A stretch of DNA of 64,000 nt, taken from assembly GCA_927797885.1 (NCBI GenBank), contig OV696605.1:1215157-1279156 (forward strand), given 5' to 3'. The stretch's first letter is position 1. Every line of letters begins with the position of its first letter. A program made the translations under genes and the position numbers. The notes under the pieces are model-generated. The model was not told the DNA's origin, did no database searches, and saw only the letters and a program-made list of their open reading frames with translations. This DNA is from Gloeomargaritales cyanobacterium VI4D9 (GTDB taxonomy: Bacteria; Cyanobacteriota; Cyanobacteriia; Gloeomargaritales; Gloeomargaritaceae). Below are positions 1 to 64,000 of this stretch, in pieces.

Positions 1-717
1 CACACGGGGGATTTTGGCGATGTGGGACTGCGGGACACGGTACAGCATTTGCAAACCGCTGGGTTACAGTCTTTTGGCAAGCGGGGGGAAATTTTTTATC
101 AAACCGTGCGGGGGGTACGTTTGGCTTGGATTGGGTTTAGCCCCTATGATTACCACAATTCTGTATTGGAGATTACAACCGCCCAAAATTTGGTGAAACA
201 AGCCCGTGCCCAGGCGGATTTGGTGATCATTTCCAGCCACTTGGGCGCAGAGGGTACGGGAGCCTTGCGTACCCGCAACCAAAATGAGGTCTTTTTCGGC
301 GAAGCCCGGGGCAATCCGATTTTGTTTAACCGCCGGATGATTGAGGCGGGGGCGGATTTAGTGCTGGGGCATGGTCCCCATGTTCCCCGTGCCATTGAGG
401 TTTATCGGGGCAAATTGATCGCCTATTCCCTGGGCAATTTTATTGGCTATCGCACCCTCGGTACCCAGGGGGAGTTGGGCTATTCCCTGATTTTGGAAAC
501 CCGGTTAGCCGCCGATGGGCAACTGCTGGGGGCACGGGTGATCCCGGTGATCATCCAGGGGGAGGGCATCCCCGTCCCGGATCGCCAAAACCGCACGATT
601 AAACTGATCCAGGAGTTAAACCGTTTGGATATGCCGGAGAGCGGCTGGTTTTTGGGGGATGATGGGGTGATGCGTCCATTCACTGCCATCCAATCTGGAC
701 AAATGCAACTCCGGTAA
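1..717 (+). CDS. CapA-family (PGA_cap) metallophosphatase-like protein, C-terminal part
   Basis: The frame is open from the first base of the window, so the N-terminus is missing. The 238 visible residues match the C-terminal half of the CapA/PgsA poly-gamma-glutamate capsule family, which has a metallophosphatase-like fold. Visible family signatures are a VIISSHLG segment, then LVLGHGPHVPR followed by GKLIAYSLGNFIGY. Proteins of this family in cyanobacteria are usually cell-surface or periplasmic. The exact substrate is not known, and the capsule role is inferred from the family name only. The gene ends with TAA and is followed by a 90-base gap before a small membrane protein. Confidence 0.8.
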   Translation, partial: HTGDFGDVGLRDTVQHLQTAGLQSFGKRGEIFYQTVRGVRLAWIGFSPYDYHNSVLEITTAQNLVKQARAQADLVIISSHLGAEGTGALRTRNQNEVFFGEARGNPILFNRRMIEAGADLVLGHGPHVPRAIEVYRGKLIAYSLGNFIGYRTLGTQGELGYSLILETRLAADGQLLGARVIPVIIQGEGIPVPDRQNRTIKLIQELNRLDMPESGWFLGDDGVMRPFTAIQSGQMQLR

Positions 718-806
718 TGTGTGTAGAACGTGCCCCCAATTTACGGCGATGAAATCTTATGTTAATTCTATTAAGTTGTAGGAAAACGTGCCCGTGAGGT
801 GTCTTG

Positions 807-1010
807 ATGAAACGCATATCGGCGAAATATATTCTCTACCCCGGACTATTTGGCATCAGTTTGTGGGTAATTTTTGCCCAGCAAGCCAGCCCGGACATTT
901 TGGCGGATATGAGCAATGCTTGGAGCAATTTTGTCAGCTCAGGGCAATTGGTTGCCATGATTGTTGGCATTGCCATAGGGTATTTGATCCGCCTGTTTAC
1001 CAGTTACTAA
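807..1010 (+). CDS. small two-helix membrane protein, unknown function
   Basis: Predicted product of 67 residues beginning MKRISAKYILY. It has two hydrophobic stretches, about residues 9-25 and 48-64, separated by a short polar loop, so a two-pass membrane protein is likely. A TTG lies one codon upstream of the ATG, but ATG is the more natural start. I do not recognise a family. Its last 14 bases overlap the end of the convergent PLP decarboxylase gene. It could be chance, but the hydrophobic pattern and position argue for a real gene. Confidence 0.5.
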   Translation: MKRISAKYILYPGLFGISLWVIFAQQASPDILADMSNAWSNFVSSGQLVAMIVGIAIGYLIRLFTSY

Positions 1011-2442
1011 CCACCGCAATTGTTTGGTCAATCTCAACCCCCACAACCTGCCCCCCTAGCCGGTCAATTTCCTGGAGATAATCCACCACCTCCGGCGCAA
1101 TCCATTCCCCCGGTAGAAGTATAGGAATCCCCGGCGGATAAGGACTGACCATTGTTGCGCAGGTTTTTCCGACCGCCTCACGCCAAGGAAGCATCCTTTG
1201 GGGTGCAAAAAATGCCTCCCTAGGCGACATAACTGCTTCGGTCACCGCTGGCAATGGGGGAAGCGCAGTTAATGGTTGTGCTGGTCGGTTCGTGCTAATT
1301 TCCTGCAAAGCCTGCACAAAAATCTGTAAATCCGCCTCGGTATGACTGGGCGATAAAATAAAAGTTAAATCCCCATAATCGGGAAATTCCGCTGTGATTT
1401 TATACTGTTCATGTAATAGTTCATCTAACATAAACCCTGTCACGCCTAATTCCTGAGTTTGAATTACTAAACGGGTGGGGTCTTGGGCAGTAAAACCAAT
1501 TTGATCGGCGTTAATTTTTAAGGTACTGAAACCGGGGATATAGTTAATTGCTGGAATAAACCAAGTTAATTGCGTTAATAGCTGGTCAAATAGGGTTTCT
1601 GCCTGTTCTGCCATCTGTTCTGCCATTGCCACTAAAGAAGCCAACAGTAAATAACTGGGACTACTGGATTGCACCAGGCGCAGACATTGGCTGATCCGTT
1701 GGGGGCTAATGCGATTCCCCTGCTGATGTAAGAGTGCCGATTGGGTCAAAGAGGTTAACACCTTATGGGTGGAATGAATCACTACATCTGCCCCCAAAGT
1801 TAAAGCGGAATCCGGTAACTGGGGATGAAACGGAAAATGGGCACCGTGCGCCTCATCCACAATCACGGGAATGTTGTATTTATGAGCGATTTCAATACAT
1901 TCGGCAACCGCACCACACACCCCTTTATAGGTGGGAGAATTTAACACCAAGGCATTGATTGAACTATGATTTTTTGACGCTAAAATTGCTGTTAATTTTT
2001 CTGGATCAATGCCCCCCCATACCTGCTGTTGTGCATCCCATTCCGGCAGGATAAAAATGGGTTTCGCTCCGGTTAAAATTAACCCATGAATCACCGATTG
2101 ATGCACGTGTCGGGGCAAAATCACACACCCATTTTCCCGATGTACAGCAAGTAAACTGGCTAAAACCCCCGCCGTTGCGCCATTGACCAAAAACCAGGTG
2201 TGTTCTGCCCCAAAAATTTCTGCCACCCGTGCCTGAGCAGACCGCAAAATTCCCTCCGGTTGTCCCAAATTATCCAAACCGGGAATTTCTGCCAAATCCG
2301 CCGTGAAGACCGCCTCGCCCCACCATGCCCGTAAGGATGCCGGTGCCCCCCGCCCCCGTTGGTGTCCCGGCGTATGAAAACCCCGGTAGCCCTGGGCAAG
2401 CTGGCGCAGTTGGGCAATCAAAGGGGGAAACTGGGGAACCAT
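997..2442 (-). CDS. Orn/Lys/Arg decarboxylase-family PLP enzyme
   Basis: The 481-residue protein belongs to the fold-type I PLP enzymes of the Orn/Lys/Arg decarboxylase group in the shorter cyanobacterial/Bacillus form. The N-terminal HTPGHQRG motif is typical. VDEAHGAHF and HSTHKVLTSL supply the cofactor Asp and the Schiff-base Lys. The C-terminal domain (about residues 390-481) matches the Orn_DC_C region, including PYPPGIPILLPGE. Such enzymes decarboxylate arginine, lysine or ornithine; the substrate cannot be told from sequence here. The ATG start lies 46 bases from the divergent hydrolase start, so the two genes share a short promoter region. Confidence 0.85.
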   Translation of the reverse strand: MVPQFPPLIAQLRQLAQGYRGFHTPGHQRGRGAPASLRAWWGEAVFTADLAEIPGLDNLGQPEGILRSAQARVAEIFGAEHTWFLVNGATAGVLASLLAVHRENGCVILPRHVHQSVIHGLILTGAKPIFILPEWDAQQQVWGGIDPEKLTAILASKNHSSINALVLNSPTYKGVCGAVAECIEIAHKYNIPVIVDEAHGAHFPFHPQLPDSALTLGADVVIHSTHKVLTSLTQSALLHQQGNRISPQRISQCLRLVQSSSPSYLLLASLVAMAEQMAEQAETLFDQLLTQLTWFIPAINYIPGFSTLKINADQIGFTAQDPTRLVIQTQELGVTGFMLDELLHEQYKITAEFPDYGDLTFILSPSHTEADLQIFVQALQEISTNRPAQPLTALPPLPAVTEAVMSPREAFFAPQRMLPWREAVGKTCATMVSPYPPGIPILLPGEWIAPEVVDYLQEIDRLGGQVVGVEIDQTIAVVSNW

Positions 2443-2497
2443 TAGGGTAAAAAAGGGTATCCTGCTAGGGTGAGTTGTTGGTAGGGGATTGCCCCCA

Positions 2498-4102
2498 ATG
2501 GTTATGGGAATTGGGCGACGGTGGGGTTGGTCGGTGGCGGGGGCGGTGCTGTTTTCCCTGAGTGGCGTGAAGGTTCAGGCGGCAGATACTATTATCCTCA
2601 GTTTTGGGGGGTTGGAATTTCCGGTGGCGGTGGCGGAACTAGAAACCTACATCAAAACCGGGCAGGTGCCCAGCAAATTTCAGCCCTTTGTCACCCAGGT
2701 ACCCCCCCAGGAGTTGGAACGGCTGACCGCCACCCTTAAGCAACCCGTTCCCGTGACGGTTGATACGGTTAGCCGGGTGTTTGGCACGTCCACTGGGCAA
2801 GTGCTTCTGTCTCAACTGGGTCAGGTAGTACAAACCGAGCGGGGGGAAAACGGGGCAACCGCTGTGAAAACTGCCCTTTTGCAAGCCGCCAAACAACCGG
2901 GGGGGGTGACCTTTTTGCGGGTGATCCAGGAATTTCCCGGCACGACCATGCGCCTGAATCTGGTGCGGGGTTTAGCCATTATGAACCAGGTGAATCGCTA
3001 CATCGCCCAGGTGAATGGGGTTTTTGCGGTATTAAATCAGGAATTTCAACAACAGGCACGCCAGCGATTGCCCGCCACTTTACCCAATCTCACCCAGCCC
3101 GGCACGTTCCAATGGCAGGTACAGGAACTCACCCTCAATGACCCAACCCGCCAACGGACTTTACCTATAACCGTTTATTTACCCAACCGCCAGAATGCCC
3201 CGACGGTTCTGATTTCCCACGGGTTGGGGGAGAGCCGCCAGAGTTTTGCGTACTTGGCAGAGCATTTGGCTTCCTATGGCTTTGGGGTGATTTTGCCCGA
3301 ACATCCCGGCAGTGATGCCCAAAAATTGCAACGGGTGTTGGCGGGGCAAGAGCCGGAGTACATCATCCCCGAGGAATTGGTGAACCGTCCCCTGGATGTG
3401 ACCTTTGCGTTGAATACCTTAGCTACCCAATCCCCCTTTGCCCAGGCGTTGAATTTGAAGCAGGTTGCCGTGCTTGGGCATTCCTACGGGGGGTACACGG
3501 CGTTGGCGGTGGCAGGTGCTCGGTTAAATATGGCGAATTTGACCCAGGTTTGCACCGATGCCCTGCAAGGGGTGAGCCTTAACCTGTCGTTGTTATTACA
3601 ATGTCCCGGCAGACGTTTGCCCAATCCCCCGGTGCAGTTTCGGGATGAACGGGTGGTGGCGGTGATGGCGGTCAACCCGGTGGGCAGTGCCCTGTTTGGG
3701 GTGAGCGGTTTGGCGCAGGTGAAAATCCCGACGTTTTTCGTGACCGCCACTCAGGATGTTGCCGCTCCATCTTTGTATGAACAAATTATGCCGTTTACCT
3801 GGCTCGGGAGTTCTCAGCGGTATTTAGCAATCATGGAAGGAGCCAGCCATTTTTCCATTGTGGGGGCAAGTACGGGGGGCATACCCCTGCCGGTGGAGGT
3901 GGTGGGTTCGGCTCCGGAGGTGGCGCAGATGTATCTGAAGGTGTTGGCGTTGGCGTTTAGTCAGGTGTATGTTGCCAAACAAGCGGACTTTGCCCCATTT
4001 TTGACCGCCGCCTATGCCCGCCAGTTGAGTCGGGCTGCCCTGCCCTTGCAGGTGTTGGATAATCCGCCGTTGGCTCCCATCAAGCGGGCTTTGGGGGAGT
4101 GA
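2498..4102 (+). CDS. DUF1400 alpha/beta hydrolase, exported
   Basis: The protein has an N-terminal signal peptide (a run around residues 8-28 ending in VQA), then a DUF1400 domain (about residues 30-150), then an alpha/beta hydrolase domain. The nucleophile elbow is GHSYGG, and a late Asp and a HFS histidine (EGASHFS) fit the catalytic triad. This domain order is common in cyanobacterial predicted dienelactone-hydrolase or lipase-like proteins. It likely acts in the periplasm or at the membrane; the substrate is unknown. ATG at 2498 is preferred over an upstream in-frame TTG at 2489 because it puts the signal peptide close to the terminus. Confidence 0.85.
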   Translation: MVMGIGRRWGWSVAGAVLFSLSGVKVQAADTIILSFGGLEFPVAVAELETYIKTGQVPSKFQPFVTQVPPQELERLTATLKQPVPVTVDTVSRVFGTSTGQVLLSQLGQVVQTERGENGATAVKTALLQAAKQPGGVTFLRVIQEFPGTTMRLNLVRGLAIMNQVNRYIAQVNGVFAVLNQEFQQQARQRLPATLPNLTQPGTFQWQVQELTLNDPTRQRTLPITVYLPNRQNAPTVLISHGLGESRQSFAYLAEHLASYGFGVILPEHPGSDAQKLQRVLAGQEPEYIIPEELVNRPLDVTFALNTLATQSPFAQALNLKQVAVLGHSYGGYTALAVAGARLNMANLTQVCTDALQGVSLNLSLLLQCPGRRLPNPPVQFRDERVVAVMAVNPVGSALFGVSGLAQVKIPTFFVTATQDVAAPSLYEQIMPFTWLGSSQRYLAIMEGASHFSIVGASTGGIPLPVEVVGSAPEVAQMYLKVLALAFSQVYVAKQADFAPFLTAAYARQLSRAALPLQVLDNPPLAPIKRALGE

Positions 4103-4193
4103 GGTCAGCGAACCCCGATGGATGCGTGCGAGATGACGGGGTGGCTCCTATAATAAGCAGAGGTAATCAGCAGAGGCGATTGGTGAACCCGTC

Positions 4194-6575
4194 ATGCGTA
4201 TTTCCCTAAATTGGTTGCGGGAATTGGTGGCACTGCCAAGTGACCTGACGGTGGCGGAACTGGCGGAACGGCTGACGGTGGCGGGGTTTGAAGTTGAAGA
4301 GATAGAAGACCGGCGCACCTGGGCGGATGGGGTGGTGGTGGGGCGGGTGCTGAGCCGGTCAGCCCATCCCCAAGCGGATAAGTTGAGCGTCTGCCGGGTG
4401 GACGTGGGACAGGGGGAACCCCTCACCATTGTCTGCGGGGCGGCAAATGTGCGTGCCGATGCCCTAGTGCCGGTGGCGCTGGTGGGAACGTATTTACCTT
4501 GTATTGACCTAAAAATTGTCCCTGCCCAAAAACGGGGGGTGGATTCCCACGGCATGATTTGTTCCTTGAGCGAGTTGGGGCTGGCGAAAAATTCCCCTGG
4601 GATTCACATCTTTACAGAGCCGGGATTGACGTTAGGGCAGGATGTGCGCCCCTTGTTGGGTCTGGATGATGTGATTTTGGACGTAGCTTCGACCGCCAAT
4701 CGAGCCGATGCCCTGAGTATGGTGGGGATGGCGCGGGAAGTGGCGGCTTTGTTTGGGGTGGCGATGCAATTGCCGGAGGTGCCCCCGGTGCCGATGCCCC
4801 CTGCCACATTCACCATTGATATTGCTGATGGCACGGCGTGTCCGGTGTATTGGGGTACGGAATTTGCCGGGGTTCAGATTGCCCCGGCACCCGTTTGGTT
4901 GCAACAACGCCTGGAGCGGGCAGGCATTCGCTGTGTGAATAATGTGGTGGATATTACCAACTACGTCCTGCTGGAATGGGGACAGCCGCTCCATGCCTTT
5001 GATGCGGCGCAGTTGCGGAAATTCGCCCCAAATGGTGCCTTGACCCTGGGGGTACGGTTGGCAAAACCGGGGGAATCCCTGCGGACGTTGGATGACCAGA
5101 CCCGGGACGTGACCCCGCAAACCCTGGTGATTACTGCCAATGACCAACCCGTTGCTTTGGCGGGGGTGATGGGGGGAGCCGAGACGGAGGTGACGGAACA
5201 AACCCAGGAAATTTTGTTGGAGGCGGCGATTTTTGACCCGGCAGTAGTACGTCGTTCCGCCCGGTCGGTGGGGTTACGCACGGAGGCTTCGGCACGGTAT
5301 GAACGGGGGGTGAACCCGGCGGATGTGGCGTTGGCTTGGGGGCGGGCGGTGCAACTGCTGACCGAATGGGCGGGAGCCAAGCTGGTGGGGGTCGGGCAAT
5401 GGGAACAGCGGGATACAACCCCCCGGGTGCTGACACTCCGCCGCTCACGGGTGCAAGCCCTGCTGGGTCAGACCACGACCGGAGCCTTAACCGATGCAAG
5501 CATCACTCAGGCGTTGACCGCCCTGGGGTTTACCCTAGAGCCGACCGGGGAAGGCTGGCGGGTGACGGTTCCCCCCTATCGCCTGCGGGACATTGAGCGG
5601 GAAATTGACCTGATTGAGGAGATCGCCCGCTGGGTGGGTTACGATCACTTTGTCAATACCTTGCCTGGTACGGGGCAGGTGGGCGGCTATCCCCCCCCGG
5701 AACAGGTGTATCGGCGGGTGCGGGAATTGTGCCGGGGCTATGGCTTGAATGAGTTAATGCACTATTCCCTGGTGAAAACGGGGGATATTCATTTGCACAA
5801 CCCCCTGTTGGCGGAATACGGGGCATTGCGGACGGATTTATTGGAGGGCTTGCTCCAGGCATTTACCTATAACATTCAGCAAAAGAATGGGGCGTTGTGG
5901 GGATTTGAATTAGGGCGGGTGTTTGTGAAAAATGCTCAGCAGGAGCGGGAATTTACCCAATTGGGAGCGATTTGGGGCGGTACGCCGGAGCATTGGTTAC
6001 GCAAGGAGCCGGTGACCTGGTACGAAGCCAAGGGTTTGGTGGAGGGACTGTTGCAGGGGTTGCATCTCCGCCCCACCTGGACAAGGGATACCCAAGACCC
6101 ACGCTTTCATCCCGGTCGCACGGCACGATTATATTTGGATGACCATAGCTTGGGGCTGTTTGGGCAACTGCATCCGCACCTGTGTCAAACCCAGGATATT
6201 CCCGAACCGGTGTATGTACTTTTGCTGGACATGGATTACATAACCGCAGTGGTCAGTAAGAGAACCCTAGCTCGCTTCCAGCCCTACAGCACCTATCCCG
6301 TTTCTGACCGGGATTTAGCGTTCTTTGCCGAGGCGACGGTGCCGGTAGCCGACCTGATGGAAGTGATGCGGCGGGCGGGGGCACCCCTACTGCGGCAGGT
6401 GTTTTTGTTTGACGAATACCGGGGCGAGGGGGTACCGGCGGGTCAGCGTAGTTTGGCGTTTCGGCTAATTTACCGGGCAGACGACCGGACGCTGACGGAT
6501 CAGGAAGTCGAGCCGGTACAGATTCAGGTGCGGCAGGCGTTGGTGGATGCCTATGCCGTGACCTTGCGTAGTTAA
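4194..6575 (+). CDS. pheT: phenylalanyl-tRNA synthetase beta subunit
   Basis: The 793-residue length and domain order are those of bacterial PheT. An N-terminal EMAP/tRNA-binding domain (about 40-150) is followed by the B3/B4 editing region, a B5 domain with the EIDLIEEIARWVGYD segment, and a C-terminal FDX-ACB anticodon-binding domain (about 700-793) containing YPVSDRDLAF. It pairs with PheS, which is not in the window, to charge tRNA-Phe in the cytoplasm. Start ATG (MRISLNWLREL) matches the family terminus. The next gene starts about 30 bases downstream and may be cotranscribed. Confidence 0.97.
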   Translation: MRISLNWLRELVALPSDLTVAELAERLTVAGFEVEEIEDRRTWADGVVVGRVLSRSAHPQADKLSVCRVDVGQGEPLTIVCGAANVRADALVPVALVGTYLPCIDLKIVPAQKRGVDSHGMICSLSELGLAKNSPGIHIFTEPGLTLGQDVRPLLGLDDVILDVASTANRADALSMVGMAREVAALFGVAMQLPEVPPVPMPPATFTIDIADGTACPVYWGTEFAGVQIAPAPVWLQQRLERAGIRCVNNVVDITNYVLLEWGQPLHAFDAAQLRKFAPNGALTLGVRLAKPGESLRTLDDQTRDVTPQTLVITANDQPVALAGVMGGAETEVTEQTQEILLEAAIFDPAVVRRSARSVGLRTEASARYERGVNPADVALAWGRAVQLLTEWAGAKLVGVGQWEQRDTTPRVLTLRRSRVQALLGQTTTGALTDASITQALTALGFTLEPTGEGWRVTVPPYRLRDIEREIDLIEEIARWVGYDHFVNTLPGTGQVGGYPPPEQVYRRVRELCRGYGLNELMHYSLVKTGDIHLHNPLLAEYGALRTDLLEGLLQAFTYNIQQKNGALWGFELGRVFVKNAQQEREFTQLGAIWGGTPEHWLRKEPVTWYEAKGLVEGLLQGLHLRPTWTRDTQDPRFHPGRTARLYLDDHSLGLFGQLHPHLCQTQDIPEPVYVLLLDMDYITAVVSKRTLARFQPYSTYPVSDRDLAFFAEATVPVADLMEVMRRAGAPLLRQVFLFDEYRGEGVPAGQRSLAFRLIYRADDRTLTDQEVEPVQIQVRQALVDAYAVTLRS

Positions 6576-6604
6576 TGTAGTTAATTTGGGCAAATTGGGT
6601 GCGA

Positions 6605-7738
6605 ATGGTGATGGTTACCGGCATTTTTCCGCCGGATGTGGGGGGACCAGCGACCTATGTGCCGGTGGTGGCACAGGGATTGCAGGATTTGGGGCATCAG
6701 GTCACGGTTATCACCAGCAGTGAACCGGAACATTTGCGGGGTAATGATTCGGAATATCCCTTTCCCGTGGTGCGGCTGAACCGGCGCATAAATTGGTTAT
6801 GGCGGAGTTTTTATTATCAGCAAAAACTAGAACCTTACCTAGCTGTAGCAGATGTGGTTTATGGGAATGGTTTGCTGTGGGAAGTGGCGCAGGTGTGCCA
6901 AAAATTGCAGAAACCTTGGGTCGCAAAAATTGTCGGGGATAGCACCTGGGAACGGGCGGTGCGGCGGGGGTGGACGCAAGCAAATTTAGATACCTTCCAA
7001 TCCCCAAGTTCAGATATACGCATTAACTTTTTTCGGTGGTGTAGAAATCAAGCCATTCGGCAGGCAAAACGAGTGATTGTACCCAGTCATTATCTCGCTA
7101 AAATCGTGCAGGGATGGGGGGTGTATCCTGATCAAATTACGGTAATTTATAATGCGATTAAATTACCTGCTGTTATTCCAGAAATAGCGAATCCTCTAAC
7201 CACAAAGTATCAAGTGATGACAGCGGGGCGATTGGTGCCCTGGAAACACATTGATGAAATCATTACAGCGATTGCCCCTTTAAAGGATGTGGGGTTGCTG
7301 ATTGTGGGGGATGGTTCCGAGCGGCAAAAACTGGAGCAACAGGTACGGGATTTAGAGCTACAAAACCGAGTTTATTTCACCGGCAAAAAAAGTCAAACTG
7401 AATTACTAGCTTTGATGAGAAGTTGTAACATTTTTATCCTCAATTCCACCTATGAGGGATTGCCCCACATTGTGCTGGAAGCGATGATGATGGGTATCCC
7501 TGTAATTGCCACCGGGGTGGGGGGGACACCGGAATTAGTCCAGGATAAAATTACCGGGCGGTTAATTCCTCCCCATGCTCCAGATATACTGCGGTCAGTC
7601 ATTCAAGAGCTTTTACAACAGCCAGAACTGGGGCAACAATACACCCAAAATGCCCAGAGATTACTTCTTGATTTTAATACAGAAAATATGCTTCGTGAAT
7701 GTGCAGAAATTTTACAACAGGTGGGGGGAGTAACCTAG
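6605..7738 (+). CDS. family 4 glycosyltransferase (GT-B fold)
   Basis: About 377 residues. The N-terminus (VTGIFPPDVGGPATYV) is the donor/acceptor loop region of GT4 enzymes. The C-terminal half holds the nucleotide-sugar binding region with NSTYEGLPHIVLEAMMMGIPVIATGVGGTPELV, including the EX7E-type motif. It transfers a sugar from an activated donor to an unknown acceptor, likely in surface polysaccharide or glycolipid synthesis. A GTG two codons upstream (6599) is an alternative start. The stop codon TAG is part of a CTAG tetramer that flanks transposon debris on the right, so the insertion just spares the reading frame. Confidence 0.85.
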   Translation: MVMVTGIFPPDVGGPATYVPVVAQGLQDLGHQVTVITSSEPEHLRGNDSEYPFPVVRLNRRINWLWRSFYYQQKLEPYLAVADVVYGNGLLWEVAQVCQKLQKPWVAKIVGDSTWERAVRRGWTQANLDTFQSPSSDIRINFFRWCRNQAIRQAKRVIVPSHYLAKIVQGWGVYPDQITVIYNAIKLPAVIPEIANPLTTKYQVMTAGRLVPWKHIDEIITAIAPLKDVGLLIVGDGSERQKLEQQVRDLELQNRVYFTGKKSQTELLALMRSCNIFILNSTYEGLPHIVLEAMMMGIPVIATGVGGTPELVQDKITGRLIPPHAPDILRSVIQELLQQPELGQQYTQNAQRLLLDFNTENMLRECAEILQQVGGVT

Positions 7739-7752
7739 ATCGTGTTGATCGT

Positions 7753-7830
7753 TTATTTAAGCCAGAAGAGGGCACCGACAAAGTAGAGAAAGCTCAAGAA
7801 GTGTCTGGCCAATTTATCAAAACGAGAAAA
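7753..7830 (-). pseudogene. IS5-family transposase, C-terminal remnant
   Basis: The minus strand reads RFDKLARHFLSFLYF and ends FWLK before a TAA. This is the standard C-terminus of cyanobacterial IS5-type transposases, which usually read RYDKLARNFLA...WLK. Only about 25 codons remain, and the upstream coding sequence is replaced by a MITE that begins at 7831. Confidence 0.65.
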
Positions 7831-7932
7831 TATAGTCATCCTATTTGATTAATCAACAGAAATTTCCCAGAACCAAGGACGGGGGCGGTGCCCCTGCGAC
7901 CCCTTGTTTCATTCTCATTTAGGATTGCTATA
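7831..7932. repeat. family-A MITE copy 1
   Basis: This 102-bp repeat has a mutated left end (TATAGTCATCCTATTTGATT) and an intact right end (AGGATTGCTATA). The middle is the GC-rich core shared by all family-A copies, with CCCAGAACCAAGG followed by GGGGGCGGTGCCCC. It is inserted in an IS5 transposase remnant. Orientation is opposite to the copy at 42796. Confidence 0.8.
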
Positions 7933-8005
7933 AAACCACAACACTCATCTTTTGCCCTCCATAAATAATCTTCTTTATTTTGCATAAGATCAACACAACC
8001 TAGTG

Positions 8006-8167
8006 AAATACAGAGCGGTGGGGCATCCTGTTCTTAAAGCTCAGGCAACGCCCGATGGAATACCAGGGGTCACTGGCGTAAGCCCTGAAGCCCGCACTCT
8101 ATGCCTCAGCTTGAGTGCCGGAGTATGTCACGGAACTTTTGCCCCTGGGAGAACGTTTCTCAAGTAG
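8006..8167 (+). pseudogene. TnpB (IS200/IS605-type) C-terminal remnant with right-end hairpin
   Basis: One frame reads RAVGHPVLKAQATPDGIPG and runs to TAG at 8165. It resembles the C-terminal tail of cyanobacterial TnpB proteins. The DNA of the same stretch shows the right-end structure of IS200/IS605 elements: a stem GCACTC (8094-8099) / GAGTGC (8113-8118), then GGAGTATGTCAC. In intact elements this region also encodes the TnpB guide (omega) RNA scaffold. Nothing of the RuvC nuclease domain remains, and no left end was seen. Confidence 0.5.
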
Positions 8168-8492
8168 GTGTGGGAACCCACCCCACGAACCACTATGCAT
8201 TTCTGAGATACTGAAGGATGAGAAGGGTTAAACTTCGTCTGGGACTCAATCCAACTGCCCCTGCCCAACGTATCAATTTACATAAGGATACATTTGGTTT
8301 ATCATGTTAATAGAGACATCCACTGCTAATATCCCTATCCCTGTGTGGCGACTTTCTAAAGACCTGTAGAGATTTTTGGTTCCTGACCTGCTGACTGGTG
8401 GTTGCGCCGGGAACCTGGTGTTAATTAGCTCGCTTGGAGCGTAACCCTTGGGAAAAGTTTTCATCCACCTCGCCCCTGAATGCCCTAAAACC
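8168..8492 (+). other. leader region of the sigma-factor gene
   Basis: This roughly 325-base stretch between the TnpB debris and the sigma-factor ATG has no convincing gene. It contains a possible stem with arms GGTTCC and GGAACC around 8379-8415. The leader is long for a bacterial gene, so promoter and 5' UTR elements probably lie here, but I cannot assign boxes with confidence. Confidence 0.3.
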
Positions 8493-9536
8493 ATGATCGA
8501 CCCCATGACTGACTACACCGAAACCCTCACTGATTTGGACAGCTCCCTCACTGCCCCCGGTGAACTAGAATCTGCGGGCGGTCGGCGGGGAGCGGTGACC
8601 CCGGATATGGTTCGCACCTACCTGCAGGAGATCGGTCGGGTGCCGCTGTTGACCCATGAGCAGGAAATTGTCTTTGGCAAGCAGGTGCAACAGATGATGC
8701 AGTTGCTGGAACTGCGGGATAAAATCGCCGCCGAAACTGGGCAGACCCCGGATATGGAACTCTGGGCGGAAAAAGCCGGGATGACGGTGACGGCTCTGCA
8801 AGACACCCTGCGCCGGGGACAACGGGCGAAACAACGGATGATCGAAGCCAATTTGCGCCTGGTGGTCTCCATTGCCAAAAAGTACCAGAAGCGCAACCTG
8901 GAACTGCTGGATTTGATTCAAGAAGGCACCCTGGGCTTGGAGCGGGGGGTGGAAAAGTTTGACCCAACCCGGGGCTACAAATTCTCCACCTATGCCTATT
9001 GGTGGATTCGCCAAGCCATCACCCGGGCGATTGCCCAGCAAGCCCGCACCATCCGCTTGCCGATTCACATCACGGAAAAGCTGAACAAGATCAAAAAAAC
9101 CCAGCGGGAACTGTCCCAGCAGTTGGGGCGGTCGGCTACGCCCTCAGAGATTGCCCAAGCCCTGGAGTTGGAACCGGGGCAGATTCGGGAATACCTGCTC
9201 ATGTCCCGCCAGCCCATCTCGATGGATTTACGCATCGGCGACAACCAGGACACGGAACTGGGGGAACTGCTGGAGGACCGGGGGATTTCGCCGGAGGATT
9301 TCACCACCCGGGAAGCCCTGCGGGGGGACTTGGAGCGGTTGATGGCGGAACTCACGCCCCAGCAACGGGAAGTGATCAGCCTGCGCTTCGGTTTGCAGGA
9401 CGGCAAGGAACTGTCCCTCTCTAAAGTGGGCAAACGGTTGAACCTGTCCCGGGAGCGGGTGCGCCAGTTGGAACAGCAAGCCCTCGAACACCTGCGCCGC
9501 CGTCGGGTCAACATCCGGGAATACCTGGCGAGCTAG
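8493..9536 (+). CDS. group 2 sigma-70 family RNA polymerase sigma factor
   Basis: The 347-residue protein lacks region 1.1 and the long non-conserved insert of RpoD, and so is a group 2 (alternative, non-essential type) cyanobacterial sigma factor. Region 1.2 is seen in VRTYLQEIGRVPLLTHEQE, region 2 in EANLRLVVSIAKKY through YKFSTYAYWWIRQAI, region 3 around IRLPIHITEKLNKIKK, and region 4 with the C-terminal helix-turn-helix LSKVGKRLNLSRERVRQLE. It directs core RNA polymerase to promoters, usually under stress, nitrogen or light-dark control. Which of SigB/C/D/E it matches cannot be decided by eye. ATG at 8493 (MIDPMTDYTE) is chosen over an upstream TTG at 8448. Its end overlaps the convergent DUF429 gene by 4 bases. 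Confidence 0.9.
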   Translation: MIDPMTDYTETLTDLDSSLTAPGELESAGGRRGAVTPDMVRTYLQEIGRVPLLTHEQEIVFGKQVQQMMQLLELRDKIAAETGQTPDMELWAEKAGMTVTALQDTLRRGQRAKQRMIEANLRLVVSIAKKYQKRNLELLDLIQEGTLGLERGVEKFDPTRGYKFSTYAYWWIRQAITRAIAQQARTIRLPIHITEKLNKIKKTQRELSQQLGRSATPSEIAQALELEPGQIREYLLMSRQPISMDLRIGDNQDTELGELLEDRGISPEDFTTREALRGDLERLMAELTPQQREVISLRFGLQDGKELSLSKVGKRLNLSRERVRQLEQQALEHLRRRRVNIREYLAS

Positions 9537-10264
9537 GCACTGAGGGCAGAACGGCGATGGGGTACGACGATGTACCCCTCCTGTTCATTGCCCAACACCT
9601 GGTTTTTCGCCTCCCCCCAGTACCACCAGTAGGCGCACACGTAGGCGCACACCAGGGCATCCAGTTGGTCTTCCAGAATTTTTAATTGGGCGGTTTTTTC
9701 GGGAATATCCGGTAATGTGGATAGATTTAATCGGGGTTCCGAGGCAGTTAAGGTGAATAGTAAGTTGCGTAATTTACATAACTCCTTCTGCCGTTCAGCG
9801 ATTGCCCCTTTTTTGTACTTGAGGATTTTTTCGAGATCAAATAAATGGACAACGGCTGGATGGGGGAACACCTCGATCTGCCACCGGTCGGGCTGTTGGG
9901 GAAGGATTTGGGTGCCATGCCGGAATTTTCGCCTGACTAATTCCTGCCCAAACCCCACCGTGCGGCTGGCAAACGGACGGCTGAGATTCGCCGGGTAGCA
10001 CCCCGCATGGTAGCGATGGAAATAGCGATGGGTCAACCGATCCGCCAAGCGCATCCCCGTCCCATTCGTAATCACCGTGGGCGCATCTACCGCTACGGCG
10101 GCGGGTTGCCCTGCCGGTGCCCAGGTGTCCACCCAAGCTAAAATTTCTGCCGTCGCTTGCTTACGGTCTAAATCCCGCAGGACAAGCGCATGACCCTCCC
10201 AGGCGAGACAGCAGAGACCCGATGCGCCGGAACTCCAGCCCAGGTCAATCCCCAGGAACCGCAA
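9533..10264 (-). CDS. DUF429 family protein (predicted nuclease-like fold)
   Basis: 243 residues starting MRFLGIDLGWSSG, the DUF429 N-terminus with the first acidic RNase-H-like motif. AVDAPTVI is the second conserved block, and the C-terminal EDQLDALVCAYVCAY...GYIVVP completes the family signature. Function is unknown. The only usable start next to the upstream gene is TTG at 10264, which directly follows the TAG of chlH with no gap. Translation is therefore probably coupled to chlH. Confidence 0.8.
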   Translation of the reverse strand: MRFLGIDLGWSSGASGLCCLAWEGHALVLRDLDRKQATAEILAWVDTWAPAGQPAAVAVDAPTVITNGTGMRLADRLTHRYFHRYHAGCYPANLSRPFASRTVGFGQELVRRKFRHGTQILPQQPDRWQIEVFPHPAVVHLFDLEKILKYKKGAIAERQKELCKLRNLLFTLTASEPRLNLSTLPDIPEKTAQLKILEDQLDALVCAYVCAYWWYWGEAKNQVLGNEQEGYIVVPHRRSALSA

Positions 10265-13200
10265 CTAGGACACCCCTTCGATCCGGTCTTCGATGTCCTG
10301 GTACAGCTGTTGTAAGCGTTGGATATTTTCCGGGCTGGTCTGCCAATAGCCGCGCCCATGCACTTCCAACAGGGTTCCCACCATCCGCCGGAAGGAATGG
10401 GGATTCAGGTTCATCAACCGTTCCCGCATTTGGGGGTCATTGATATAGGTGTTGTTGGCATCCTCGTAAATCCAGTTGTCCACCGCCCCCGCCGTCGCCG
10501 ACCAGCCCAGGGTATTGTTCAACCGCTTGGCAATTTCCCGCACCCCTTCGTACCCATGTTGTAATAACCCCTCGTACCATTTGGGGTTGAGCAACTTAGT
10601 CCGGGAATCCAGGCGCACCGTCTCGCTCAAACTCCGCACCCGGGCATCCGGCGTGGTGGAATCGGCGATATAGGCTTGGGGAAGTTTGCCATCCTTGCGT
10701 AACCCAGCGACAACTTTGGTCGGGTCAGAATCAAAGTAATGGGACACATCCGTAAGGGAAATTTCCGAGGAATCCAAATTTTGCAGGGTCACATCCACCC
10801 GTTGCAAACTGCTTTGAAAAAGTTCGGCATTTTGGCGCATCGTCCCTGGGGCATCCGCATCAAAGGCGTAGGATTTGCGACTTAGATACATTTCCTGCAA
10901 GTCTTTTTCTTGCTCCCAGGTACTATTTTCCACCGCCAAATTCACGTTCGCCGCATAGGAACCCGACGCATTGGAAAACACCCGGGTTGCCGCCTGCCGT
11001 AGGGGAATATTTAACTCTTGCGCCTGTTCCAAAGCGTGTTTGCGGACAAAATTCAATTCCAGGGGTTCCTCCGCTTCGGCGGCTAATTTCACCGCCTGGT
11101 CAATCAAATACATCTGATTCAAAAACAAATCCCGGAACACGCCCGAACAATTGACCACCACATCAATCCGGGGTCGCCCCAATTCCTCTAGGGGAATCAA
11201 TTGCAATTTATTCATCCGCCCCAGGGCATCGGGCAGGGGTTTCACGCCCACCAACCAGAAAATTTGCGCCAGGGATTCCCCGTAGGTTTTGATATTATCC
11301 GTGCCCCACAACGTACAGGCAATGCTCTCCGGCAGTGCCCCCCCCGACTCCTGGCGATAGCGGTCCAACAACCGATTCACAATCACCTGCGCCTGTGCCA
11401 CCGCCGCCGCCGTAGGAATGGATTGGGGATCAAGGGCGTGGATATTTTTCCCCGTTGGGAGCACTTCCGGGGTACGCACCGGGTCACCGCCGGGACCAGG
11501 CACAATATATTCCCCTTCTAAGGCTTTTAAGAGTGCCCCCAATTCGTTATCGGCAACGATCAATTCCAAACATTGCGCCAGGTAATTCATCAAGGGTTGC
11601 AACTGCACTTGTTCCAATTGCGGGTAGTCGGTCTTTAACACCTGAAACCAGGGTTCCTGCGCCCCCAAACCAAAGAAATTAAAACGAGAGGTGCGCCCAA
11701 TTCGCCCTTCTTGATCCGTCACGGTTTGCACCAGGGTTTCAATGGCTTTTTGGGTGTGGTTTTGCAACTGTTCTAACAACGTCACCGCCCCCAAATTCCC
11801 CTGGTTACTGAGGCGATAAATGTCATCCAAATCCTGCCCCAAACTGCGCGCCAAAATTCGGGGTAAACTTTCTAAGCCATCCTCCGGGCGGTCTACTTTA
11901 GCAATGCTCACCAGGGTGGCAATCGCCTCCGATGCCGACGGGGGTTGCCCAATCACGTGTAGTCCAAAGGGCAGTAAACGGGATTCAATATCCATCAATT
12001 GTCGGTAAATTTTCCCCACCAATTCATCCCGTTGTTCTGGTGTTAAACTTGCCGCCTCCTGATCTGGCAAAGGCACATCCTGGTCTAAATTCACCAGCCG
12101 ACATTGCTCCATGATGCTGTTAATAATTGCCTCACTGCGCCCTGAGTCCTTGAGGGTTTGATAGGAACTGATCAATTCTTTTAATTCCCGTAACCCCTTG
12201 TACAACCCCGCCTGATCCGCCGCCGGGGTGAGGTAGCTAATCGTGGTCGCATAACCCCGCCGTTTGGCAATCGTAGCTTCGGAAGGATTATTCGCCGCAT
12301 AGTAATAGAAATTCGGCAATTCCCCAATCAAATTATCCGGGTAACAATCCCCCGACAAACCCATCTGTTTCCCCGGCATAAATTCCAAGGAACCATGTGT
12401 GCCAAAATGCAGAACCGCATCCGCCTGCCAAATGTGATTCAAATAGGTGTAATAGGCGGCAAAACCATGATGGGGACTCGCCGAACGGGAAAATAGCAAA
12501 CGCATCGGGTCGCCCTCATACCCAAATGTGGGTTGCACCCCGATAAATACATTCCCAAAATGTTTCCCGTAGATGAGTAAATGCTGCCCATCACTATTTA
12601 ATTGCCCCGGCGCTGGTCCCCACTGTTCCACAATCCGTTCATAGTAAGGGGTAAACCGCTCATATTCCGGCACGGACATCTTGTAGGCAATGTTCAAATT
12701 CGGACTACCAATTAAGGCTTGCCGGTCATGTAAAACTGCCTCCATCAGGGCTTCCGCATCCGCAGGCATTTCCTCAACGTGATAGCCATTATTACGCAGA
12801 GCTTCTAATACCCGATAAATCGAACCAAACACATCCAAATAAGCCGCCGTTCCCACATTGCCCTTATCCGGTGGAAAACTAAATACGGTAATGGCAATTT
12901 TTTTCTGACATTTGGGTTTTCGGCGCAAATTAGCCCATTGCATCACCCGTTTGGCTAATAATTCCACCCGGTCTTGCAGAGCAATGGCTTTCCCCGTTGC
13001 CCCATCCCGACCGGACAAAATAATCGGTTCAATCGCCCCATCCAACTCAGGAATGGCAATTTGCAGTGCTACTTGAATCGGGTGCAATCCCAAATCACTC
13101 GCCTGCCACTCCTCGGTGGTTTGAAACACCAAGGGTAGGGAAACAATATAAGGACGATTGAGTTTTTGTAACGCTTCCACCGCCTTGGGATGATCCTGGC

Positions 13201-14236
13201 GGGCAGGTCCCCCCACTAATGCAAACCCAGTTAACGAAACCACCACATCCACCAGCGGTTTTTGGGGGGATTTAGGATGATAAAAATAGGCTTCCACAGG
13301 TTTAGAAAAATCCAACCCCCCGGCAAATACCGGAATCACCCTAGCTCCCAAACATTCCAATTCCTGCACCATCGCCACATAATGGGCATCATCCCCCGTA
13401 ATAAGATGGGTTCTTTGCAATACCAAACCCACCGTTGGGGCTAAGGGGTCCCGCAATTCTTCCCTAATATCCCACCGCTGGTCATACCACTGTAAATACT
13501 CGTTCAAAGACTCAAACATTCGCCCCGCTAAGGGATGCCAAATCCCCATATCGGGATAGGTCACCGGCTCTTGAAACGTTAATTTTTGTTCCACTTGGGG
13601 CAGATATTTATCCGCCAACATCAGCAGAAAATTGCGAATATTCTCCTGGGAACCTCCTAACCAATATTGAAAACTCAGCATGAAATTTCGGGCATCCTGC
13701 GCCTTATCCAAGGGTAGATATTTCAACACCTTGGGCAGGGTTTGCAGTAGTTTTAACATCCCATCTTGAAAGGATGACCCGGCGGCTTCTTTGCGTTTCC
13801 GCATGAACTGGGCAATGGCACTTTTGGACTGCCCCAACTGCGCCATCGAAAAGGTTCCCATTTTGTTCAGCCGCATCACTTCTGGTAGGGAAGGAAACAC
13901 CACAATGGCGTGCAATTTTTCCCGGTAAGGGGTCACCGCCTGGACAATTTTTTGCGCCAAATCTTCCACAAAAATCAACGACGCAATGAACACATCCGCC
14001 TGGGCAATATCCGCCTGAAATTGTTGATAGTTTTCCGGGGAACGCAATTCTTCAATTAAATAACCACTCAATTGCACCGCCAAATGCCCCGGCTGACTGT
14101 TGATTTCCCGTGCCGCCGCCGTCAATGTACTTTGATATTGGGGTTCCAACAACACATACACCACCCGCATCACAGTACGGTTTTCCACATTTTCTGGCTC
14201 TAACTGACGGATAGCAGGCTTGACGTAGGTGAACAT
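10265..14236 (-). CDS. chlH: magnesium chelatase subunit H
   Basis: The 1323-residue length fits ChlH, the large porphyrin-binding catalytic subunit of Mg-chelatase, which inserts Mg2+ into protoporphyrin IX with ChlI and ChlD at the first committed step of chlorophyll synthesis. The N-terminal DUF3479 region ([13 protein letters not shown] onward) is followed by the CobN/Mg-chelatase body, with typical segments [19 protein letters not shown] and [18 protein letters not shown]. The C-terminus runs to EDRIEGVS. The next gene, DUF429, starts immediately after its stop codon. Confidence 0.97.
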
Positions 14237-14391
14237 AGGTCGCTGTCACACAAATTGATCTATGAGTATTCTTACCGAAAACCCACCCCGCCGTTGCCCT
14301 CTGCCCCGTGACCGCAACAATTTGATACCTTGCTTCATATCAGGATAAATTTATTGCGGATTGGCAATTTTTTTGTTAAAGGCTAGGGCAG

Positions 14392-16773
14392 TTACAGCAG
14401 TTCCAGTGGGTCCACATCAATCAATAACTGCACCCCCGGCGGACAGAGGCGATGCAAAGGCTGAAGGTTGGGCGGGGGGGAATTGTCCGTATTTTTTAAT
14501 AACAATTGCCAGCGGTAACGGTTGGCGATGCGGGGGATAAAGGCGGGGGCTGGACCGATACATTCCCAGGTTTCATCCTGCAATTGTAATGCTAATTTTT
14601 GCGCCGTTTGCTCAACCAAGCCAGCGTCCAGACCACTCAACCGCAGGAGAATCAACCTACCCCAGGGGGGATACCCCAACTCCCGGCGGGACTGCAATTC
14701 CTGCTTCAGAAACTCCGGGTATTGATAGTGGCAAACGGGGGCTAGCACTGGGTGTTCACAGCTATAGGTTTGGATAATCACCTCACCGGGTTGCTCGCCC
14801 CGACCTGCCCGACCCGCCACCTGCAAAAGGGTTTGCGCCGCCCGCTCCTGCGCCCGGTAATCCCCCAGGTGCAACAGCCCATCCGCCGCCAACACCACCA
14901 CCAGAGTCACCTTCGGCAAATCTAACCCCTTGGTGAGCATTTGGGTTCCCACCAGTACATCCGCCGCCCCCTCCTGAAACGCCTGCATGATTTCCTGGTG
15001 CGCCCCCTTGGTAGTGGTGCTGTCCCGGTCGTAGCGCAGCACCCGCAGTTCCGGGCACAACCGCCCCAATTCCTGCACCACCCGCTGGGTGCCACAGCCA
15101 AAATGTTTGAGAAAGGCGGAACCACAGGCGGGACAGCGTTGCGGTTGTAGTTGCCGCCAATTGCAGTAATGACAAAATAATAAAGGTTGCTGGTTGGCTT
15201 CCGGCTGATGGTAGGTAAGGGACACATCGCATCGGGGACAGGGCAGGACATAACCACAGGCACGGCAGGATACGAACGTACTGTGACCCCGGCGGGGGAC
15301 AAACACAATCGCCTGTTGCCCCTGCGCCCGCAATTGCCCGAGTTTTTCCTGCACCAGCTGGCTGAACAGGGAGAAATTTTTTTTCGCCAATTCCACCCGC
15401 ATATCCACCAACCGCATGGGTGGCAAGGGACGAGCAGGCACCCGCTCCGGCAGGGATAGGTAATGAATGCCCCCCGCCAACCGTTGCCAGGTTTCTGCAC
15501 TGGGGGTCGCCGAACCCAACACCATCGGACAATGGCAAGCCTGCGCCCGCCACTGGGCTACCGTCCGGGCGTGGTAACAGGGGGTCATCTGGCTCTGTTT
15601 GAAACTGGCATCGTGTTCCTCATCCAAGATCACCAACCCCAATCGGGGCAACGGAGCAAACACCGCCGACCGGGTGCCAATCACCACCCCCGCTGACCCC
15701 TGCCAAACCGCCCGCCAAGTATCGTACCGTTCCCCCTCCGACAAGCCGCTGTGATACACCCACACCCGCTCGCCAAACCGTGCCCGAAACCGCTCCGTCA
15801 ATTGGGGAGTCAGACCAATTTCCGGGATCAGCACCAACGCCTGTTTTCCCTGCGCCAACACCCCGGCAATCACCTGTAAATACACTTCCGTCTTGCCCGA
15901 ACCCGTGATTCCGTGTAGTAATATCTCTGTATATTGTTGGGACGCTATCGCCTGGGTAATGTGCGCCACCGCCCGTTGCTGGGCTGGGGTTAAACTGCGG
16001 GGTTGATCCGCTGTCACCGCCCCCATCTCCCGCCGGAGCCATTGCCGTTTTTCGCAACTTACCACCCCCAATTCGGCTAATTTTTCCAGGGTACTGGCAC
16101 TGGTTTTGACCTGCTTTTGTAATTCATGCCACCAGAGTTCTCCCCCCCGGTGGCGCAAAACGTCCACCACCCGTTGCTGGGCTGGGGTCAAAGCTGAGGT
16201 GTCCGCTGTCCCCAACATCACCAACTTCCGGTACTGTGCCTGGGGCGAACCGGGAAAATAGCAGTAGCTTGTAATTAAACCATACCGAGCCAATTCCCGC
16301 AGTGCCGCCCCACAACCCGGTACTTTTTGCTCCAGATACCGGCGGCTATAGTCCCCGCTTCCGGTTCTCAGCACCTCCCAGAGCGTTTGCGCCTTAGCTG
16401 ACAGGGTAGGAGGGGCAGTAGTAGCCGTCACCTTAATCCGGGTTTGACTGCGGCGAAAGACCCCCGGTGGTAATGCTAAACGCAATACATTGACCAGGGA
16501 CGTTTGGTAGTAATCCGCCACCTTTTGTAATAACGGCAAGTAATCGGCTGGAAATAACTGGGTCTGGACAATGGCAGTAATGGGTTTCACCTGCGCCGCC
16601 GTTATCCCAGGAGGCAATTGCGCCGCCCAACCCAGCACCAGCCCCGCCACCGACCGACCCGCCAGGGGCACCTGCACCACATCCCCCGGGGTGACCCCCG
16701 CCAGCGCTTGATAGGTCAGGACTCCGGTTGTGCCGGGGACATCCACCAGCACCTCGACCCAGGGGGCGGACAT
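14392..16773 (-). CDS. priA: primosomal protein N' (PriA helicase)
   Basis: 793 residues. The N-terminal 3'-DNA-binding domain (about 1-100) is followed by a DEAD-type helicase core with Walker A HGITGSGKTEVYL and a DEEH box (LVILDEEHDASFKQ). The Cys-rich zinc-binding insert has four CxxC pairs (CRACG, CPRC, CHYC, CPAC), and motifs GTQMLTKGLD and QVAGRAGRGEQPGEV follow. PriA restarts stalled replication forks. gcvP ends 2 bases upstream on the same strand, so they are probably cotranscribed. Confidence 0.96.
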   Translation of the reverse strand: MSAPWVEVLVDVPGTTGVLTYQALAGVTPGDVVQVPLAGRSVAGLVLGWAAQLPPGITAAQVKPITAIVQTQLFPADYLPLLQKVADYYQTSLVNVLRLALPPGVFRRSQTRIKVTATTAPPTLSAKAQTLWEVLRTGSGDYSRRYLEQKVPGCGAALRELARYGLITSYCYFPGSPQAQYRKLVMLGTADTSALTPAQQRVVDVLRHRGGELWWHELQKQVKTSASTLEKLAELGVVSCEKRQWLRREMGAVTADQPRSLTPAQQRAVAHITQAIASQQYTEILLHGITGSGKTEVYLQVIAGVLAQGKQALVLIPEIGLTPQLTERFRARFGERVWVYHSGLSEGERYDTWRAVWQGSAGVVIGTRSAVFAPLPRLGLVILDEEHDASFKQSQMTPCYHARTVAQWRAQACHCPMVLGSATPSAETWQRLAGGIHYLSLPERVPARPLPPMRLVDMRVELAKKNFSLFSQLVQEKLGQLRAQGQQAIVFVPRRGHSTFVSCRACGYVLPCPRCDVSLTYHQPEANQQPLLFCHYCNWRQLQPQRCPACGSAFLKHFGCGTQRVVQELGRLCPELRVLRYDRDSTTTKGAHQEIMQAFQEGAADVLVGTQMLTKGLDLPKVTLVVVLAADGLLHLGDYRAQERAAQTLLQVAGRAGRGEQPGEVIIQTYSCEHPVLAPVCHYQYPEFLKQELQSRRELGYPPWGRLILLRLSGLDAGLVEQTAQKLALQLQDETWECIGPAPAFIPRIANRYRWQLLLKNTDNSPPPNLQPLHRLCPPGVQLLIDVDPLELL

Positions 16774-16775
16774 CC

Positions 16776-19628
16776 TTAATGGTCGTCACTCAGTAGGGGT
16801 GGACAACTACAGACCAGGTGCCGGTCCCCGTAGGCATTGTCAATCCGCGCCACCGGCGGCCAAAACTTATACGCCCGCAACCCCGGTACCGGATAGGCGG
16901 CCTGCTCCCGACTGTAGGGATGATGCCATGCGTCTGTAATCACAACTTCCGCTGGGTGGGGGGCATTTTTGAGCAGATTATCCTGGGGGTCCGCCTGCCC
17001 CTGGGCAATGGCCATCGCCTCGTGGTAAATGCCAATCATCGCCTCGCAAAACCGGTCTAACTCCCGCAGGGATTCGCTTTCCGTCGGTTCCACCATCATC
17101 GTCCCCGCCACCGGCCAGGACACGGTCGGCGCATGGAACCCGTAGTCCATCAACCGTTTCGCCACATCCTCCACCTCCACCCCCGTCTGCGCCTTCAAAG
17201 GGCGTAAATCCAAGATACACTCGTGCGCCACCCAGCCATACTTGCCCCGATACAGCACCGGGAAATAGGGGTCTAACCGTTGGGCAATGTAATTCGCATT
17301 CAAAATCGCCAAACGGGTCGCCTGGGTCAAACCTTCTCCTCCCATCAGTACCATATACATCCAAGAGATGGGCAAAATACTGGCACTACTCCAGGGAGCC
17401 GCCGCAATTGTCCCGATACTCTGATCGCCGCCCGTTGGAATCAGCGGATGAGTGGGCAGAAAGGCTTGCAAATGCTCCGCCACCGCAATCGGCCCCATCC
17501 CCGGCCCGCCGCCCCCGTGCGGAATACAAAACGTTTTATGCAAATTCACATGGCAGACATCAAACCCCAATTCCCCCGGACGACACAATCCCACCAGGGC
17601 ATTCAGGTTCGCCCCGTCCAAATAGACCTGCCCCCCATGCTCATGCACCACCTGGCACAACTCCCGCACCCCGGTTTCAAACACCCCGTGCGTCGAGGGA
17701 TAGGTGAGCATCAGCGCGGCTAATTCGTCTGCATATTGGCTGGCTTTTGTGCGTAAATCGTCAATATCCACATTCCCCTGTTTGTCGCAGGCGACCGGCA
17801 CCACCTGGAACCCCGCCATCACCGCACTCGCCGGATTGGTACCATGCGCCGACTGGGGGATCAGACAGACCCGGCGTTGGGGTTCCCCCCGCTGTTGATG
17901 GTACTGACGAATGACTAACAATCCTGTCAATTCGCCCTGGGAACCCGCATTCGGTTGCAACGACACCCCCGGCAGACCAGTAATATCCGCCAACCAGGTG
18001 GTCAAATCCCGAAACAGGTGTTGATACCCCTGGGTTTGTTCCAACGGCACAAAAGGATGAATCTGATTAAATTCCGGCCAGGAAATCGGCACCATTTCAC
18101 TCGTGGCATTCAATTTCATGGTGCAGGAACCCAAGGGCATCATCGCGGTTGTGAGGGATAAATCCCGACTTTGCAAACGATAAAGGTAGCGCAAAAATTC
18201 TGTTTCCGAATGATATTGCCGAAACACCTCCTGGGTGAGAAAATCCCCGGTTCGTGCCCACATTTCTGGGTAATCGTATGTGGTCTGATCCACCAATTCC
18301 TGAAATCCAAAGGGCAATTCCTGATCCCCATTGAATAGACGCAGTAACCGTGCCACATCCGACCACTCGGTCGTTTCATCCAAACTGATTCCCACCCCTT
18401 CAGGATAATACCAATTCAGATTAATTTGAGCCTGGTAAAAGCGTTCCTGAAGTGCCTGACGTTGGGCAGGATTTAATTCTAAAAAAACCGTATCAAAAAA
18501 ACCCTGCGACCGCACCGCATAACCCAATTGGGCACAGCCTTTCGCCAACACCTGCGCCTGATGGTGAATTTGCCGGGCAATGCGCCGCAACCCCTCGGCT
18601 CCGTGATAGACCCCGTACATACTCGCCACCACCGCCAGCAGTACTTGTGCTGTACATATATTACTGGTCGCCCGCTCCCGGCGGATATGTTGTTCCCGGG
18701 TTTGCAGAGCCAATCGTAGCGCAGGTCGTCCCTGACTATCCTTGGATAAACCCACCATCCGTCCTGGCACCTGCCGTTTATAAATGGAGCGAGTCGCAAA
18801 ATAGGCCGCATGAGGTCCCCCATAGCCCAGGGGCACGCCCAAGCGTTGGGTACTGCCAACCGCAATATCCGCTCCCCACGCCCCCGGCGGTTTCAACAGC
18901 ACCAAACTCAACACATCAGCGGCCATAATCCGTAATGCCCCCACTGCTTGCGCCTGAGCAAAAACCGGCTGGGGATCAACCAAAACCCCATAGGAATTGG
19001 GACATTGCACCAAACAACCACAGGTATTTTCATCCACATTAAAGTTATGAATTTCAGCCACACGTAAATCAATTCCTAGGGCTGTGGCACGGGTTTGCAG
19101 AACCGCCAAAGTTTGCGGCCAGCAGTGCTGATCCACCCAAAAGACCCGCCGTTGTTGGTGATGCACCTGATAGCTCAAAATCATCGCTTCCGCCGCCGCC
19201 GTCGCCTCGTCCAACAGGGACGCATTGGCAATTTCCAACCCCGTCAATTCCGTAATCAAGGTTTGAAAATTGAACAACGCCTCCAAACGACCTTGGGCAA
19301 TTTCCGCCTGATAGGGCGTATAGGACGTGTACCAACCTGGATTCTCTAAAATATTGCGCTGAATGACGGGCGGAGTAATGCAATTGTAATAACCCATTCC
19401 CAGATAACTGTGCCAAATTTGGTTTTGTTGCGCCAGGGCTTTGAGGGTTTTCAGGGCTTGATACTCCGTCTGTGCTGCCGGGGTATGCAGGGGTGTTTGG
19501 GTGCGCAGCTGTGCCGGTACCACCTGGTCAATCAAGGTATCGAGGTCAGGACAGCCCAAAAAGCGCAGGATGATGGCTTGGTCCTCAGAAGTCAGCCCCA
19601 AATGGCGGCGGGCAAAAGCATCGGTCAT
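16776..19628 (-). CDS. gcvP: glycine dehydrogenase (decarboxylating), P protein
   Basis: 950 residues, the single-chain fused form of the glycine cleavage P protein found in cyanobacteria. The PLP lysine lies in [21 protein letters not shown]. The N-terminal half contains [20 protein letters not shown] and the family [19 protein letters not shown] block. It decarboxylates glycine and passes the aminomethyl group to the H protein, which is central to photorespiratory glycine breakdown. The 2-base gap to priA suggests an operon. Confidence 0.97.
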
Positions 19629-19731
19629 GGGTCGCAGGTCGTGATACTCCCATCCACCCTAGCGCATGGGCGCATAAACTGGTGGATAATGGTGGGCGGG
19701 AACAATTTTAGTTATTTTTGCAGGATTAGTA

Positions 19732-20148
19732 ATGTCAAAGTTAATCCAATATCATCATATTGCGATTCGCACCGGCAACATTCATCGGGCGATGGAATTT
19801 TATACAGCTTTGGGCTTTGCAGTCATTGAGCGATTTACGGCGGGGATCACCCTAGCCTGTTGGTTGGAAGGGCTGGGCACCCGTTTGGAATTAATGCAAG
19901 TACCCCTGCCCCGTCCCGCTCCCGATGCCTTTGGGGATGAACATTATGTGGGTTATTATCATCTCTCTTTCCAGGTAGAAAATTTGGAAAATTTGCTGAG
20001 CCAACTGAGGGAACAATTACCCGAGCCACCAAAAGTATTACTTGCACCAACATCCCAAACCATTGGGCAAAAAAATTATCGAGTGGCGTTTATTCAAGAC
20101 TACGATGGCTTACCGATTGAACTGATGGAAATGCTAGGGAATTTATAG
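19732..20148 (+). CDS. VOC-family (glyoxalase-like) protein
   Basis: 138 residues in two beta-alpha-beta-beta-beta halves. YHHIAIRTGNIHRAMEFYTALGF is the first metal-binding strand and RVAFIQDYDGLPIELMEM the last, with a Glu ligand near the end. The family includes lactoylglutathione lyase, methylmalonyl-CoA epimerase and dioxygenases, so the reaction cannot be fixed. The stop codon TAG at 20146-20148 lies inside the left terminal repeat of a MITE, so the original C-terminus may have been changed. Confidence 0.8.
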   Translation: MSKLIQYHHIAIRTGNIHRAMEFYTALGFAVIERFTAGITLACWLEGLGTRLELMQVPLPRPAPDAFGDEHYVGYYHLSFQVENLENLLSQLREQLPEPPKVLLAPTSQTIGQKNYRVAFIQDYDGLPIELMEMLGNL

Positions 20149-20308
20149 CAATTACTTGGATTTTGAGTAAAATTTTATACCTATTTATGCTTAAATTTCA
20201 TACTTAGAAAATCAAGGGTTGCAGGGGCACCCTCCCCATACGTGGTTCTGAAAAATTTTTGTATGCCTACGGCACGCAAGCTAATGTAAATCAAGTAGGA
20301 TTGCTATA
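20144..20308. repeat. family-A MITE copy 2, with internal insert
   Basis: The left end (TATAGCAATTACTTGGATTT) is degenerate and overlaps the end of the VOC gene. The right end TAGGATTGCTATA is intact. The core GGTTGCAGGGGCACC is present. It also carries the small palindromic insert TATGCCTACGGCACGC, which is found again in the copy at 59248. Total length is 165 bp. Confidence 0.75.
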
Positions 20309-20405
20309 GTAATCCTCTCAAAGATTGAAACAGTAATCACATGAAAAGCTAGCTGGAAACTAATTTTTGTGAGCGTCTGTTGCATAATCATTTAGGGTTG
20401 CTATA
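20305..20405. repeat. family-C repeat (minus orientation)
   Basis: A 101-bp repeat that starts in the right end of the preceding MITE. Its ends (TATAGTAATCC and AGGGTTGCTATA) match the family-A terminal repeats, but the middle lacks the GC-rich core. Related copies lie at about 30155-30245 and 59060-59150; shared stretches include ATGATTATGCAACAG and GATTACTGTTTCAATCTTTG on the opposite strand. Confidence 0.65.
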
Positions 20406-20468
20406 TTTACTCCGCTAACAAACCTGGGAAATGTGGGATAAAAACAACCTTATCCTGCCAATTGTAAA

Positions 20469-20495
20469 CAAAAAAATACCCCAGCGGGGGGTATA
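20469..20495 (-). terminator. rho-independent terminator of the cpcBAC operon
   Basis: On the minus strand the sequence forms the stem ATACCCC/GGGGTAT around a short CCGC loop and is followed by seven T residues. It lies about 60 bases past the stop codon of the rod linker gene, the right place for the end of the phycocyanin operon. Confidence 0.85.
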
Positions 20496-20551
20496 TCCTC
20501 ATTGAGTTGAGAGTAAATGATGGCTATAGATGATTCAGGTTTGGGAACCAA

Positions 20552-21403
20552 TTAGGCCGGGGTAATGCTGGCGATCCGCCCCCCCTGGCGTTGGATTTGT
20601 TGCATCCGCATGGAAAGTTGCTCGTAGGGCACCAACAGGGTTTGGGTACTGCGACGCACCCGAGCGCCCGTTACACCCGTCACTTCCACCCGGTACACCC
20701 GACTGCTTTCCCCCACCAACGCCCCTTGACGGGCAGGCCCAGTTTGGTTGGGGGTCGGACGGAACGACCAGGCATCGTTTACCCCAGAGGGGGCAATCAC
20801 CGTGTTGGCCGTATTGCGGGCTAAATCCCAGGTGAGGCGGGGGTTGCGTTGCTCCACCTGCGCCCGGTCACTGTTGGCATAGCCCCGGTATAGGCGGAAC
20901 ATCCGGGTAAAGCCCACGGTTTTTTGCCCAGTTTGAGACCAAAAACCCCGGTAGTAGGGCACGATATGCTCACCAAAATTATCTTGGTACTCCCGGCTGT
21001 CAATGTAGGAATCAATCTCCGCATCGTAGCCCTGGTTAACGTACAGGTCATTGTGCAGGCTGATTTCCATCTCATCGTAGGGTGCCCGCCCCAAAAGATG
21101 CTTGTAATTTAACTCGATAAACCGCACCTGGGGCAGGGGATAGAAAAATTTGTTTTTGTACAGTTCGGATTTCGCCAACGCCCGCACAAATTCCCGGACG
21201 GTGATATTGCCATTGCGCAGTTGAGACTCGGCGAATTTCAACCGCTCCGCCCCCATGATGTAGTCGTTCCCAATCACCTGCCGGTAGGCCGCCCGGATCA
21301 CCCGGTCGTAATCGGTTTCCGTGGGCTGGCTCCGCAGTTCAACCCGGCTATTGCGCTCAAATTCGCTGATACCTAAATTTTGCGCCGAAGTGGATGTGGT
21401 CAT
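20552..21403 (-). CDS. cpcC: phycobilisome rod linker polypeptide (CpcC type)
   Basis: 283 residues from [11 protein letters not shown]. The N-terminal PBS linker domain (about 20-180) has the family pattern [39 protein letters not shown] and [22 protein letters not shown]-terminal CpcD-like domain (about 225-283) carries VYRVEVTG and [16 protein letters not shown]. The two-domain order is that of CpcC, which joins phycocyanin hexamers in the peripheral rods. ATG 21403 is preferred over an upstream in-frame codon because the extra 18 residues are hydrophobic and unlike the family. Confidence 0.92.
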
Positions 21404-21506
21404 GGCCTGCTGTTCCCCCAAAAAAATGCAAATAATTACCAATAACAAACCCGGCAAGAATCACCCCAAAGGCTATTCCCACCGGGTTTGCAACCAAAGG
21501 AATGGA

Positions 21507-21995
21507 CTAGCTCAGGGCGTTGATGGCGTAGTCAATGTAGTTGTTGGCTTCCGTCGCCGGTTGACCGGTCAGCCCATGATTGGCCTTGATGCTCTTCAGG
21601 GCTTCCACATACCAACTGGGGGACAGGTTGAAGCTACTGTTGATTTCGTCCAAACCGGCGATCAGGTACTCATCCATCGGGCCAGTCCCACCCACGATCA
21701 GGCAGTAGGTGATCATCCGCAGATAATAGCCAATGTCCCGAGCGCACTTGGCCTTGCCCCGCTCGTCGGAAGCATACTCGTTGCCCTGCATTTGGGTGGT
21801 GTAAGGAAACTTGCTGTACACCGCCTGTGCCGCTTGGTTGATTAACTGATCCGCCTTGGCGGTCAATTCCTTAGCGGCTTGCAGACCCGCTTGCGCCCGG
21901 CCAAAGCGACCAAAAGCGGCTTGCAGTTCAGTGTTGCTCAGGAAACGACCTTCGCTATCCGCCGCCGCAATAATCTCAGTCAAAGGGGTCTTCAT
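21507..21995 (-). CDS. cpcA: phycocyanin alpha subunit
   Basis: 162 residues, the standard CpcA length. [20 protein letters not shown] is the family N-terminus, and Cys84 in [12 protein letters not shown] is the phycocyanobilin attachment site. With CpcB it forms the light-harvesting heterodimer of phycobilisome rods. It lies 56 bases downstream of cpcB and about 100 bases upstream of the linker gene. The upstream spacer carries an AGGAGT ribosome binding site. Confidence 0.98.
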
Positions 21996-22051
21996 GATCA
22001 GTATTACTCCTAAAAAAACAACTCAACACAACAAGTCAGAGCGCAAGCCCA

Positions 22052-22570
22052 CTACACCACCGCTGCCGCCGCCCGGTCAAAGTAGCTGGCAATCTCAGAG
22101 ACGATCTGGCTACAATCCCCCTTGGTAATGCCGTTGGGGTCATTGACGATGGAAACAGCGGCTTCCTTCATCTTTTGAATGCCCACAGCGACGGAAGCAC
22201 CGGGGGTACCCAGAGCTTGATAGGTTTCCCGCAGACCATTCAAACACCGGTCATCCAGCACACTGGCATCCCCAGCCAACACCGCATAGGTCACGTAGCG
22301 CAGGATGATTTCCATATCCCGCAGACAGGCCGCCATCCGCCGACTGGTGTAAGCATTGCCGCCCGGTTGGATCAATTGGGGCTGTTCAGCAAACAGGCTA
22401 CGCGCCGCATTGGTGACAATCGCCGCAGCATTTGAGGTGAGACGGTTCACGGAATCCATCCGCTTGTTGCTGTCTGCCACCATGGCAGCCAGGGCATCAA
22501 TTTGGGAAGCACTGATGAATTCCCCCCGGGTGTCCGCTTGGGCAACGACTTTGGCAAATGCGTCCAACAT
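22052..22570 (-). CDS. cpcB: phycocyanin beta subunit
   Basis: 172 residues, the standard CpcB length. Chromophore cysteines are Cys82 ([12 protein letters not shown]) and Cys153 (KGDCSQIV), and Asn72, the methylated residue in the family, is present (PGGNAYTSR). It is the first gene of the cpcBAC operon. The ribosome binding site AAGGAG lies 9-10 bases upstream of the ATG, in keeping with high expression. Confidence 0.98.
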
Positions 22571-23108
22571 GGATGTGAATCTCCTTAAAACGGAATCTGC
22601 ATTAGACAGTTTTCATGACGGAAGTTGGGTTGGGCATAACCTCCCCTCAGAACCATTCTCAAAAACCTTGGGCTTCTCAGAATCGTCCCAAAGGGATGGG
22701 GAAACCAAATTCCCGGCCTGCACCACATCACCTCCAAAAACTTTTATAACTGAAGATTAGAGCCAACTTTTTTAAGAATGATTGCGGGCTGACTCAGATG
22801 GTCAACCGGGACACAAACCGGCTGTAACCCATACCCAAACGGTATTACGCCTGTTTTTCCTGAAATTCCTCGGAACCAAATCCCCGGCTTTTTGTAACAT
22901 TACTTAATAATAGTTCATCAAAAATGAGGATTAGGGCGGAATTGGGGGGAATGGGGGGCGATTTCTTTCGTATTTCTTAATAGATGGTATCAAATTGCTT
23001 AACATTTTCAGAAACTGGGGATGGGGGAGCCATTCTTGAGTATCATCAGAAGGCAGAACGCAACCGAGCGTGCGACCCCAAGCATGATATTTTTTTGGAG
23101 AAATACCG
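22571..23108. promoter_or_regulatory. divergent cpcB / cpcG control region
   Basis: These 538 bases hold no convincing gene and must contain the leaders and promoters of the phycocyanin operon (leftward) and cpcG (rightward). AAGGAG precedes the cpcB ATG and TTGGAG precedes the cpcG ATG. On the minus strand a TTATAAAAG sequence about 175 bases upstream of cpcB could be a -10 region, but no clear -35 partner is seen, so transcription starts are not assigned. Confidence 0.6.
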
Positions 23109-23858
23109 ATGGCGTTACCTTTGCTCAGCTACGGGCCGACCAGCCAAAATCAGCGGGTGGTGGGCTATGAGGTCGGGGGGGACGAACAGCCCCGGGTGTT
23201 TACGACGGAGAATTTGCTGGCCGCCAGTGATATGGATGGGCTGATTTGGGCGGCCTACCGGCAGATTTTCAGCGAGCATCAACTGCTGAAGGCGAACCGG
23301 CAGAAAATCCTGGAGTCGCAGTTGCGCTACGGGCAGATTACGGTGCGGGATTTTATCCGGGGGTTGGTGCTGTCGGAGACCTTCCGCCGTTACAACTATG
23401 AGTTCAACGACAATTATCGGTTTGTGGAATTGGTGGTGCAACGGGTGTTGGGACGGGATGTGTACAGCGAGCGGGAGAAAATCGCCTGGTCGATTGTCTT
23501 GGGCACCAAAGGCTTGAAAGGCTTTGTGGATGCGCTGATCAACAGCCCCGAATACATGGAAAATTTTGGGGACAATACGGTGCCCTACCAACGGCGGCGG
23601 ATTCTGCCCCAGCGTGCCCAAGGGGAAACGCCTTTTAACCTGAAAACCCCCCGTTATGGGGCGTACTACCGGAAAAAACTGGGCTTCCCCCAATTGGGGG
23701 CAGGGCTACCCGCCAAACGGATTCCCGACCGGGGACGCCGGGGGGGAGACCCGACGGACTACCGGGATTTGGCACGTTTGGTCATTTACTCGGTGAAAAT
23801 GCCGCCCGCTACCGCCACCATTCCCGAGGATTTCCTCGCCGCCGTGCCCCGTCGTTAG
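23109..23858 (+). CDS. cpcG: phycobilisome rod-core linker polypeptide CpcG
   Basis: 249 residues beginning [20 protein letters not shown], the CpcG signature. The PBS linker domain (about 25-170) contains [28 protein letters not shown] and [15 protein letters not shown]. It docks phycocyanin rods onto the allophycocyanin core. It is transcribed away from cpcB. The C-terminal tail ([22 protein letters not shown]) lacks the hydrophobic segment of the CpcL/CpcG2 form, so this is the phycobilisome type. Confidence 0.93.
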
Positions 23859-23864
23859 TGGGGT

Positions 23865-25568
23865 CTAGGGGTTCAAGGGCAGTTTGCGCCGGGGGGGTTG
23901 GGCAATGTTGGGTATCCGCCAGCCCCGGTCAAATCCCCGTTCGGATATTTTCAGTACGGGAGCGGCTTGGAACCGCTTAAATTCCGCCCGTTGCACCAGT
24001 TGCAATACCTGTTCCACCAAGGTGAGGTCATGCCCCGCCTGGGCGATCTGCTCCGGGGTTTGCCGTTCCCCTAGCCACCGCTGGAGAATATCATCCAGCA
24101 CCTCGTAGGGGGGCAGGCTCTCCTGGTCGGTTTGGTGGGGTTTTAATTCGGCACTGGGGGCTTTGGTGAGGATGGATTCGGGAATGGTGCCGGTTTCCCC
24201 CCGTTGCTTCGTATTGTCATTGTACCAGCGGGCGAGGGCGTACACCTGGGTTTTGAAGAGGTCCCCCAGGGGTGCCAAGGCGCCGCACATATCCCCGTAG
24301 AGGGTGCAGTAACCGACGGCGAGTTCGGATTTGTTGCCCGTCGCCAGCACCAGGGCGTGGAATTTATTCGCCAGTGCCATCAGCAGGGTGCCCCGGATGC
24401 GGGACTGGATATTTTCCTCGGTGACATCGCTGGCGTAGCCCTGGAAGAGGGGGTTGAGGCTTTGGGCGTAGGCATCCATGAGCGGGTGGATGGGAATTTT
24501 TTCGGTTCTGATCCCCAAATTCGCCGCCAACGCCAGGGCATCGGTCACCGAGTGGTCGGAACTGTAGGGAGAGGGCATCAGCACCCCCAACACCTGCTCT
24601 GCTCCCAGTGCTTGCACCGCCAATGCCGCCACCACCGCCGAGTCAATGCCGCCGCTCAGCCCCAGCACCACCCGTTGAAAGCCGCTTTTGTGGACGTAAT
24701 CCCGAATCCCCAAAACCAACGCCTGCCACACTTCCGCCCAAGGTTCCGGGGGGGAATGCACCCGGGTGTCCTGCCATTGCCCCTGGACGTAGCCCACCGT
24801 CTGCACCTCTTGGGTGAACGCCCGTCCCCGCTGCACCACCTGCCCCGTGCCATCCACAATCAGATTGCGCCCATCAAAAATCAACTGATCCGTGGCTCCC
24901 ACCTGATTGACATACAGCACCGGCACTTGGTATTTGCGGGCGCAGTGGGCTAAAAGGGCTTCCCGCAGGGCACCTTTCCCTTGCCAATAGGGGGATGCGG
25001 ACATATTGATCAAAATATCTATTCCCCGTTCCATGAGGGTAGGAATGGGATTTTCCGGGTAGCGTTTGCCGCTCCAAAATTGCTCATCGTTCCATAAATC
25101 CTCACAAATGGTGACCCCAAAATGTACCCCCTGCCAACGCAACACATTCACTTGGGTACCGGGTTGGAAATACCGATGTTCATCAAAGACATCATAGTCC
25201 GGGAGTAATTGTTTATAAAACGTGTAGCGAATCCGCCCATCTAATAATAAAGCCGCCCCATTAAAGAGTGGTTTTTCCCCCTTTTGCCACCAATCGGGAT
25301 TGGGAAAAATCGTACCCACCAACACCCCAATTTTCGGGGGAATGCGGAGGGCGAGATGATGCAAGGCAGTTTGGCAATTTTCCACAAACAAAGGGTCAAG
25401 CAACAGGTCTTGGGGCGGATACCCACACAGGGATAATTCCGGGGTGATTAACAAAGAAATGCCCTGAAAAGCGCAGTGTTTCGCCGCCTGGAGAATTTTT
25501 TGACTATTGCCGAGCAAATCCCCCACGGTAGGATTCAACTGGGCTAAACCCAAACGCAATTCGCTCAT
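23865..25568 (-). CDS. nadE: glutamine-dependent NAD+ synthetase
   Basis: 567 residues. The N-terminal nitrilase-like glutaminase domain (1 to about 260) has the Glu-Lys-Cys triad, with the Cys in VTICEDLW. The C-terminal synthetase domain carries the P-loop LGLSGGIDSAVVAALA and GTGNKSELAVGYCTLYGD-type loops. It amidates deamido-NAD to NAD+. The start overlaps the stop of the NrtR-like gene by 4 bases, placing it in one operon with nadD. Confidence 0.96.
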   Translation of the reverse strand: MSELRLGLAQLNPTVGDLLGNSQKILQAAKHCAFQGISLLITPELSLCGYPPQDLLLDPLFVENCQTALHHLALRIPPKIGVLVGTIFPNPDWWQKGEKPLFNGAALLLDGRIRYTFYKQLLPDYDVFDEHRYFQPGTQVNVLRWQGVHFGVTICEDLWNDEQFWSGKRYPENPIPTLMERGIDILINMSASPYWQGKGALREALLAHCARKYQVPVLYVNQVGATDQLIFDGRNLIVDGTGQVVQRGRAFTQEVQTVGYVQGQWQDTRVHSPPEPWAEVWQALVLGIRDYVHKSGFQRVVLGLSGGIDSAVVAALAVQALGAEQVLGVLMPSPYSSDHSVTDALALAANLGIRTEKIPIHPLMDAYAQSLNPLFQGYASDVTEENIQSRIRGTLLMALANKFHALVLATGNKSELAVGYCTLYGDMCGALAPLGDLFKTQVYALARWYNDNTKQRGETGTIPESILTKAPSAELKPHQTDQESLPPYEVLDDILQRWLGERQTPEQIAQAGHDLTLVEQVLQLVQRAEFKRFQAAPVLKISERGFDRGWRIPNIAQPPRRKLPLNP

Positions 25569-26236
25569 ATAAATACCATTGGTTTATCTTTGTAGGGTAA
25601 AAAAGCGTGCTGGTCAAACCGATATAAACTGGCGGGACGACCCGCCCCCCGACAAACTTTTTGCCCCGTATCTTGTAAAAAACCTAGCTTCAATAACCGG
25701 GAACGAAAATTGGAATAATCGCTAAAATTTTCCCCCAAAATAATCGTATATAATTGATACAATTCCCCCAGGGTAAACAACTCGGGCAACACCTGAAACG
25801 CAATCGGACTGTATTCTAATTTATTGCGTAACCGCTGATAGCCATAGCGGACAATCTGGGCGTGATCCCCCCACAGGGGCGGCAATTGGGACACCGCCAC
25901 CCACTCCACCGGTTCTGGCTCCGGCAACAACACCGTTTCCTGGTATTGCACCAAGGCAAAATAGGCGACACACAGACACCGGTGTTTGGACGTTTCCCGT
26001 TCATCCCGCCCCGGTCCCCCAAAGGTGTATAGCTGTTCTAAGTACAGATGCTCCACCCGCACCTTGGTTGCCAAGACCTGATACGCCTGTTCCGCCAGGG
26101 TCAATTCCCCCGCCAAACCCATCCCCGGTAGGCGTGCCGGTTCCCCCCCACACACCAGCACCAACAGGCGATGCGCCTCCGTATCCACAGAAAAAATCAC
26201 CGTCACCACATCAACGGTAACCTGGAGGGGGGTCAT
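25565..26236 (-). CDS. nrtR: NrtR-type Nudix-related transcriptional regulator of NAD metabolism
   Basis: 223 residues from MTPLQVTVDVVTVIF. The N-terminal part is a Nudix fold, but the catalytic box is eroded (GELTLAEQAYQVLATKVRV lacks the REUXEE acidic cluster). The C-terminal 80 residues (QVLPELFTLGELYQLYTIIL through GRPASLYRF) match the winged-helix domain of NrtR. NrtR proteins repress NAD synthesis genes and sense ADP-ribose. Its place between nadD and nadE, with 4-base overlaps on both sides, strongly supports the role. ATG 26236 is chosen because the longer frame overlaps deep into nadD. Confidence 0.82.
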   Translation of the reverse strand: MTPLQVTVDVVTVIFSVDTEAHRLLVLVCGGEPARLPGMGLAGELTLAEQAYQVLATKVRVEHLYLEQLYTFGGPGRDERETSKHRCLCVAYFALVQYQETVLLPEPEPVEWVAVSQLPPLWGDHAQIVRYGYQRLRNKLEYSPIAFQVLPELFTLGELYQLYTIILGENFSDYSNFRSRLLKLGFLQDTGQKVCRGAGRPASLYRFDQHAFLPYKDKPMVFI

Positions 26237-26823
26237 ACGGTTGAGGGGAGTGCCGCCTCCTGATAAAGCTGATGGCGATGGATGTAGTCCAACACTGCGG
26301 GACTTAGTTCCGCCTGCCCTTGCCCTTCCCGAAACGCCCGGGAGGACCAATCCGGCACCGTAATTGGGGCAATGCTGACCCGGGGGCTATGTTCATGCAA
26401 CCAATCCAGCGCCGCCGGAGCCAGGGGGTAACCTGTGCGGGGAATAATCACCACATTCACCTGGGGGAACAATTCTTCCGCCTGATGCCAACGGGGTAAT
26501 TGGGGCAGTAAATCCGCCCCCAACGCCAGGGTCAAACTCGCCTGGGGCCAATGCGCCTGCGCCCGCGCCACACTCACCTGGGTAAACCGATGGCTCAATT
26601 CCGGACACAATTGCACCCGGGGTTCCCCCAATTCCCGCAGCAGACAGTCCAACATCGCCATCCGATGCGCCAAGGGGGTCTGCCCCGTTTTCAAAGGATT
26701 GTCCGCCGCCCAGACCAAGGCGAGGTCAAATTCCTGCCCCAACCACTCGATAATCTGCCTGTGTGCTAACGTCGGGGGGTCAGCACTGGTGCCAAACAAG
26801 GCTAACCGTTGGGGAACTGCCAT
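26233..26823 (-). CDS. nadD: nicotinate-nucleotide adenylyltransferase
   Basis: 196 residues. LALFGTSADPPTLAHRQII is the nucleotidyltransferase GxFDPxHxGH region in variant form, and PDWSSRAFREGQG is the SSTxxR-like motif. It adenylates nicotinate mononucleotide to deamido-NAD, the step before NadE. It is the first gene of the nadD-nrtR-nadE operon, and a -10 box TATAAT lies about 20 bases upstream of its ATG on the minus strand. Confidence 0.88.
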   Translation of the reverse strand: MAVPQRLALFGTSADPPTLAHRQIIEWLGQEFDLALVWAADNPLKTGQTPLAHRMAMLDCLLRELGEPRVQLCPELSHRFTQVSVARAQAHWPQASLTLALGADLLPQLPRWHQAEELFPQVNVVIIPRTGYPLAPAALDWLHEHSPRVSIAPITVPDWSSRAFREGQGQAELSPAVLDYIHRHQLYQEAALPSTV

Positions 26824-26840
26824 CGTCCGCCTCGGTAAGG

Positions 26841-26861
26841 GTAAATTATAGTGATTTTAAC
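26841..26861 (-). promoter_or_regulatory. nadD operon promoter and possible NrtR operator
   Basis: On the minus strand a perfect TATAAT (plus-strand ATTATA, 26845-26850) sits in a 21-bp stretch with inverted ends: GTTAAAAT on one side and ATTTAC on the other. Such a symmetric site over a -10 box upstream of nadD is where an NrtR repressor would be expected to bind. The operator role is inferred. Confidence 0.5.
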
Positions 26862-26887
26862 CAAAAATCCGGGCGGTTGCCCAGGGA

Positions 26888-27130
26888 TTACCCATGCTCC
26901 GGGCAGGGGGGGGCTTGGAGGGAACGGTCTAACCAGCCCTGCGCCTGTTGGGTATGGGCTAACGCCTGTTCCGGCTGGTCATGCAGGAGATAGTTCAAGG
27001 CGGCGGCTAACTGCTCAGCGGCACGGGCATGGCGATTACTTTTCAACCGATGCCATTGCTCCGGGGTAATCCGCAGGCGGTCGCATAGGGCTTGCGCCAG
27101 TTGTTGCGTCTCAGGTTCCATGCCAGCCAT
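26888..27130 (-). CDS. DUF6439-like small cyanobacterial protein
   Basis: 80 residues (or 77 from the second ATG, MEPETQQ). The pattern LAQALCDRLRITPEQWHRLKSNR, then ARAAEQLAAALNYLL and the C-terminal WLDRSLQAPPCPEHG, matches a conserved cyanobacterial family of unknown function that I know as DUF6439. It is soluble and helical. It is divergent from the coiled-coil membrane protein gene that starts 40 bases away. Confidence 0.7.
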   Translation of the reverse strand: MAGMEPETQQLAQALCDRLRITPEQWHRLKSNRHARAAEQLAAALNYLLHDQPEQALAHTQQAQGWLDRSLQAPPCPEHG

Positions 27131-27170
27131 CGGGATACAATGAATGTGAATTTATTAAATTGTAATCAAC

Positions 27171-27515
27171 GTGAGCGAACCACCGTCAGCGGCGGACTGG
27201 GAACAAGCCCTCGCCCAACTGGAAAACGACCTGATGGCGCTGAAAACCCGGTATCACCAGGTGCAGACCGCTCAAAAGACCCGGGCTGAACTGCAACCAC
27301 GGCACACCCAAGTCCGGGAACATCTGCGCCGTCACAAAAACCGGGAAGCCCAGGCGGAACTCCAGCAACTCCAACGACAACTGGCGGAACTGGAAGTGAC
27401 CCTGGAAAGCCAACTGCTCACCTGGAGTAGCTTCAAACAACCCTTTTGGCAGGCGGTGCGCTTCGGGGGCTTGGGGTTCGTCCTCGGGGTCGCCCTCCAC
27501 CACTGGCTGTCTTAA
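27171..27515 (+). CDS. coiled-coil protein with C-terminal membrane anchor
   Basis: 114 residues starting at GTG. Residues about 10-85 form a heptad-rich Gln/Leu/Glu helix (EAQAELQQLQRQLAELEVTLE), and residues about 93-113 (FGGLGFVLGVALHHWLS) form one membrane helix. This layout suggests a tail-anchored coiled-coil protein. I do not recognise a named family. An upstream A/T-rich spacer separates it from the divergent DUF6439 gene. Confidence 0.65.
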   Translation: MSEPPSAADWEQALAQLENDLMALKTRYHQVQTAQKTRAELQPRHTQVREHLRRHKNREAQAELQQLQRQLAELEVTLESQLLTWSSFKQPFWQAVRFGGLGFVLGVALHHWLS

Positions 27516-27591
27516 AAATCCCTTAACTTGATCGGAAAATGTGAGTTTTTTTAGTATCCTAATAGGGGTATAACCAGCTGGAGGTGTTGTA

Positions 27592-28242
27592 ATGACTGAA
27601 GCAGTGGCACTCAAACCCATTCCCCGCATTGGGGATCCCGCCCCGGATTTTGAGGTGATGACCACCCACGGCATGAAAAAACTCTCGGACTACCGGGGGA
27701 ATTGGGTGATTTTGTTTTCCCATCCGGCGGACTTTACCCCGGTGTGTACCACGGAAATGGTGGGCTTAGCCCAAATGAATGACGAATTTGAAAAACGGGG
27801 CGCCAAACTGCTGGGCTTGAGCATTGACAGCATTCACGCCCACATCGCCTGGGTGGAAAACATCCGCCAGAAGTTCAACATTGAATTGCCCTTTCCCATC
27901 ATTGCCGACCTGGATATGCAGGTGGCGAGCCTGTATGGCATGGTGCATCCGGGAGCCAGTTCCACCGCTACGGTGCGGGCGGTATTTATGATTGACCCGG
28001 ATGGGATCATCCAAGCCTTGATTTATTACCCCCTGACCAACGGGCGAAATTTGGACGAAATCCTGCGGCTTTTGGACTCTTTGCAAACCAGCCGTGCCAA
28101 CAAAGTCGCCACCCCCGCCAACTGGCGCAAAGGGGAACGGGTGATCGAACCGCCCCCGAAGACCGTGGAGGAATTGCAAAAACGGCGGGAAACCGACTAT
28201 CCCGAAAAAGTGGACTTCTACCTGGTGAAAAAAGACCTGTAA
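27592..28242 (+). CDS. 1-Cys peroxiredoxin (Prx6 class)
   Basis: 216 residues. The peroxidatic cysteine is Cys52 in SHPADFTPVCTTEM, and I see no second cysteine, so this is the 1-Cys form. The long C-terminal extension with KVATPANWRKGERVIEPP is typical of the Prx6 group. It reduces hydrogen peroxide and organic peroxides in the cytoplasm. An AGCTGGAGG ribosome binding site precedes the ATG. A GC hairpin follows the stop codon. Confidence 0.93.
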   Translation: MTEAVALKPIPRIGDPAPDFEVMTTHGMKKLSDYRGNWVILFSHPADFTPVCTTEMVGLAQMNDEFEKRGAKLLGLSIDSIHAHIAWVENIRQKFNIELPFPIIADLDMQVASLYGMVHPGASSTATVRAVFMIDPDGIIQALIYYPLTNGRNLDEILRLLDSLQTSRANKVATPANWRKGERVIEPPPKTVEELQKRRETDYPEKVDFYLVKKDL

Positions 28243-28248
28243 GGTTCG

Positions 28249-28280
28249 CTCCCCTTCCTGGGCAACCGGGGAGGGATTTT
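28249..28280 (+). terminator. possible terminator after the peroxiredoxin gene
   Basis: Stem CTCCCC (28249-28254) / GGGGAG (28268-28273) with a 13-base loop, followed by GGATTTT. The T run is short, so termination may be weak. The structure lies between the peroxiredoxin and hisS. Confidence 0.45.
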
Positions 28281-28326
28281 GCCCCCAGAACGTGTTAGAA
28301 CAAGGGGGTTAACCTCAGCGTCCACC

Positions 28327-29619
28327 ATGACCAGCGCACCCCTGCAAGCCATCCGGGGTACCCGGGATATTTGGGGCACCGAAATCCGCCTGTGGCAATA
28401 CCTGGAACAACACGCCAGGGACATCCTGGGGCGAGCCAATTACCAGGAAATCCGCACCCCGATTTTTGAAGCCACGGAACTGTTCCAGCGGGGCATCGGC
28501 GAAGGTACCGACATTGTTAGCAAGGAAATGTACACCTTCACCGACCGGGGGGAACGGAGTTTAACCCTGCGCCCGGAGGGAACGGCGGGGGTGGTGCGGA
28601 GTTTAATCGAACACAAGCGGCTCTCCCAGGGGGTGCAACGGTGCTGGTACCAGGGAGCCATGTTCCGCTACGAACGCCCGCAGGCGGGGCGACAGCGGCA
28701 ATTTCACCAACTGGGCGTGGAAGTCTTTGGTAGTGACGACCCCCGGATAGATGTGGAGGTGATGGCGGTTGCCTTGGAGTTTTTGCAAGCCCTGGAGATA
28801 CCCAATTTAACCTTAGAACTCAATTCTGTGGGCGACCCGGCGGATCGGCAACGCTACAAAGCCGCCCTAGTGGAGTATTTAACCCCCTACGCCGCCGATT
28901 TGGACCCGGATTCCCAGGTGCGGTTGACCAAAAATCCCCTGCGTATCCTGGACAGCAAAGACCCCGCTACCCAAGCCATTCTCCGCACGGCTCCCCAACT
29001 GCCCCAATACCTGGGCAAGGCGGCGCAACAGCATTTTGAGCAGGTGCAACAGGGGTTACAGGCGTTGGGCTTGGCGTATGAATTGAATCCCCGATTGGTG
29101 CGGGGTTTAGATTATTACACCCGGACGGCGTTTGAAATCACCACCCAGGATTTGGGGGCACAGTCGGCGGTGGGGGGCGGGGGACGCTACGACCACCTGG
29201 TGGAGGAATTGGGGGGCACGGCAACCCCGGCGGTGGGTTGGGCGATGGGCTTAGAACGGTTGGTGGTGCTGTTGCAAAAACAGGGGGAACCCCCAGCCCC
29301 CGAACTGGATATTTACATCGTTTCCCAAGGGGCAGGGACGGCGACCCTTTCGTTGCAAATCAGCCAGATGCTCAGGGCACATGGTCTGCGGGTGGAAATG
29401 GACGTGAGCCAAAGCAGTCTGGGCAAGCAAATCAAACGGGCGGATAAATTGGGGAGCAAAGCCTGCGTGATTGTGGGGGAAACGGAAGTCACCACCAGGC
29501 AAATTCCGGTGAAATGGTTGGCAACCGGAGTGCAAGAATTGGTGGCTTTTCCCAGCGGTTTTAGTGACCCGGCACTTTGGCGCACAAAATTTCGGCAGGC
29601 CACGTCCATGCTCAGATGA
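28327..29619 (+). CDS. hisS: histidyl-tRNA synthetase
   Basis: 430 residues from MTSAPLQAIRGTRDIWG. Class II motifs are visible: motif 2 (MFRYERPQAGRQRQFHQLGV), the histidine-specific loop RGLDYYTRTAFEI, and motif 3 (GWAMGLERLVVLL). The C-terminal anticodon-binding domain (about 330-430) follows. It charges tRNA-His. ATG 28327 matches the family start; an upstream in-frame start would add unconserved residues. Confidence 0.97.
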   Translation: MTSAPLQAIRGTRDIWGTEIRLWQYLEQHARDILGRANYQEIRTPIFEATELFQRGIGEGTDIVSKEMYTFTDRGERSLTLRPEGTAGVVRSLIEHKRLSQGVQRCWYQGAMFRYERPQAGRQRQFHQLGVEVFGSDDPRIDVEVMAVALEFLQALEIPNLTLELNSVGDPADRQRYKAALVEYLTPYAADLDPDSQVRLTKNPLRILDSKDPATQAILRTAPQLPQYLGKAAQQHFEQVQQGLQALGLAYELNPRLVRGLDYYTRTAFEITTQDLGAQSAVGGGGRYDHLVEELGGTATPAVGWAMGLERLVVLLQKQGEPPAPELDIYIVSQGAGTATLSLQISQMLRAHGLRVEMDVSQSSLGKQIKRADKLGSKACVIVGETEVTTRQIPVKWLATGVQELVAFPSGFSDPALWRTKFRQATSMLR

Positions 29620-29689
29620 ATTTTATAGCACTAATCAGCAACACCTTGGCATGAGTAGGAAATTATCCCAAAATTGTCTCGACGAAATG

Positions 29690-29782
29690 TAGTCAGTAGT
29701 CTATTAAGCAAGGGGGTACAGTAGCACCACTTCGCAAACCAACATTGGAAGCAGGACAATTGATAAGTAATAAAGAGGTATC
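29690..29782 (-). pseudogene. IS630-family transposase C-terminal remnant
   Basis: On the minus strand SLLLIN followed by a frame-shifted WFAKWCYCTP matches the last residues of the IS630 transposase remnant at 41733-42206 (SLLLINSSSFANWFAK). Only about 30 codons remain. A family-A MITE abuts it at 29783. Confidence 0.6.
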
Positions 29783-29910
29783 TATAGCAATCCTAAATAA
29801 GCTAAATAAGAATGGAACAGGGGTCGCAGGGGCACTGCCCCCGTAAAAGAAGCACCTGCGGTGTATGGTTCTGGAAAATTTTTGTTTGTAAATCAAGTAA
29901 GATTGCTATA
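29783..29910. repeat. family-A MITE copy 3
   Basis: 128 bp with ends TATAGCAATCCTAAAT and AAGTAAGATTGCTATA. The core reads GGGTCGCAGGGGCACTGCCC, followed by the insert AAGAAGCACCTGCGGTGTA, which is also present in the copy at 59248. Confidence 0.85.
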
Positions 29911-29928
29911 CTACAGCCTGTTCGCAAA

Positions 29929-30147
29929 TTAAAGGATATAAAAAATCGTGTTTTCAAGGCTTGACCTCAATGGGGTTAGAACCAGTGGGTTTACAACCGT
30001 ATCCATAAGCCCCATTTTTCCCTTAGCAATTACAGTCTATTTATCAATTAAAGGATGCAAAAAGCCTCGATTATTCCAAAGGCTTACGATGATTGACCTA
30101 GGGCAAGTGGGGTTCAACTGTATCCCATAACCACTCCAAAGACTGTA
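29929..30147 (+). repeat. family-D tandem repeats (two units)
   Basis: Two diverged units start at about 29929 and 30046, a period near 117 bp. Each begins ATTAAAGGAT and contains a GGGTT(C/T)(A)CAAC(T/C)GTATCC block. The second unit (30046-30147) is roughly 85-90% identical to a third at 31997-32098. No open frame fits them and they have no terminal inverted repeats. They are not CRISPR repeats. Confidence 0.65.
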
Positions 30148-30154
30148 TCAATAA

Positions 30155-30344
30155 TCTAGGAGCCATCGGTACGTAGGAAAAGTAGCTTCCAGCAGGCTTA
30201 CCATGCGATTACCGTTTCAATCTTTGATGGGATTGCCATATTAATCAGCTTAATATATGGGTATGGGCACCTCTATTAATTCACAGCTATTACCTGTGGC
30301 GTCATTATTTAGGATTGCTACATTGTGATTCTAGGCTTTAGCTC
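30155..30344. repeat. mixed repeat debris upstream of the MoxR gene end
   Basis: A family-C copy runs from about 30155 to 30245 (GATTACCGTTTCAATCTTTG ending at GGGATTGCCATA). A solo family-B end (GGGCACCTCTATTAATTC) lies at 30266 and a solo family-A end (TTTAGGATTGCTA) at 30307-30319. No gene is visible between 29620 and 30344. Confidence 0.6.
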
Positions 30345-31283
30345 CTACACCGGCAAAGGAATTTCGGCGACCAAGTCCCGGAGAATCGCCTCCGATTCCT
30401 GACGGTGGGTCTGGATGTCCTGCCCCCCACTGGCTAAAGAAAGCCGGTGCGCCAAAACCGGGACGAGCAGTTCCACCACATCATCCGGCACACAGTAGGC
30501 ACGCCCCTGCACCAACGCCCGTGCTTTGACCGCCCGCACCAACGCCAACGCCCCCCGGGTGGACACCCCCGCCCGGAGCATTTTCGCCGTCCGAGTCGCC
30601 GTCACCACCTGCAAAATATAATCCACCAAAGACTCATCCAAAGTAATCTGATCCACCTGGGCTTGCAGGGTTAACAATTCCTGCAAAGAAAGCACGGTTT
30701 GCAATTGCTCCACCGGTTCATTTTGTTGCCGATTCATCAACAATTTTTTTTCAATATCCCGGTCAGGATAGCCAATGGACAAACGCATCAAAAACCGATC
30801 TAATTGGCTTTCGGGCAGGGGGTAGGTGCCGTGGTATTCAATGGGATTTTGGGTTGCCAACACGATAAAGGGTTGGGGTAGGGCATAGGTTTGGTCATCC
30901 AAAGAGACCCGTTGTTCCGCCATCGCTTCCAACAAAGCACTCTGGGTACGGGGGGAGGTGCGATTGATCTCATCCGCTAGGATCACATTGGCAAAAATGG
31001 GACCAGGGCGAAATTCAAAAGTGGCTTGATTCCGGTCAAAAATCGTCACCCCCAAAATATCGGCGGGCAATAGATCACTGGTGAATTGAATCCGCTGAAA
31101 TTTACCGCCAATACTCCGGGCAATCGCTTGGGTTAAGGTGGTTTTGCCCACCCCCGGCACGTCCTCAATTAGGATATGTCCCCCGGCAACCACCGCCATT
31201 ACCACCCGCTCCACCACCTGGGGTTTGCCAAGAAATACAGAAGAAATATTGGCAGTTAATTTGGCAATGGGATGGTCACTCAT
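30345..31283 (-). CDS. MoxR-family AAA+ ATPase
   Basis: 312 residues from MSDHPIAKLTANIS. Walker A is EDVPGVGKTTLTQAIA, Walker B is ILADEINRTSP, followed by sensor 1 ATQNPIEYHGTYPLPESQLDRF. The C-terminal AAA lid carries GASPRA-like GVSTRGALALVRAVKARA. MoxR ATPases act as chaperones in maturation of other proteins, often with DUF58/VWA partners, which are absent here. The start overlaps the stop of the upstream secreted protein gene by 4 bases (ATGA). Confidence 0.92.
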   Translation of the reverse strand: MSDHPIAKLTANISSVFLGKPQVVERVVMAVVAGGHILIEDVPGVGKTTLTQAIARSIGGKFQRIQFTSDLLPADILGVTIFDRNQATFEFRPGPIFANVILADEINRTSPRTQSALLEAMAEQRVSLDDQTYALPQPFIVLATQNPIEYHGTYPLPESQLDRFLMRLSIGYPDRDIEKKLLMNRQQNEPVEQLQTVLSLQELLTLQAQVDQITLDESLVDYILQVVTATRTAKMLRAGVSTRGALALVRAVKARALVQGRAYCVPDDVVELLVPVLAHRLSLASGGQDIQTHRQESEAILRDLVAEIPLPV

Positions 31284-31876
31284 GGGGAGCTTGGGGGAGG
31301 GGGGGCAAAAACCTGTTGCCATGAGCGTACCGTATTTACCCCAATTTCGCTATCAATCAATTCCCCCGCTTCTGTGACCAACCGCATTGGGACTTTCGCT
31401 TCCGGGGCTTGCTGGAGTGCCATTGCCAACTCGGCAGGGATGGGAAATGTATTATTCTGCCCTTGGGTCAAGAACCAATTGGTATTGCCAATTTTCAAAA
31501 CTGCTTCGGTAATTTTGCGACTGGTATCAACTTGTCCACAACTAAAGCCCCCCACCGGAAAGTAAAAAATATAACCCACATAGGCACGGGTACATTGGGT
31601 ACCGAATCCCACCAAAAACCGCACCCTTTGGGGTTGCCACAAACTCAAAACCGTCACCCGGGGAATGTCCCCCCGACTAAATTCATGACGGTCAAATACC
31701 CCTACATTTTCCCCCTCAAAGGGGTCATTCACGCGCACGGGTTGAGACCAGGGCACCTGCATTCCCACGGCCAAGGCCGCCGATTCTACCACCGGCAATT
31801 TCGGGGTCGCCCCAGCTATCCCAGGTAGCATTCCTGACCCCGCCAGCAAAACCATCACGCCCCAACGCCACCGCAT
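31280..31876 (-). CDS. secreted protein of unknown function
   Basis: 198 residues with a clear signal peptide (MRWRWGVMVLLAGSGMLPGIAGA, cleavage near residue 23). The mature part has two cysteines (GTQCTRAY and GGFSCGQVD) that could form a disulfide, and a proline-rich C-terminus. No family is recognised. Translational overlap with the MoxR gene suggests one operon, so this protein may be a MoxR partner or simply share its regulation. Confidence 0.7.
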   Translation of the reverse strand: MRWRWGVMVLLAGSGMLPGIAGATPKLPVVESAALAVGMQVPWSQPVRVNDPFEGENVGVFDRHEFSRGDIPRVTVLSLWQPQRVRFLVGFGTQCTRAYVGYIFYFPVGGFSCGQVDTSRKITEAVLKIGNTNWFLTQGQNNTFPIPAELAMALQQAPEAKVPMRLVTEAGELIDSEIGVNTVRSWQQVFAPPPPSSP

Positions 31877-31996
31877 CGCCTGCCTGTAGTTCTCCCAAGG
31901 GAATTAGCATCTCTAACAATAGCATACGGGCACCCCTAGCCATTAGGTCATAGGGGCGCAACTGGGCAATCTCAAATGGGCACCTCGATTAGCTCG

Positions 31997-32098
31997 CAAT
32001 TAAGGATACAAAAAGCCTCGATTATCCTAAAGGCTTAGCATGATTGAACTACGGCAAGTGGGGTTCAACTGTATCCCATAACCACTCAAAAGACTGTA
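31997..32098 (+). repeat. family-D repeat, third copy
   Basis: Closely matches 30046-30147, including AAAAAGCCTCGATTAT and GTGGGGTTCAACTGTATCCC. A solo family-B-like end (GGGCACCTCGATTAGC) lies just to the left, and a family-B right end (AATCAATAAATAGAGGTACC) just to the right. Confidence 0.7.
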
Positions 32099-32202
32099 CC
32101 TAAAAATCAATAAATAGAGGTACCCTGTTGATTTCTTTGTCTAAAATACCAGTAAACCAGATGGAACAAAATAAGCAAGAATTTAGAACTGGATAATCAT
32201 TA

Positions 32203-32323
32203 GGACACCTCTATTAATTCATGGCTATTAAGAATGACCCCCGCGTTATTGATAATTGCCGACGAAAGAATGGGACTTCCAAGCCAGTCATGTAAGTACA
32301 AAAATCAATAAATAGAGGTTCCC
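32203..32323. repeat. family-B2 repeat, uninterrupted copy
   Basis: 121 bp with terminal inverted repeats GGACACCTCTATTAATTC and AATAAATAGAGGTTCCC. The middle (GACCCCCGCGTTATTGATAA) matches the interrupted copy at about 59138-59397 on the opposite strand. This copy therefore gives the empty site for the MITE nested there. Confidence 0.8.
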
Positions 32324-32452
32324 ATTAGTCGGCAGGTCTTTAAGTAAAAATGTGACAATCCCTGGAAAAGAATTCAATTTCATAGTTGTTTTATGTTTGG
32401 GTTTACAGGGGTTAGAATGCCATATTCTGACCCCTCTTTTTCTGCCTTTACC

Positions 32453-32553
32453 TATAGCAATCCTACTCAATTTAGAAACAAAAATTTTCCAGAGCTAAAT
32501 ACGGGGGCGGTGCCCCTGTGACCCCTGTTCCATTCTTATTTAGGATTGCTATA
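32453..32553. repeat. family-A MITE copy 4
   Basis: 101 bp with ends TATAGCAATCCTACTC and TTTAGGATTGCTATA, in the same orientation as the copy at 7831. The core GGGGGCGGTGCCCCTGTGAC is intact. It lies 22 bases beyond the end of the peptidase gene. Confidence 0.85.
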
Positions 32554-32574
32554 TATGTTTCAATACTTCTGGAA

Positions 32575-33717
32575 CTACTCCTCCTCTTCTTCCCATGTAC
32601 TCTCTTCATCCTCTTCCCCGTCAATCGTGTAATCGTAATCCCCATCCAAGGCATAGTCTTCGCATAACTCGTCCAAATCTTCTAAAAACTCATCCGGTTC
32701 ATGAATGGTCAACGAAAAATTACTAATCGTCAATAGATAACCATCCCCTTCTTCATTTGCTTCGTACTCATAGTCAAAGTAATAATCTTCCTCATCCTCA
32801 TCGGCGTATTCATCACACAGGGCATCTAAATCTTCGATAAATTCTTCCGGTTCATCCGTAATGATGTAAAAATCAAATAGGAGCAGTTCATCCTCTCCGG
32901 CAAAAAAAGATTCCGCATCCCCCCAATTATCCGGGCTAAATTCCAGGTCAGTCACCGATTTGATAATCCAGGAATCATGACCGTTAAATTCAGGATGAAT
33001 CACATATTTATAGGGAATATAACAATACCCCCGATCCCCCCACTCGGAACCCCAGGAATTGCGGACAATAAACATCTGGTCTTTGTCCGAATAACCGACG
33101 CACAACATGGCGTGCCAACCGTGGGTTTCCCGCACATGATCAGCGGCTTTGGGCAGGGGAACCCGTCCCCGATTGCGGGTCGCTTCATCAAAGGATTGAA
33201 AAGTGTTTAAGGCAAAAGCGATGGGATAGCCCTCCGCCAGGGTGTGCCGCCAATGGTCTAAATGGGTTTCGATTTGCTCCGCTTCGACAATTTTGAACCG
33301 CTCCGCTTCCGCATAGGCTTCCTCGTGGGGTTCATCGCAGATTAAGGCTTCATCATTCGGCCAGGTCGCTTCCGTACAGGCACCGTAGTCCACCAGGGCT
33401 TGAATGGCGGAAATCATGCGGGTGCCCTGGTCTTGGATGTCATCCCCATCCTGGCACCGGGCATTGTAATACACAAACAACCGGCTCACATCCCCCGCCT
33501 CCCCCAGGGCTTGTTTGGCGAGATATTCATAAGCCCCCACAAACGCATTCGCCACACAGCTATTGCCCACTTGGGATTCCACCGCCGTCATCCAGGGGCG
33601 CAAATCCACTTTGGGGGGCAGGTTTTGATAGGTGCCAATTGGGTGCTTTTTCGCTTGAGCCGGTGCCGGGGCGGCAATGTAACCCCCCAAACGGTAGGCA
33701 GATGCACGCAGGGACAT
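32575..33717 (-). CDS. C1 (papain-like) cysteine peptidase with acidic C-terminal tail
   Basis: 380 residues. The catalytic set of papain-like peptidases is complete: Gln49 and Cys54 in ESQVGNSCVANAF, His202 in THGWHAMLCVGY, and Asn220 in VRNSWGSEWG. No signal peptide is seen, so it may act inside the cell. Residues about 265-380 are extraordinarily rich in Asp and Glu and hold two diverged repeats, at about 288-310 (DEPEEFIEDLDALCDEY) and 338-358 (HEPDEFLEDLDELCEDY). Such a tail could bind Ca2+ or basic partners; this is inference. The substrate is unknown. Confidence 0.85.
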   Translation of the reverse strand: MSLRASAYRLGGYIAAPAPAQAKKHPIGTYQNLPPKVDLRPWMTAVESQVGNSCVANAFVGAYEYLAKQALGEAGDVSRLFVYYNARCQDGDDIQDQGTRMISAIQALVDYGACTEATWPNDEALICDEPHEEAYAEAERFKIVEAEQIETHLDHWRHTLAEGYPIAFALNTFQSFDEATRNRGRVPLPKAADHVRETHGWHAMLCVGYSDKDQMFIVRNSWGSEWGDRGYCYIPYKYVIHPEFNGHDSWIIKSVTDLEFSPDNWGDAESFFAGEDELLLFDFYIITDEPEEFIEDLDALCDEYADEDEEDYYFDYEYEANEEGDGYLLTISNFSLTIHEPDEFLEDLDELCEDYALDGDYDYTIDGEEDEESTWEEEEE

Positions 33718-33777
33718 GATTAGGGTTCCTCAAGTAGCGAGAATTTCCGATGCAGATGCAAACGAATTAGGTGCAGT

Positions 33778-34113
33778 TTACCCCTTTTGAGGACTCAGGG
33801 CAAAGCGAATGCGCCCCAGCCAAACTGCCCCACCATTCACTATCCCACACATCAGGCTCAGCCCCGCCAGGATAAAGGTGACCGGATGCACCACCCCCAG
33901 GTGGAACCAGGACAGGACGTGTAAGCACAACAACAGTCCACAACCCCAGGCGAAACCAGCAGTCAAAGGCATCCAGCGGCGTTGGGATGGGAACCACAAA
34001 GCCAGAACCGTGGCACCGGTGAAGCCAAACATCAGGGGCACAAAAGTACCGCAAATAGCAATACAATTGTCCCGTGACCAAGTATCCCACGTTGATATTA
34101 GCTGTTCAATCAT
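33778..34113 (-). CDS. small integral membrane protein, unknown function
   Basis: 111 residues with three or four hydrophobic helices (about 16-40, 49-70, 75-98). No family is recognised. It lies 60 bases upstream of the peptidase gene on the same strand and may be cotranscribed with it, which would place both in one unit; this is inferred from spacing only. Confidence 0.6.
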   Translation of the reverse strand: MIEQLISTWDTWSRDNCIAICGTFVPLMFGFTGATVLALWFPSQRRWMPLTAGFAWGCGLLLCLHVLSWFHLGVVHPVTFILAGLSLMCGIVNGGAVWLGRIRFALSPQKG

Positions 34114-34268
34114 GATTTGCTTAAGTATTTTTTACTAAAGGTTTATTCAGCATACCTTAATATCATCTAACCTTGGCTGGCATCGGTAAACCATATCTTC
34201 ACTGAAATTTCCGAATTTCCCCTTACCCCTGGGACGGCTGATGCTCGTTAGGCTCGATAACAGTGCCC

Positions 34269-34322
34269 TTGCCAGCGGACATAGCTCAGATATAATAAAT
34301 AGTTATGGGCATAAATAACTAT
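34269..34322 (+). promoter_or_regulatory. promoter of the ATP-grasp operon
   Basis: TTGCCA (34269-34274), a 16-base spacer and a perfect TATAAT (34291-34296) make a good sigma-70 promoter. Just downstream an inverted repeat (ATAGTTAT ... ATAAATAACTAT, about 34299-34322) covers the likely start site and could be an operator or a leader hairpin. Confidence 0.65.
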
Positions 34323-34360
34323 CAATAGCCCATCAATAATTTCTCATCGGTTATCTGGGA

Positions 34361-35818
34361 GTGGTTTTCCCTGTGAATTTTAGCAACTACGACCCATCCG
34401 GGTTTTATGATGAATGGTTTGTCCGAAAGGGGGAACCCCGTCCCGAAGTGCGGGTGTTGGTGGAGCGAATTAATCAGTTTCCGCCGGGGGAATTGCAACA
34501 GCGACAGCAGGCTGCCCAAGCGATTTTGATGCAGATGGGGGTGACGTTTCAAGTCTATAGTGAACCCAGTCAAAAGGAACGGATTTGGCCGTTTGATGTG
34601 ATTCCTCGGGTGGTGAATGCTCAGGAATGGGCATATCTGGAACGGGGCTTAAAACAACGCATTCAAGCCTTGAATTTATTTTTACAGGATATTTACCACG
34701 ACCAAAAAATTGTTAAAGATGGGGTGATTCCCCAGGATGTGATTGCTTCTTCCCAAGGGTATTTGTCCGCCTGTCAGGGGTTAACACCGCCGGGGGGAAT
34801 TTGGTGCCACATTACGGGTAGTGATTTGGTGCGGGATCACCAGGGAAATTGGTTTGTTTTGGAAGACAATTTGCGAGTACCGTCCGGGGTATCCTATGTG
34901 TTAGAAAATCGCCGGGTGATGAAAAATACTTTTCCAAAATTATTTCGGATGTTGGATATTTGCCCGACGGATGATTACCCAGGACATCTATTAGAAACTT
35001 TGTTAAATCTTGCCCCTGCTTATCTGGATCATCCCTGCGTAGTAGTGTTAACCCCTGGTGTGTATAATTCCGCCTATTTTGAGCATTCTTTTCTCGCCCA
35101 ACAAATGGGGGTAGAATTGGTGGAAGGGAGGGATTTGGTGGTGGTGGATGGCTATGTGCAAATGCGGACAACCCGGGGCTTAAAACGGGTGGATGTGATT
35201 TACCGCCGGGTGGATGATACGTTTCTTGATCCCCAGGTATTTAACCCCGATTCTTTGCTGGGAATTCCTGGGATTATGGAGGTTTATTGGCAGGGGAAAG
35301 TGGCACTTGCCAATGCCCCAGGAACCGGGGTAGCCGATGATAAGGTGGTTTATGCCTATGTGCCGGATATGATTCGCTATTATTTGGATGCGGAACCAAT
35401 TTTAGGGAATGTGCCCACCTATTTATGTTGGCGGGAACCGGATCGGGAATATGTGTTGAATCATCTGGAGGAATTGGTCGTCAAATCGGCGAATGAATCC
35501 GGGGGATATGGGATGTTGATGGGCAAAACGGCGACCCCTGAAGAACGGGCACAATTTTCAGAAAAAATCCAGCAATTCCCCCGCAATTTTATCGCCCAAC
35601 CCACCCTTTCCCTATCCCGGGTACCGACCATTGTCGGGGATCATTTTGAGGGTCGTCATGTGGATTTGCGTCCCTACATTTTGCATGGGCAAGAGATTTA
35701 TGTGCATCCGGGGGGGTTGACGCGGGTGGCGTTGAAAAAGGGTTCCCTGGTGGTCAATTCTTCCCAAGGGGGTGGCAGTAAGGATACTTGGGTGTTGGCG
35801 GGGGAGCGGTCATGTTAA
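34361..35818 (+). CDS. circularly permuted type 2 ATP-grasp protein
   Basis: 485 residues from GTG (a second GTG at 34373 is possible). Conserved blocks of the family are YDPSGFYDEWF near the start, FVLEDNLRVPSGVSYVLENR, and LVVKSANESGGYGMLMG with RHVDLRPYILHG near the C-terminus. These proteins are thought to ligate amino acids or peptides with ATP. It overlaps the alpha-E gene by 7 bases; that pairing is one of the most conserved contexts for both families. Confidence 0.92.
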   Translation: MVFPVNFSNYDPSGFYDEWFVRKGEPRPEVRVLVERINQFPPGELQQRQQAAQAILMQMGVTFQVYSEPSQKERIWPFDVIPRVVNAQEWAYLERGLKQRIQALNLFLQDIYHDQKIVKDGVIPQDVIASSQGYLSACQGLTPPGGIWCHITGSDLVRDHQGNWFVLEDNLRVPSGVSYVLENRRVMKNTFPKLFRMLDICPTDDYPGHLLETLLNLAPAYLDHPCVVVLTPGVYNSAYFEHSFLAQQMGVELVEGRDLVVVDGYVQMRTTRGLKRVDVIYRRVDDTFLDPQVFNPDSLLGIPGIMEVYWQGKVALANAPGTGVADDKVVYAYVPDMIRYYLDAEPILGNVPTYLCWREPDREYVLNHLEELVVKSANESGGYGMLMGKTATPEERAQFSEKIQQFPRNFIAQPTLSLSRVPTIVGDHFEGRHVDLRPYILHGQEIYVHPGGLTRVALKKGSLVVNSSQGGGSKDTWVLAGERSC

Positions 35819-36769
35819 GCCGGGTGGCGAATTCCATCTATTGGCTGAATCGCTACATTGAACGGGCGGAAAATGTGGCACGATTTGTGGATGTGAACTT
35901 AAATTTGATCCTGGATTTGCCCAACCAAAGCATGGCGCAGTGGGAACCGTTGGTGGTGGTGACGGGGGATTTAGCACTTTTTCAAGAGCGTTATGGACTG
36001 CCCACTCAAGAGCAGGTCATTCAGTTTTTGACCTTTGATATGAATTATCCCAATTCCATCGTTTCCTGCCTGTATGCCGCCCGGGAAAATGCCCGTTCCA
36101 TACGGGAAATTATTTCCTCAGAAATGTGGCAAGAAGTAAACTCTTTTTATTTCCTCGTCCAACAGGCGGCTGAATGTGGTCAAGAGGTGGATTTGAATCA
36201 GTTTTTTCAGGATGTGAAACTCGCCAGCCATCGGTTTGCGGGGGTGATGGATGCCACCATGTCCCATAATGAGGCGTGGCATTTTGGGCAGATAGGACGG
36301 CTATTGGAACGGGCGGATAAAACGACCCGAATTGTGGATGTGAAATATTATGTGTTACTGCCTTCGGTGCAGGATGTGGGGACAACTTTGGATGAAATTC
36401 AATGGATGGCTTTGCTCAAATCGGCGAGTGCCTATGAAATGTATCGGAAGCGGGGACGGCATTTGATTACCCCCCGGCAGGTGGCGGAATTTTTGCTCTT
36501 AAATCGGGAGTTTCCCCGTTCGGTGCTGTTTTGTTCACGGCAGATGCAGGCTTCCCTGTACCGGATCACGGGCACGGAATTAGATAATTGGCATACCGGG
36601 GTAGAACGGATTCTGGGACGGCTTTGTGCGGAATTGGAATATATTACCATTGATGAAATTATCCAGGGGGGTTTGCATGAATTTCTAGATCATTTACAGG
36701 TAGAATTCAATCGGTTAGACGATGCCATATTCAGAACTTTTTTTGCGGTGAATTTAGACCCGGTGACTC

Positions 36770-36783
<14 letters not shown>
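35812..36783 (+). CDS. alpha-E domain protein
   Basis: 323 residues starting MLSRVANSIYWLNRYIERAENVARF, the hallmark of the all-helical alpha-E (DUF403) family. ENARSIREIISSEMW and HNEAWHFGQIGRLLERADKT are further conserved blocks. It is the standard partner of circularly permuted ATP-grasp proteins and is predicted to act with them in making or attaching a small peptide. It overlaps genes on both sides (7 and 14 bases), so the three genes are translationally coupled. Confidence 0.92.
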
Positions 36784-39587
<2,804 letters not shown>

Positions 39588-39590
39588 AGC

Positions 39591-40907
39591 GTGGTAGCCG
39601 GTTACACCTTAATATTGGTGATTCTGGTGTTGGGGGGCTTGATTGCCACCCTGGGAGACCGGATTGGTACCCGGGTGGGGAAAGCCCGCTTGAGTTTGTT
39701 CAAATTGCGGCCTCGCACCACGGCAGTCCTGGTCACCATTGCCACGGGCGGGGTGATTTCCGCCACCACCTTGGGGATACTTTTGGCCGCCGACCAGCAG
39801 TTGCGGGATGGGCTGTTTCGCCTGCACCAAATTCAGGAAGACCTGGAACGGGTGGAAAAGCAAAAAAATACAGCCCAAACCGAATTGGCTACCGCCCTCA
39901 CCCAACTCCAACGCACCCAAGCCCAACTCCAGGCCGCCGACCGGAATGTGAAGGCAATTGAAGCCAAACTCGCCCAGGTCAACCGCAACTACCAAAACGC
40001 CTTAGCCAAGTTAGCCACCGCTGAGCAGGAATCCCGCACCCTGGAAGCCCAGATTCAAGAACTAAAACAGGACCGGGGGCAACTGCAAGCCCAACTGCAA
40101 CAGGCCCAAGCCCAGGTCGCCCAAGCCCGTGCCCAGGCGGAACGGCTCCGCCGAGAAGGGCAACAACTGCAAACCAGCATCGCCCAATTGGAACTGGTGC
40201 GGGGGCGGTTGGAGCAGGAAATCGGTCAACTGCGCCAGGGAAATGTGGCGATCCGGCGGGAACAGGTTCTAGCCACAGCCACCATCCGGGCGATTTATGA
40301 TAAGGAATTGGCGCGCCAAGCGGTGGAACAAACCCTCCAGGAAGCCAGTCGGGTCGCCGGGTGTCTGGGGCAAAGTCAGAGTCCGCCGGAGGTGTGCCTC
40401 AGTCAAACCAACGTCAGCATTCCCAATCCCCCCCGGATTCGCATCAGTACCACCGAAGTCAATAATCTGGTCAATACCCTCAGCAACGGTCGGGACTATG
40501 TGATGCGGGTGTTGGCATCCGCCAATTATTCCAGTGGGGAACCGGAAGTGGGGGTCTTTACCGACCTGACCCCCAATCGGCTGATTTTTCCCGCCGGGGC
40601 GGTGGTGGCGCAGATTCCCCTGGACTTAGGGACGATGGATGAACCAGCGATTCTCAGCCAGTTGGACCGGTTGTTCCTGGCTTCCAATCTCCGTGCCCGC
40701 CAGAGTGGCATCCTCGCCGACCCTTTGACCAACAAGGTGGGTTCCTTTAGCCAGGTGGCGCTGGTGCAATTTGTGGAACAGTTGCAAAATCTCAAGGGGG
40801 TGGTGCAGGTACAATCCGTGGCTCGCCGTCCCATCTATACCGCTGGCCCGTTGGACATCCAATTGGTGGCGGTACAAAACGGGGAAGTGGTTTTGCGTTC
40901 CAGTTGA
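39591..40907 (+). CDS. DUF3084 coiled-coil membrane protein
   Basis: 438 residues from GTG, 3 bases after the ligA stop. Two N-terminal membrane segments (about 4-22 and 45-68) flank a RIGTRVGKARLSLFKLRPR loop. A long Gln/Ala-rich coiled coil (about 75-220) and a C-terminal globular DUF3084 region (about 240-438) follow. This family is conserved in cyanobacteria, with unknown function. Probably cotranscribed with ligA. Confidence 0.88.
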   Translation: MVAGYTLILVILVLGGLIATLGDRIGTRVGKARLSLFKLRPRTTAVLVTIATGGVISATTLGILLAADQQLRDGLFRLHQIQEDLERVEKQKNTAQTELATALTQLQRTQAQLQAADRNVKAIEAKLAQVNRNYQNALAKLATAEQESRTLEAQIQELKQDRGQLQAQLQQAQAQVAQARAQAERLRREGQQLQTSIAQLELVRGRLEQEIGQLRQGNVAIRREQVLATATIRAIYDKELARQAVEQTLQEASRVAGCLGQSQSPPEVCLSQTNVSIPNPPRIRISTTEVNNLVNTLSNGRDYVMRVLASANYSSGEPEVGVFTDLTPNRLIFPAGAVVAQIPLDLGTMDEPAILSQLDRLFLASNLRARQSGILADPLTNKVGSFSQVALVQFVEQLQNLKGVVQVQSVARRPIYTAGPLDIQLVAVQNGEVVLRSS

Positions 40908-41068
40908 GTTGCATCAGGTTCCTGGTCAGCGGCGGCAGATCGGTCTTGCCTCATAACCAGCATCTGCAATACCGTCCGCCACACTAGGGTCGTTGTGCTA
41001 CCACAGTGACAGAGAGTTTCAACTTCATAATGCTATACTAGCAGGGTGGTAAACATTGATTACGTCAA

Positions 41069-41748
41069 ATGCCAGAAGCCTGCCCTAAATGCGGACATGA
41101 GAACATCATCAAACATGGCTTTATCCTCCAGAAGCAGAGATACAAATGTAAAAGCTGTAACTATCAGTTCACCACCACCAATCGAGAGCGTGGTAAGCCC
41201 AAATGGATGAAGGTCATGGCAATTTTACTCTACGTTAGTGGCTTATCCATGAATGCCATCGCCCAGTTGTTTAATGTTTCTGCCCAGGCCGTACTCAACT
41301 GGGTTAGGGACTACGCTAAGGCTCATTGTGAAAAGCCAGAACCAGGCAGTGCTGTTGTAGTAGGACTTGACGAGTTTTGGCATTTTATTGAGTCCAAAAA
41401 GAAAAGTTATGGATATGGAAAGCTTATGATCGCCATCGAGGTAGACTCATTGACTGGGAACTGGGAGGTCGTGATCGTTAAACTTTGAGGAAGTTGTTAG
41501 ATAGACTAGCACAGTGGCAGGTAACCGTTTACTGTACAGATCATTGGGAAGCCTACGCCAGTGAGCTAGAGGCGCATCAGGTAGAGACAAAGACAGAGAC
41601 AAGGAATGCACAACAATATGGTTGCGCCACGCTTGGCTATCAGATCATCGTCATTGGTTTGCGAGATTTTGTCGTCAGTCCAAGGTGGCCTCCAAAAGTA
41701 AGGAAATGGCTGAATTACAGTCTTTTCTTTTATTATGGGGTACAGTAG
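41069..41748 (+). pseudogene. IS1-family transposase, frameshifted and truncated
   Basis: The first part (MPEACPKCGHENIIKHG) is the IS1 zinc-finger/HTH domain, ending at an early stop at 41486. After a frameshift RKLLDRLAQWQVTVYCTDHWEAY continues the DDE domain. A further shift gives RHWFARFCRQSK and SKSKEMAELQSFLL. The 3' end runs directly into the IS630 remnant at 41738. At least two frame changes make it inactive. Confidence 0.85.
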
Positions 41749-42614
41749 CAACATTTGGCAAACCAATTTGCAAAAGAAGAAGAATTAATTAATAACAAAG
41801 ATGCTTGGATAATTGACTGTATATCCTTTACTGGTGAATCATGAAACTGTCGAATAAAATTCTTTAGAACTGACCACATCATTTCCATTGGATTAAATTC
41901 TGGTGAATACACAGGGAGATACAATAGACGAGCACCGGTCTGGCTAATCATCTGTTGTACTTCTATGGCTTTATGACTATTCAAGTTGTCCATAATTACC
42001 ACCTTCTTCTCATTTAATTTTGGGCATAATTCTGTTTTCACAAATTCTAAAAAATCCTGTTTCTTCATGGAGCCTTTGATGATTTTATGACAAACAACGC
42101 CCTCCACAGATATAGCACCGATTAACGTGTATTTCTGACCCTTGTTTTTCTGGCGATAACTATAAACTTTTTTCCCTTGTAAACTCCATGCAACTTTCCT
42201 CTCCATGCCCTCCCAGGTTGCTGTTTCATCTACGGCAACTATATCTTCGGCTGGAACGCTTCCAATCTTATGCCAGTATCCTAAGCGTTCTGCACAACTT
42301 CACTCTTGGCTTTTTCACTGCGGAATGTCTTTTTTTTTAGAGTGATTTTATGCTTTTTCAAGAAAGAATGCAATGTGCTAATACTCACTTCCTAGCCTTT
42401 CTCCGATTATCTCAACATATTGCCACAAACACTTATCTGGATACTCTTCAACAATGGCTAAAATCTCAACTTGATTTTGTTCTAAAATTCCAACTCGCTA
42501 TGCCTCCGGCACGGCGCAACCTAACATCCCTACTTTCTTAGGTGTTAAGTCTTGAGTCTGTTTATACTGTTGTACGAGGCGATGTACTGTCCTTTTAGTT
42601 ACCAATGGCTTCGC
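41733..42614 (-). pseudogene. IS630-family transposase, frameshifted
   Basis: The C-terminal 157 residues are intact and contain the DDE motifs VIMDNLNSHKA and YLPVYSPEFNPMEMMW. Upstream on the minus strand the N-terminal HTH part (KPLVTKRTVHRLVQQYKQT) can be read but is broken by several stops and a small palindromic insert (GCCTCCGGCACGG). The 5' end is cut by the IS5 terminal repeat at 42615. IS630 elements use TA target sites, as do the family-A MITEs here. Confidence 0.85.
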
Positions 42615-42711
42615 TATAGAACCTGTTTGCAATCATTTTAAGGGCACCTCTATTAATTGATTTTGGGAGGGATTTATGAGATGATTACTACTAACGACGT
42701 GGAGAGAAAAA

Positions 42712-42795
42712 ATGGGTCAAAAAGGATTTTGGGATGAGCAAGAGCGGCGGGAAAAACTCAATCAAAAAAAGCCCATGCTGAAGTGGCTCAATGAA
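42712..42795 (+). pseudogene. second IS5-type transposase, N-terminal fragment
   Basis: Reads MGQKGFWDEQERREKLNQKK and runs into the MITE at 42796 after 28 codons. MxxKGFWDExxRxxKL is the start of one IS5-family transposase group. It is a different type from the IS5 remnant on the other side of the MITE. Confidence 0.6.
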
Positions 42796-42896
42796 TATAG
42801 CAATCCTAAATGAAAATGGAATAGGGGTCGCAGGGGCACCGCCCCCGTCCTTGGTTCTGGGAAATTCTTGTTTGTAAATCAAGTAGGATTGCTATA
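42796..42896. repeat. family-A MITE copy 5
   Basis: 101 bp with ends TATAGCAATCCTAAATG and AAGTAGGATTGCTATA. It separates two unrelated IS5 transposase fragments, so either it inserted at a pre-existing junction or recombination between MITE copies joined them. Confidence 0.85.
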
Positions 42897-43410
42897 GTAA
42901 AATTGTTACCTCTTGAGGCAGTTCTCAAAAGAATTGTTTATGCTCTCTTATTATTTCTAATGATCCCTGATTGTCCCTCAGGCTTGCTTTACTTAAAGTA
43001 GGGATTCCCTAAAGTATCCACCAATAAATGCCGTTTGATTCCGTTAGTGCATTTATAGTGACAAAATCCTTTCGTTTCAATGCCTGCTGTATCTGTGTTC
43101 TTCACACACGTCCCCTATGAGCAAGCTAGGATATTCTTTTTTTTAATCTCTCTCTTTCCATTTTCTCCAATGCTACCAATACCCTTTCCCAAGTGCCATT
43201 ATTTTGCCATCGCCGAAACTGAGAGTACACAGTCTGCCACTTGGGGAAATCTCGAGGCAAGTCTCGCCATTGACGGCCATTTTTGAGCTGATACATGATG
43301 GCATTCACGATGGCATGCCTTGAAACTACATGCTTTTTTGTCTTACTCTTTGGTAGATATTGGTCTAAAATCTCAAATTGTGATGCGCTTAAATCGGTTG
43401 TGTATGTCAT
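42897..43410 (-). pseudogene. IS5-family transposase, frameshifted, interrupted by MITE
   Basis: The N-terminal 94 residues read MTYTTDLSASQFEILDQYLP and contain the DUF4096 HTH region (LKNGRQWRDLPRDFPKWQTV). After a frameshift the minus strand continues VKNTDTAGIETKGFCHYK and GIKRHLLVDTLGNPYF, then another shift gives KASLRDNQGSLEIIREHKQ and ends at the MITE border. The start codon lies about 50 bases inside the right terminal repeat. Confidence 0.8.
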
Positions 43411-43461
43411 TGCTCTACCTGTAATTTCTTTCTCCTAGTATAATTGCAAACAGGTTCTATA

Positions 43462-43694
43462 GCCCAATTGTAGCCCAATTCGTGGTCTAAACTGCCTCAA
43501 TTAACCCCAACGATACCCAACCTGTACTGCACTAAAAATCTTGAAATCCCCTTACTGGTGGCTGAAATGTCTATGGAGCTAAGCTCCATCCAACAGTTCC
43601 GGGTAATGCCGTAATAGCAGGGTTTTTGGGATTGTACTAATTTTTGTGTGCCCCCAAAATGCTCCCCATTTTTGTTGGATGGGGTGAGACTTTT
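43462..43694. other. left boundary zone of the satellite element
   Basis: No gene is visible in these 233 bases. A short direct repeat (TAGCCCAATT, twice near 43461-43480) and a small inverted repeat (TGGAGCTAAGCTCCA, near 43573) occur. This is where the distal attachment site of the element would be expected, but no copy of the tmRNA 3' end was found by eye. Confidence 0.4.
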
Positions 43695-44039
43695 TTAGCG
43701 GTCTTGGGTCAGCAAGCCCTTGATTTTCTCTAGCAGGGGCTTGATGTCTTTGGCCTTGGTCATCCCCAGCGCAGTGTCCAGTAGCTCCACCAGTTCCGCC
43801 CGGTCTGGTTCCGCCTGCAAATTGTCTGTTAACTGGGGGGGCGCAGATGCGTTTTCCCCCAGCAGTTCCCGCCTAGCCGCTTCAGTGATTACCCGCCGGA
43901 GCCATGCGGGACTATCGGGCAAAGACTTAACCAACTGCTCTATATCGCTGGTCACTCGTACAAATAGCCTGCCACTCATGGGCTGGTCACCCTTGGGCTT
44001 GAATGGCTTTAGGTGTCTATTCTGTGGTCGCTCACTCAT
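43695..44039 (-). CDS. putative repressor-like protein of the satellite
   Basis: 114 residues from MSERPQNRHLKPFK; ATGs at 44045 and 44057 are alternatives. The segment SGRLFVRVTSDIEQLVKSL followed by AWLRRVITEAARREL has a short strand plus two helices, resembling a ribbon-helix-helix DNA-binding core, and the C-terminal half is helical. It is transcribed away from the rightward gene cassette, across a gap holding three operator-like repeats. A regulatory role is inferred; no family is firmly recognised. Confidence 0.55.
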   Translation of the reverse strand: MSERPQNRHLKPFKPKGDQPMSGRLFVRVTSDIEQLVKSLPDSPAWLRRVITEAARRELLGENASAPPQLTDNLQAEPDRAELVELLDTALGMTKAKDIKPLLEKIKGLLTQDR

Positions 44040-44051
44040 GGGCATCACTCC

Positions 44052-44160
44052 TGTCAACTCGTGTTAAGTATATCTTATCACCACACTTGTCAACCGATAA
44101 GAAATACTAAACCAAAATACCCTATTTACACTTGTCAACTCGTGTGAAATGGTTTATATT
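44052..44160. promoter_or_regulatory. three operator-like repeats with divergent promoters
   Basis: The motif TTGTCAAC recurs at 44052-44067 (TGTCAACTCGTGTTAA), 44082-44100 (CACACTTGTCAACCGATAA) and 44125-44149 (ends TTTACAC and GTGTGAAA are inverted). Rightward, TTGTCA (44132-44137), a 17-base spacer and TATATT (44155-44160) form a good sigma-70 promoter on top of the third repeat. Leftward, each repeat supplies TTGACA as a possible -35. This is the layout expected for autoregulation of the leftward gene and repression of the rightward cassette. Confidence 0.65.
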
Positions 44161-44266
44161 AAAGATATGGAAGGGAATTAAATAAGCCAGCGGCAAGGCT
44201 AGAAACCGTCCCAGAGGTGACATAGGTGTTACTCCAAGGATGAGACCTTCCATTCCCCAACAAAAC

Positions 44267-44291
44267 GCCCCCGCCGGGTTAGAGCAGGGGC
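44267..44291 (+). other. GC-rich hairpin 1 upstream of first cassette gene
   Basis: GCCCC (44267-44271) pairs with GGGGC (44287-44291). It is followed by an A/T-rich stretch, an AGGAG ribosome binding site and ATG at 44323. This is the first of a series of similar hairpins in this element. Confidence 0.55.
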
Positions 44292-44322
44292 AAAATTCAA
44301 CAATCACTAATAGGAGTTTGCC

Positions 44323-44718
44323 ATGAAAACCAAGCTACACGCTAGAGTGCGGTCTATCAGTTCCACCATGTCCTGGGTGCGGTGGTCGCCCCGCATCGGT
44401 TCCATTGAGGATATTGAGCGGCGGAAGTCCATCGCCTATATCGGGTTTGACTGCAAGGAAAAGGCTGAGAAATTCTACAGCCACGTTTTGAAGCGGCGCC
44501 CGGATTGGAAATGGAAGTCCTACCCGGAGCAGGTTAACGGGCAATTTGACGGGGAAGGCATCACCCGCCCCCGCAAAAGTGAGCGGTTAACCGAATATGC
44601 CTACGAGATCAAGTGGCACCGGCCGCCGCTTGAGTTTATTGAGGGCTTAATCCGGTGGGATAACGGTGATGATATTGCCGGTCACGAACTTACGCAACTG
44701 GCATATCGCAACCGCTAA
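44323..44718 (+). CDS. satellite protein, unknown (131 aa)
   Basis: 131 residues, rich in Arg, Trp and Lys, for example KWKSYPEQVNGQFDGE and YEIKWHRPPLEFIEGLIRW. No family is recognised. It is the first gene of the rightward cassette, and TAGGAG lies 8 bases before the ATG. The basic N-terminal part (MKTKLHARVRSISS) could bind nucleic acid, but this is a guess. Confidence 0.65.
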   Translation: MKTKLHARVRSISSTMSWVRWSPRIGSIEDIERRKSIAYIGFDCKEKAEKFYSHVLKRRPDWKWKSYPEQVNGQFDGEGITRPRKSERLTEYAYEIKWHRPPLEFIEGLIRWDNGDDIAGHELTQLAYRNR

Positions 44719-44726
44719 TGCACACC

Positions 44727-44750
44727 GCCCCTGGCACTACCGCCGGGGGC
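44727..44750 (+). other. GC-rich intercistronic hairpin 2
   Basis: GCCCCTGGC (44727-44735) pairs with GCCGGGGGC (44742-44750) around ACTACC. It lies between the 131-residue gene and the next start codon at 44775. Confidence 0.65.
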
Positions 44751-44774
44751 AATTCACCTAATGGAGATTCACCA

Positions 44775-44900
44775 ATGGCTACCCGCAAACGGACTACTAA
44801 ACCGACACCTGCACAGAATCAGGAATCCAAGCCACTGCCCAAACCTGCACAAAAACCCGCTACTGATTGGTGGGAAATTCTCAAACAATTTGAATGGTAA
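44775..44900 (+). CDS. tiny satellite protein (41 aa)
   Basis: 41 residues, MATRKRTTKPTPAQNQ near the start and WWEILKQFEW at the end. It has a basic, proline-rich N-terminus and a short aromatic C-terminal helix. An ATGGAG Shine-Dalgarno sits 8-13 bases upstream. The next gene begins 13 bases after the stop. Function is unknown. Confidence 0.5.
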   Translation: MATRKRTTKPTPAQNQESKPLPKPAQKPATDWWEILKQFEW

Positions 44901-44913
44901 ATGGAGGATTGCA

Positions 44914-45078
44914 ATGGAATTTGAATCTGATTTGATTGTTGACGGCACTACAGAATTAACCCCGGATCAGGAGTATGAAATGTGGTGCCATTACTGGGAT
45001 ATGCACCGTGAGCAACTGTTAGCCGCCTGGGGTGTTGAAACCCTAGAGGAACTGGAAATGCTTGGTCACGATTGGTAA
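44914..45078 (+). CDS. small acidic satellite protein (54 aa)
   Basis: 54 residues, strongly acidic (MEFESDLIVDGTTELTPDQE at the start, EELEMLGHDW at the end). A GGAGG ribosome binding site lies 6-7 bases upstream of ATG. No family is recognised. Very acidic small proteins in phages are sometimes DNA mimics, but nothing here proves that. Confidence 0.55.
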   Translation: MEFESDLIVDGTTELTPDQEYEMWCHYWDMHREQLLAAWGVETLEELEMLGHDW

Positions 45079-45086
45079 CGGCAATG

Positions 45087-45112
45087 CCCCGCCCGTCACC
45101 CGATAGGCGGGG
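45087..45112 (+). other. GC-rich intercistronic hairpin 3
   Basis: CCCCGCC (45087-45093) pairs perfectly with GGCGGGG (45106-45112), in the gap before the Rad52-like gene. Confidence 0.65.
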
Positions 45113-45165
45113 ATTGTCTGCATTGTCCATACAACGTTAAACCCTACACAATGGAGTCTAAAACC

Positions 45166-45582
45166 ATGACGTACACCACCGTTAAACCGCCTGCAAATGC
45201 CCCCACCGCCCCGGGGGAATGGAGTTTATCCCAAGTGATTGAAGCCCTATCTAAACCGCTCCCCAGTAGTGTTTTAGAAACCAAAAAGTTAGGGGGTAGG
45301 ACTATCACCTATATCCCCTGGCACCGGGCGGTTTTGGTGCTGGATAGATACGCTCCCGGCTGGCAATTCAGGATTACCAATGTCTCGCAAATTGGCGGGG
45401 AATTGATTATGACCGGCTCGTTATCAATTCCCACTGCTGACGGGATTATTACCCGTGAGAGTACCGGCTCTGAGAAGGTGGATACCAGCGGCTACGGGGA
45501 AACGGCGGCTAATGCTGAATCCCAATGTTTCCGCCGGTGTTGCGCCCGGTTTGGATTAGGGCTGTACCTGTACCAACGCTAG
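45166..45582 (+). CDS. Rad52/Sak-type single-strand annealing protein
   Basis: 138 residues from MTYTTVKPPANAP. The order LSKPLPSSVLETKK, TYIPWHRAVLVLDRYAPGW and the C-terminal ETAANAESQCFRRCCARFG matches the Rad52/Rad22 domain used by phage annealing proteins (Sak type). Such proteins anneal complementary single strands during phage recombination. ATG 45166 is preferred because GGAG lies 8-11 bases upstream; an in-frame ATG at 45151 overlaps that site. Confidence 0.75.
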   Translation: MTYTTVKPPANAPTAPGEWSLSQVIEALSKPLPSSVLETKKLGGRTITYIPWHRAVLVLDRYAPGWQFRITNVSQIGGELIMTGSLSIPTADGIITRESTGSEKVDTSGYGETAANAESQCFRRCCARFGLGLYLYQR

Positions 45583-45592
45583 ATAGCCGTCC

Positions 45593-45619
45593 TGGGGGCT
45601 GGACGTTAAACTGCCCCCA
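45593..45619 (+). other. GC-rich intercistronic hairpin 4
   Basis: TGGGGGC (45593-45599) pairs with GCCCCCA (45613-45619). The loop contains GACGTTAAACT, a sequence nearly repeated in hairpin 5. Confidence 0.65.
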
Positions 45620-45652
45620 TTCCTTATACACCTTGAATTTTGGAGATTACCA

Positions 45653-46036
45653 ATGGATTTGAGTTTAGCTAGTCGCATTCGAAAAAGCGCCCACCAGGTG
45701 CAATCACTGCTAGGCATTTTCCACAGTGGCACCGTTGCCCCTGAGACTGTGGAAAACCTGATTATCCCCACCTTGGAATCAATGCACCGGGAATTATTAG
45801 CGGTTGCCGTAGCCCTCAATAATGACAATTGCCCGGTTGATTTATCCGATCCCTATCTCAAACGTCATGCGGCAAGATACCTTCACCCCACCCTTGGGAG
45901 TGACTCAATTTGGCGGGTTGCCAGTTACTTGGATATGCTACCGCCTGGGCAGAATACCGTCCCGGCGGAGATTGCCCACCGGGTTATGGAGATTCTTTCA
46001 TTGGTGGAGCCGGAGCCGTCCGAAAGTCTCGGTTAA
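45653..46036 (+). CDS. satellite protein, unknown (127 aa)
   Basis: 127 residues, mostly helical (MDLSLASRIRKSAHQVQS, then ESMHRELLAVAVALNN), ending in an acidic SLVEPEPSESLG tail. TTGGAG lies just upstream of the ATG. No family is recognised. It lies between hairpins 4 and 5. Confidence 0.6.
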   Translation: MDLSLASRIRKSAHQVQSLLGIFHSGTVAPETVENLIIPTLESMHRELLAVAVALNNDNCPVDLSDPYLKRHAARYLHPTLGSDSIWRVASYLDMLPPGQNTVPAEIAHRVMEILSLVEPEPSESLG

Positions 46037-46046
46037 TTTGCCGCCC

Positions 46047-46071
46047 TGGGGTATGGCGTTAAACTGCCCCA
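46047..46071 (+). other. GC-rich intercistronic hairpin 5
   Basis: TGGGG (46047-46051) pairs with CCCCA (46067-46071). The surrounding sequence CCGCCCTGGGG ... GCGTTAAACTGCCCC closely copies hairpin 4. Confidence 0.65.
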
Positions 46072-46105
46072 ATTACCCTGTTAACTGTTGTTTTGGAGGT
46101 TCTTT

Positions 46106-46447
46106 ATGTCTGCAATTGATTGGCATTTTTTGGGCAGTGATGCTGACCGTTTGGGGTTTGTCGAGAATGTCCTAGCGGTTGCGCCCCTGGTTTGCGAACG
46201 GGGGGATAGTCTGCAACAGGCGGCTATGGCTAATCTGCTGATCGCCGCCCATGAGGTGATACAACACCGGCGCGAACATTCCGCCACCAGTGCGACCGCT
46301 CACCCCGAATGTCGCACCCTGGCAGATATGGTTACGCCTGAACGCCTGGAAGAATTGAAGCAGGAGTTTGAACAGGCGGTAGCAATGGGTGAACAGGTCA
46401 AGGAATGGTGGGATTCCCAACACCGCCCCGACCCCGACCAGCAGTAA
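46106..46447 (+). CDS. satellite protein, unknown (113 aa)
   Basis: 113 residues from MSAIDWHFLGSDADRLGF. Two helical parts flank a Ser/Thr/Ala-rich linker (EHSATSATAHPECR), and the C-terminal helix is acidic (EELKQEFEQAVAMGEQVKEW). TTGGAGG lies about 7 bases upstream of the ATG. Last gene of the rightward cassette; function unknown. Confidence 0.6.
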   Translation: MSAIDWHFLGSDADRLGFVENVLAVAPLVCERGDSLQQAAMANLLIAAHEVIQHRREHSATSATAHPECRTLADMVTPERLEELKQEFEQAVAMGEQVKEWWDSQHRPDPDQQ

Positions 46448-46455
46448 CCACGATT

Positions 46456-46490
46456 CCCCCGCCGTCCCTTGATGGTGGGGGTTTCCCATC
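46456..46490 (+). terminator. hairpin ending the rightward cassette
   Basis: CCCCCGCC (46456-46463) pairs with GGTGGGGG (46474-46481), followed by TTT. It lies 9 bases past the last stop codon and is the best candidate for the cassette terminator, although the T run is short. Confidence 0.5.
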
Positions 46491-46771
46491 TAGTCACGCT
46501 ATATCCCGCCCTATCTCACGTCAGGATGAATCCTACAGCCAACAAAATTCAGGCACCTTCTAGGGCATTTTAGCGGGGGTTATTTTGCGTACTCAAACTT
46601 TTGCGTAGTCATAGCCTGCCCTGCGCTGATCCTCTGCATCCTCTAGCTTGGTCAGTGGACGGGCTTGAGATTCGGTTTCCGGTTTGGGACCAATTGGTCC
46701 CAAATTTTCCAAGATTTTTGTTGCCTGTATCAATCTATTGGCATGACGGTAAACCATCCCCCACCGCTCTG
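46491..46771. other. gap between convergent satellite arms, with 22-bp perfect palindrome
   Basis: No convincing gene. The main structure is a perfect palindrome at 46683-46704 whose left half is TTTGGGACCAA. It lies about 70 bases beyond the end of the leftward terminase-like gene and could stop transcription from either side or bind a dimeric protein. Confidence 0.55.
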
Positions 46772-47209
46772 TTACATATCAGGGGTGTTTGGCAATTTTG
46801 GATCAGCAATCCCATAGATTTTTTCCCTGATCTGACGGATTACATCCTGATTCAGTACTCGCCCTTCGGTGGGAGCAGGTGTAGCCGCCTGGGTCACAGA
46901 TTCCCGAATTAAAGTTAGCCATTTGATAGCGAGTTCCGCCCGTTTCAGTGGCACAATTTCGGGGTCAACTAATGCGCTTTCAATGGTCTCTAAGGCAAGG
47001 TCACACACTCGACGTACACGATGGCTCCTAGCTTCTAGTCCCTCCCCCGTCTGTTCTGCGAGATATTCCTTCCATGCGGGTAACTTTTTCCATTTGCAGA
47101 GAGAAACTTTAGAGACTTCCAAATAACTGCTGATCCGACTGAGCGGCCAGCCGTCCAGCACCAGGTCAGCAGCCCGCCGTTGCAAATCATCTAAGCCCCG
47201 GTCTAGCAT
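46772..47209 (-). CDS. HTH protein resembling phage terminase small subunit
   Basis: 145 residues. Residues about 5-60 (LQRRAADLVLDGWPLSRISS, then LEVSKVSLCKWKKLPAWKEYL) form a helix-turn-helix as in phBC6A51/TerS-type DNA-recognition proteins. The middle is a long helical oligomerisation-like region (ALETIESALVDPEIVPLKRA). In satellites a separate TerS redirects the helper phage packaging motor. That job is inferred from context. No large terminase subunit is present. Confidence 0.55.
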   Translation of the reverse strand: MLDRGLDDLQRRAADLVLDGWPLSRISSYLEVSKVSLCKWKKLPAWKEYLAEQTGEGLEARSHRVRRVCDLALETIESALVDPEIVPLKRAELAIKWLTLIRESVTQAATPAPTEGRVLNQDVIRQIREKIYGIADPKLPNTPDM

Positions 47210-47244
47210 CCTTAACCTATTCTTAACGTTTGGTTAATTTCAGT

Positions 47245-47607
47245 TTAACCGATGGGGGTCAGGGTCACGGTGCAGGATGGGACTCCCCGTTTCCATCGGG
47301 CAGTCAGTTCCGGCAAGACCTTGAGATTGTCGTCAACTAAAATTCCTGCTTGCACCAACACATCAAAAACTGAGCCACACCAGTTATCAATGTCGCCCCG
47401 ACAACTGGGTGAGATTAGCAGTATTTCCACTGAATGAGGATCGCTGATGGGGATTTGTAGATTCTGCGCTTTCGCCTGTGCCACCAGTAGCGGTGCTGAT
47501 TCTCGCTTCCAGTGAACATACTTAGGTGGTAAATGCGCCCATCCGTTCCGCACAAACCGGGGGCGGGGCTTCGGACAGGCTGGGTAGGGCACATCAAAAG
47601 TGATCAT
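47245..47607 (-). CDS. RusA-family Holliday junction resolvase
   Basis: 120 residues, the usual RusA size. The catalytic pattern is visible in CRGDIDNWCGSVFDVLVQAG followed by ILVDDN, which supplies the conserved Asp residues and the DN pair. RusA cuts branched DNA in phage replication and recombination. It overlaps the 52-residue gene upstream by 14 bases. A Rad52-like annealing protein lies in the opposite arm, so the element carries a small recombination kit. Confidence 0.75.
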   Translation of the reverse strand: MITFDVPYPACPKPRPRFVRNGWAHLPPKYVHWKRESAPLLVAQAKAQNLQIPISDPHSVEILLISPSCRGDIDNWCGSVFDVLVQAGILVDDNLKVLPELTARWKRGVPSCTVTLTPIG

Positions 47608-47752
47608 CTGGGTACTCAGATTGAAACGCGCTTAGCGCATCCTGTTTGGCTAACTCATCACGAATTTGCCTTAAGATTTTTTGCTGAAATTCAAGTCGAG
47701 TGAGTGGGATTAATTGGGTTATTTGTTGAATGGGCGGGGCTTCATTTTTCAT
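47594..47752 (-). CDS. small satellite protein (52 aa)
   Basis: 52 residues, MKNEAPPIQQITQLIPLTRL near the start and acidic at the end (SEYPDDHF). It is short but has a proper ATG, and its end overlaps the RusA start by 14 bases, as expected for coupled genes. No strong Shine-Dalgarno is seen (GGGGG about 10 bases upstream). Function unknown. Confidence 0.5.
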   Translation of the reverse strand: MKNEAPPIQQITQLIPLTRLEFQQKILRQIRDELAKQDALSAFQSEYPDDHF

Positions 47753-47799
47753 GGGGGTTTGGGGGCGGATTACACTTTGATTTTAACTGGTAGGTTTTA

Positions 47800-48144
47800 T
47801 TAGAATTTCACCTTGAATTTACGGCCTTTGGGTCGTGGGGTTTTGGTTTGTTGGTCGAGTGTTGCCAGCCAACGATCCACCAGCAGGGACTGTTGAAACT
47901 CATTCACCTTCGCCTGCTTCACCGCCGTACTCCCCACACCGACCACCTTCGCCGCCCTAGTAGCAGATTTGCGCTCCTGCTCCCGTAGCTCCCTTAACCC
48001 ATCCTTAACCTTTTCGTCTAGTTGGGACGCTGGCGTCCCAGCCTGAAGTTTTAGTTTAGGAGAACCTTCTTTTTCCTTTCCTTCAAGCCGTCCCGATTCT
48101 ACTTGCCGTTGTTTTGCTTCTTGGGCATAGATATGGTTCCCCCC
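47800..48144 (-). CDS. start-less open frame continuing the upstream gene after an in-frame TAG
   Basis: An open frame of about 114 codons with no ATG, GTG or TTG near its start. It begins directly after the TAG at 48145-48147 and is in the same frame as the gene before that stop. It reads GGNHIYAQEAKQRQVESGRL and ends KTPRPKGRKFKVKF. The part RKSATRAAKVVGVGSTAVKQAK resembles a small HTH found in phage replication or partition proteins. A run of seven G follows the TAG. It may be the lost C-terminus of a pseudogene, or be made by stop readthrough. Confidence 0.45.
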   Translation of the reverse strand, partial: GGNHIYAQEAKQRQVESGRLEGKEKEGSPKLKLQAGTPASQLDEKVKDGLRELREQERKSATRAAKVVGVGSTAVKQAKVNEFQQSLLVDRWLATLDQQTKTPRPKGRKFKVKF

Positions 48145-48594
48145 CTAAAACGGTGTATTCAAGTCTGTTGGCGGTGGTGCTACGACTTGCCAGTTAGCCG
48201 CATCCACCGTGTAGCAATAGTCATCCTTCCGGCTCTTGGGAGTTTCAATGACTAGGCGGGTGCCGTTTTCCCAGACAAGTTTCACCGTAGCTTGAGTGCC
48301 GACCGGCCATAATTGAGCTTCCCAGCAGTGGCGGTTAACCAGTCGGATTGTGTCGCCGGGTTTAATGCTTATGTCATCCCCAGCGGACGTTTCTGCCGTT
48401 TTCAAATTGGTTTCATCTTTGTAAGGTTGGTCGGACGTTTCTGCCGTTTTCACCTGGGGAGCAAATACAAGCCACTGACCGTTAACCTGTAGCTCCACCA
48501 ACCCCGTTGCCGTATCTTTGCGCCGGGCGGTTACGACCCCGCCACCGTATCCTGCGCCCACCCGGGGAACATTAAAAATACTCATATCTGCCAT
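48145..48594 (-). CDS. satellite protein of unknown function, ends at in-frame TAG
   Basis: 149 residues from MADMSIFNVPRVGAG (ATG 48594; a second ATG at 48585). The start overlaps the primase stop codon by 23 bases. The middle (DDISIKPGDTIRLVNRHCWE through VKLVWENGTRLVIETP) looks like a small beta-barrel. Two copies of a KTAETS segment are visible. It ends DLNTPF before TAG, and the frame stays open for 114 more codons. Confidence 0.6.
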   Translation of the reverse strand: MADMSIFNVPRVGAGYGGGVVTARRKDTATGLVELQVNGQWLVFAPQVKTAETSDQPYKDETNLKTAETSAGDDISIKPGDTIRLVNRHCWEAQLWPVGTQATVKLVWENGTRLVIETPKSRKDDYCYTVDAANWQVVAPPPTDLNTPF

Positions 48595-51418
48595 CCTCAT
48601 CATCGGGAATAAAATGCTCGTCATTTTGTTGGGTGGGAATTTGGAGATCAGGGTCACCAGGGTCACCGTGTACTGCATCTTGACCGTCTAAGCCCGTATT
48701 TATAGGAGTTTTAGAGTGGTGACCCTCCCCGGTGACCCTATTAAGTGGGGAGTCCCCACTATCGGGGTAGGGGTCACCGTTTGGTGGAGTCTCCAAAATT
48801 TTTTGTGTGGGAATTTGGGAAATAGGCTTCCAAGGCTTCCGTTGTACTGCATCTTGGTTATTTTGCCCCGTATTTATCGGCATTTCCGGCTTGGAAGTCT
48901 CCCCACCTGGTAGGGTTCCAGTAGGGTTCCAACAGGGTTCCATAGCCTTCCGGTCGGTGGGGTTCTGGAAGCCTATGGAAGGCTCCTGGAACCCTACTGG
49001 AAGGCTATTGTCCGGGAAGGCTTCCAGACTGGAAACTTCGATAAAATCAGGGTTTTTATCCTCACTTGCAGTACGTTGGAAGCCTTGGAAGGCTATTTTG
49101 GAAGTCTCCACAAAATTTATTCCTGCGAGTGCGGTTCTTTTTACGTCCTTGCCGTCCGGGTCGGTGTAACGGATAGCTACCCGCCGCACCTTCGGGAACA
49201 GTTCGGTAAACCGCTGTAGGACTTGGTGGCTGGCAGTCACGCATCGGTCACCGTTGCCTGGGTGTTCCCAGTTCCGCTTTTGGCCGCCCCGCTGTCCCTG
49301 CTCGATAGTCAGGTAATTTTCCTGTATGTACCAGGCTTCCAGTCGCTCCCAGAGTTCGGTTACGGAAACCATGCCGTCCGGGTCTTCAACCAGCCCAGTA
49401 TCTTCGCAGAACTGCACCAGGTGACTGCTACGGCGGCGCAGTTCATCAATCTGATCCGCCACCGGACTGTAGTCTATTCCCTCGGTCGCCACCGCCTGGA
49501 GTTTTACGAGTAGCAGATTCAGCAGTGCGGGGAGTATTTCCCGGTCAATGAAGTTGGGGTCATCCTTAAACCTGGGGTCTGCCAGCAGTTCCCCTTTGGC
49601 GGGGTCGGGGTTAGCCTTGTAGGTCTTGGTGAAGGGGATGATGGCGTAGCGGCTCTTGATCGCTTCCGTTGCCGCCGTCATGTTGGGTGGCTGATTGCAG
49701 TTGAATAACAGCACCGCCTGGGGGGTCATGCGCCGTTCCTGAATCCCCTTCCGTTCAATACTGATAGGGTCGCCGGTGGTTACCAACTTTAGCGACTCGA
49801 TGCGGTCTAATTTCCCGGCGGGTACGGTTTCACTAGGCCAGTTGACCCGTGAGTGTTCCAGGTCGGCTAACCCGAATTTGCGCCCAGCGTCATAGGCTTG
49901 GAAGTCGCTTAAGCTAACGGCGGTACAGCCCCGTCCCCCAAATAGCCGGAATACCGCTGTCCTAATAGCGTCCTTCCCGTTTGCGCCGGTGCCATAGAGC
50001 AGTACCGTTCTGGGGGTTCTGGCTTTGCGTTTCCTAATGGCTGGCAAGTCTAGGGAACACGCCAACGTCCTAATTAAAATCTCTCTTGGTTGCGGCTCTA
50101 GGCATTCCAACAGGCGGTTTAACGCCGTGCTATCAGCCTGCGGGTTGTAGGTTGCCGCCGGGGGGTCAATAAATATAAGGTCAGGGTTGTGGGGTAGCAG
50201 TTCCGTCCGTAGCGTGTTCCCGTCCCACTCCCAGCGCAGTACCCCGTTTTTGCAGTTGTAATGGTTCGCCGGGTTCACCTGCTCCTGTGTAATCCCCGTT
50301 GCGAGTTTCTGCAATTCCAGTATGTTTTTAATAACGCTAGGGCTAAATTTGCGCCCCCGGCAATAGGCGGTTATCCGGGCTAACTCCAGATCGTCCGGGG
50401 TTAGCTCGTAATGGGTTCCCACCCAGCGATAAAGGTCACGCTGGTTTAGTGTGATATATCGCCCTTCTGAATACAGGCTATCTACCGCCTGCTCTAGGAA
50501 GGATAAATTATCATCCTCTTGCTTTGAAACGGCAGAAACGTCCGGCTGACAAGACATAACGCTTTCCCGCCGGTCGCTAATCGCCCCTAGAATCCGGGCT
50601 TTAATGGCGGCATTATCTAAACCTTGGTTGCGTAGATCGGCGATCCAGTCGGCTAGGTCGTAACCATCGCTAGGCTTATTCCACTGGTCAGCATCCCCGG
50701 CATACAGCCACCGGGTCGCCCCAAAAGTTTTTGCCACCTGGTCAGCATACTGCAAGCCCTTATCGTCACGGTCGGGGCAAATAACCAGGCTGGCACCGGC
50801 TATATCCTGCGTGTAATTGCCGTATCGGGTAAACCCGCCACTGCCACCGATGGATGTGGTAGTCGCTAGTCCTATTTCCCATAGCAGATCGGCGGTAGCT
50901 TCCCCTTCGACCCACAGGATGGGTTCCCCCTGGGCAATCGCCGCCCTAACATTCTTATGCCGGTAAACGGGGATAAGGGAGCGGTCTAAGTCACCTAACC
51001 CCGGTTGCCATTGTTGCCCGTCCCACCGTTGCTGATAAAACTCTTTAGTCCCGTCTCCCCGGTCAACACGCTTAACCCGTACCAGGGGGTTCCCGTTGCG
51101 GTCAGGGTAATAGTAGATTTTTTCCGACTTTGGGCGGGGCGGTTTCTGCCACCGTTCCCGTTGCTCCAGTGGTTGGTGAATTCGGAATAACCCCCACCCT
51201 GCGCCATCGGTGGTATGCCCAACACAAGCCCATTCTTGTCCGTCTGCACCCCTGAGAGTCTCACCGGGTTTGTACTGCTGATAACTGTGGCAAAATACCC
51301 GGTTATCACTCGTCACCCGGCAATCGCCGTCTTTAGTGCGCCCACAGACTGGGCATGGATTCTTAGGACTGGATGCGGTAAATTGTACTGCATTTTGTCC
51401 GTTAAGTGCGTGTTGCAT
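48572..51418 (-). CDS. P4-type primase-helicase (satellite replication protein)
   Basis: 948 residues. A zinc-finger-like motif (CPVCGRTKDGDC, Cys22-Cys33) is followed by a TOPRIM-like primase part (about 166-240, WVEGEATADLLWE and VICPDRDDKG). A D5_N/P4-type SF3 helicase (about 430-600) has Walker A GTGANGKD and sensor region LLFNCNQPPN. The usual Ser/Thr after the Walker lysine is Asp483. Residues about 780-948 are a low-complexity tail with a duplicated segment (PINTG ... QDAV ... QIPTQ at 847-871 and 905-930). Such proteins start replication of P4-like satellites at their own origin. Confidence 0.88.
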   Translation of the reverse strand: MQHALNGQNAVQFTASSPKNPCPVCGRTKDGDCRVTSDNRVFCHSYQQYKPGETLRGADGQEWACVGHTTDGAGWGLFRIHQPLEQRERWQKPPRPKSEKIYYYPDRNGNPLVRVKRVDRGDGTKEFYQQRWDGQQWQPGLGDLDRSLIPVYRHKNVRAAIAQGEPILWVEGEATADLLWEIGLATTTSIGGSGGFTRYGNYTQDIAGASLVICPDRDDKGLQYADQVAKTFGATRWLYAGDADQWNKPSDGYDLADWIADLRNQGLDNAAIKARILGAISDRRESVMSCQPDVSAVSKQEDDNLSFLEQAVDSLYSEGRYITLNQRDLYRWVGTHYELTPDDLELARITAYCRGRKFSPSVIKNILELQKLATGITQEQVNPANHYNCKNGVLRWEWDGNTLRTELLPHNPDLIFIDPPAATYNPQADSTALNRLLECLEPQPREILIRTLACSLDLPAIRKRKARTPRTVLLYGTGANGKDAIRTAVFRLFGGRGCTAVSLSDFQAYDAGRKFGLADLEHSRVNWPSETVPAGKLDRIESLKLVTTGDPISIERKGIQERRMTPQAVLLFNCNQPPNMTAATEAIKSRYAIIPFTKTYKANPDPAKGELLADPRFKDDPNFIDREILPALLNLLLVKLQAVATEGIDYSPVADQIDELRRRSSHLVQFCEDTGLVEDPDGMVSVTELWERLEAWYIQENYLTIEQGQRGGQKRNWEHPGNGDRCVTASHQVLQRFTELFPKVRRVAIRYTDPDGKDVKRTALAGINFVETSKIAFQGFQRTASEDKNPDFIEVSSLEAFPDNSLPVGFQEPSIGFQNPTDRKAMEPCWNPTGTLPGGETSKPEMPINTGQNNQDAVQRKPWKPISQIPTQKILETPPNGDPYPDSGDSPLNRVTGEGHHSKTPINTGLDGQDAVHGDPGDPDLQIPTQQNDEHFIPDDEDGRYEYF
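48651..48778. repeat. iteron block I (GGGTCACC) with 17-bp palindrome
   Basis: GGGTCACC occurs at 48651 and 48660, its reverse complement GGTGACCC at 48718 and 48731, and GGGTCACC again at 48771. Between them lies the palindrome AGTGGGGAGTCCCCACT (48744-48760). The block is inside the 3' part of the primase gene. It looks like binding sites for a replication protein. Confidence 0.65.
48826..49107. repeat. iteron block II (AGGGTTCCA / TGGAAGGCT), candidate replication origin
   Basis: Around 48913-49007, four 9-bp copies of AG(G/C)(G/C)TTCCA, the last ending TTCCG (AGGGTTCCA three times, then AGCCTTCCG), face four copies of TGGAA(G/C)(G/C)CT (TGGAAGCCT, TGGAAGGCT, TGGAACCCT, TGGAAGGCT) across a 13-base spacer. 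Spacing within each block is 10-11 bp, one helical turn. Further GGCTTCC/GGAAG(G/C)C copies lie at 48826, 48835, 49016, 49020, 49079 and 49088. Inverted, phased iterons beside the primase-helicase gene are what a P4-type origin would look like. Confidence 0.65.
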
Positions 51419-51455
51419 GGTAGGATACTCCTAGAGTTTTTGTTTTGAACTAAAC

Positions 51456-51490
51456 GCCCCCCGGAGCCGCCGCCCTGGGGGGCAATTTTT
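51456..51490 (-). other. GC-rich intercistronic hairpin between alpA and primase
   Basis: GCCCCCC (51456-51462) pairs with GGGGGGC (51477-51483). On the plus strand it is followed by seven T, so it would terminate rightward transcription. In the leftward mRNA it lies between alpA and the primase start, like the hairpins of the opposite arm; the flanking GCCGCCCTGGGG is shared with hairpin 5. Confidence 0.6.
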
Positions 51491-51493
51491 TTG

Positions 51494-51673
51494 TTAATCC
51501 GTCCCCAATCGGCTCAGCCAGGCGTTAATATCGCTCGACTTCCAGGCCACCGCACGAATCCCAATCCGCACGGGTTTGGGAAATCGGTTCAAACTTGCTA
51601 ACCGGTAGACTGAACTTCTGCTCAGCCCAACGTACTCAACCAATTCATTAATCTTCAAGAGTTTCTCCGGCAT
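51494..51673 (-). CDS. AlpA-family transcriptional regulator
   Basis: 59 residues from MPEKLLKINELVEYVGLS. The short winged-helix pattern SRSSVYRLASLNRFPKPVRI followed by AVAWKSSDINAWL is the AlpA/excisionase-like MerR-type HTH of satellites and prophages. AlpA-type proteins activate excision and integrase expression. Longer in-frame starts exist (51706, 51748); GGGGGCG 6-7 bases upstream favours 51673. It sits just downstream of the integrase gene, the normal place in Gram-negative PICIs. Confidence 0.8.
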   Translation of the reverse strand: MPEKLLKINELVEYVGLSRSSVYRLASLNRFPKPVRIGIRAVAWKSSDINAWLSRLGTD

Positions 51674-51722
51674 TTTTTCGCCCCCAATATGTTGATTAAG
51701 TCTCATCAAAGCCTGCCTGCAA

Positions 51723-52934
51723 CTAAAAGTCAGGGTTGACCAGGTCAACCCTAACTGACCTGAGCCGGTCTAAATAATCTGCCCAGTCCCGCATCATCTT
51801 GTGTCGTTCCCGTAAAAATTGTGTGCGGTTATAGGCTCTCCCTAACGGGTCTTTGACGTTATGCCCTAGTTGATGTTCGATGAGTTCCACCCGGAACCCG
51901 AGGTGTTCATCGAGTAATGTTCTAGCGGTCGCCCTCCAACTATGCCCGGTCATAATTTCTTTGGGGATTCCCAGGGTACGCAGTGCCGCCAGAACTGCGC
52001 CATCACTCATCGGGCGGCCACCACCCCGGCCACTGGGGAACACAAACTCGCCCCGCCCGGTGATGGGCTGTAGCTCCTGCAACAATGCCACCACCTGTTC
52101 CGCCAGCGGTACGATGTGGGGCTGTCCCGTTTTGCTGAGATTAAACCGCCATTCCCGGGCTGACCAGTCAATATCCGCCCATCGCATAGTCCTTAATTCC
52201 CCCGGTCGGACAAATACATACGGTGCGATTTTTAGGGCAGTACACACCACTGGGAACCCCGAGTAGCTCCAGACCAGTTTAAGAATCTGTCCTAGTTGCT
52301 GGGGGTCGGTCACGGCGGGGAAATGGTGTTTTTGCACTGGCGGTAATGCCCCCCGCAGGTCATAGGTAATGTCCCGTTTCGCCCGTCCCGTTGCCACCGC
52401 ATATCTCCACACCTGGCTACAGATATTTAATTCCCGATGGGCGGTCTCCAGACTGCCCCGCTGTTCCACCCGCCGGAGCGTCTGCAACAGGGTCACGGCA
52501 TCAATATCCCCAATGGGTTGCGCCCCCAGCCAAGGGAAAATGTCCCGTTCTAGCCTGCGTAAAACCGTTTCCCCATGACTGGCCGCCCACTTGGGAGAAT
52601 GCTTGATGAACCATTCCCGAGCGACTACTTCCAGTGTGGATTCCTGCGCTATTTGCGCTTCCTTGAGGGCTTGCCGTTCCGCACTAGGGTCTATCCCCTG
52701 CGCCACTTTAGAGCGAATCTCATCCCGCCGCTCCCGTGCCACCTTTAGGCTGATCTCCGGGTACGTCCCCAACGATAACCGCTTCTCTTTGCGCTCCCAG
52801 TAATACTTGATGCGCCACCGCTTCCCGCCCTCTGGGGTCACTTCCAAGTACAGCCCCCCAGTGTCATAAAACCGGGTGACCTTCTCCACCGCCCTAATCG
52901 CCCGTATCGCCGTATCCGTCAGCCCTTTGCCCAT
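51723..52934 (-). CDS. tyrosine integrase, P4 type
   Basis: 403 residues. The N-terminal arm-binding domain (DUF4102, about 3-85, LTDTAIRAIRAVEKVTRF) is followed by the core-binding and catalytic domains. Catalytic residues are Arg243 (VRPGELRTMRW), His331/Arg334 (GHSWRATART), His354 (IEHQLGHN) and Tyr368 (RAYNRTQFL). P4-type integrases use tRNA or tmRNA 3' ends, and this gene begins about 165 bases from the tmRNA 3' end. It starts the leftward arm of the satellite. Confidence 0.93.
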   Translation of the reverse strand: MGKGLTDTAIRAIRAVEKVTRFYDTGGLYLEVTPEGGKRWRIKYYWERKEKRLSLGTYPEISLKVARERRDEIRSKVAQGIDPSAERQALKEAQIAQESTLEVVAREWFIKHSPKWAASHGETVLRRLERDIFPWLGAQPIGDIDAVTLLQTLRRVEQRGSLETAHRELNICSQVWRYAVATGRAKRDITYDLRGALPPVQKHHFPAVTDPQQLGQILKLVWSYSGFPVVCTALKIAPYVFVRPGELRTMRWADIDWSAREWRFNLSKTGQPHIVPLAEQVVALLQELQPITGRGEFVFPSGRGGGRPMSDGAVLAALRTLGIPKEIMTGHSWRATARTLLDEHLGFRVELIEHQLGHNVKDPLGRAYNRTQFLRERHKMMRDWADYLDRLRSVRVDLVNPDF

Positions 52935-53101
52935 CTGGGGATAACCACGCAGTACAAAATTTTTTCTGCCCCTAACCTTATCCCTAATTTTAGGGGATAA
53001 CCTGGGATGCCGTGAGACCTTACAAGATGAAGGGGTAATCTAAAAGTGGCTCTGGGCGGGGCTTTCAGGACTTAATGAGATGGTCTGAGATGGGTTTAAG
53101 A
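52935..53101. promoter_or_regulatory. integrase control region and probable attachment side of tmRNA
   Basis: A near-perfect inverted repeat (TTATCCCTAA ... TTAGGGGATAA) lies around 52979-53001. The sequence GATGG occurs three times at 10-11 bp spacing just before the tmRNA 3' end (GAGATGG, GAGATGG, AAGATGG). These could be integrase or AlpA sites. No good Shine-Dalgarno is seen before the integrase ATG. Confidence 0.5.
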
Positions 53102-53500
53102 TGGAGCCGAGCGGAATCGAACCGCTGTCCGTATCGGGTATTGACGTCCCACTCATTCACAGGCATAGGTGCCTTGACCCAGACACCAGGAGCCAGTTTT
53201 GTCCCAAACTGACCAGGGGCTTACGGTTAAGGCTTAGCTAACCAGCAACCGCACAAATCCAGTTAGCGCAACCGTTGGGGGGATACGTTCTGGGATTAAC
53301 GGTGTCACCTCAGAACGCCTCGAAGTCGGTCTAGTTCTAACTAGGGACTCTTAGGCAGCCACAACGGCCGCTTTACGAGCAAAAGGAACAATGTTGTTCG
53401 CAGTTACGTTGGTTTGAGCCTGGATTTACGAGAGTGGACTCCCTCTCGGCCTGCATCACAGGATGCGCGTTCGCCGACACGTCGAAACCATTACGGCCCC
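53102..53500 (-). ncRNA. ssrA: transfer-messenger RNA (tmRNA)
   Basis: On the minus strand the RNA starts GGGGCCGTAATGGTTTCGAC and ends CGGTTCGATTCCGCTCGG followed by CTCCA. The acceptor stem GGGGCCG pairs with CGGCTCC, including one G-U. The tag frame reads ANNIVPFARKAAVVAA and stops at TAA (about 53357), the cyanobacterial type. CCA is not encoded and must be added after transcription. It rescues ribosomes stalled on broken mRNAs. The integrase gene directly follows the 3' end. Confidence 0.96.
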
Positions 53501-53514
53501 TTGTGCAATTATTG

Positions 53515-53520
53515 ATTATA
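53515..53520 (-). promoter_or_regulatory. -10 box of the tmRNA gene
   Basis: A perfect TATAAT on the minus strand, 14 bases before the mature 5' end. This allows a short 5' leader for RNase P to remove. No convincing -35 box is seen. Confidence 0.55.
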
Positions 53521-53592
53521 AACCAAAAATTGCGACTGTGGAGGTTGGAAGTTTTGGGGTGGAACGGGTCATAATTGAGGAGCGTATCAACC

Positions 53593-54849
53593 ATGCCCAT
53601 GATTATCCTGGAATGGCAGGCAGATAACCGCATCCATCGTCGCGAAATGGCTATGGGAAATCCGTCCCAGGTGATCCGTTTGGGGCGTGACCCGAATTTA
53701 TGTGATGTGGTTTTTACCGATCCGACGGTTTCGGGATTGCAGGCGGAAATCGCTTGCGATGGACAAGGGGTGTACTTACGTTGTCTGCGGGAATCCAATC
53801 CCCCTTGGGTGGATGGGCAACGCTTGGGCAGTACGCCGGTGCCGTTGAAAAATGGCAGTGTGGTGCGTCTGGGGCGGACGCAGATCAAAGTCATCAGTGT
53901 GGGGGCAACCCCAGCAGACTCGACGGATTTGAGTTTGAGCCAGTTGATTCCGGTGTTGGGGAGTGGGCAGGCTCTGGCGCACAAAGCCCATTTGGTACCG
54001 GCGGCGGTGACGGTGATTGGGGTCATTATTTTATTTTCTACGATTGGGAATCCGACGTTATTTAATGCCTGTTTGGCTTTTTTGTTGGGGATTGGCGGAT
54101 TTTATTTTATTTATCAACTCTGTGGTAAATCGAAACCCTGGTGGGCGATGGTCTTGGTGGGGTTAATGACGGTTGTGCTTTTGCTCAGCCCGGTCTGGAG
54201 CTTATTTGTGTTAATTTTTCGAGAAATTTTACCAGGAAATTTGAATGCCAGTAGCCAGAGTTTTACGGTGCAATTTACGTCCCACTTTTTTGGGGCGGGG
54301 TTGTTGGAGGAATTATTGAAAGCTCTGCCGATTTTCCTATTGTGGGGACTGGGGATGCTCCTGCCACTGCGGGCACGCTCCCGGATTGGGGTGGTGGAAC
54401 CCTTGGATGGGATTATTTATGGGGCGGCTTCGGCACTGGGGTTTACCTGGCTGGAGACGATGGGGGAATACGTGCCGGGGATTGTGGAGGAGGTGGGACA
54501 GCAGGCGGGCACGGTGGCGGGAGAACTGGTGGGGTTGCAGTTGCTGATTCCCCGGATTTTGGGTTCGGTGGCGGGGCACATGGCTTATAGTGGTTATTTC
54601 GGCTATGGGATTGGCTTGGCGGCGTTGAAACCTCGGTATGCGTGGCTGGTGATTCCCTGTGCCTATCTGGGCGCATCGGTGGTTCATGCCCTGTGGAATG
54701 CGTCGGATACGATTGGCATTTGGGCGGCGGCGGTGGTGGGGATTTTAGCCTATGTAATGCTCTCGGCGGCAATTTTGAAGGCACGGCAACTTTCCCCGAA
54801 CCGCCATGAGAATTTCGCCACCACCCTGGTCAACAAAACTCGCCCATGA
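53593..54849 (+). CDS. FHA domain fused to PrsW-family membrane protease
   Basis: 418 residues. Residues about 25-103 form an FHA phosphothreonine-binding domain (VIRLGRDPNLCDVVF, then GSVVRLGRTQIKV). About seven membrane helices follow. The PrsW motif GLLEELLKALP (Glu239-Glu240) and later GHMAYSGYFGYG and VVHALWN supply the glutamates and histidines of the CPBP/PrsW metalloprotease family. It could cleave membrane proteins such as anti-sigma factors, with the FHA domain recruiting phosphorylated partners; this is inference. It overlaps trpE by 4 bases. Confidence 0.87.
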   Translation: MPMIILEWQADNRIHRREMAMGNPSQVIRLGRDPNLCDVVFTDPTVSGLQAEIACDGQGVYLRCLRESNPPWVDGQRLGSTPVPLKNGSVVRLGRTQIKVISVGATPADSTDLSLSQLIPVLGSGQALAHKAHLVPAAVTVIGVIILFSTIGNPTLFNACLAFLLGIGGFYFIYQLCGKSKPWWAMVLVGLMTVVLLLSPVWSLFVLIFREILPGNLNASSQSFTVQFTSHFFGAGLLEELLKALPIFLLWGLGMLLPLRARSRIGVVEPLDGIIYGAASALGFTWLETMGEYVPGIVEEVGQQAGTVAGELVGLQLLIPRILGSVAGHMAYSGYFGYGIGLAALKPRYAWLVIPCAYLGASVVHALWNASDTIGIWAAAVVGILAYVMLSAAILKARQLSPNRHENFATTLVNKTRP

Positions 54850-56321
54850 ACACTGCCATGGATTGGGAGCAGTTTCAACGCTTGAGTGAACGGGGTAATT
54901 TTATCCCAGTGTATCAACAGTGTCCTGCGGATTTGGATACGCCGGTGTCCGCTTGGTATCGGGTGTGTCGGGGTCAGCCCTATAGTTTTTTGCTGGAATC
55001 GGTGGAGGGCGGGGAACGGATTGGTCGGTACAGTGTGCTGGGGTGTGACCCCCTGTGGGTGTTGACGGCTTGGGGGGAGGATTGTCGGCAGGTGTTTCGG
55101 GATGGGAGTGAGCAACGGTGGTCGGGGCAACCTTTTGCGGTGATCCAAAAATGTTTAGCGCCCTATCAGCCGGTGTCCCTGCCGGAGTTGCCGCCGGGGT
55201 TGGGCGGGCTGTTTGGGTTTTGGGGGTACGAACTGATCCGCTGGATCGAACCGACGGTGCCGGTGGTGGCGGGGGGGGATTTGCCGGATGGCTGTTGGTT
55301 GCAGATGGATCACCTGTTGGTGTTTGACCAGGTGCGGCGGCACATTTGGGCAGTAGCCTATGGGGATGTGCGGGGGGGGGATGTGCGTTCGGCGTATGAA
55401 TATGCTCAGGACAAAGTACAGCAGTTGTTAGCTAAATTACAGCAACCCTTGGCACCGGCAACCACCCGCATGGTTTGGCAACCGGGGTTACGGTCTTTAG
55501 AAATTGCCAGTGATACCACGGCGGAGGAGTTTCAAACTGCGGTGGCACGGGCGAAAGAGTATATTTACCAGGGGGACATTTTTCAGGTGGTATTGTCCCA
55601 GGAACTCAGTACATCGTACTCAGGCGACCCCTTTTTGCTCTACCGTTCCTTGCGCTTGGTGAATCCTTCTCCCTACATGGCGTTTTTCCAGTTTGGGGAT
55701 TGGCAGTTGATCGGCTCTAGCCCGGAGGTGATGGTGAAAACGGAGGGGCGGTTGGCGACTTTGCGACCGATTGCGGGGACACGCCCCCGGGGGCATACGC
55801 CGACAGAGGATGAACGGTTGGCGCAGGAATTGCTCAGTGATCCCAAGGAAGTGGCGGAACACGTGATGTTGGTGGATTTGGCGCGCAATGATTTGGGGCG
55901 GGTGGCAGAGCGGGGGACGGTGCGGGTGGATCAGATGATGGTAATTGAAAAGTACTCCCATGTGATGCACATTGTCAGTAATGTGATTGGCACGTTAGCC
56001 CCAGAGTGTAACGCCTGGGATACCCTGCAAGCCTGTTTTCCGGCGGGAACGGTCAGTGGTGCCCCCAAAATTCGGGCGATGCAGTTAATTTATGAATTAG
56101 AACACCGGCATCGGGGTCCCTATGCGGGCTGTTATGGGTACTACGATTTTGAGGGACAGTTGAACACGGCGATTACCCTGCGGACGATGGTGGTGCACCA
56201 GGGGCGGGTGCAGGTGCGGGCGGGGGCGGGGGTGGTGGCGGATTCGCACCCCCAGCGGGAATATCAGGAAACTTGGAATAAGGCGAGGGGCTTGCTGACG
56301 GCGATTGCGGCGTTGGGATGA
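54846..56321 (+). CDS. trpE: anthranilate synthase component I
   Basis: 491 residues. The N-terminal tryptophan-binding region has the LLES motif (YSFLLESVEGGERIGRYS). The chorismate-binding domain shows YIYQGDIFQVVLSQ, PIAGTRPRG, LVDLARNDLGRV and CFPAGTVSGAPKIRAM. It makes anthranilate from chorismate with TrpG, not present here. The ATGA overlap with the FHA-PrsW gene is clear; ATG at 54858 is an alternative. Confidence 0.94.
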   Translation: MNTAMDWEQFQRLSERGNFIPVYQQCPADLDTPVSAWYRVCRGQPYSFLLESVEGGERIGRYSVLGCDPLWVLTAWGEDCRQVFRDGSEQRWSGQPFAVIQKCLAPYQPVSLPELPPGLGGLFGFWGYELIRWIEPTVPVVAGGDLPDGCWLQMDHLLVFDQVRRHIWAVAYGDVRGGDVRSAYEYAQDKVQQLLAKLQQPLAPATTRMVWQPGLRSLEIASDTTAEEFQTAVARAKEYIYQGDIFQVVLSQELSTSYSGDPFLLYRSLRLVNPSPYMAFFQFGDWQLIGSSPEVMVKTEGRLATLRPIAGTRPRGHTPTEDERLAQELLSDPKEVAEHVMLVDLARNDLGRVAERGTVRVDQMMVIEKYSHVMHIVSNVIGTLAPECNAWDTLQACFPAGTVSGAPKIRAMQLIYELEHRHRGPYAGCYGYYDFEGQLNTAITLRTMVVHQGRVQVRAGAGVVADSHPQREYQETWNKARGLLTAIAALG

Positions 56322-56379
56322 GGGACTTTGTGGTAGGGTAAAGGCACGTTCCATGCCCTGGTCTTTCCTGGGTTGTGCC

Positions 56380-57078
56380 ATGAATCGGCAAAGGATTTTA
56401 GCCTTGACCCATCCCAAATGGCGGATAGGGTACGCCCTGAGCATTGCGGGGGTTACCTGGGGGTTTTTATCCCTATTGACAAACCTACATGGGAATTTTA
56501 TTTATCTGATTACCTACAATTTGGCGGTGCTGGGTTATTTGTTGGCTTTTTTTATACGGATTAATGTGGCTTCCGTTGAGGATACTTATCGGTTTATTCG
56601 CCATCAAGAACCGAGTAATTGGGTGATTTTAGTTTCAGTCATTGCCCTTTCTTGGGCAAGTATTATGTCTTTGGTGAGTTTGGCGGAAACACCCAAGGAT
56701 TGGACAAGGTTGGAATCAGGAGCGCATATTTTTTTATCCATTTTAGCCCTCTTTGCTTCCTGGGTATTGGTCAATGTTTTTTTCGCTTTACACTATGGCA
56801 GGCTCTATTATTTTTCCCAGGGCAAACATCTAGCGGCGGAGCAATCTACGGAGGTGGATCGGGGGTTGCTCTTTTCGGAAGAGACGTTGCCTAATTACTG
56901 GGATTTTATGTATCAAGCATTTGTGATTGCCATGACCTTTGCCACTGCGGATGTGAATATTTCCCGGAAAGATATGCGGGTATTGGCACTTTTTCATGGC
57001 ATCTTTTCGTTTATGTATAATTTGATCATTCTGGGCTTGGTGGTGAATTATATTTCTAATTTGTTTGGTAGTAATTAA
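56380..57078 (+). CDS. DUF1345 membrane protein
   Basis: 232 residues from MNRQRILALTHPKWR; ATG at 56353 would add nine residues. There are five or six membrane helices. NYWDFMYQAFVIAMTFATADVNI is the diagnostic DUF1345 block, and FHGIFSFMYNLIILGLVVN closes the domain. Function is unknown. It is followed by a repeat cluster. Confidence 0.85.
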   Translation: MNRQRILALTHPKWRIGYALSIAGVTWGFLSLLTNLHGNFIYLITYNLAVLGYLLAFFIRINVASVEDTYRFIRHQEPSNWVILVSVIALSWASIMSLVSLAETPKDWTRLESGAHIFLSILALFASWVLVNVFFALHYGRLYYFSQGKHLAAEQSTEVDRGLLFSEETLPNYWDFMYQAFVIAMTFATADVNISRKDMRVLALFHGIFSFMYNLIILGLVVNYISNLFGSN

Positions 57079-57083
57079 TTAAA

Positions 57084-57202
57084 GGGCACCTCTATTAAAT
57101 TCAAAGTTGGCGGTCGCAGAGGGCACCCCCGCCCTCGGTTTTGGGTAATATGGGCATTCCTACCATGGGATTGATGATTGGTTCAAATCAATAGAAGTTC
57201 CC
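57084..57202. repeat. family-B repeat copy carrying the family-A core
   Basis: 119 bp with ends GGGCACCTCTATTAAATTC and AATCAATAGAAGTTCCC. The centre holds the GC-rich core (GGTCGCAGAGGGCACCCCC) that is the hallmark of family A. Confidence 0.75.
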
Positions 57203-57287
57203 TAAATTCAAAGTTAGCGGTCGCAGGGGGCACCACCGCCCTTGGTTCTGGGAAATTTCTGTTGATTAATCAAGTAGGATTGCTATA
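57203..57287. repeat. family-A MITE, right half (copy 6)
   Basis: Starts within TAAATTCAAAGTTAGCGGTC and ends AAGTAGGATTGCTATA. It lacks a left terminal repeat and abuts the family-B copy. The rest of the gap up to prmA (57288-57424) shows no clear feature. Confidence 0.7.
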
Positions 57288-57424
57288 TGATGATTTAATG
57301 AAATGCGCTATAAACATGGAGTTGCAGGGGCATTGCCCGCGGCTTTAGTTCTTCTAAACATTTGCTCACCAATGGGCTAGGATTTCTGATAGAAAACGAA
57401 AAAACATACCTAGACATCTAACCT

Positions 57425-58369
57425 ATGACGATGCCGGTGGCTACCTCCTGGTGGGAAGTGGAAGTTGAATGTCTGCCCATGCTGGAGGAGATGACCTTTT
57501 GGCGGTTGCAGGAATTGGACTGCCGCAGTACGGCGACGGTCTATGGGGACGGCTGGGTGCGGATTACCGCCTACGCCCCCCAAGGGCAATATGGGGTTCA
57601 GCATTGGGAGGCATTGCAGGGGTTACTGCGGGAGGATGCCCGGGAAGCCGCTCTGCCCCCACCCCGGGTACGGTGGCAGGAGCTGGACAGTCAGGACTGG
57701 TCGGAGCATTGGAAACGCCATTGGCAGGCACAACCAGTGGGGGAGCGGTTTTTGATCCAGCCTGCGTGGTTGCCGGTGCACAACCCGGAACATCGCCTGG
57801 TGCTGCGGCTTGACCCCGGATTTGCTTTTGGAACCGGCAGTCATCCCACGACCCAGTTGTGTTTGGAATCCTTAGAAATGCGGCTTGACCCCCGTTGGGG
57901 ACCCACGGATTTGGTGATTGCTGACATCGGGTGTGGGTCGGGGATTTTGGCAATTGGAGCCTTATTGTTGGGGGCAAAACGGGTGTATGCGGTGGATACG
58001 GATCCCCTGGCAATTGGGGCAACCCGCCAAAACCAATCCCTCAATCAGATTGAAGGCGAACGGTTGGTGGTGGAGCAGGGGAGTTTGTCCCGGTTGGCGG
58101 AACTGTTGACCCAACCCCTGGACGGCTTCGTGTGTAATATTTTGGCGGAAACGATTGTGGATATGACCCCCCGGTTTCGGATGCTCGCCCACACCAAAAC
58201 CTGGGGCATTTTGAGTGGCATTATCCAGGAGCAATTGGCCGCCGTTACCCAGGTCTTGGAGGAACACGGTTGGATGGTGGGGGCACTACGCCAGAGCCAG
58301 GATTGGTGTTGTTTGAATATTCGCCCCGACCCGGATTACACAGGAACGACAAACTCAGTGATACAGTAA
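57425..58369 (+). CDS. prmA: ribosomal protein L11 methyltransferase
   Basis: 314 residues. The N-terminal substrate domain (VATSWWEVEVECLPMLEEMT) is followed by the Rossmann SAM domain with DPGFAFGTGSHPTTQLCLE, VIADIGCGSGILAIGALLLG and VCNILAETIVDM. It trimethylates ribosomal protein L11. Length is slightly above the usual 295 residues. Confidence 0.94.
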   Translation: MTMPVATSWWEVEVECLPMLEEMTFWRLQELDCRSTATVYGDGWVRITAYAPQGQYGVQHWEALQGLLREDAREAALPPPRVRWQELDSQDWSEHWKRHWQAQPVGERFLIQPAWLPVHNPEHRLVLRLDPGFAFGTGSHPTTQLCLESLEMRLDPRWGPTDLVIADIGCGSGILAIGALLLGAKRVYAVDTDPLAIGATRQNQSLNQIEGERLVVEQGSLSRLAELLTQPLDGFVCNILAETIVDMTPRFRMLAHTKTWGILSGIIQEQLAAVTQVLEEHGWMVGALRQSQDWCCLNIRPDPDYTGTTNSVIQ

Positions 58370-58400
58370 CAGTAATGGTGGGGCATTTTTGAGGTGGTTT

Positions 58401-58823
58401 ATGTCATCTGTACTTAGTCAATTGCAAGCAGCACCCAAGGATCAGGTCATCCTATACCAACCGTTTTTACCGGCGGGAAATAAGCGGGAAACCCTCCCCT
58501 TTGCCCTGAGTTTGTACCGCATTGGCAATCTGGAAGGGGAACGCTATGTGGACGGGGGCGAGGGCATTCCCTTCGTGGCGACCTGGAATGTCTCCAATTT
58601 ACCGGCGGATTTGAGCCGCTGTCAGATGCAGTTTGAGGGCAATCCCGACTTGACTTATGATATGGTGCTGGTGAATTTTGAATTTGTGGGGTTTTTGGTG
58701 GATTTGCTAATTCATTACAAGCGCAGTCAAAAGGTGGATTTTCCCCAGGATTTTTACCGACGTTTGCTCAATATCGCCGATGATAAAGACAAAAAACCTA
58801 CGGCAACTGCACCCCCAACCTAG
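58401..58823 (+). CDS. conserved cyanobacterial-type protein, unknown function
   Basis: 140 residues from MSSVLSQLQAAPKDQVILYQ. One compact domain, with VATWNVSNLPADLSRCQMQF and LVNFEFVGFLVDLLIHYKRS as the most conserved-looking parts and a polar tail (DDKDKKPTATAPPT). No named family is recognised. It follows prmA by 31 bases and has GAGG before the ATG. Confidence 0.7.
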   Translation: MSSVLSQLQAAPKDQVILYQPFLPAGNKRETLPFALSLYRIGNLEGERYVDGGEGIPFVATWNVSNLPADLSRCQMQFEGNPDLTYDMVLVNFEFVGFLVDLLIHYKRSQKVDFPQDFYRRLLNIADDKDKKPTATAPPT

Positions 58824-58939
58824 TCTTTGGGGTGGCACGCCGTTTCCAGATTAGCGGGATAATCTAGGGTTTCAGGGGGGCGAAATAATTGCTATCTAAA
58901 TAACAGTAAATGATGGGCACATCTATAGCAATCATGAAT

Positions 58940-59059
58940 GGGCACCTCTATTTATTAGAACCAACGAAAAATCTCATCCTCGGAATGCCCATCTTTCCCA
59001 GAACTAAGGGCGGGGGGTGCCCCCCTGCGACCGCTAATTTCTCATTTATAGAGGTTCCC
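58940..59059. repeat. family-B repeat copy
   Basis: 120 bp with ends GGGCACCTCTATTTATTAG and CATTTATAGAGGTTCCC. The centre contains the shared core in the opposite orientation (CCCAGAACTAAGGGCGGGG). A solo family-A end (TATAGCAATCATGAAT) lies directly to its left. Confidence 0.8.
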
Positions 59060-59150
59060 GAATGATTACGCAACAGTTGCTTGCAGAAGTCAGCCTTCAT
59101 TGAGCTTCCCATGGGATTACTGTTTTAGTCTCTGATAAGGTGGCTATATT
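59060..59150 (+). repeat. family-C repeat copy
   Basis: Contains ATGATTACGCAACAG and GATTACTGTTTTAGTCT and ends GGCTATA. It matches 20305-20405 on the opposite strand and 30155-30245 on this strand. Confidence 0.6.
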
Positions 59151-59397
59151 TATTGATTTTTGTACCTAGACGGCGGGCTCGGAAGCCCCATTCTCCCGTT
59201 GGTAATTATCAATAACCCAGGGGTCGTTCTCAATAGCCCTGAATTAATATAGCAATCCTAAATGAGAATAGAACAGGGGTCGCAGGGGCACCGCCCCCGT
59301 AAAAAAAGCACCTGCGGTGTATGGTTCTGAAAAATTTTTGTATGCCTACGGCACGCAAGCTAATGCAAATCAAGTAGGATTGCTATAGAGGTGCCCT
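59138..59397. repeat. family-B2 repeat interrupted by a family-A MITE
   Basis: The sequence from ATTTATTGATTTTTGTAC through AATTATCAATAACCCAGGGG to GAATTAA, and then GAGGTGCCC after the MITE, is the reverse complement of the uninterrupted copy at 32203-32323. The MITE at 59248-59387 splits it at a TA. Confidence 0.8.
59248..59387. repeat. family-A MITE copy 7, nested in a family-B2 repeat
   Basis: 140 bp with ends TATAGCAATCCTAAATG and AAGTAGGATTGCTATA. It carries both the AAGCACCTGCGGTGTA insert and the palindromic TATGCCTACGGCACGC insert. The flanks GAATTAA and GAGGTGCCC with TA on both sides show a 2-bp target duplication. Confidence 0.88.
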
Positions 59398-59523
59398 GAA
59401 GAATGTGTAGGCATTTTTTGTCCTCCCGTTCCTATGGTTCTCATCCTGTAATAACGCAGAAACTGTAGGTTAAACTGTCCCCCCTCAATTGGGGTAAAAT
59501 GCTTGTAATGACAAGAACCAGCT

Positions 59524-60174
59524 ATGGGCATCCGAGAGTTACAGGAACGTTATCGGAGCGGGGAGCGCAATTTTGACGGCTCTGATTTTAGCCGTTTGGA
59601 TTTGAGCCGGATTGTCCTTAGCGAGGCCAGTTTGAACCGTACTAATTTGTTTCGCACTGACCTGTTGCTCGCCCAATTAGAAAAAAGTAATCTCAGCTAT
59701 GCGGTGGCCTGCCGGGTGAATCTCAGCGGTGCCAACCTGACCGGGGCAATTTTGCGGGCAACGGATTTGTACATGGCGAATTTGAATGGGGCAAAACTTG
59801 ACCAGGCCAATTTGAGCAAGGCTTATTTGCGGGGGGCGGATTTGACCCGGGCGGGCTTGAGCGGGGCGGATTTGAGCGGGGCAAACTTGATTGAGGCCAA
59901 TCTCTACGGTGCCAACCTCACGGGTGCCAACCTGCGGGGGGCATTTTTGATCGTGGCGAATCTGCGGGGAGCCATTCTCACGGGGGCAGACCTGACGGAA
60001 ACCAACCTAATTGGTGCCAATCTCACGGGGGTCAATCTGCAAGAGACGATTTTAACCGATGCGATCTTGCCCCAGGATGCCTCGGAACCCCCTCTGCGTC
60101 GGGCACAGCTGACCATGCCCCCCACCCCGACCAACCCGGAATTAATTGAAGAAATTTTTGGCATCCAATCTTGA
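59524..60174 (+). CDS. pentapeptide-repeat protein
   Basis: 216 residues. From about residue 20 to 185 the A(D/N)LXX repeat runs almost without break, for example [20 protein letters not shown]. About 30 repeats would form a right-handed quadrilateral beta-helix of roughly seven to eight coils. No signal peptide, so probably cytoplasmic. Function of most such cyanobacterial proteins is unknown. A non-repeat tail ([17 protein letters not shown]) closes the protein. Confidence 0.88.
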
Positions 60175-60242
60175 TCCCCGCTGCCTGGGTTAAATTAGTA
60201 GGATTATCAGTAAGGTTATTCCGCCCCCGAGGGCCAGCGACG

Positions 60243-60491
60243 ATGTGTATTTGTGTGAATTGTGCCTATGTGGATCAGTGTGTCACCTACCATGCGGTGG
60301 AACACCAACACCAGCAACCCCATTTGACCGATGCGCCCACCTTTGAGCCGGTATCCCCGAGCATCAATGTGAATATCCGTTCTCGGGCAGACATGATTGA
60401 AATGGAATGGGATGTGGTGGGGTGCGACTCGTTTGCCTTGGAAATGGGGCGCTGGAGCCGCCTGCGTCCGGGGGAACCCGTGCCCACATGA
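60243..60491 (+). CDS. ycf34: Ycf34 family protein
   Basis: 82 residues starting MCICVNCAYVDQCVTYHAVE, the Ycf34 signature with four cysteines near the N-terminus (CxCxxC and a further Cys) that bind an iron-sulfur cluster in the family. QQPHLTDAPTFEPVSPSINV and the C-terminal EMEWDVVGCDSFALEMGRW are also conserved. It is a cyanobacterial/plastid protein tied to photosynthetic electron transport. Its stop overlaps the tsaB start (ATGA). Confidence 0.9.
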   Translation: MCICVNCAYVDQCVTYHAVEHQHQQPHLTDAPTFEPVSPSINVNIRSRADMIEMEWDVVGCDSFALEMGRWSRLRPGEPVPT

Positions 60492-61072
60492 CCCTGGGGC
60501 TGGCACTCCATACGGCGGGTGCGACCGTAGGACTGGCGGTGGGTCGGGTCGGGGAACCCTATCGGGTCGAGCAATACGCCTGGGGGGGGGACACCAACCG
60601 TCACTTTCATGCCCAATTAGCCAAATTCATACAACCCTATCGGTGGGCAGAGGTGGGCTTTCTGGCGGTGACCCGGGGACCCGGTTCGTTTACGACCCTG
60701 CGGTTGGGGCTGGTAACGGCACGGATTTTGGCGCAGGAGTTGCATCTTCCCCTATTTGCCCTGTCCACCCTGGGGGTCGCTAGTTTTGGTTGGTCGGAAC
60801 CGGTCGCCCTATCCTGGCCTGCGGGCATGGATTTAATATACGGGGGCATTTATCAACAGGGGCGGGCACGCCAAACCGACCAAGTATTTACCCCGTCCGC
60901 ATGGCATGAACTGGTCGAAAATTGGCCGGAACCCTTGCGGGTAGTGGGCGACATTCACACCCAAGCCCCGGCGGATCAACTCCTGCGCTGGGCGGAACAG
61001 CTTTGGAGCGAAGGCGAGCGCCCCCATTGGTCAGCCGCCCAACCCTTCTATGGCCGCTCCCCCGTGAATTGA
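60488..61072 (+). CDS. tsaB: tRNA threonylcarbamoyladenosine biosynthesis protein TsaB
   Basis: 194 residues from MTLGLALHTAGATVG. The ASKHA fold is visible in the first strand pair and in GFLAVTRGPGSFTTLRLGLV, the TsaB signature. It works with TsaD and TsaE to attach the threonylcarbamoyl group to A37 of ANN-decoding tRNAs. The ATGA overlap with ycf34 indicates coupled translation. Confidence 0.9.
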   Translation: MTLGLALHTAGATVGLAVGRVGEPYRVEQYAWGGDTNRHFHAQLAKFIQPYRWAEVGFLAVTRGPGSFTTLRLGLVTARILAQELHLPLFALSTLGVASFGWSEPVALSWPAGMDLIYGGIYQQGRARQTDQVFTPSAWHELVENWPEPLRVVGDIHTQAPADQLLRWAEQLWSEGERPHWSAAQPFYGRSPVN

Positions 61073-61237
61073 GGCACCGTTTGGCCTATCAGTTGGGGCG
61101 CAGTGAACATTTAACATTTACTTTTCATTGCCCTCCTGGGGACACCTCTAGGGCAATCGCAGATGATTCGTGTAAGTAAAAGGTTGGGGCAATCGCTTTA
61201 GACCCCAGACGTTAACGCCAAAAATTTGCACATCTCT

Positions 61238-62317
61238 TTAGGGGTTTTGAGTACGACCAACCACCTTATCTAAACCCACCGTGCCGTTGAGGTTGGTGCC
61301 CCCCATAATTGCCTGCCGCACCTGTGCTCCGGTCAGGTCAGCACCCGCTAAGTTCGCCCCCGTTAAATTGGTATCAGTCAGATTGACCACACTCAAATTA
61401 CTACCACTCAAATTGGCATTTTGCAGCCGAGAACGGGAAATATTTGCTCCCCGTAAATCACTATTACTTAAATCCGCTTGAATCAGGTTTGCCGAAGGTA
61501 AATTAGCCGTGACTAAACTCACTTTTTTCAACTTAGCTCCTTCCAAGTTAGCCTGGGACAAATTGACCCGATCCAGCCGAGATGCCGTCAAATCTACCCC
61601 AGTCAAATCCGCATGGCTCAAATCCGCTTCCCGTAGATTTGTATTTCCCAATTTCGCTCCCGCCAAGTCCGCCCGACTCAGCCGCACCCGGGGTAACATC
61701 GCCCCTACCAAACTTGCGCCCCGCAATTTCACCCCTTCCATCCGGGCATCGGTCAAATCCGCTTGATCTAAATTGGCACCATTCAAAACCGCATTTTGCA
61801 TCCGTACCTGGGACAAATTCACCCCCGTCAAGACTGAACTGGTTAAATCAGCACCCGTCAGGTTTACATCCGCTAAATTCGCTTTTTCTAAATTCACCAA
61901 ACTTAGGGAAGCCTGCCGCAAGCTTGCTTCACTAAAATCCGTGTGAGATAACTGGGCACCATTCAAATTGGCTCGGTCTAAATTGGCACGAATTAGAATA
62001 CTTTTGGTCAGGTTCGCATTCCCCAAATCCGCCTGCTTCAAATTCGCATTTCCTAAATTTGCTTCGCTAATATCCGCATTAAACAGCTTCGCTCCCTCCA
62101 AATTCACCCCCTGCAAATTTGCTCCTTTTAGGTTGGCATTACCCAAATTGGCTCCCGGCAGTACCATCCCCCGCAAGTCCGCCCCGGACAAATCACATCT
62201 TGGACATTGATTGGTGCTAGTTAACTGTTGTAAGTGTTCTGGGTTGGCGGCTAGAGCCGGATGCACACCCATCAACCCCACGCCAACTAAGATCGTTCCC
62301 CACACGCCCCTTTTCAT
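61238..62317 (-). CDS. exported pentapeptide-repeat protein
   Basis: 359 residues with a signal peptide (VWGTILVGVGLMGVHPALA). A CPRCDLSGADLRGMVLPGAN segment starts the repeat domain, which runs to about residue 340 with hardly a break (over 55 pentapeptides), giving a very long beta-helix, probably in the periplasm or thylakoid lumen. The CPRC pair at the N-terminal edge could form a disulfide or bind metal. Function is unknown. Confidence 0.88.
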   Translation of the reverse strand: MKRGVWGTILVGVGLMGVHPALAANPEHLQQLTSTNQCPRCDLSGADLRGMVLPGANLGNANLKGANLQGVNLEGAKLFNADISEANLGNANLKQADLGNANLTKSILIRANLDRANLNGAQLSHTDFSEASLRQASLSLVNLEKANLADVNLTGADLTSSVLTGVNLSQVRMQNAVLNGANLDQADLTDARMEGVKLRGASLVGAMLPRVRLSRADLAGAKLGNTNLREADLSHADLTGVDLTASRLDRVNLSQANLEGAKLKKVSLVTANLPSANLIQADLSNSDLRGANISRSRLQNANLSGSNLSVVNLTDTNLTGANLAGADLTGAQVRQAIMGGTNLNGTVGLDKVVGRTQNP

Positions 62318-62767
62318 ACCCCTGTCTCCTAACCAAATGCTAACAACTGCTAGACAACTTGTCTGCGATTATACTGCATATTGCCAGTTTTTGTGAGGTC
62401 TGTATGAGTTCTGTATTTAGAACATAATGTCAAAAATGTCAAAAATGTTAGACATTCACCATCCGTTAGGTTCGGTCATGGTCGGGGTCTTAGGGCACCC
62501 GAGTCCCATTCCAGTCGGGTGGCAATCCTAGGGCTATCCCACCTCAATCGTAAGTAAAAATTTTATGCTTAGATAACCAAGAGTCGCAGATTGTCAGTCT
62601 ATTTTAGTTTTAAGTAGCTTTGTTATTCTCATGAATTACCTGAGATTGCCATGTAAAATAGTCCCATACGCCAGCGAAAATGGCTCGCCCCTGAGGGTAA
62701 CCATTGCCCCATGAGTCAAGATGTCCGGGTATCCTAGAAATAACTAGCAATTCCCAGACTTCTCCCC
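62318..62767. other. intergenic region upstream of cysS
   Basis: No gene is visible in these 450 bases. A perfect 7-bp stem, CACCCGA (62497-62503) / TCGGGTG (62516-62522), and two tandem copies of ATGTCAAAA (about 62428-62448) are the only clear structures. The cysS promoter must lie here but cannot be assigned safely. Confidence 0.5.
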
Positions 62768-64000
62768 ATGACCCTGACCGTTTACAATAGCCGCACTCGC
62801 CAATTGGAACCCCTGCAACCCCAACGGGGAAAAATTATTACAATGTATGTATGCGGCGTGACGGTTTATGATTACTGTCATCTAGGTCATGCCCGTACTT
62901 ATATTGTCTGGGACGTGGTGCGCCGTTATCTTGAGTATTTGGGCTATGACGTTCACCATGTGCAAAATATTACGGATATAGACGACAAAATCCTCAAAAA
63001 AGCGCAAGCTGAGCAAGTGGCAATGGAGGTCATTACCGAGCGGTATATCCAAGCCTACAATGAAGATATGGGTCGCTTAAACATCCTGCCCCCTCAGCAA
63101 TACCCTCGGGCTACGGAATCAATTCCTGATATGATTCAGTTAATCCAAAACCTGGAACGCCTGGGTTATGCCTATGCCGCCGCCGGGGATGTGTACTATG
63201 CGGTCGAGCGTTTTCCCACCTATGGAAAGCTTTCCCAGCGCACCCTTGACCAAATGCAATCGGGAGCCAGTGGCCGGGTAGAAAAAGAGGAAGCCGAACG
63301 CAAGCGGCATCCTTTAGATTTTGCCCTGTGGAAAGCCGCTAAACCTGGGGAACCTGCGTGGGACTCTCCCTGGGGACCCGGCAGGCCGGGTTGGCATATT
63401 GAATGCTCGGCGATGGTTCATAAAACCTTGGGGGAAAGCATTGATATTCACTGCGGGGGTAGTGATTTGATTTTTCCCCATCATGAAAATGAAATTGCCC
63501 AGTCGGAACCCATTACCCAAAAACCCTTGGCTCGGTATTGGTTGCACAATGGTTTTGTCACCGTTGACGGGGAAAAAATGTCTAAATCCCTGGGCAATTT
63601 TCGCACCATTCGGGATGTCTTAAATCACTATGAGCCAATGGCCTTGCGGCTACTAATTTTGCAATCCCACTACCGGCAGCCGATGGAATGCACACCTGCC
63701 GCACTCCAGGCCGCCCAATCCGGTTGGCGTACCCTTCAGCAAAGTGCCTGGGTCTATGATTTGCCGGAAGATTTCGTTGTAGATAAAACTGATTGTGACA
63801 AGGAGATTCTCGCCCAGTTTGAGCAAGCGATGAATGCGGATTTCAACACTCCCGCCGCCCTCGCCATTCTGTTTGGCTTGGCCAAAAAACTAAAGCACTT
63901 TGACCAGGAAAAACGTCATAGAAGAGAAAGTAATATTTCTGAGTGCCAATCCCGCAAAATTTGGCAGACATTTGTTTATTTGACCCAGAATGTTTTGGGA
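62768..64000 (+). CDS. cysS: cysteinyl-tRNA synthetase, cut by window end
   Basis: The frame starts at ATG 62768 (MTLTVYNSRTRQLEPL) and is still open at the last base, with 411 codons visible. Signature motifs are CGVTVYDYCHLGHARTY (first zinc Cys and the HIGH-type GHAR), GWHIECSAM and HHENEIAQSE (zinc ligands), and KMSKSLGNF. It charges tRNA-Cys. About 60-80 C-terminal residues lie outside the window. Confidence 0.95.
   Translation, partial: MTLTVYNSRTRQLEPLQPQRGKIITMYVCGVTVYDYCHLGHARTYIVWDVVRRYLEYLGYDVHHVQNITDIDDKILKKAQAEQVAMEVITERYIQAYNEDMGRLNILPPQQYPRATESIPDMIQLIQNLERLGYAYAAAGDVYYAVERFPTYGKLSQRTLDQMQSGASGRVEKEEAERKRHPLDFALWKAAKPGEPAWDSPWGPGRPGWHIECSAMVHKTLGESIDIHCGGSDLIFPHHENEIAQSEPITQKPLARYWLHNGFVTVDGEKMSKSLGNFRTIRDVLNHYEPMALRLLILQSHYRQPMECTPAALQAAQSGWRTLQQSAWVYDLPEDFVVDKTDCDKEILAQFEQAMNADFNTPAALAILFGLAKKLKHFDQEKRHRRESNISECQSRKIWQTFVYLTQNVLG

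Follow-up and report, generated by a model that had tools for sequence, protein, structure and literature searches.

A probable phage satellite of PICI-like build at the tmRNA gene of a Gloeomargaritales cyanobacterium, with a twin at tRNA-Ala in the same chromosome

Introduction

P4-like satellites and islands of the CP4-57 type carry AlpA, use a tRNA or tmRNA gene as target and have iterons near or within the replication gene. Integration is likewise tRNA-linked in the tycheposons. To our knowledge, cyanobacterial phage satellites have been little described beyond marine picocyanobacteria, and a literature search that did not reach most subscription journals retrieved no paper on the lineage studied here. 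Tycheposons are cited in PMC11389934 as proposed cyanobacterial satellites. The PICMIs of Vibrionaceae comprise about six genes; the prototype, PICMI115, lies downstream of fis and yielded no terS homolog, and a virulent phage, instead of a resident prophage, may serve these elements as helper (PMC10803314). Gram-negative PICIs such as EcCIMP1 (PMC11773190) are compact elements in which int is followed by alpA, a primase and a TerS-like gene, with no structural genes.

This last build is also that of E1, an element located at the tmRNA gene (ssrA) of Gloeomargaritales cyanobacterium VI4D9, within a window of 64,000 nucleotides (the whole stretch of DNA analysed; contig OV696605.1, positions 1,215,157 to 1,279,156). 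We consider E1 a probable integrative satellite of phages, PICI-like in build, and a member of a modular family present in this genus of cyanobacteria.

Results

Ends, target and gene content of E1

E1 is bounded at both ends by copies of a 12-bp attachment core and leaves ssrA intact, with the element at the 3' end of the gene (Table 1). In the relative G003 the ssrA and tRNA-Ala sites are both empty. A comparison with a relative lacking the element had been proposed as the way to find its exact limits, and the empty site in G003, together with the att core, moves the left end from the predicted 43462 to 43573. Two transposase-like ORF fragments (41733-42206 and 43126-43410; IS630-type and IS4/IS5-type, judged by eye) stand beside this end, between the tRNA-Ala flank of E1 and the host genes.

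Table 1. Positions of E1, its attachment sites and its genes in the window.
Feature	Position	Strand	Evidence and remarks
Host DNA outside E1	43529-43572	.	In G003 directly behind tRNA-Ala
E1, whole integrated element	43573-53112	.	9,528 bp plus one 12-bp att core copy
Distal att core ATGGAGCTAAGC	43573-43584	+	tRNA-Ala type
Distal gene, 120 aa, possible regulator	43695-44057	-	No family match
Conserved 131-aa protein	44323-44718	+	Homologs in E2, E3, E4, E6 and the G004 tRNA-Arg element
Sak/Rad52-like single-strand annealing protein	45151-45582	+	Pfam SSAP_Sak 3.7e-4, score slightly under the Pfam cut-off; PHROG 659
Small gene, 127 aa	45653-46036	+	E1 and E2 only, among loci compared
Small gene, 119 aa	46088-46447	+	E1 and E2 only, among loci compared
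TerS-like HTH protein, 145 aa	46772-47209	-	Pfam Terminase_5 E=5e-4
RusA Holliday-junction resolvase	47245-47607	-	Pfam RusA E=7e-9
177-aa protein	48145-48678	-	100% identical in E2; no family match
Primase-helicase, 948 aa	48572-51418	-	DUF5906; PHROG 864/6088 DNA primase; TIGR01613, below the curated cut-off
Exchanged cassette: primase C-terminal tail and iterons, candidate replication origin	48690-49182	-	Sharp identity drop to E2
AlpA-family regulator/excisionase	51494-51748	-	Pfam Phage_AlpA E=1.3e-16
Tyrosine integrase	51723-52934	-	Pfam Arm-DNA-bind_3, Phage_int_M, Phage_integrase; 100% identical in E2
Proximal att core ATGGAGCCGAGC	53101-53112	+	ssrA type
tmRNA gene ssrA, target site	53102-53500	-	ARAGORN and Rfam RF00023

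The leftward genes of E1 follow the order int, alpA, primase-helicase, 177-aa gene, small genes, rusA and terS-like, with int and alpA adjacent and overlapping at their ends; the rightward arm holds the gene of the 131-aa protein, small genes and the Sak/Rad52-like annealer, and a conserved leftward gene of 120 aa is the last at the distal end, with homologs in the elements E2, E3, E4, E6, E8 and the tRNA-Arg element of the congener G004. All genes that the original prediction had named in the two arms are thus present on the strands claimed, and its central statement, an int-alpA-primase order with a TerS-like gene in a discrete element at ssrA, is supported. What it had described as a split gene is, by contrast, the intact 177-aa ORF, which overlaps the variable tail of the primase.

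Among the E1 ORFs searched, no match was obtained to capsid, portal or tail families, nor to a relaxase or transfer gene, and every terminase match falls on the small HTH protein, in agreement with the predicted lack of structural genes. Neither structural genes past the boundary nor relatives with these genes unlinked were seen. PADLOC reported no defence gene among the window proteins scanned.

A twin and a wider family of elements

The genome encodes the integrase of E1 in two copies that are 100% identical. The second copy belongs to E2, an element of 9.2 kb at tRNA-Ala(GGC) (~2,715.5-2,724.7 kb of the same chromosome), and two further elements of this genome reside at tRNA-Gly(CCC), here E3, and at tRNA-Gly(UCC). 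Congeners carry others, at tRNA-Ala, tRNA-Val and tRNA-Arg in G004 and at ssrA in G006, so that the linked order that had been proposed as a search target in relatives is indeed present at other tRNA/tmRNA genes. Both ends could be located in six elements, which are 8.2, 8.6, 9.0, 9.2 (E2), 9.5 and 10.2 kb long; E1, at 9.5 kb, is of typical size and not unusually small, as had been thought.

The modules of the family keep their order, and int and replication genes are swapped among elements. E3, for instance, has in common with E1 the rusA, terS-like, Sak, 131-aa and distal genes, and differs from it in integrase and replication module. Beside its primase, the element at tRNA-Gly(UCC) has a topoisomerase-like gene (L017:7127-8188; PHROG 6247, E=2e-54), an unusual cargo for a 10-kb island.

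Sak relatives were found in 45 of 390 cyanobacterial genomes. At twenty Sak loci of other cyanobacterial genera the full E1 gene order is absent from all, and the distal gene is present as well in those of G119 and G160 only. In G119, three loci (L240, L241 and L242) have a Sak homolog near distal-gene homologs, and what surrounds them otherwise differs from the E1 family.

One integrase, two targets

The tmRNA molecule mimics tRNA-Ala. In this regard, the 12-bp core reads GCTCGGCTCCAT in ssrA and GCTTAGCTCCAT in tRNA-Ala, a difference of two positions, and since the integrases of E1 and E2 are 100% identical, one recombinase serves both genes, which have the acceptor end in common. Targets were assigned to 99 related integrases; the most frequent were tmRNA, with 42, and tRNA-Ala, with 18. 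A quick tree of related integrases shows at least nine changes between the two, a parsimony count that is not firm, many branches being weakly supported. Together, the target counts and the tree indicate that switching between tmRNA and tRNA-Ala is recurrent in this integrase family, of which the E1/E2 pair is the most recent case.

Swapped attachment halves

The copy at ssrA starts with an ssrA-type core and ends with a tRNA-Ala-type core followed by tRNA-Ala flank: over 56 bp, core included, the distal flank of E1 is 98% identical to the DNA abutting the empty tRNA-Ala of G003, a match found nowhere else among the loci searched. Reciprocally, E2 at tRNA-Ala starts with a tRNA-Ala core and ends with an ssrA-type core. 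Simple integration is ruled out, since it would have left ssrA flank at the distal end of the ssrA copy. The likeliest reading of the arrangement is a single reciprocal recombination between the inverted E1 and E2, which would invert 1.447 Mb.

An assembly artefact, in which a crossover between the near-identical copies flipped the segment and both copies stand, we regard as unlikely, though the stretches shared by E1 and E2 (3.9 kb at 99.9% and 1.2 kb at 99.6%) exceed short-read length, and neither the gene order of the relatives, too scrambled for such a comparison, nor the flat GC skew is informative on the inversion. That the genome is a single contig may speak against a misjoin. A real exchange should leave a swap that is reciprocal throughout, as seen here, but this argument is weak since a misjoin predicts the same. 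In G003 and G004 the host sequences that flank the two copies lie far from ssrA and tRNA-Ala. The GC content of the genome is ~53%.

A 118-bp match of the E2 distal flank to the ssrA region of G003 was discarded as evidence of swapped flanks, being a dispersed repeat with dozens of copies. This MITE-like sequence (ends TATAGTC...GACTATA; L010:770-887, equal to C1:2724769-2724886) recurs at dozens of places in G000 and G003. Just past the distal core of E2, ~40 bp resemble the int-proximal end of another element (L010:668-712; C1:2724667-2724711), as if an older element might once have stood there in tandem.

Cassette exchange and a candidate origin

E1 and E2 are ~100% identical from int to ~49182 and over most of the rest, and differ in four sharp cassettes. 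The largest covers the C-terminal tail of the primase, and the two proteins diverge at the passage from the helicase part to this tail. In E2 the cassette contains 11 GGTGACC/GGTCACC motifs inside 300 bp, of which E1 retains 5; in E1 it contains a palindromic block (arms 48803-49115) with 8 motifs of the TGGAACCC/GGCTTCCA type. Shuffled sequences never gave more than 2 iteron motifs, far below the counts of either element. Judged from its sequence, the cassette fits an exchanged unit of initiator tail and origin, and would be the candidate replication origin.

The cassette around rusA of E1 is 98.7% identical to E3 and only ~81-85% to E2, which implies that resident elements have traded DNA. 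We tentatively propose, as a possibility short of an even chance, that co-resident satellites swap a compact cassette, made up of the tail of the replication protein and the iteron origin within its coding sequence, which sets their replication compatibility, that two satellites otherwise identical can thereby share one cell, the one at tmRNA and the other at tRNA-Ala, and that recombination between them rearranges the chromosome on the megabase scale.

The TerS-like protein and the search for a helper

Alone, the TerS-like protein of E1 reaches 1e-3 against PHROGs, and a homolog 36% identical to it matches TerS PHROGs at 8.5e-8; the best-scoring homolog matches four TerS families. The gene stands behind rusA in E1, E2, E3, E7 and the tRNA-Arg element of G004, and no recognisable counterpart was found in E4 and E6. 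NCBIfam made no call on the E1 protein, and HTH domains of this kind occur in transposases too. The AlphaFold model of the single sequence (mean pLDDT 54) was too poor for a fold search, and a PDB sequence search with the family gave weak matches only, one of them to a phage protein (2ao9, E=0.32). The remote profiles and the conserved position suggest that this protein may act in packaging. In the G004 tRNA-Arg element a stop or frame change interrupts the gene (L057:8719-9391); the genes around it look open.

Ranked by query coverage, the annotated entries of the phage collection nearest to the primase belong to Streptococcus satellite phages (23% identity). Relatives of the TerS-like protein and the primase were encountered neither in the genome contigs scanned nor in IMG/VR viral contigs, and neither TerL (two families) nor HK97 capsid genes were detected in seven genomes of the genus. 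As a consequence no helper is visible; it would be virulent, unsampled, or equipped with other terminase and capsid families.

Discussion

Several lines of evidence converge on a satellite: (i) the exact ends and the empty site in a relative; (ii) a common build in elements of 8.2-10.2 kb at ssrA, tRNA-Ala, tRNA-Gly, tRNA-Val and tRNA-Arg; (iii) the int-alpA-primase set, with a P4-type primase domain and relatives in Streptococcus satellite phages; (iv) the match of the TerS-like family to several TerS profiles and its position behind rusA; and (v) the lack of structural genes among the ORFs searched, iterons far above those of shuffled sequences, and a twin that differs in discrete cassettes only. 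The remoteness of the TerS homology, the lack of a TerS-like gene in E4 and E6 and the invisible helper weaken this reading.

The same weak points, namely the TerS assignment, E4 and E6, and the failure to find helper prophage genes in the genus, would suit a phage-independent, plasmid-like integrative element that spreads by transformation or rare mobilisation and whose TerS-like gene is an HTH regulator only; an element of that sort would need no more than the int-alpA-rep-ori set. We judge this quite unlikely, given that the TerS-like gene stays behind rusA even though the integrases are unrelated, that its best-scoring homolog matches several TerS families, and that no relaxase or transfer gene turned up among the ORFs searched. 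Descent from a prophage that lost its structural genes, to which the phage-type integrase, primase, annealer and resolvase genes might point, is very improbable, because decay would not yield the same remnant repeatedly, and the independent tRNA/tmRNA insertions are alike in compact size, ends, gene order and mostly open frames.

For E1 as a satellite, the findings allow us to propose a model. A helper phage would switch on AlpA, and AlpA together with Int would then cut the element out at the 12-bp core of the acceptor end. The primase-helicase would bind the iterons inside its own 3' coding region and replicate the circle, recombination intermediates would be handled by Sak and RusA, and the TerS-like protein would steer the large terminase of the helper to package the element. 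In a new cell, Int would insert the element at ssrA or tRNA-Ala, the acceptor ends of the two being almost alike. Induction, origin function and packaging, and with them PICI-like function, are inferred by analogy.

E1 and E2 amount to a natural experiment in one chromosome: they share an integrase, differ in candidate origin and carry swapped attachment halves. Three questions can now be put to the test: does the Rep-tail/iteron cassette determine the compatibility of satellites, by what means does a single integrase recognise both tmRNA and tRNA-Ala, and how frequently do satellites rearrange the chromosomes of cyanobacteria? Rearrangements driven by prophages and satellites have already been reported, as cited in PMC12863080, so that the inversion would be a clear example and not a new principle.

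With respect to Gram-negative PICIs (PMC11773190), E1 differs in a TerS that is only remotely similar, in having no visible helper, in carrying Sak and RusA, in its divergent rightward arm and in its cyanobacterial host. Measured against the traits that define PICIs, it has int with an adjacent alpA and no structural gene among the ORFs searched, it possesses a primase-helicase gene, with an origin suggested by iterons alone, and its TerS matches are to remote profiles, strongest in a homolog. E1 agrees with PICIs in genomic traits, may do so in function, and is not a proven PICI.

E1 resembles P4-like satellites and CP4-57-type islands in the P4-type C-terminal domain of its primase, in AlpA, in its tRNA/tmRNA target and in its iterons. 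However, the primase scores 76.7 bits against TIGR01613, whose curated threshold for the P4 family is 108.7, the E1 ORFs searched gave no match to sid, psu or delta families, and tests of P4-family membership were negative; in this sense, the architecture expected of a P4/PICI-like satellite holds and membership in the P4 family is not supported. With PICMIs (PMC10803314), E1 has in common a co-localised int-alpA-prim set and the lack of capsid remodelling genes, but it is larger (at least ten genes), lies at ssrA/tRNA-Ala, includes a TerS-like gene and gave a negative result in the PICMI gene-set test. Finally, it is like the tycheposons, cited in PMC11389934, in being a proposed cyanobacterial satellite, a likeness drawn by description alone. 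Phage satellites, including proposed cyanobacterial ones, are already known, and the E1 family would add a variant to them.
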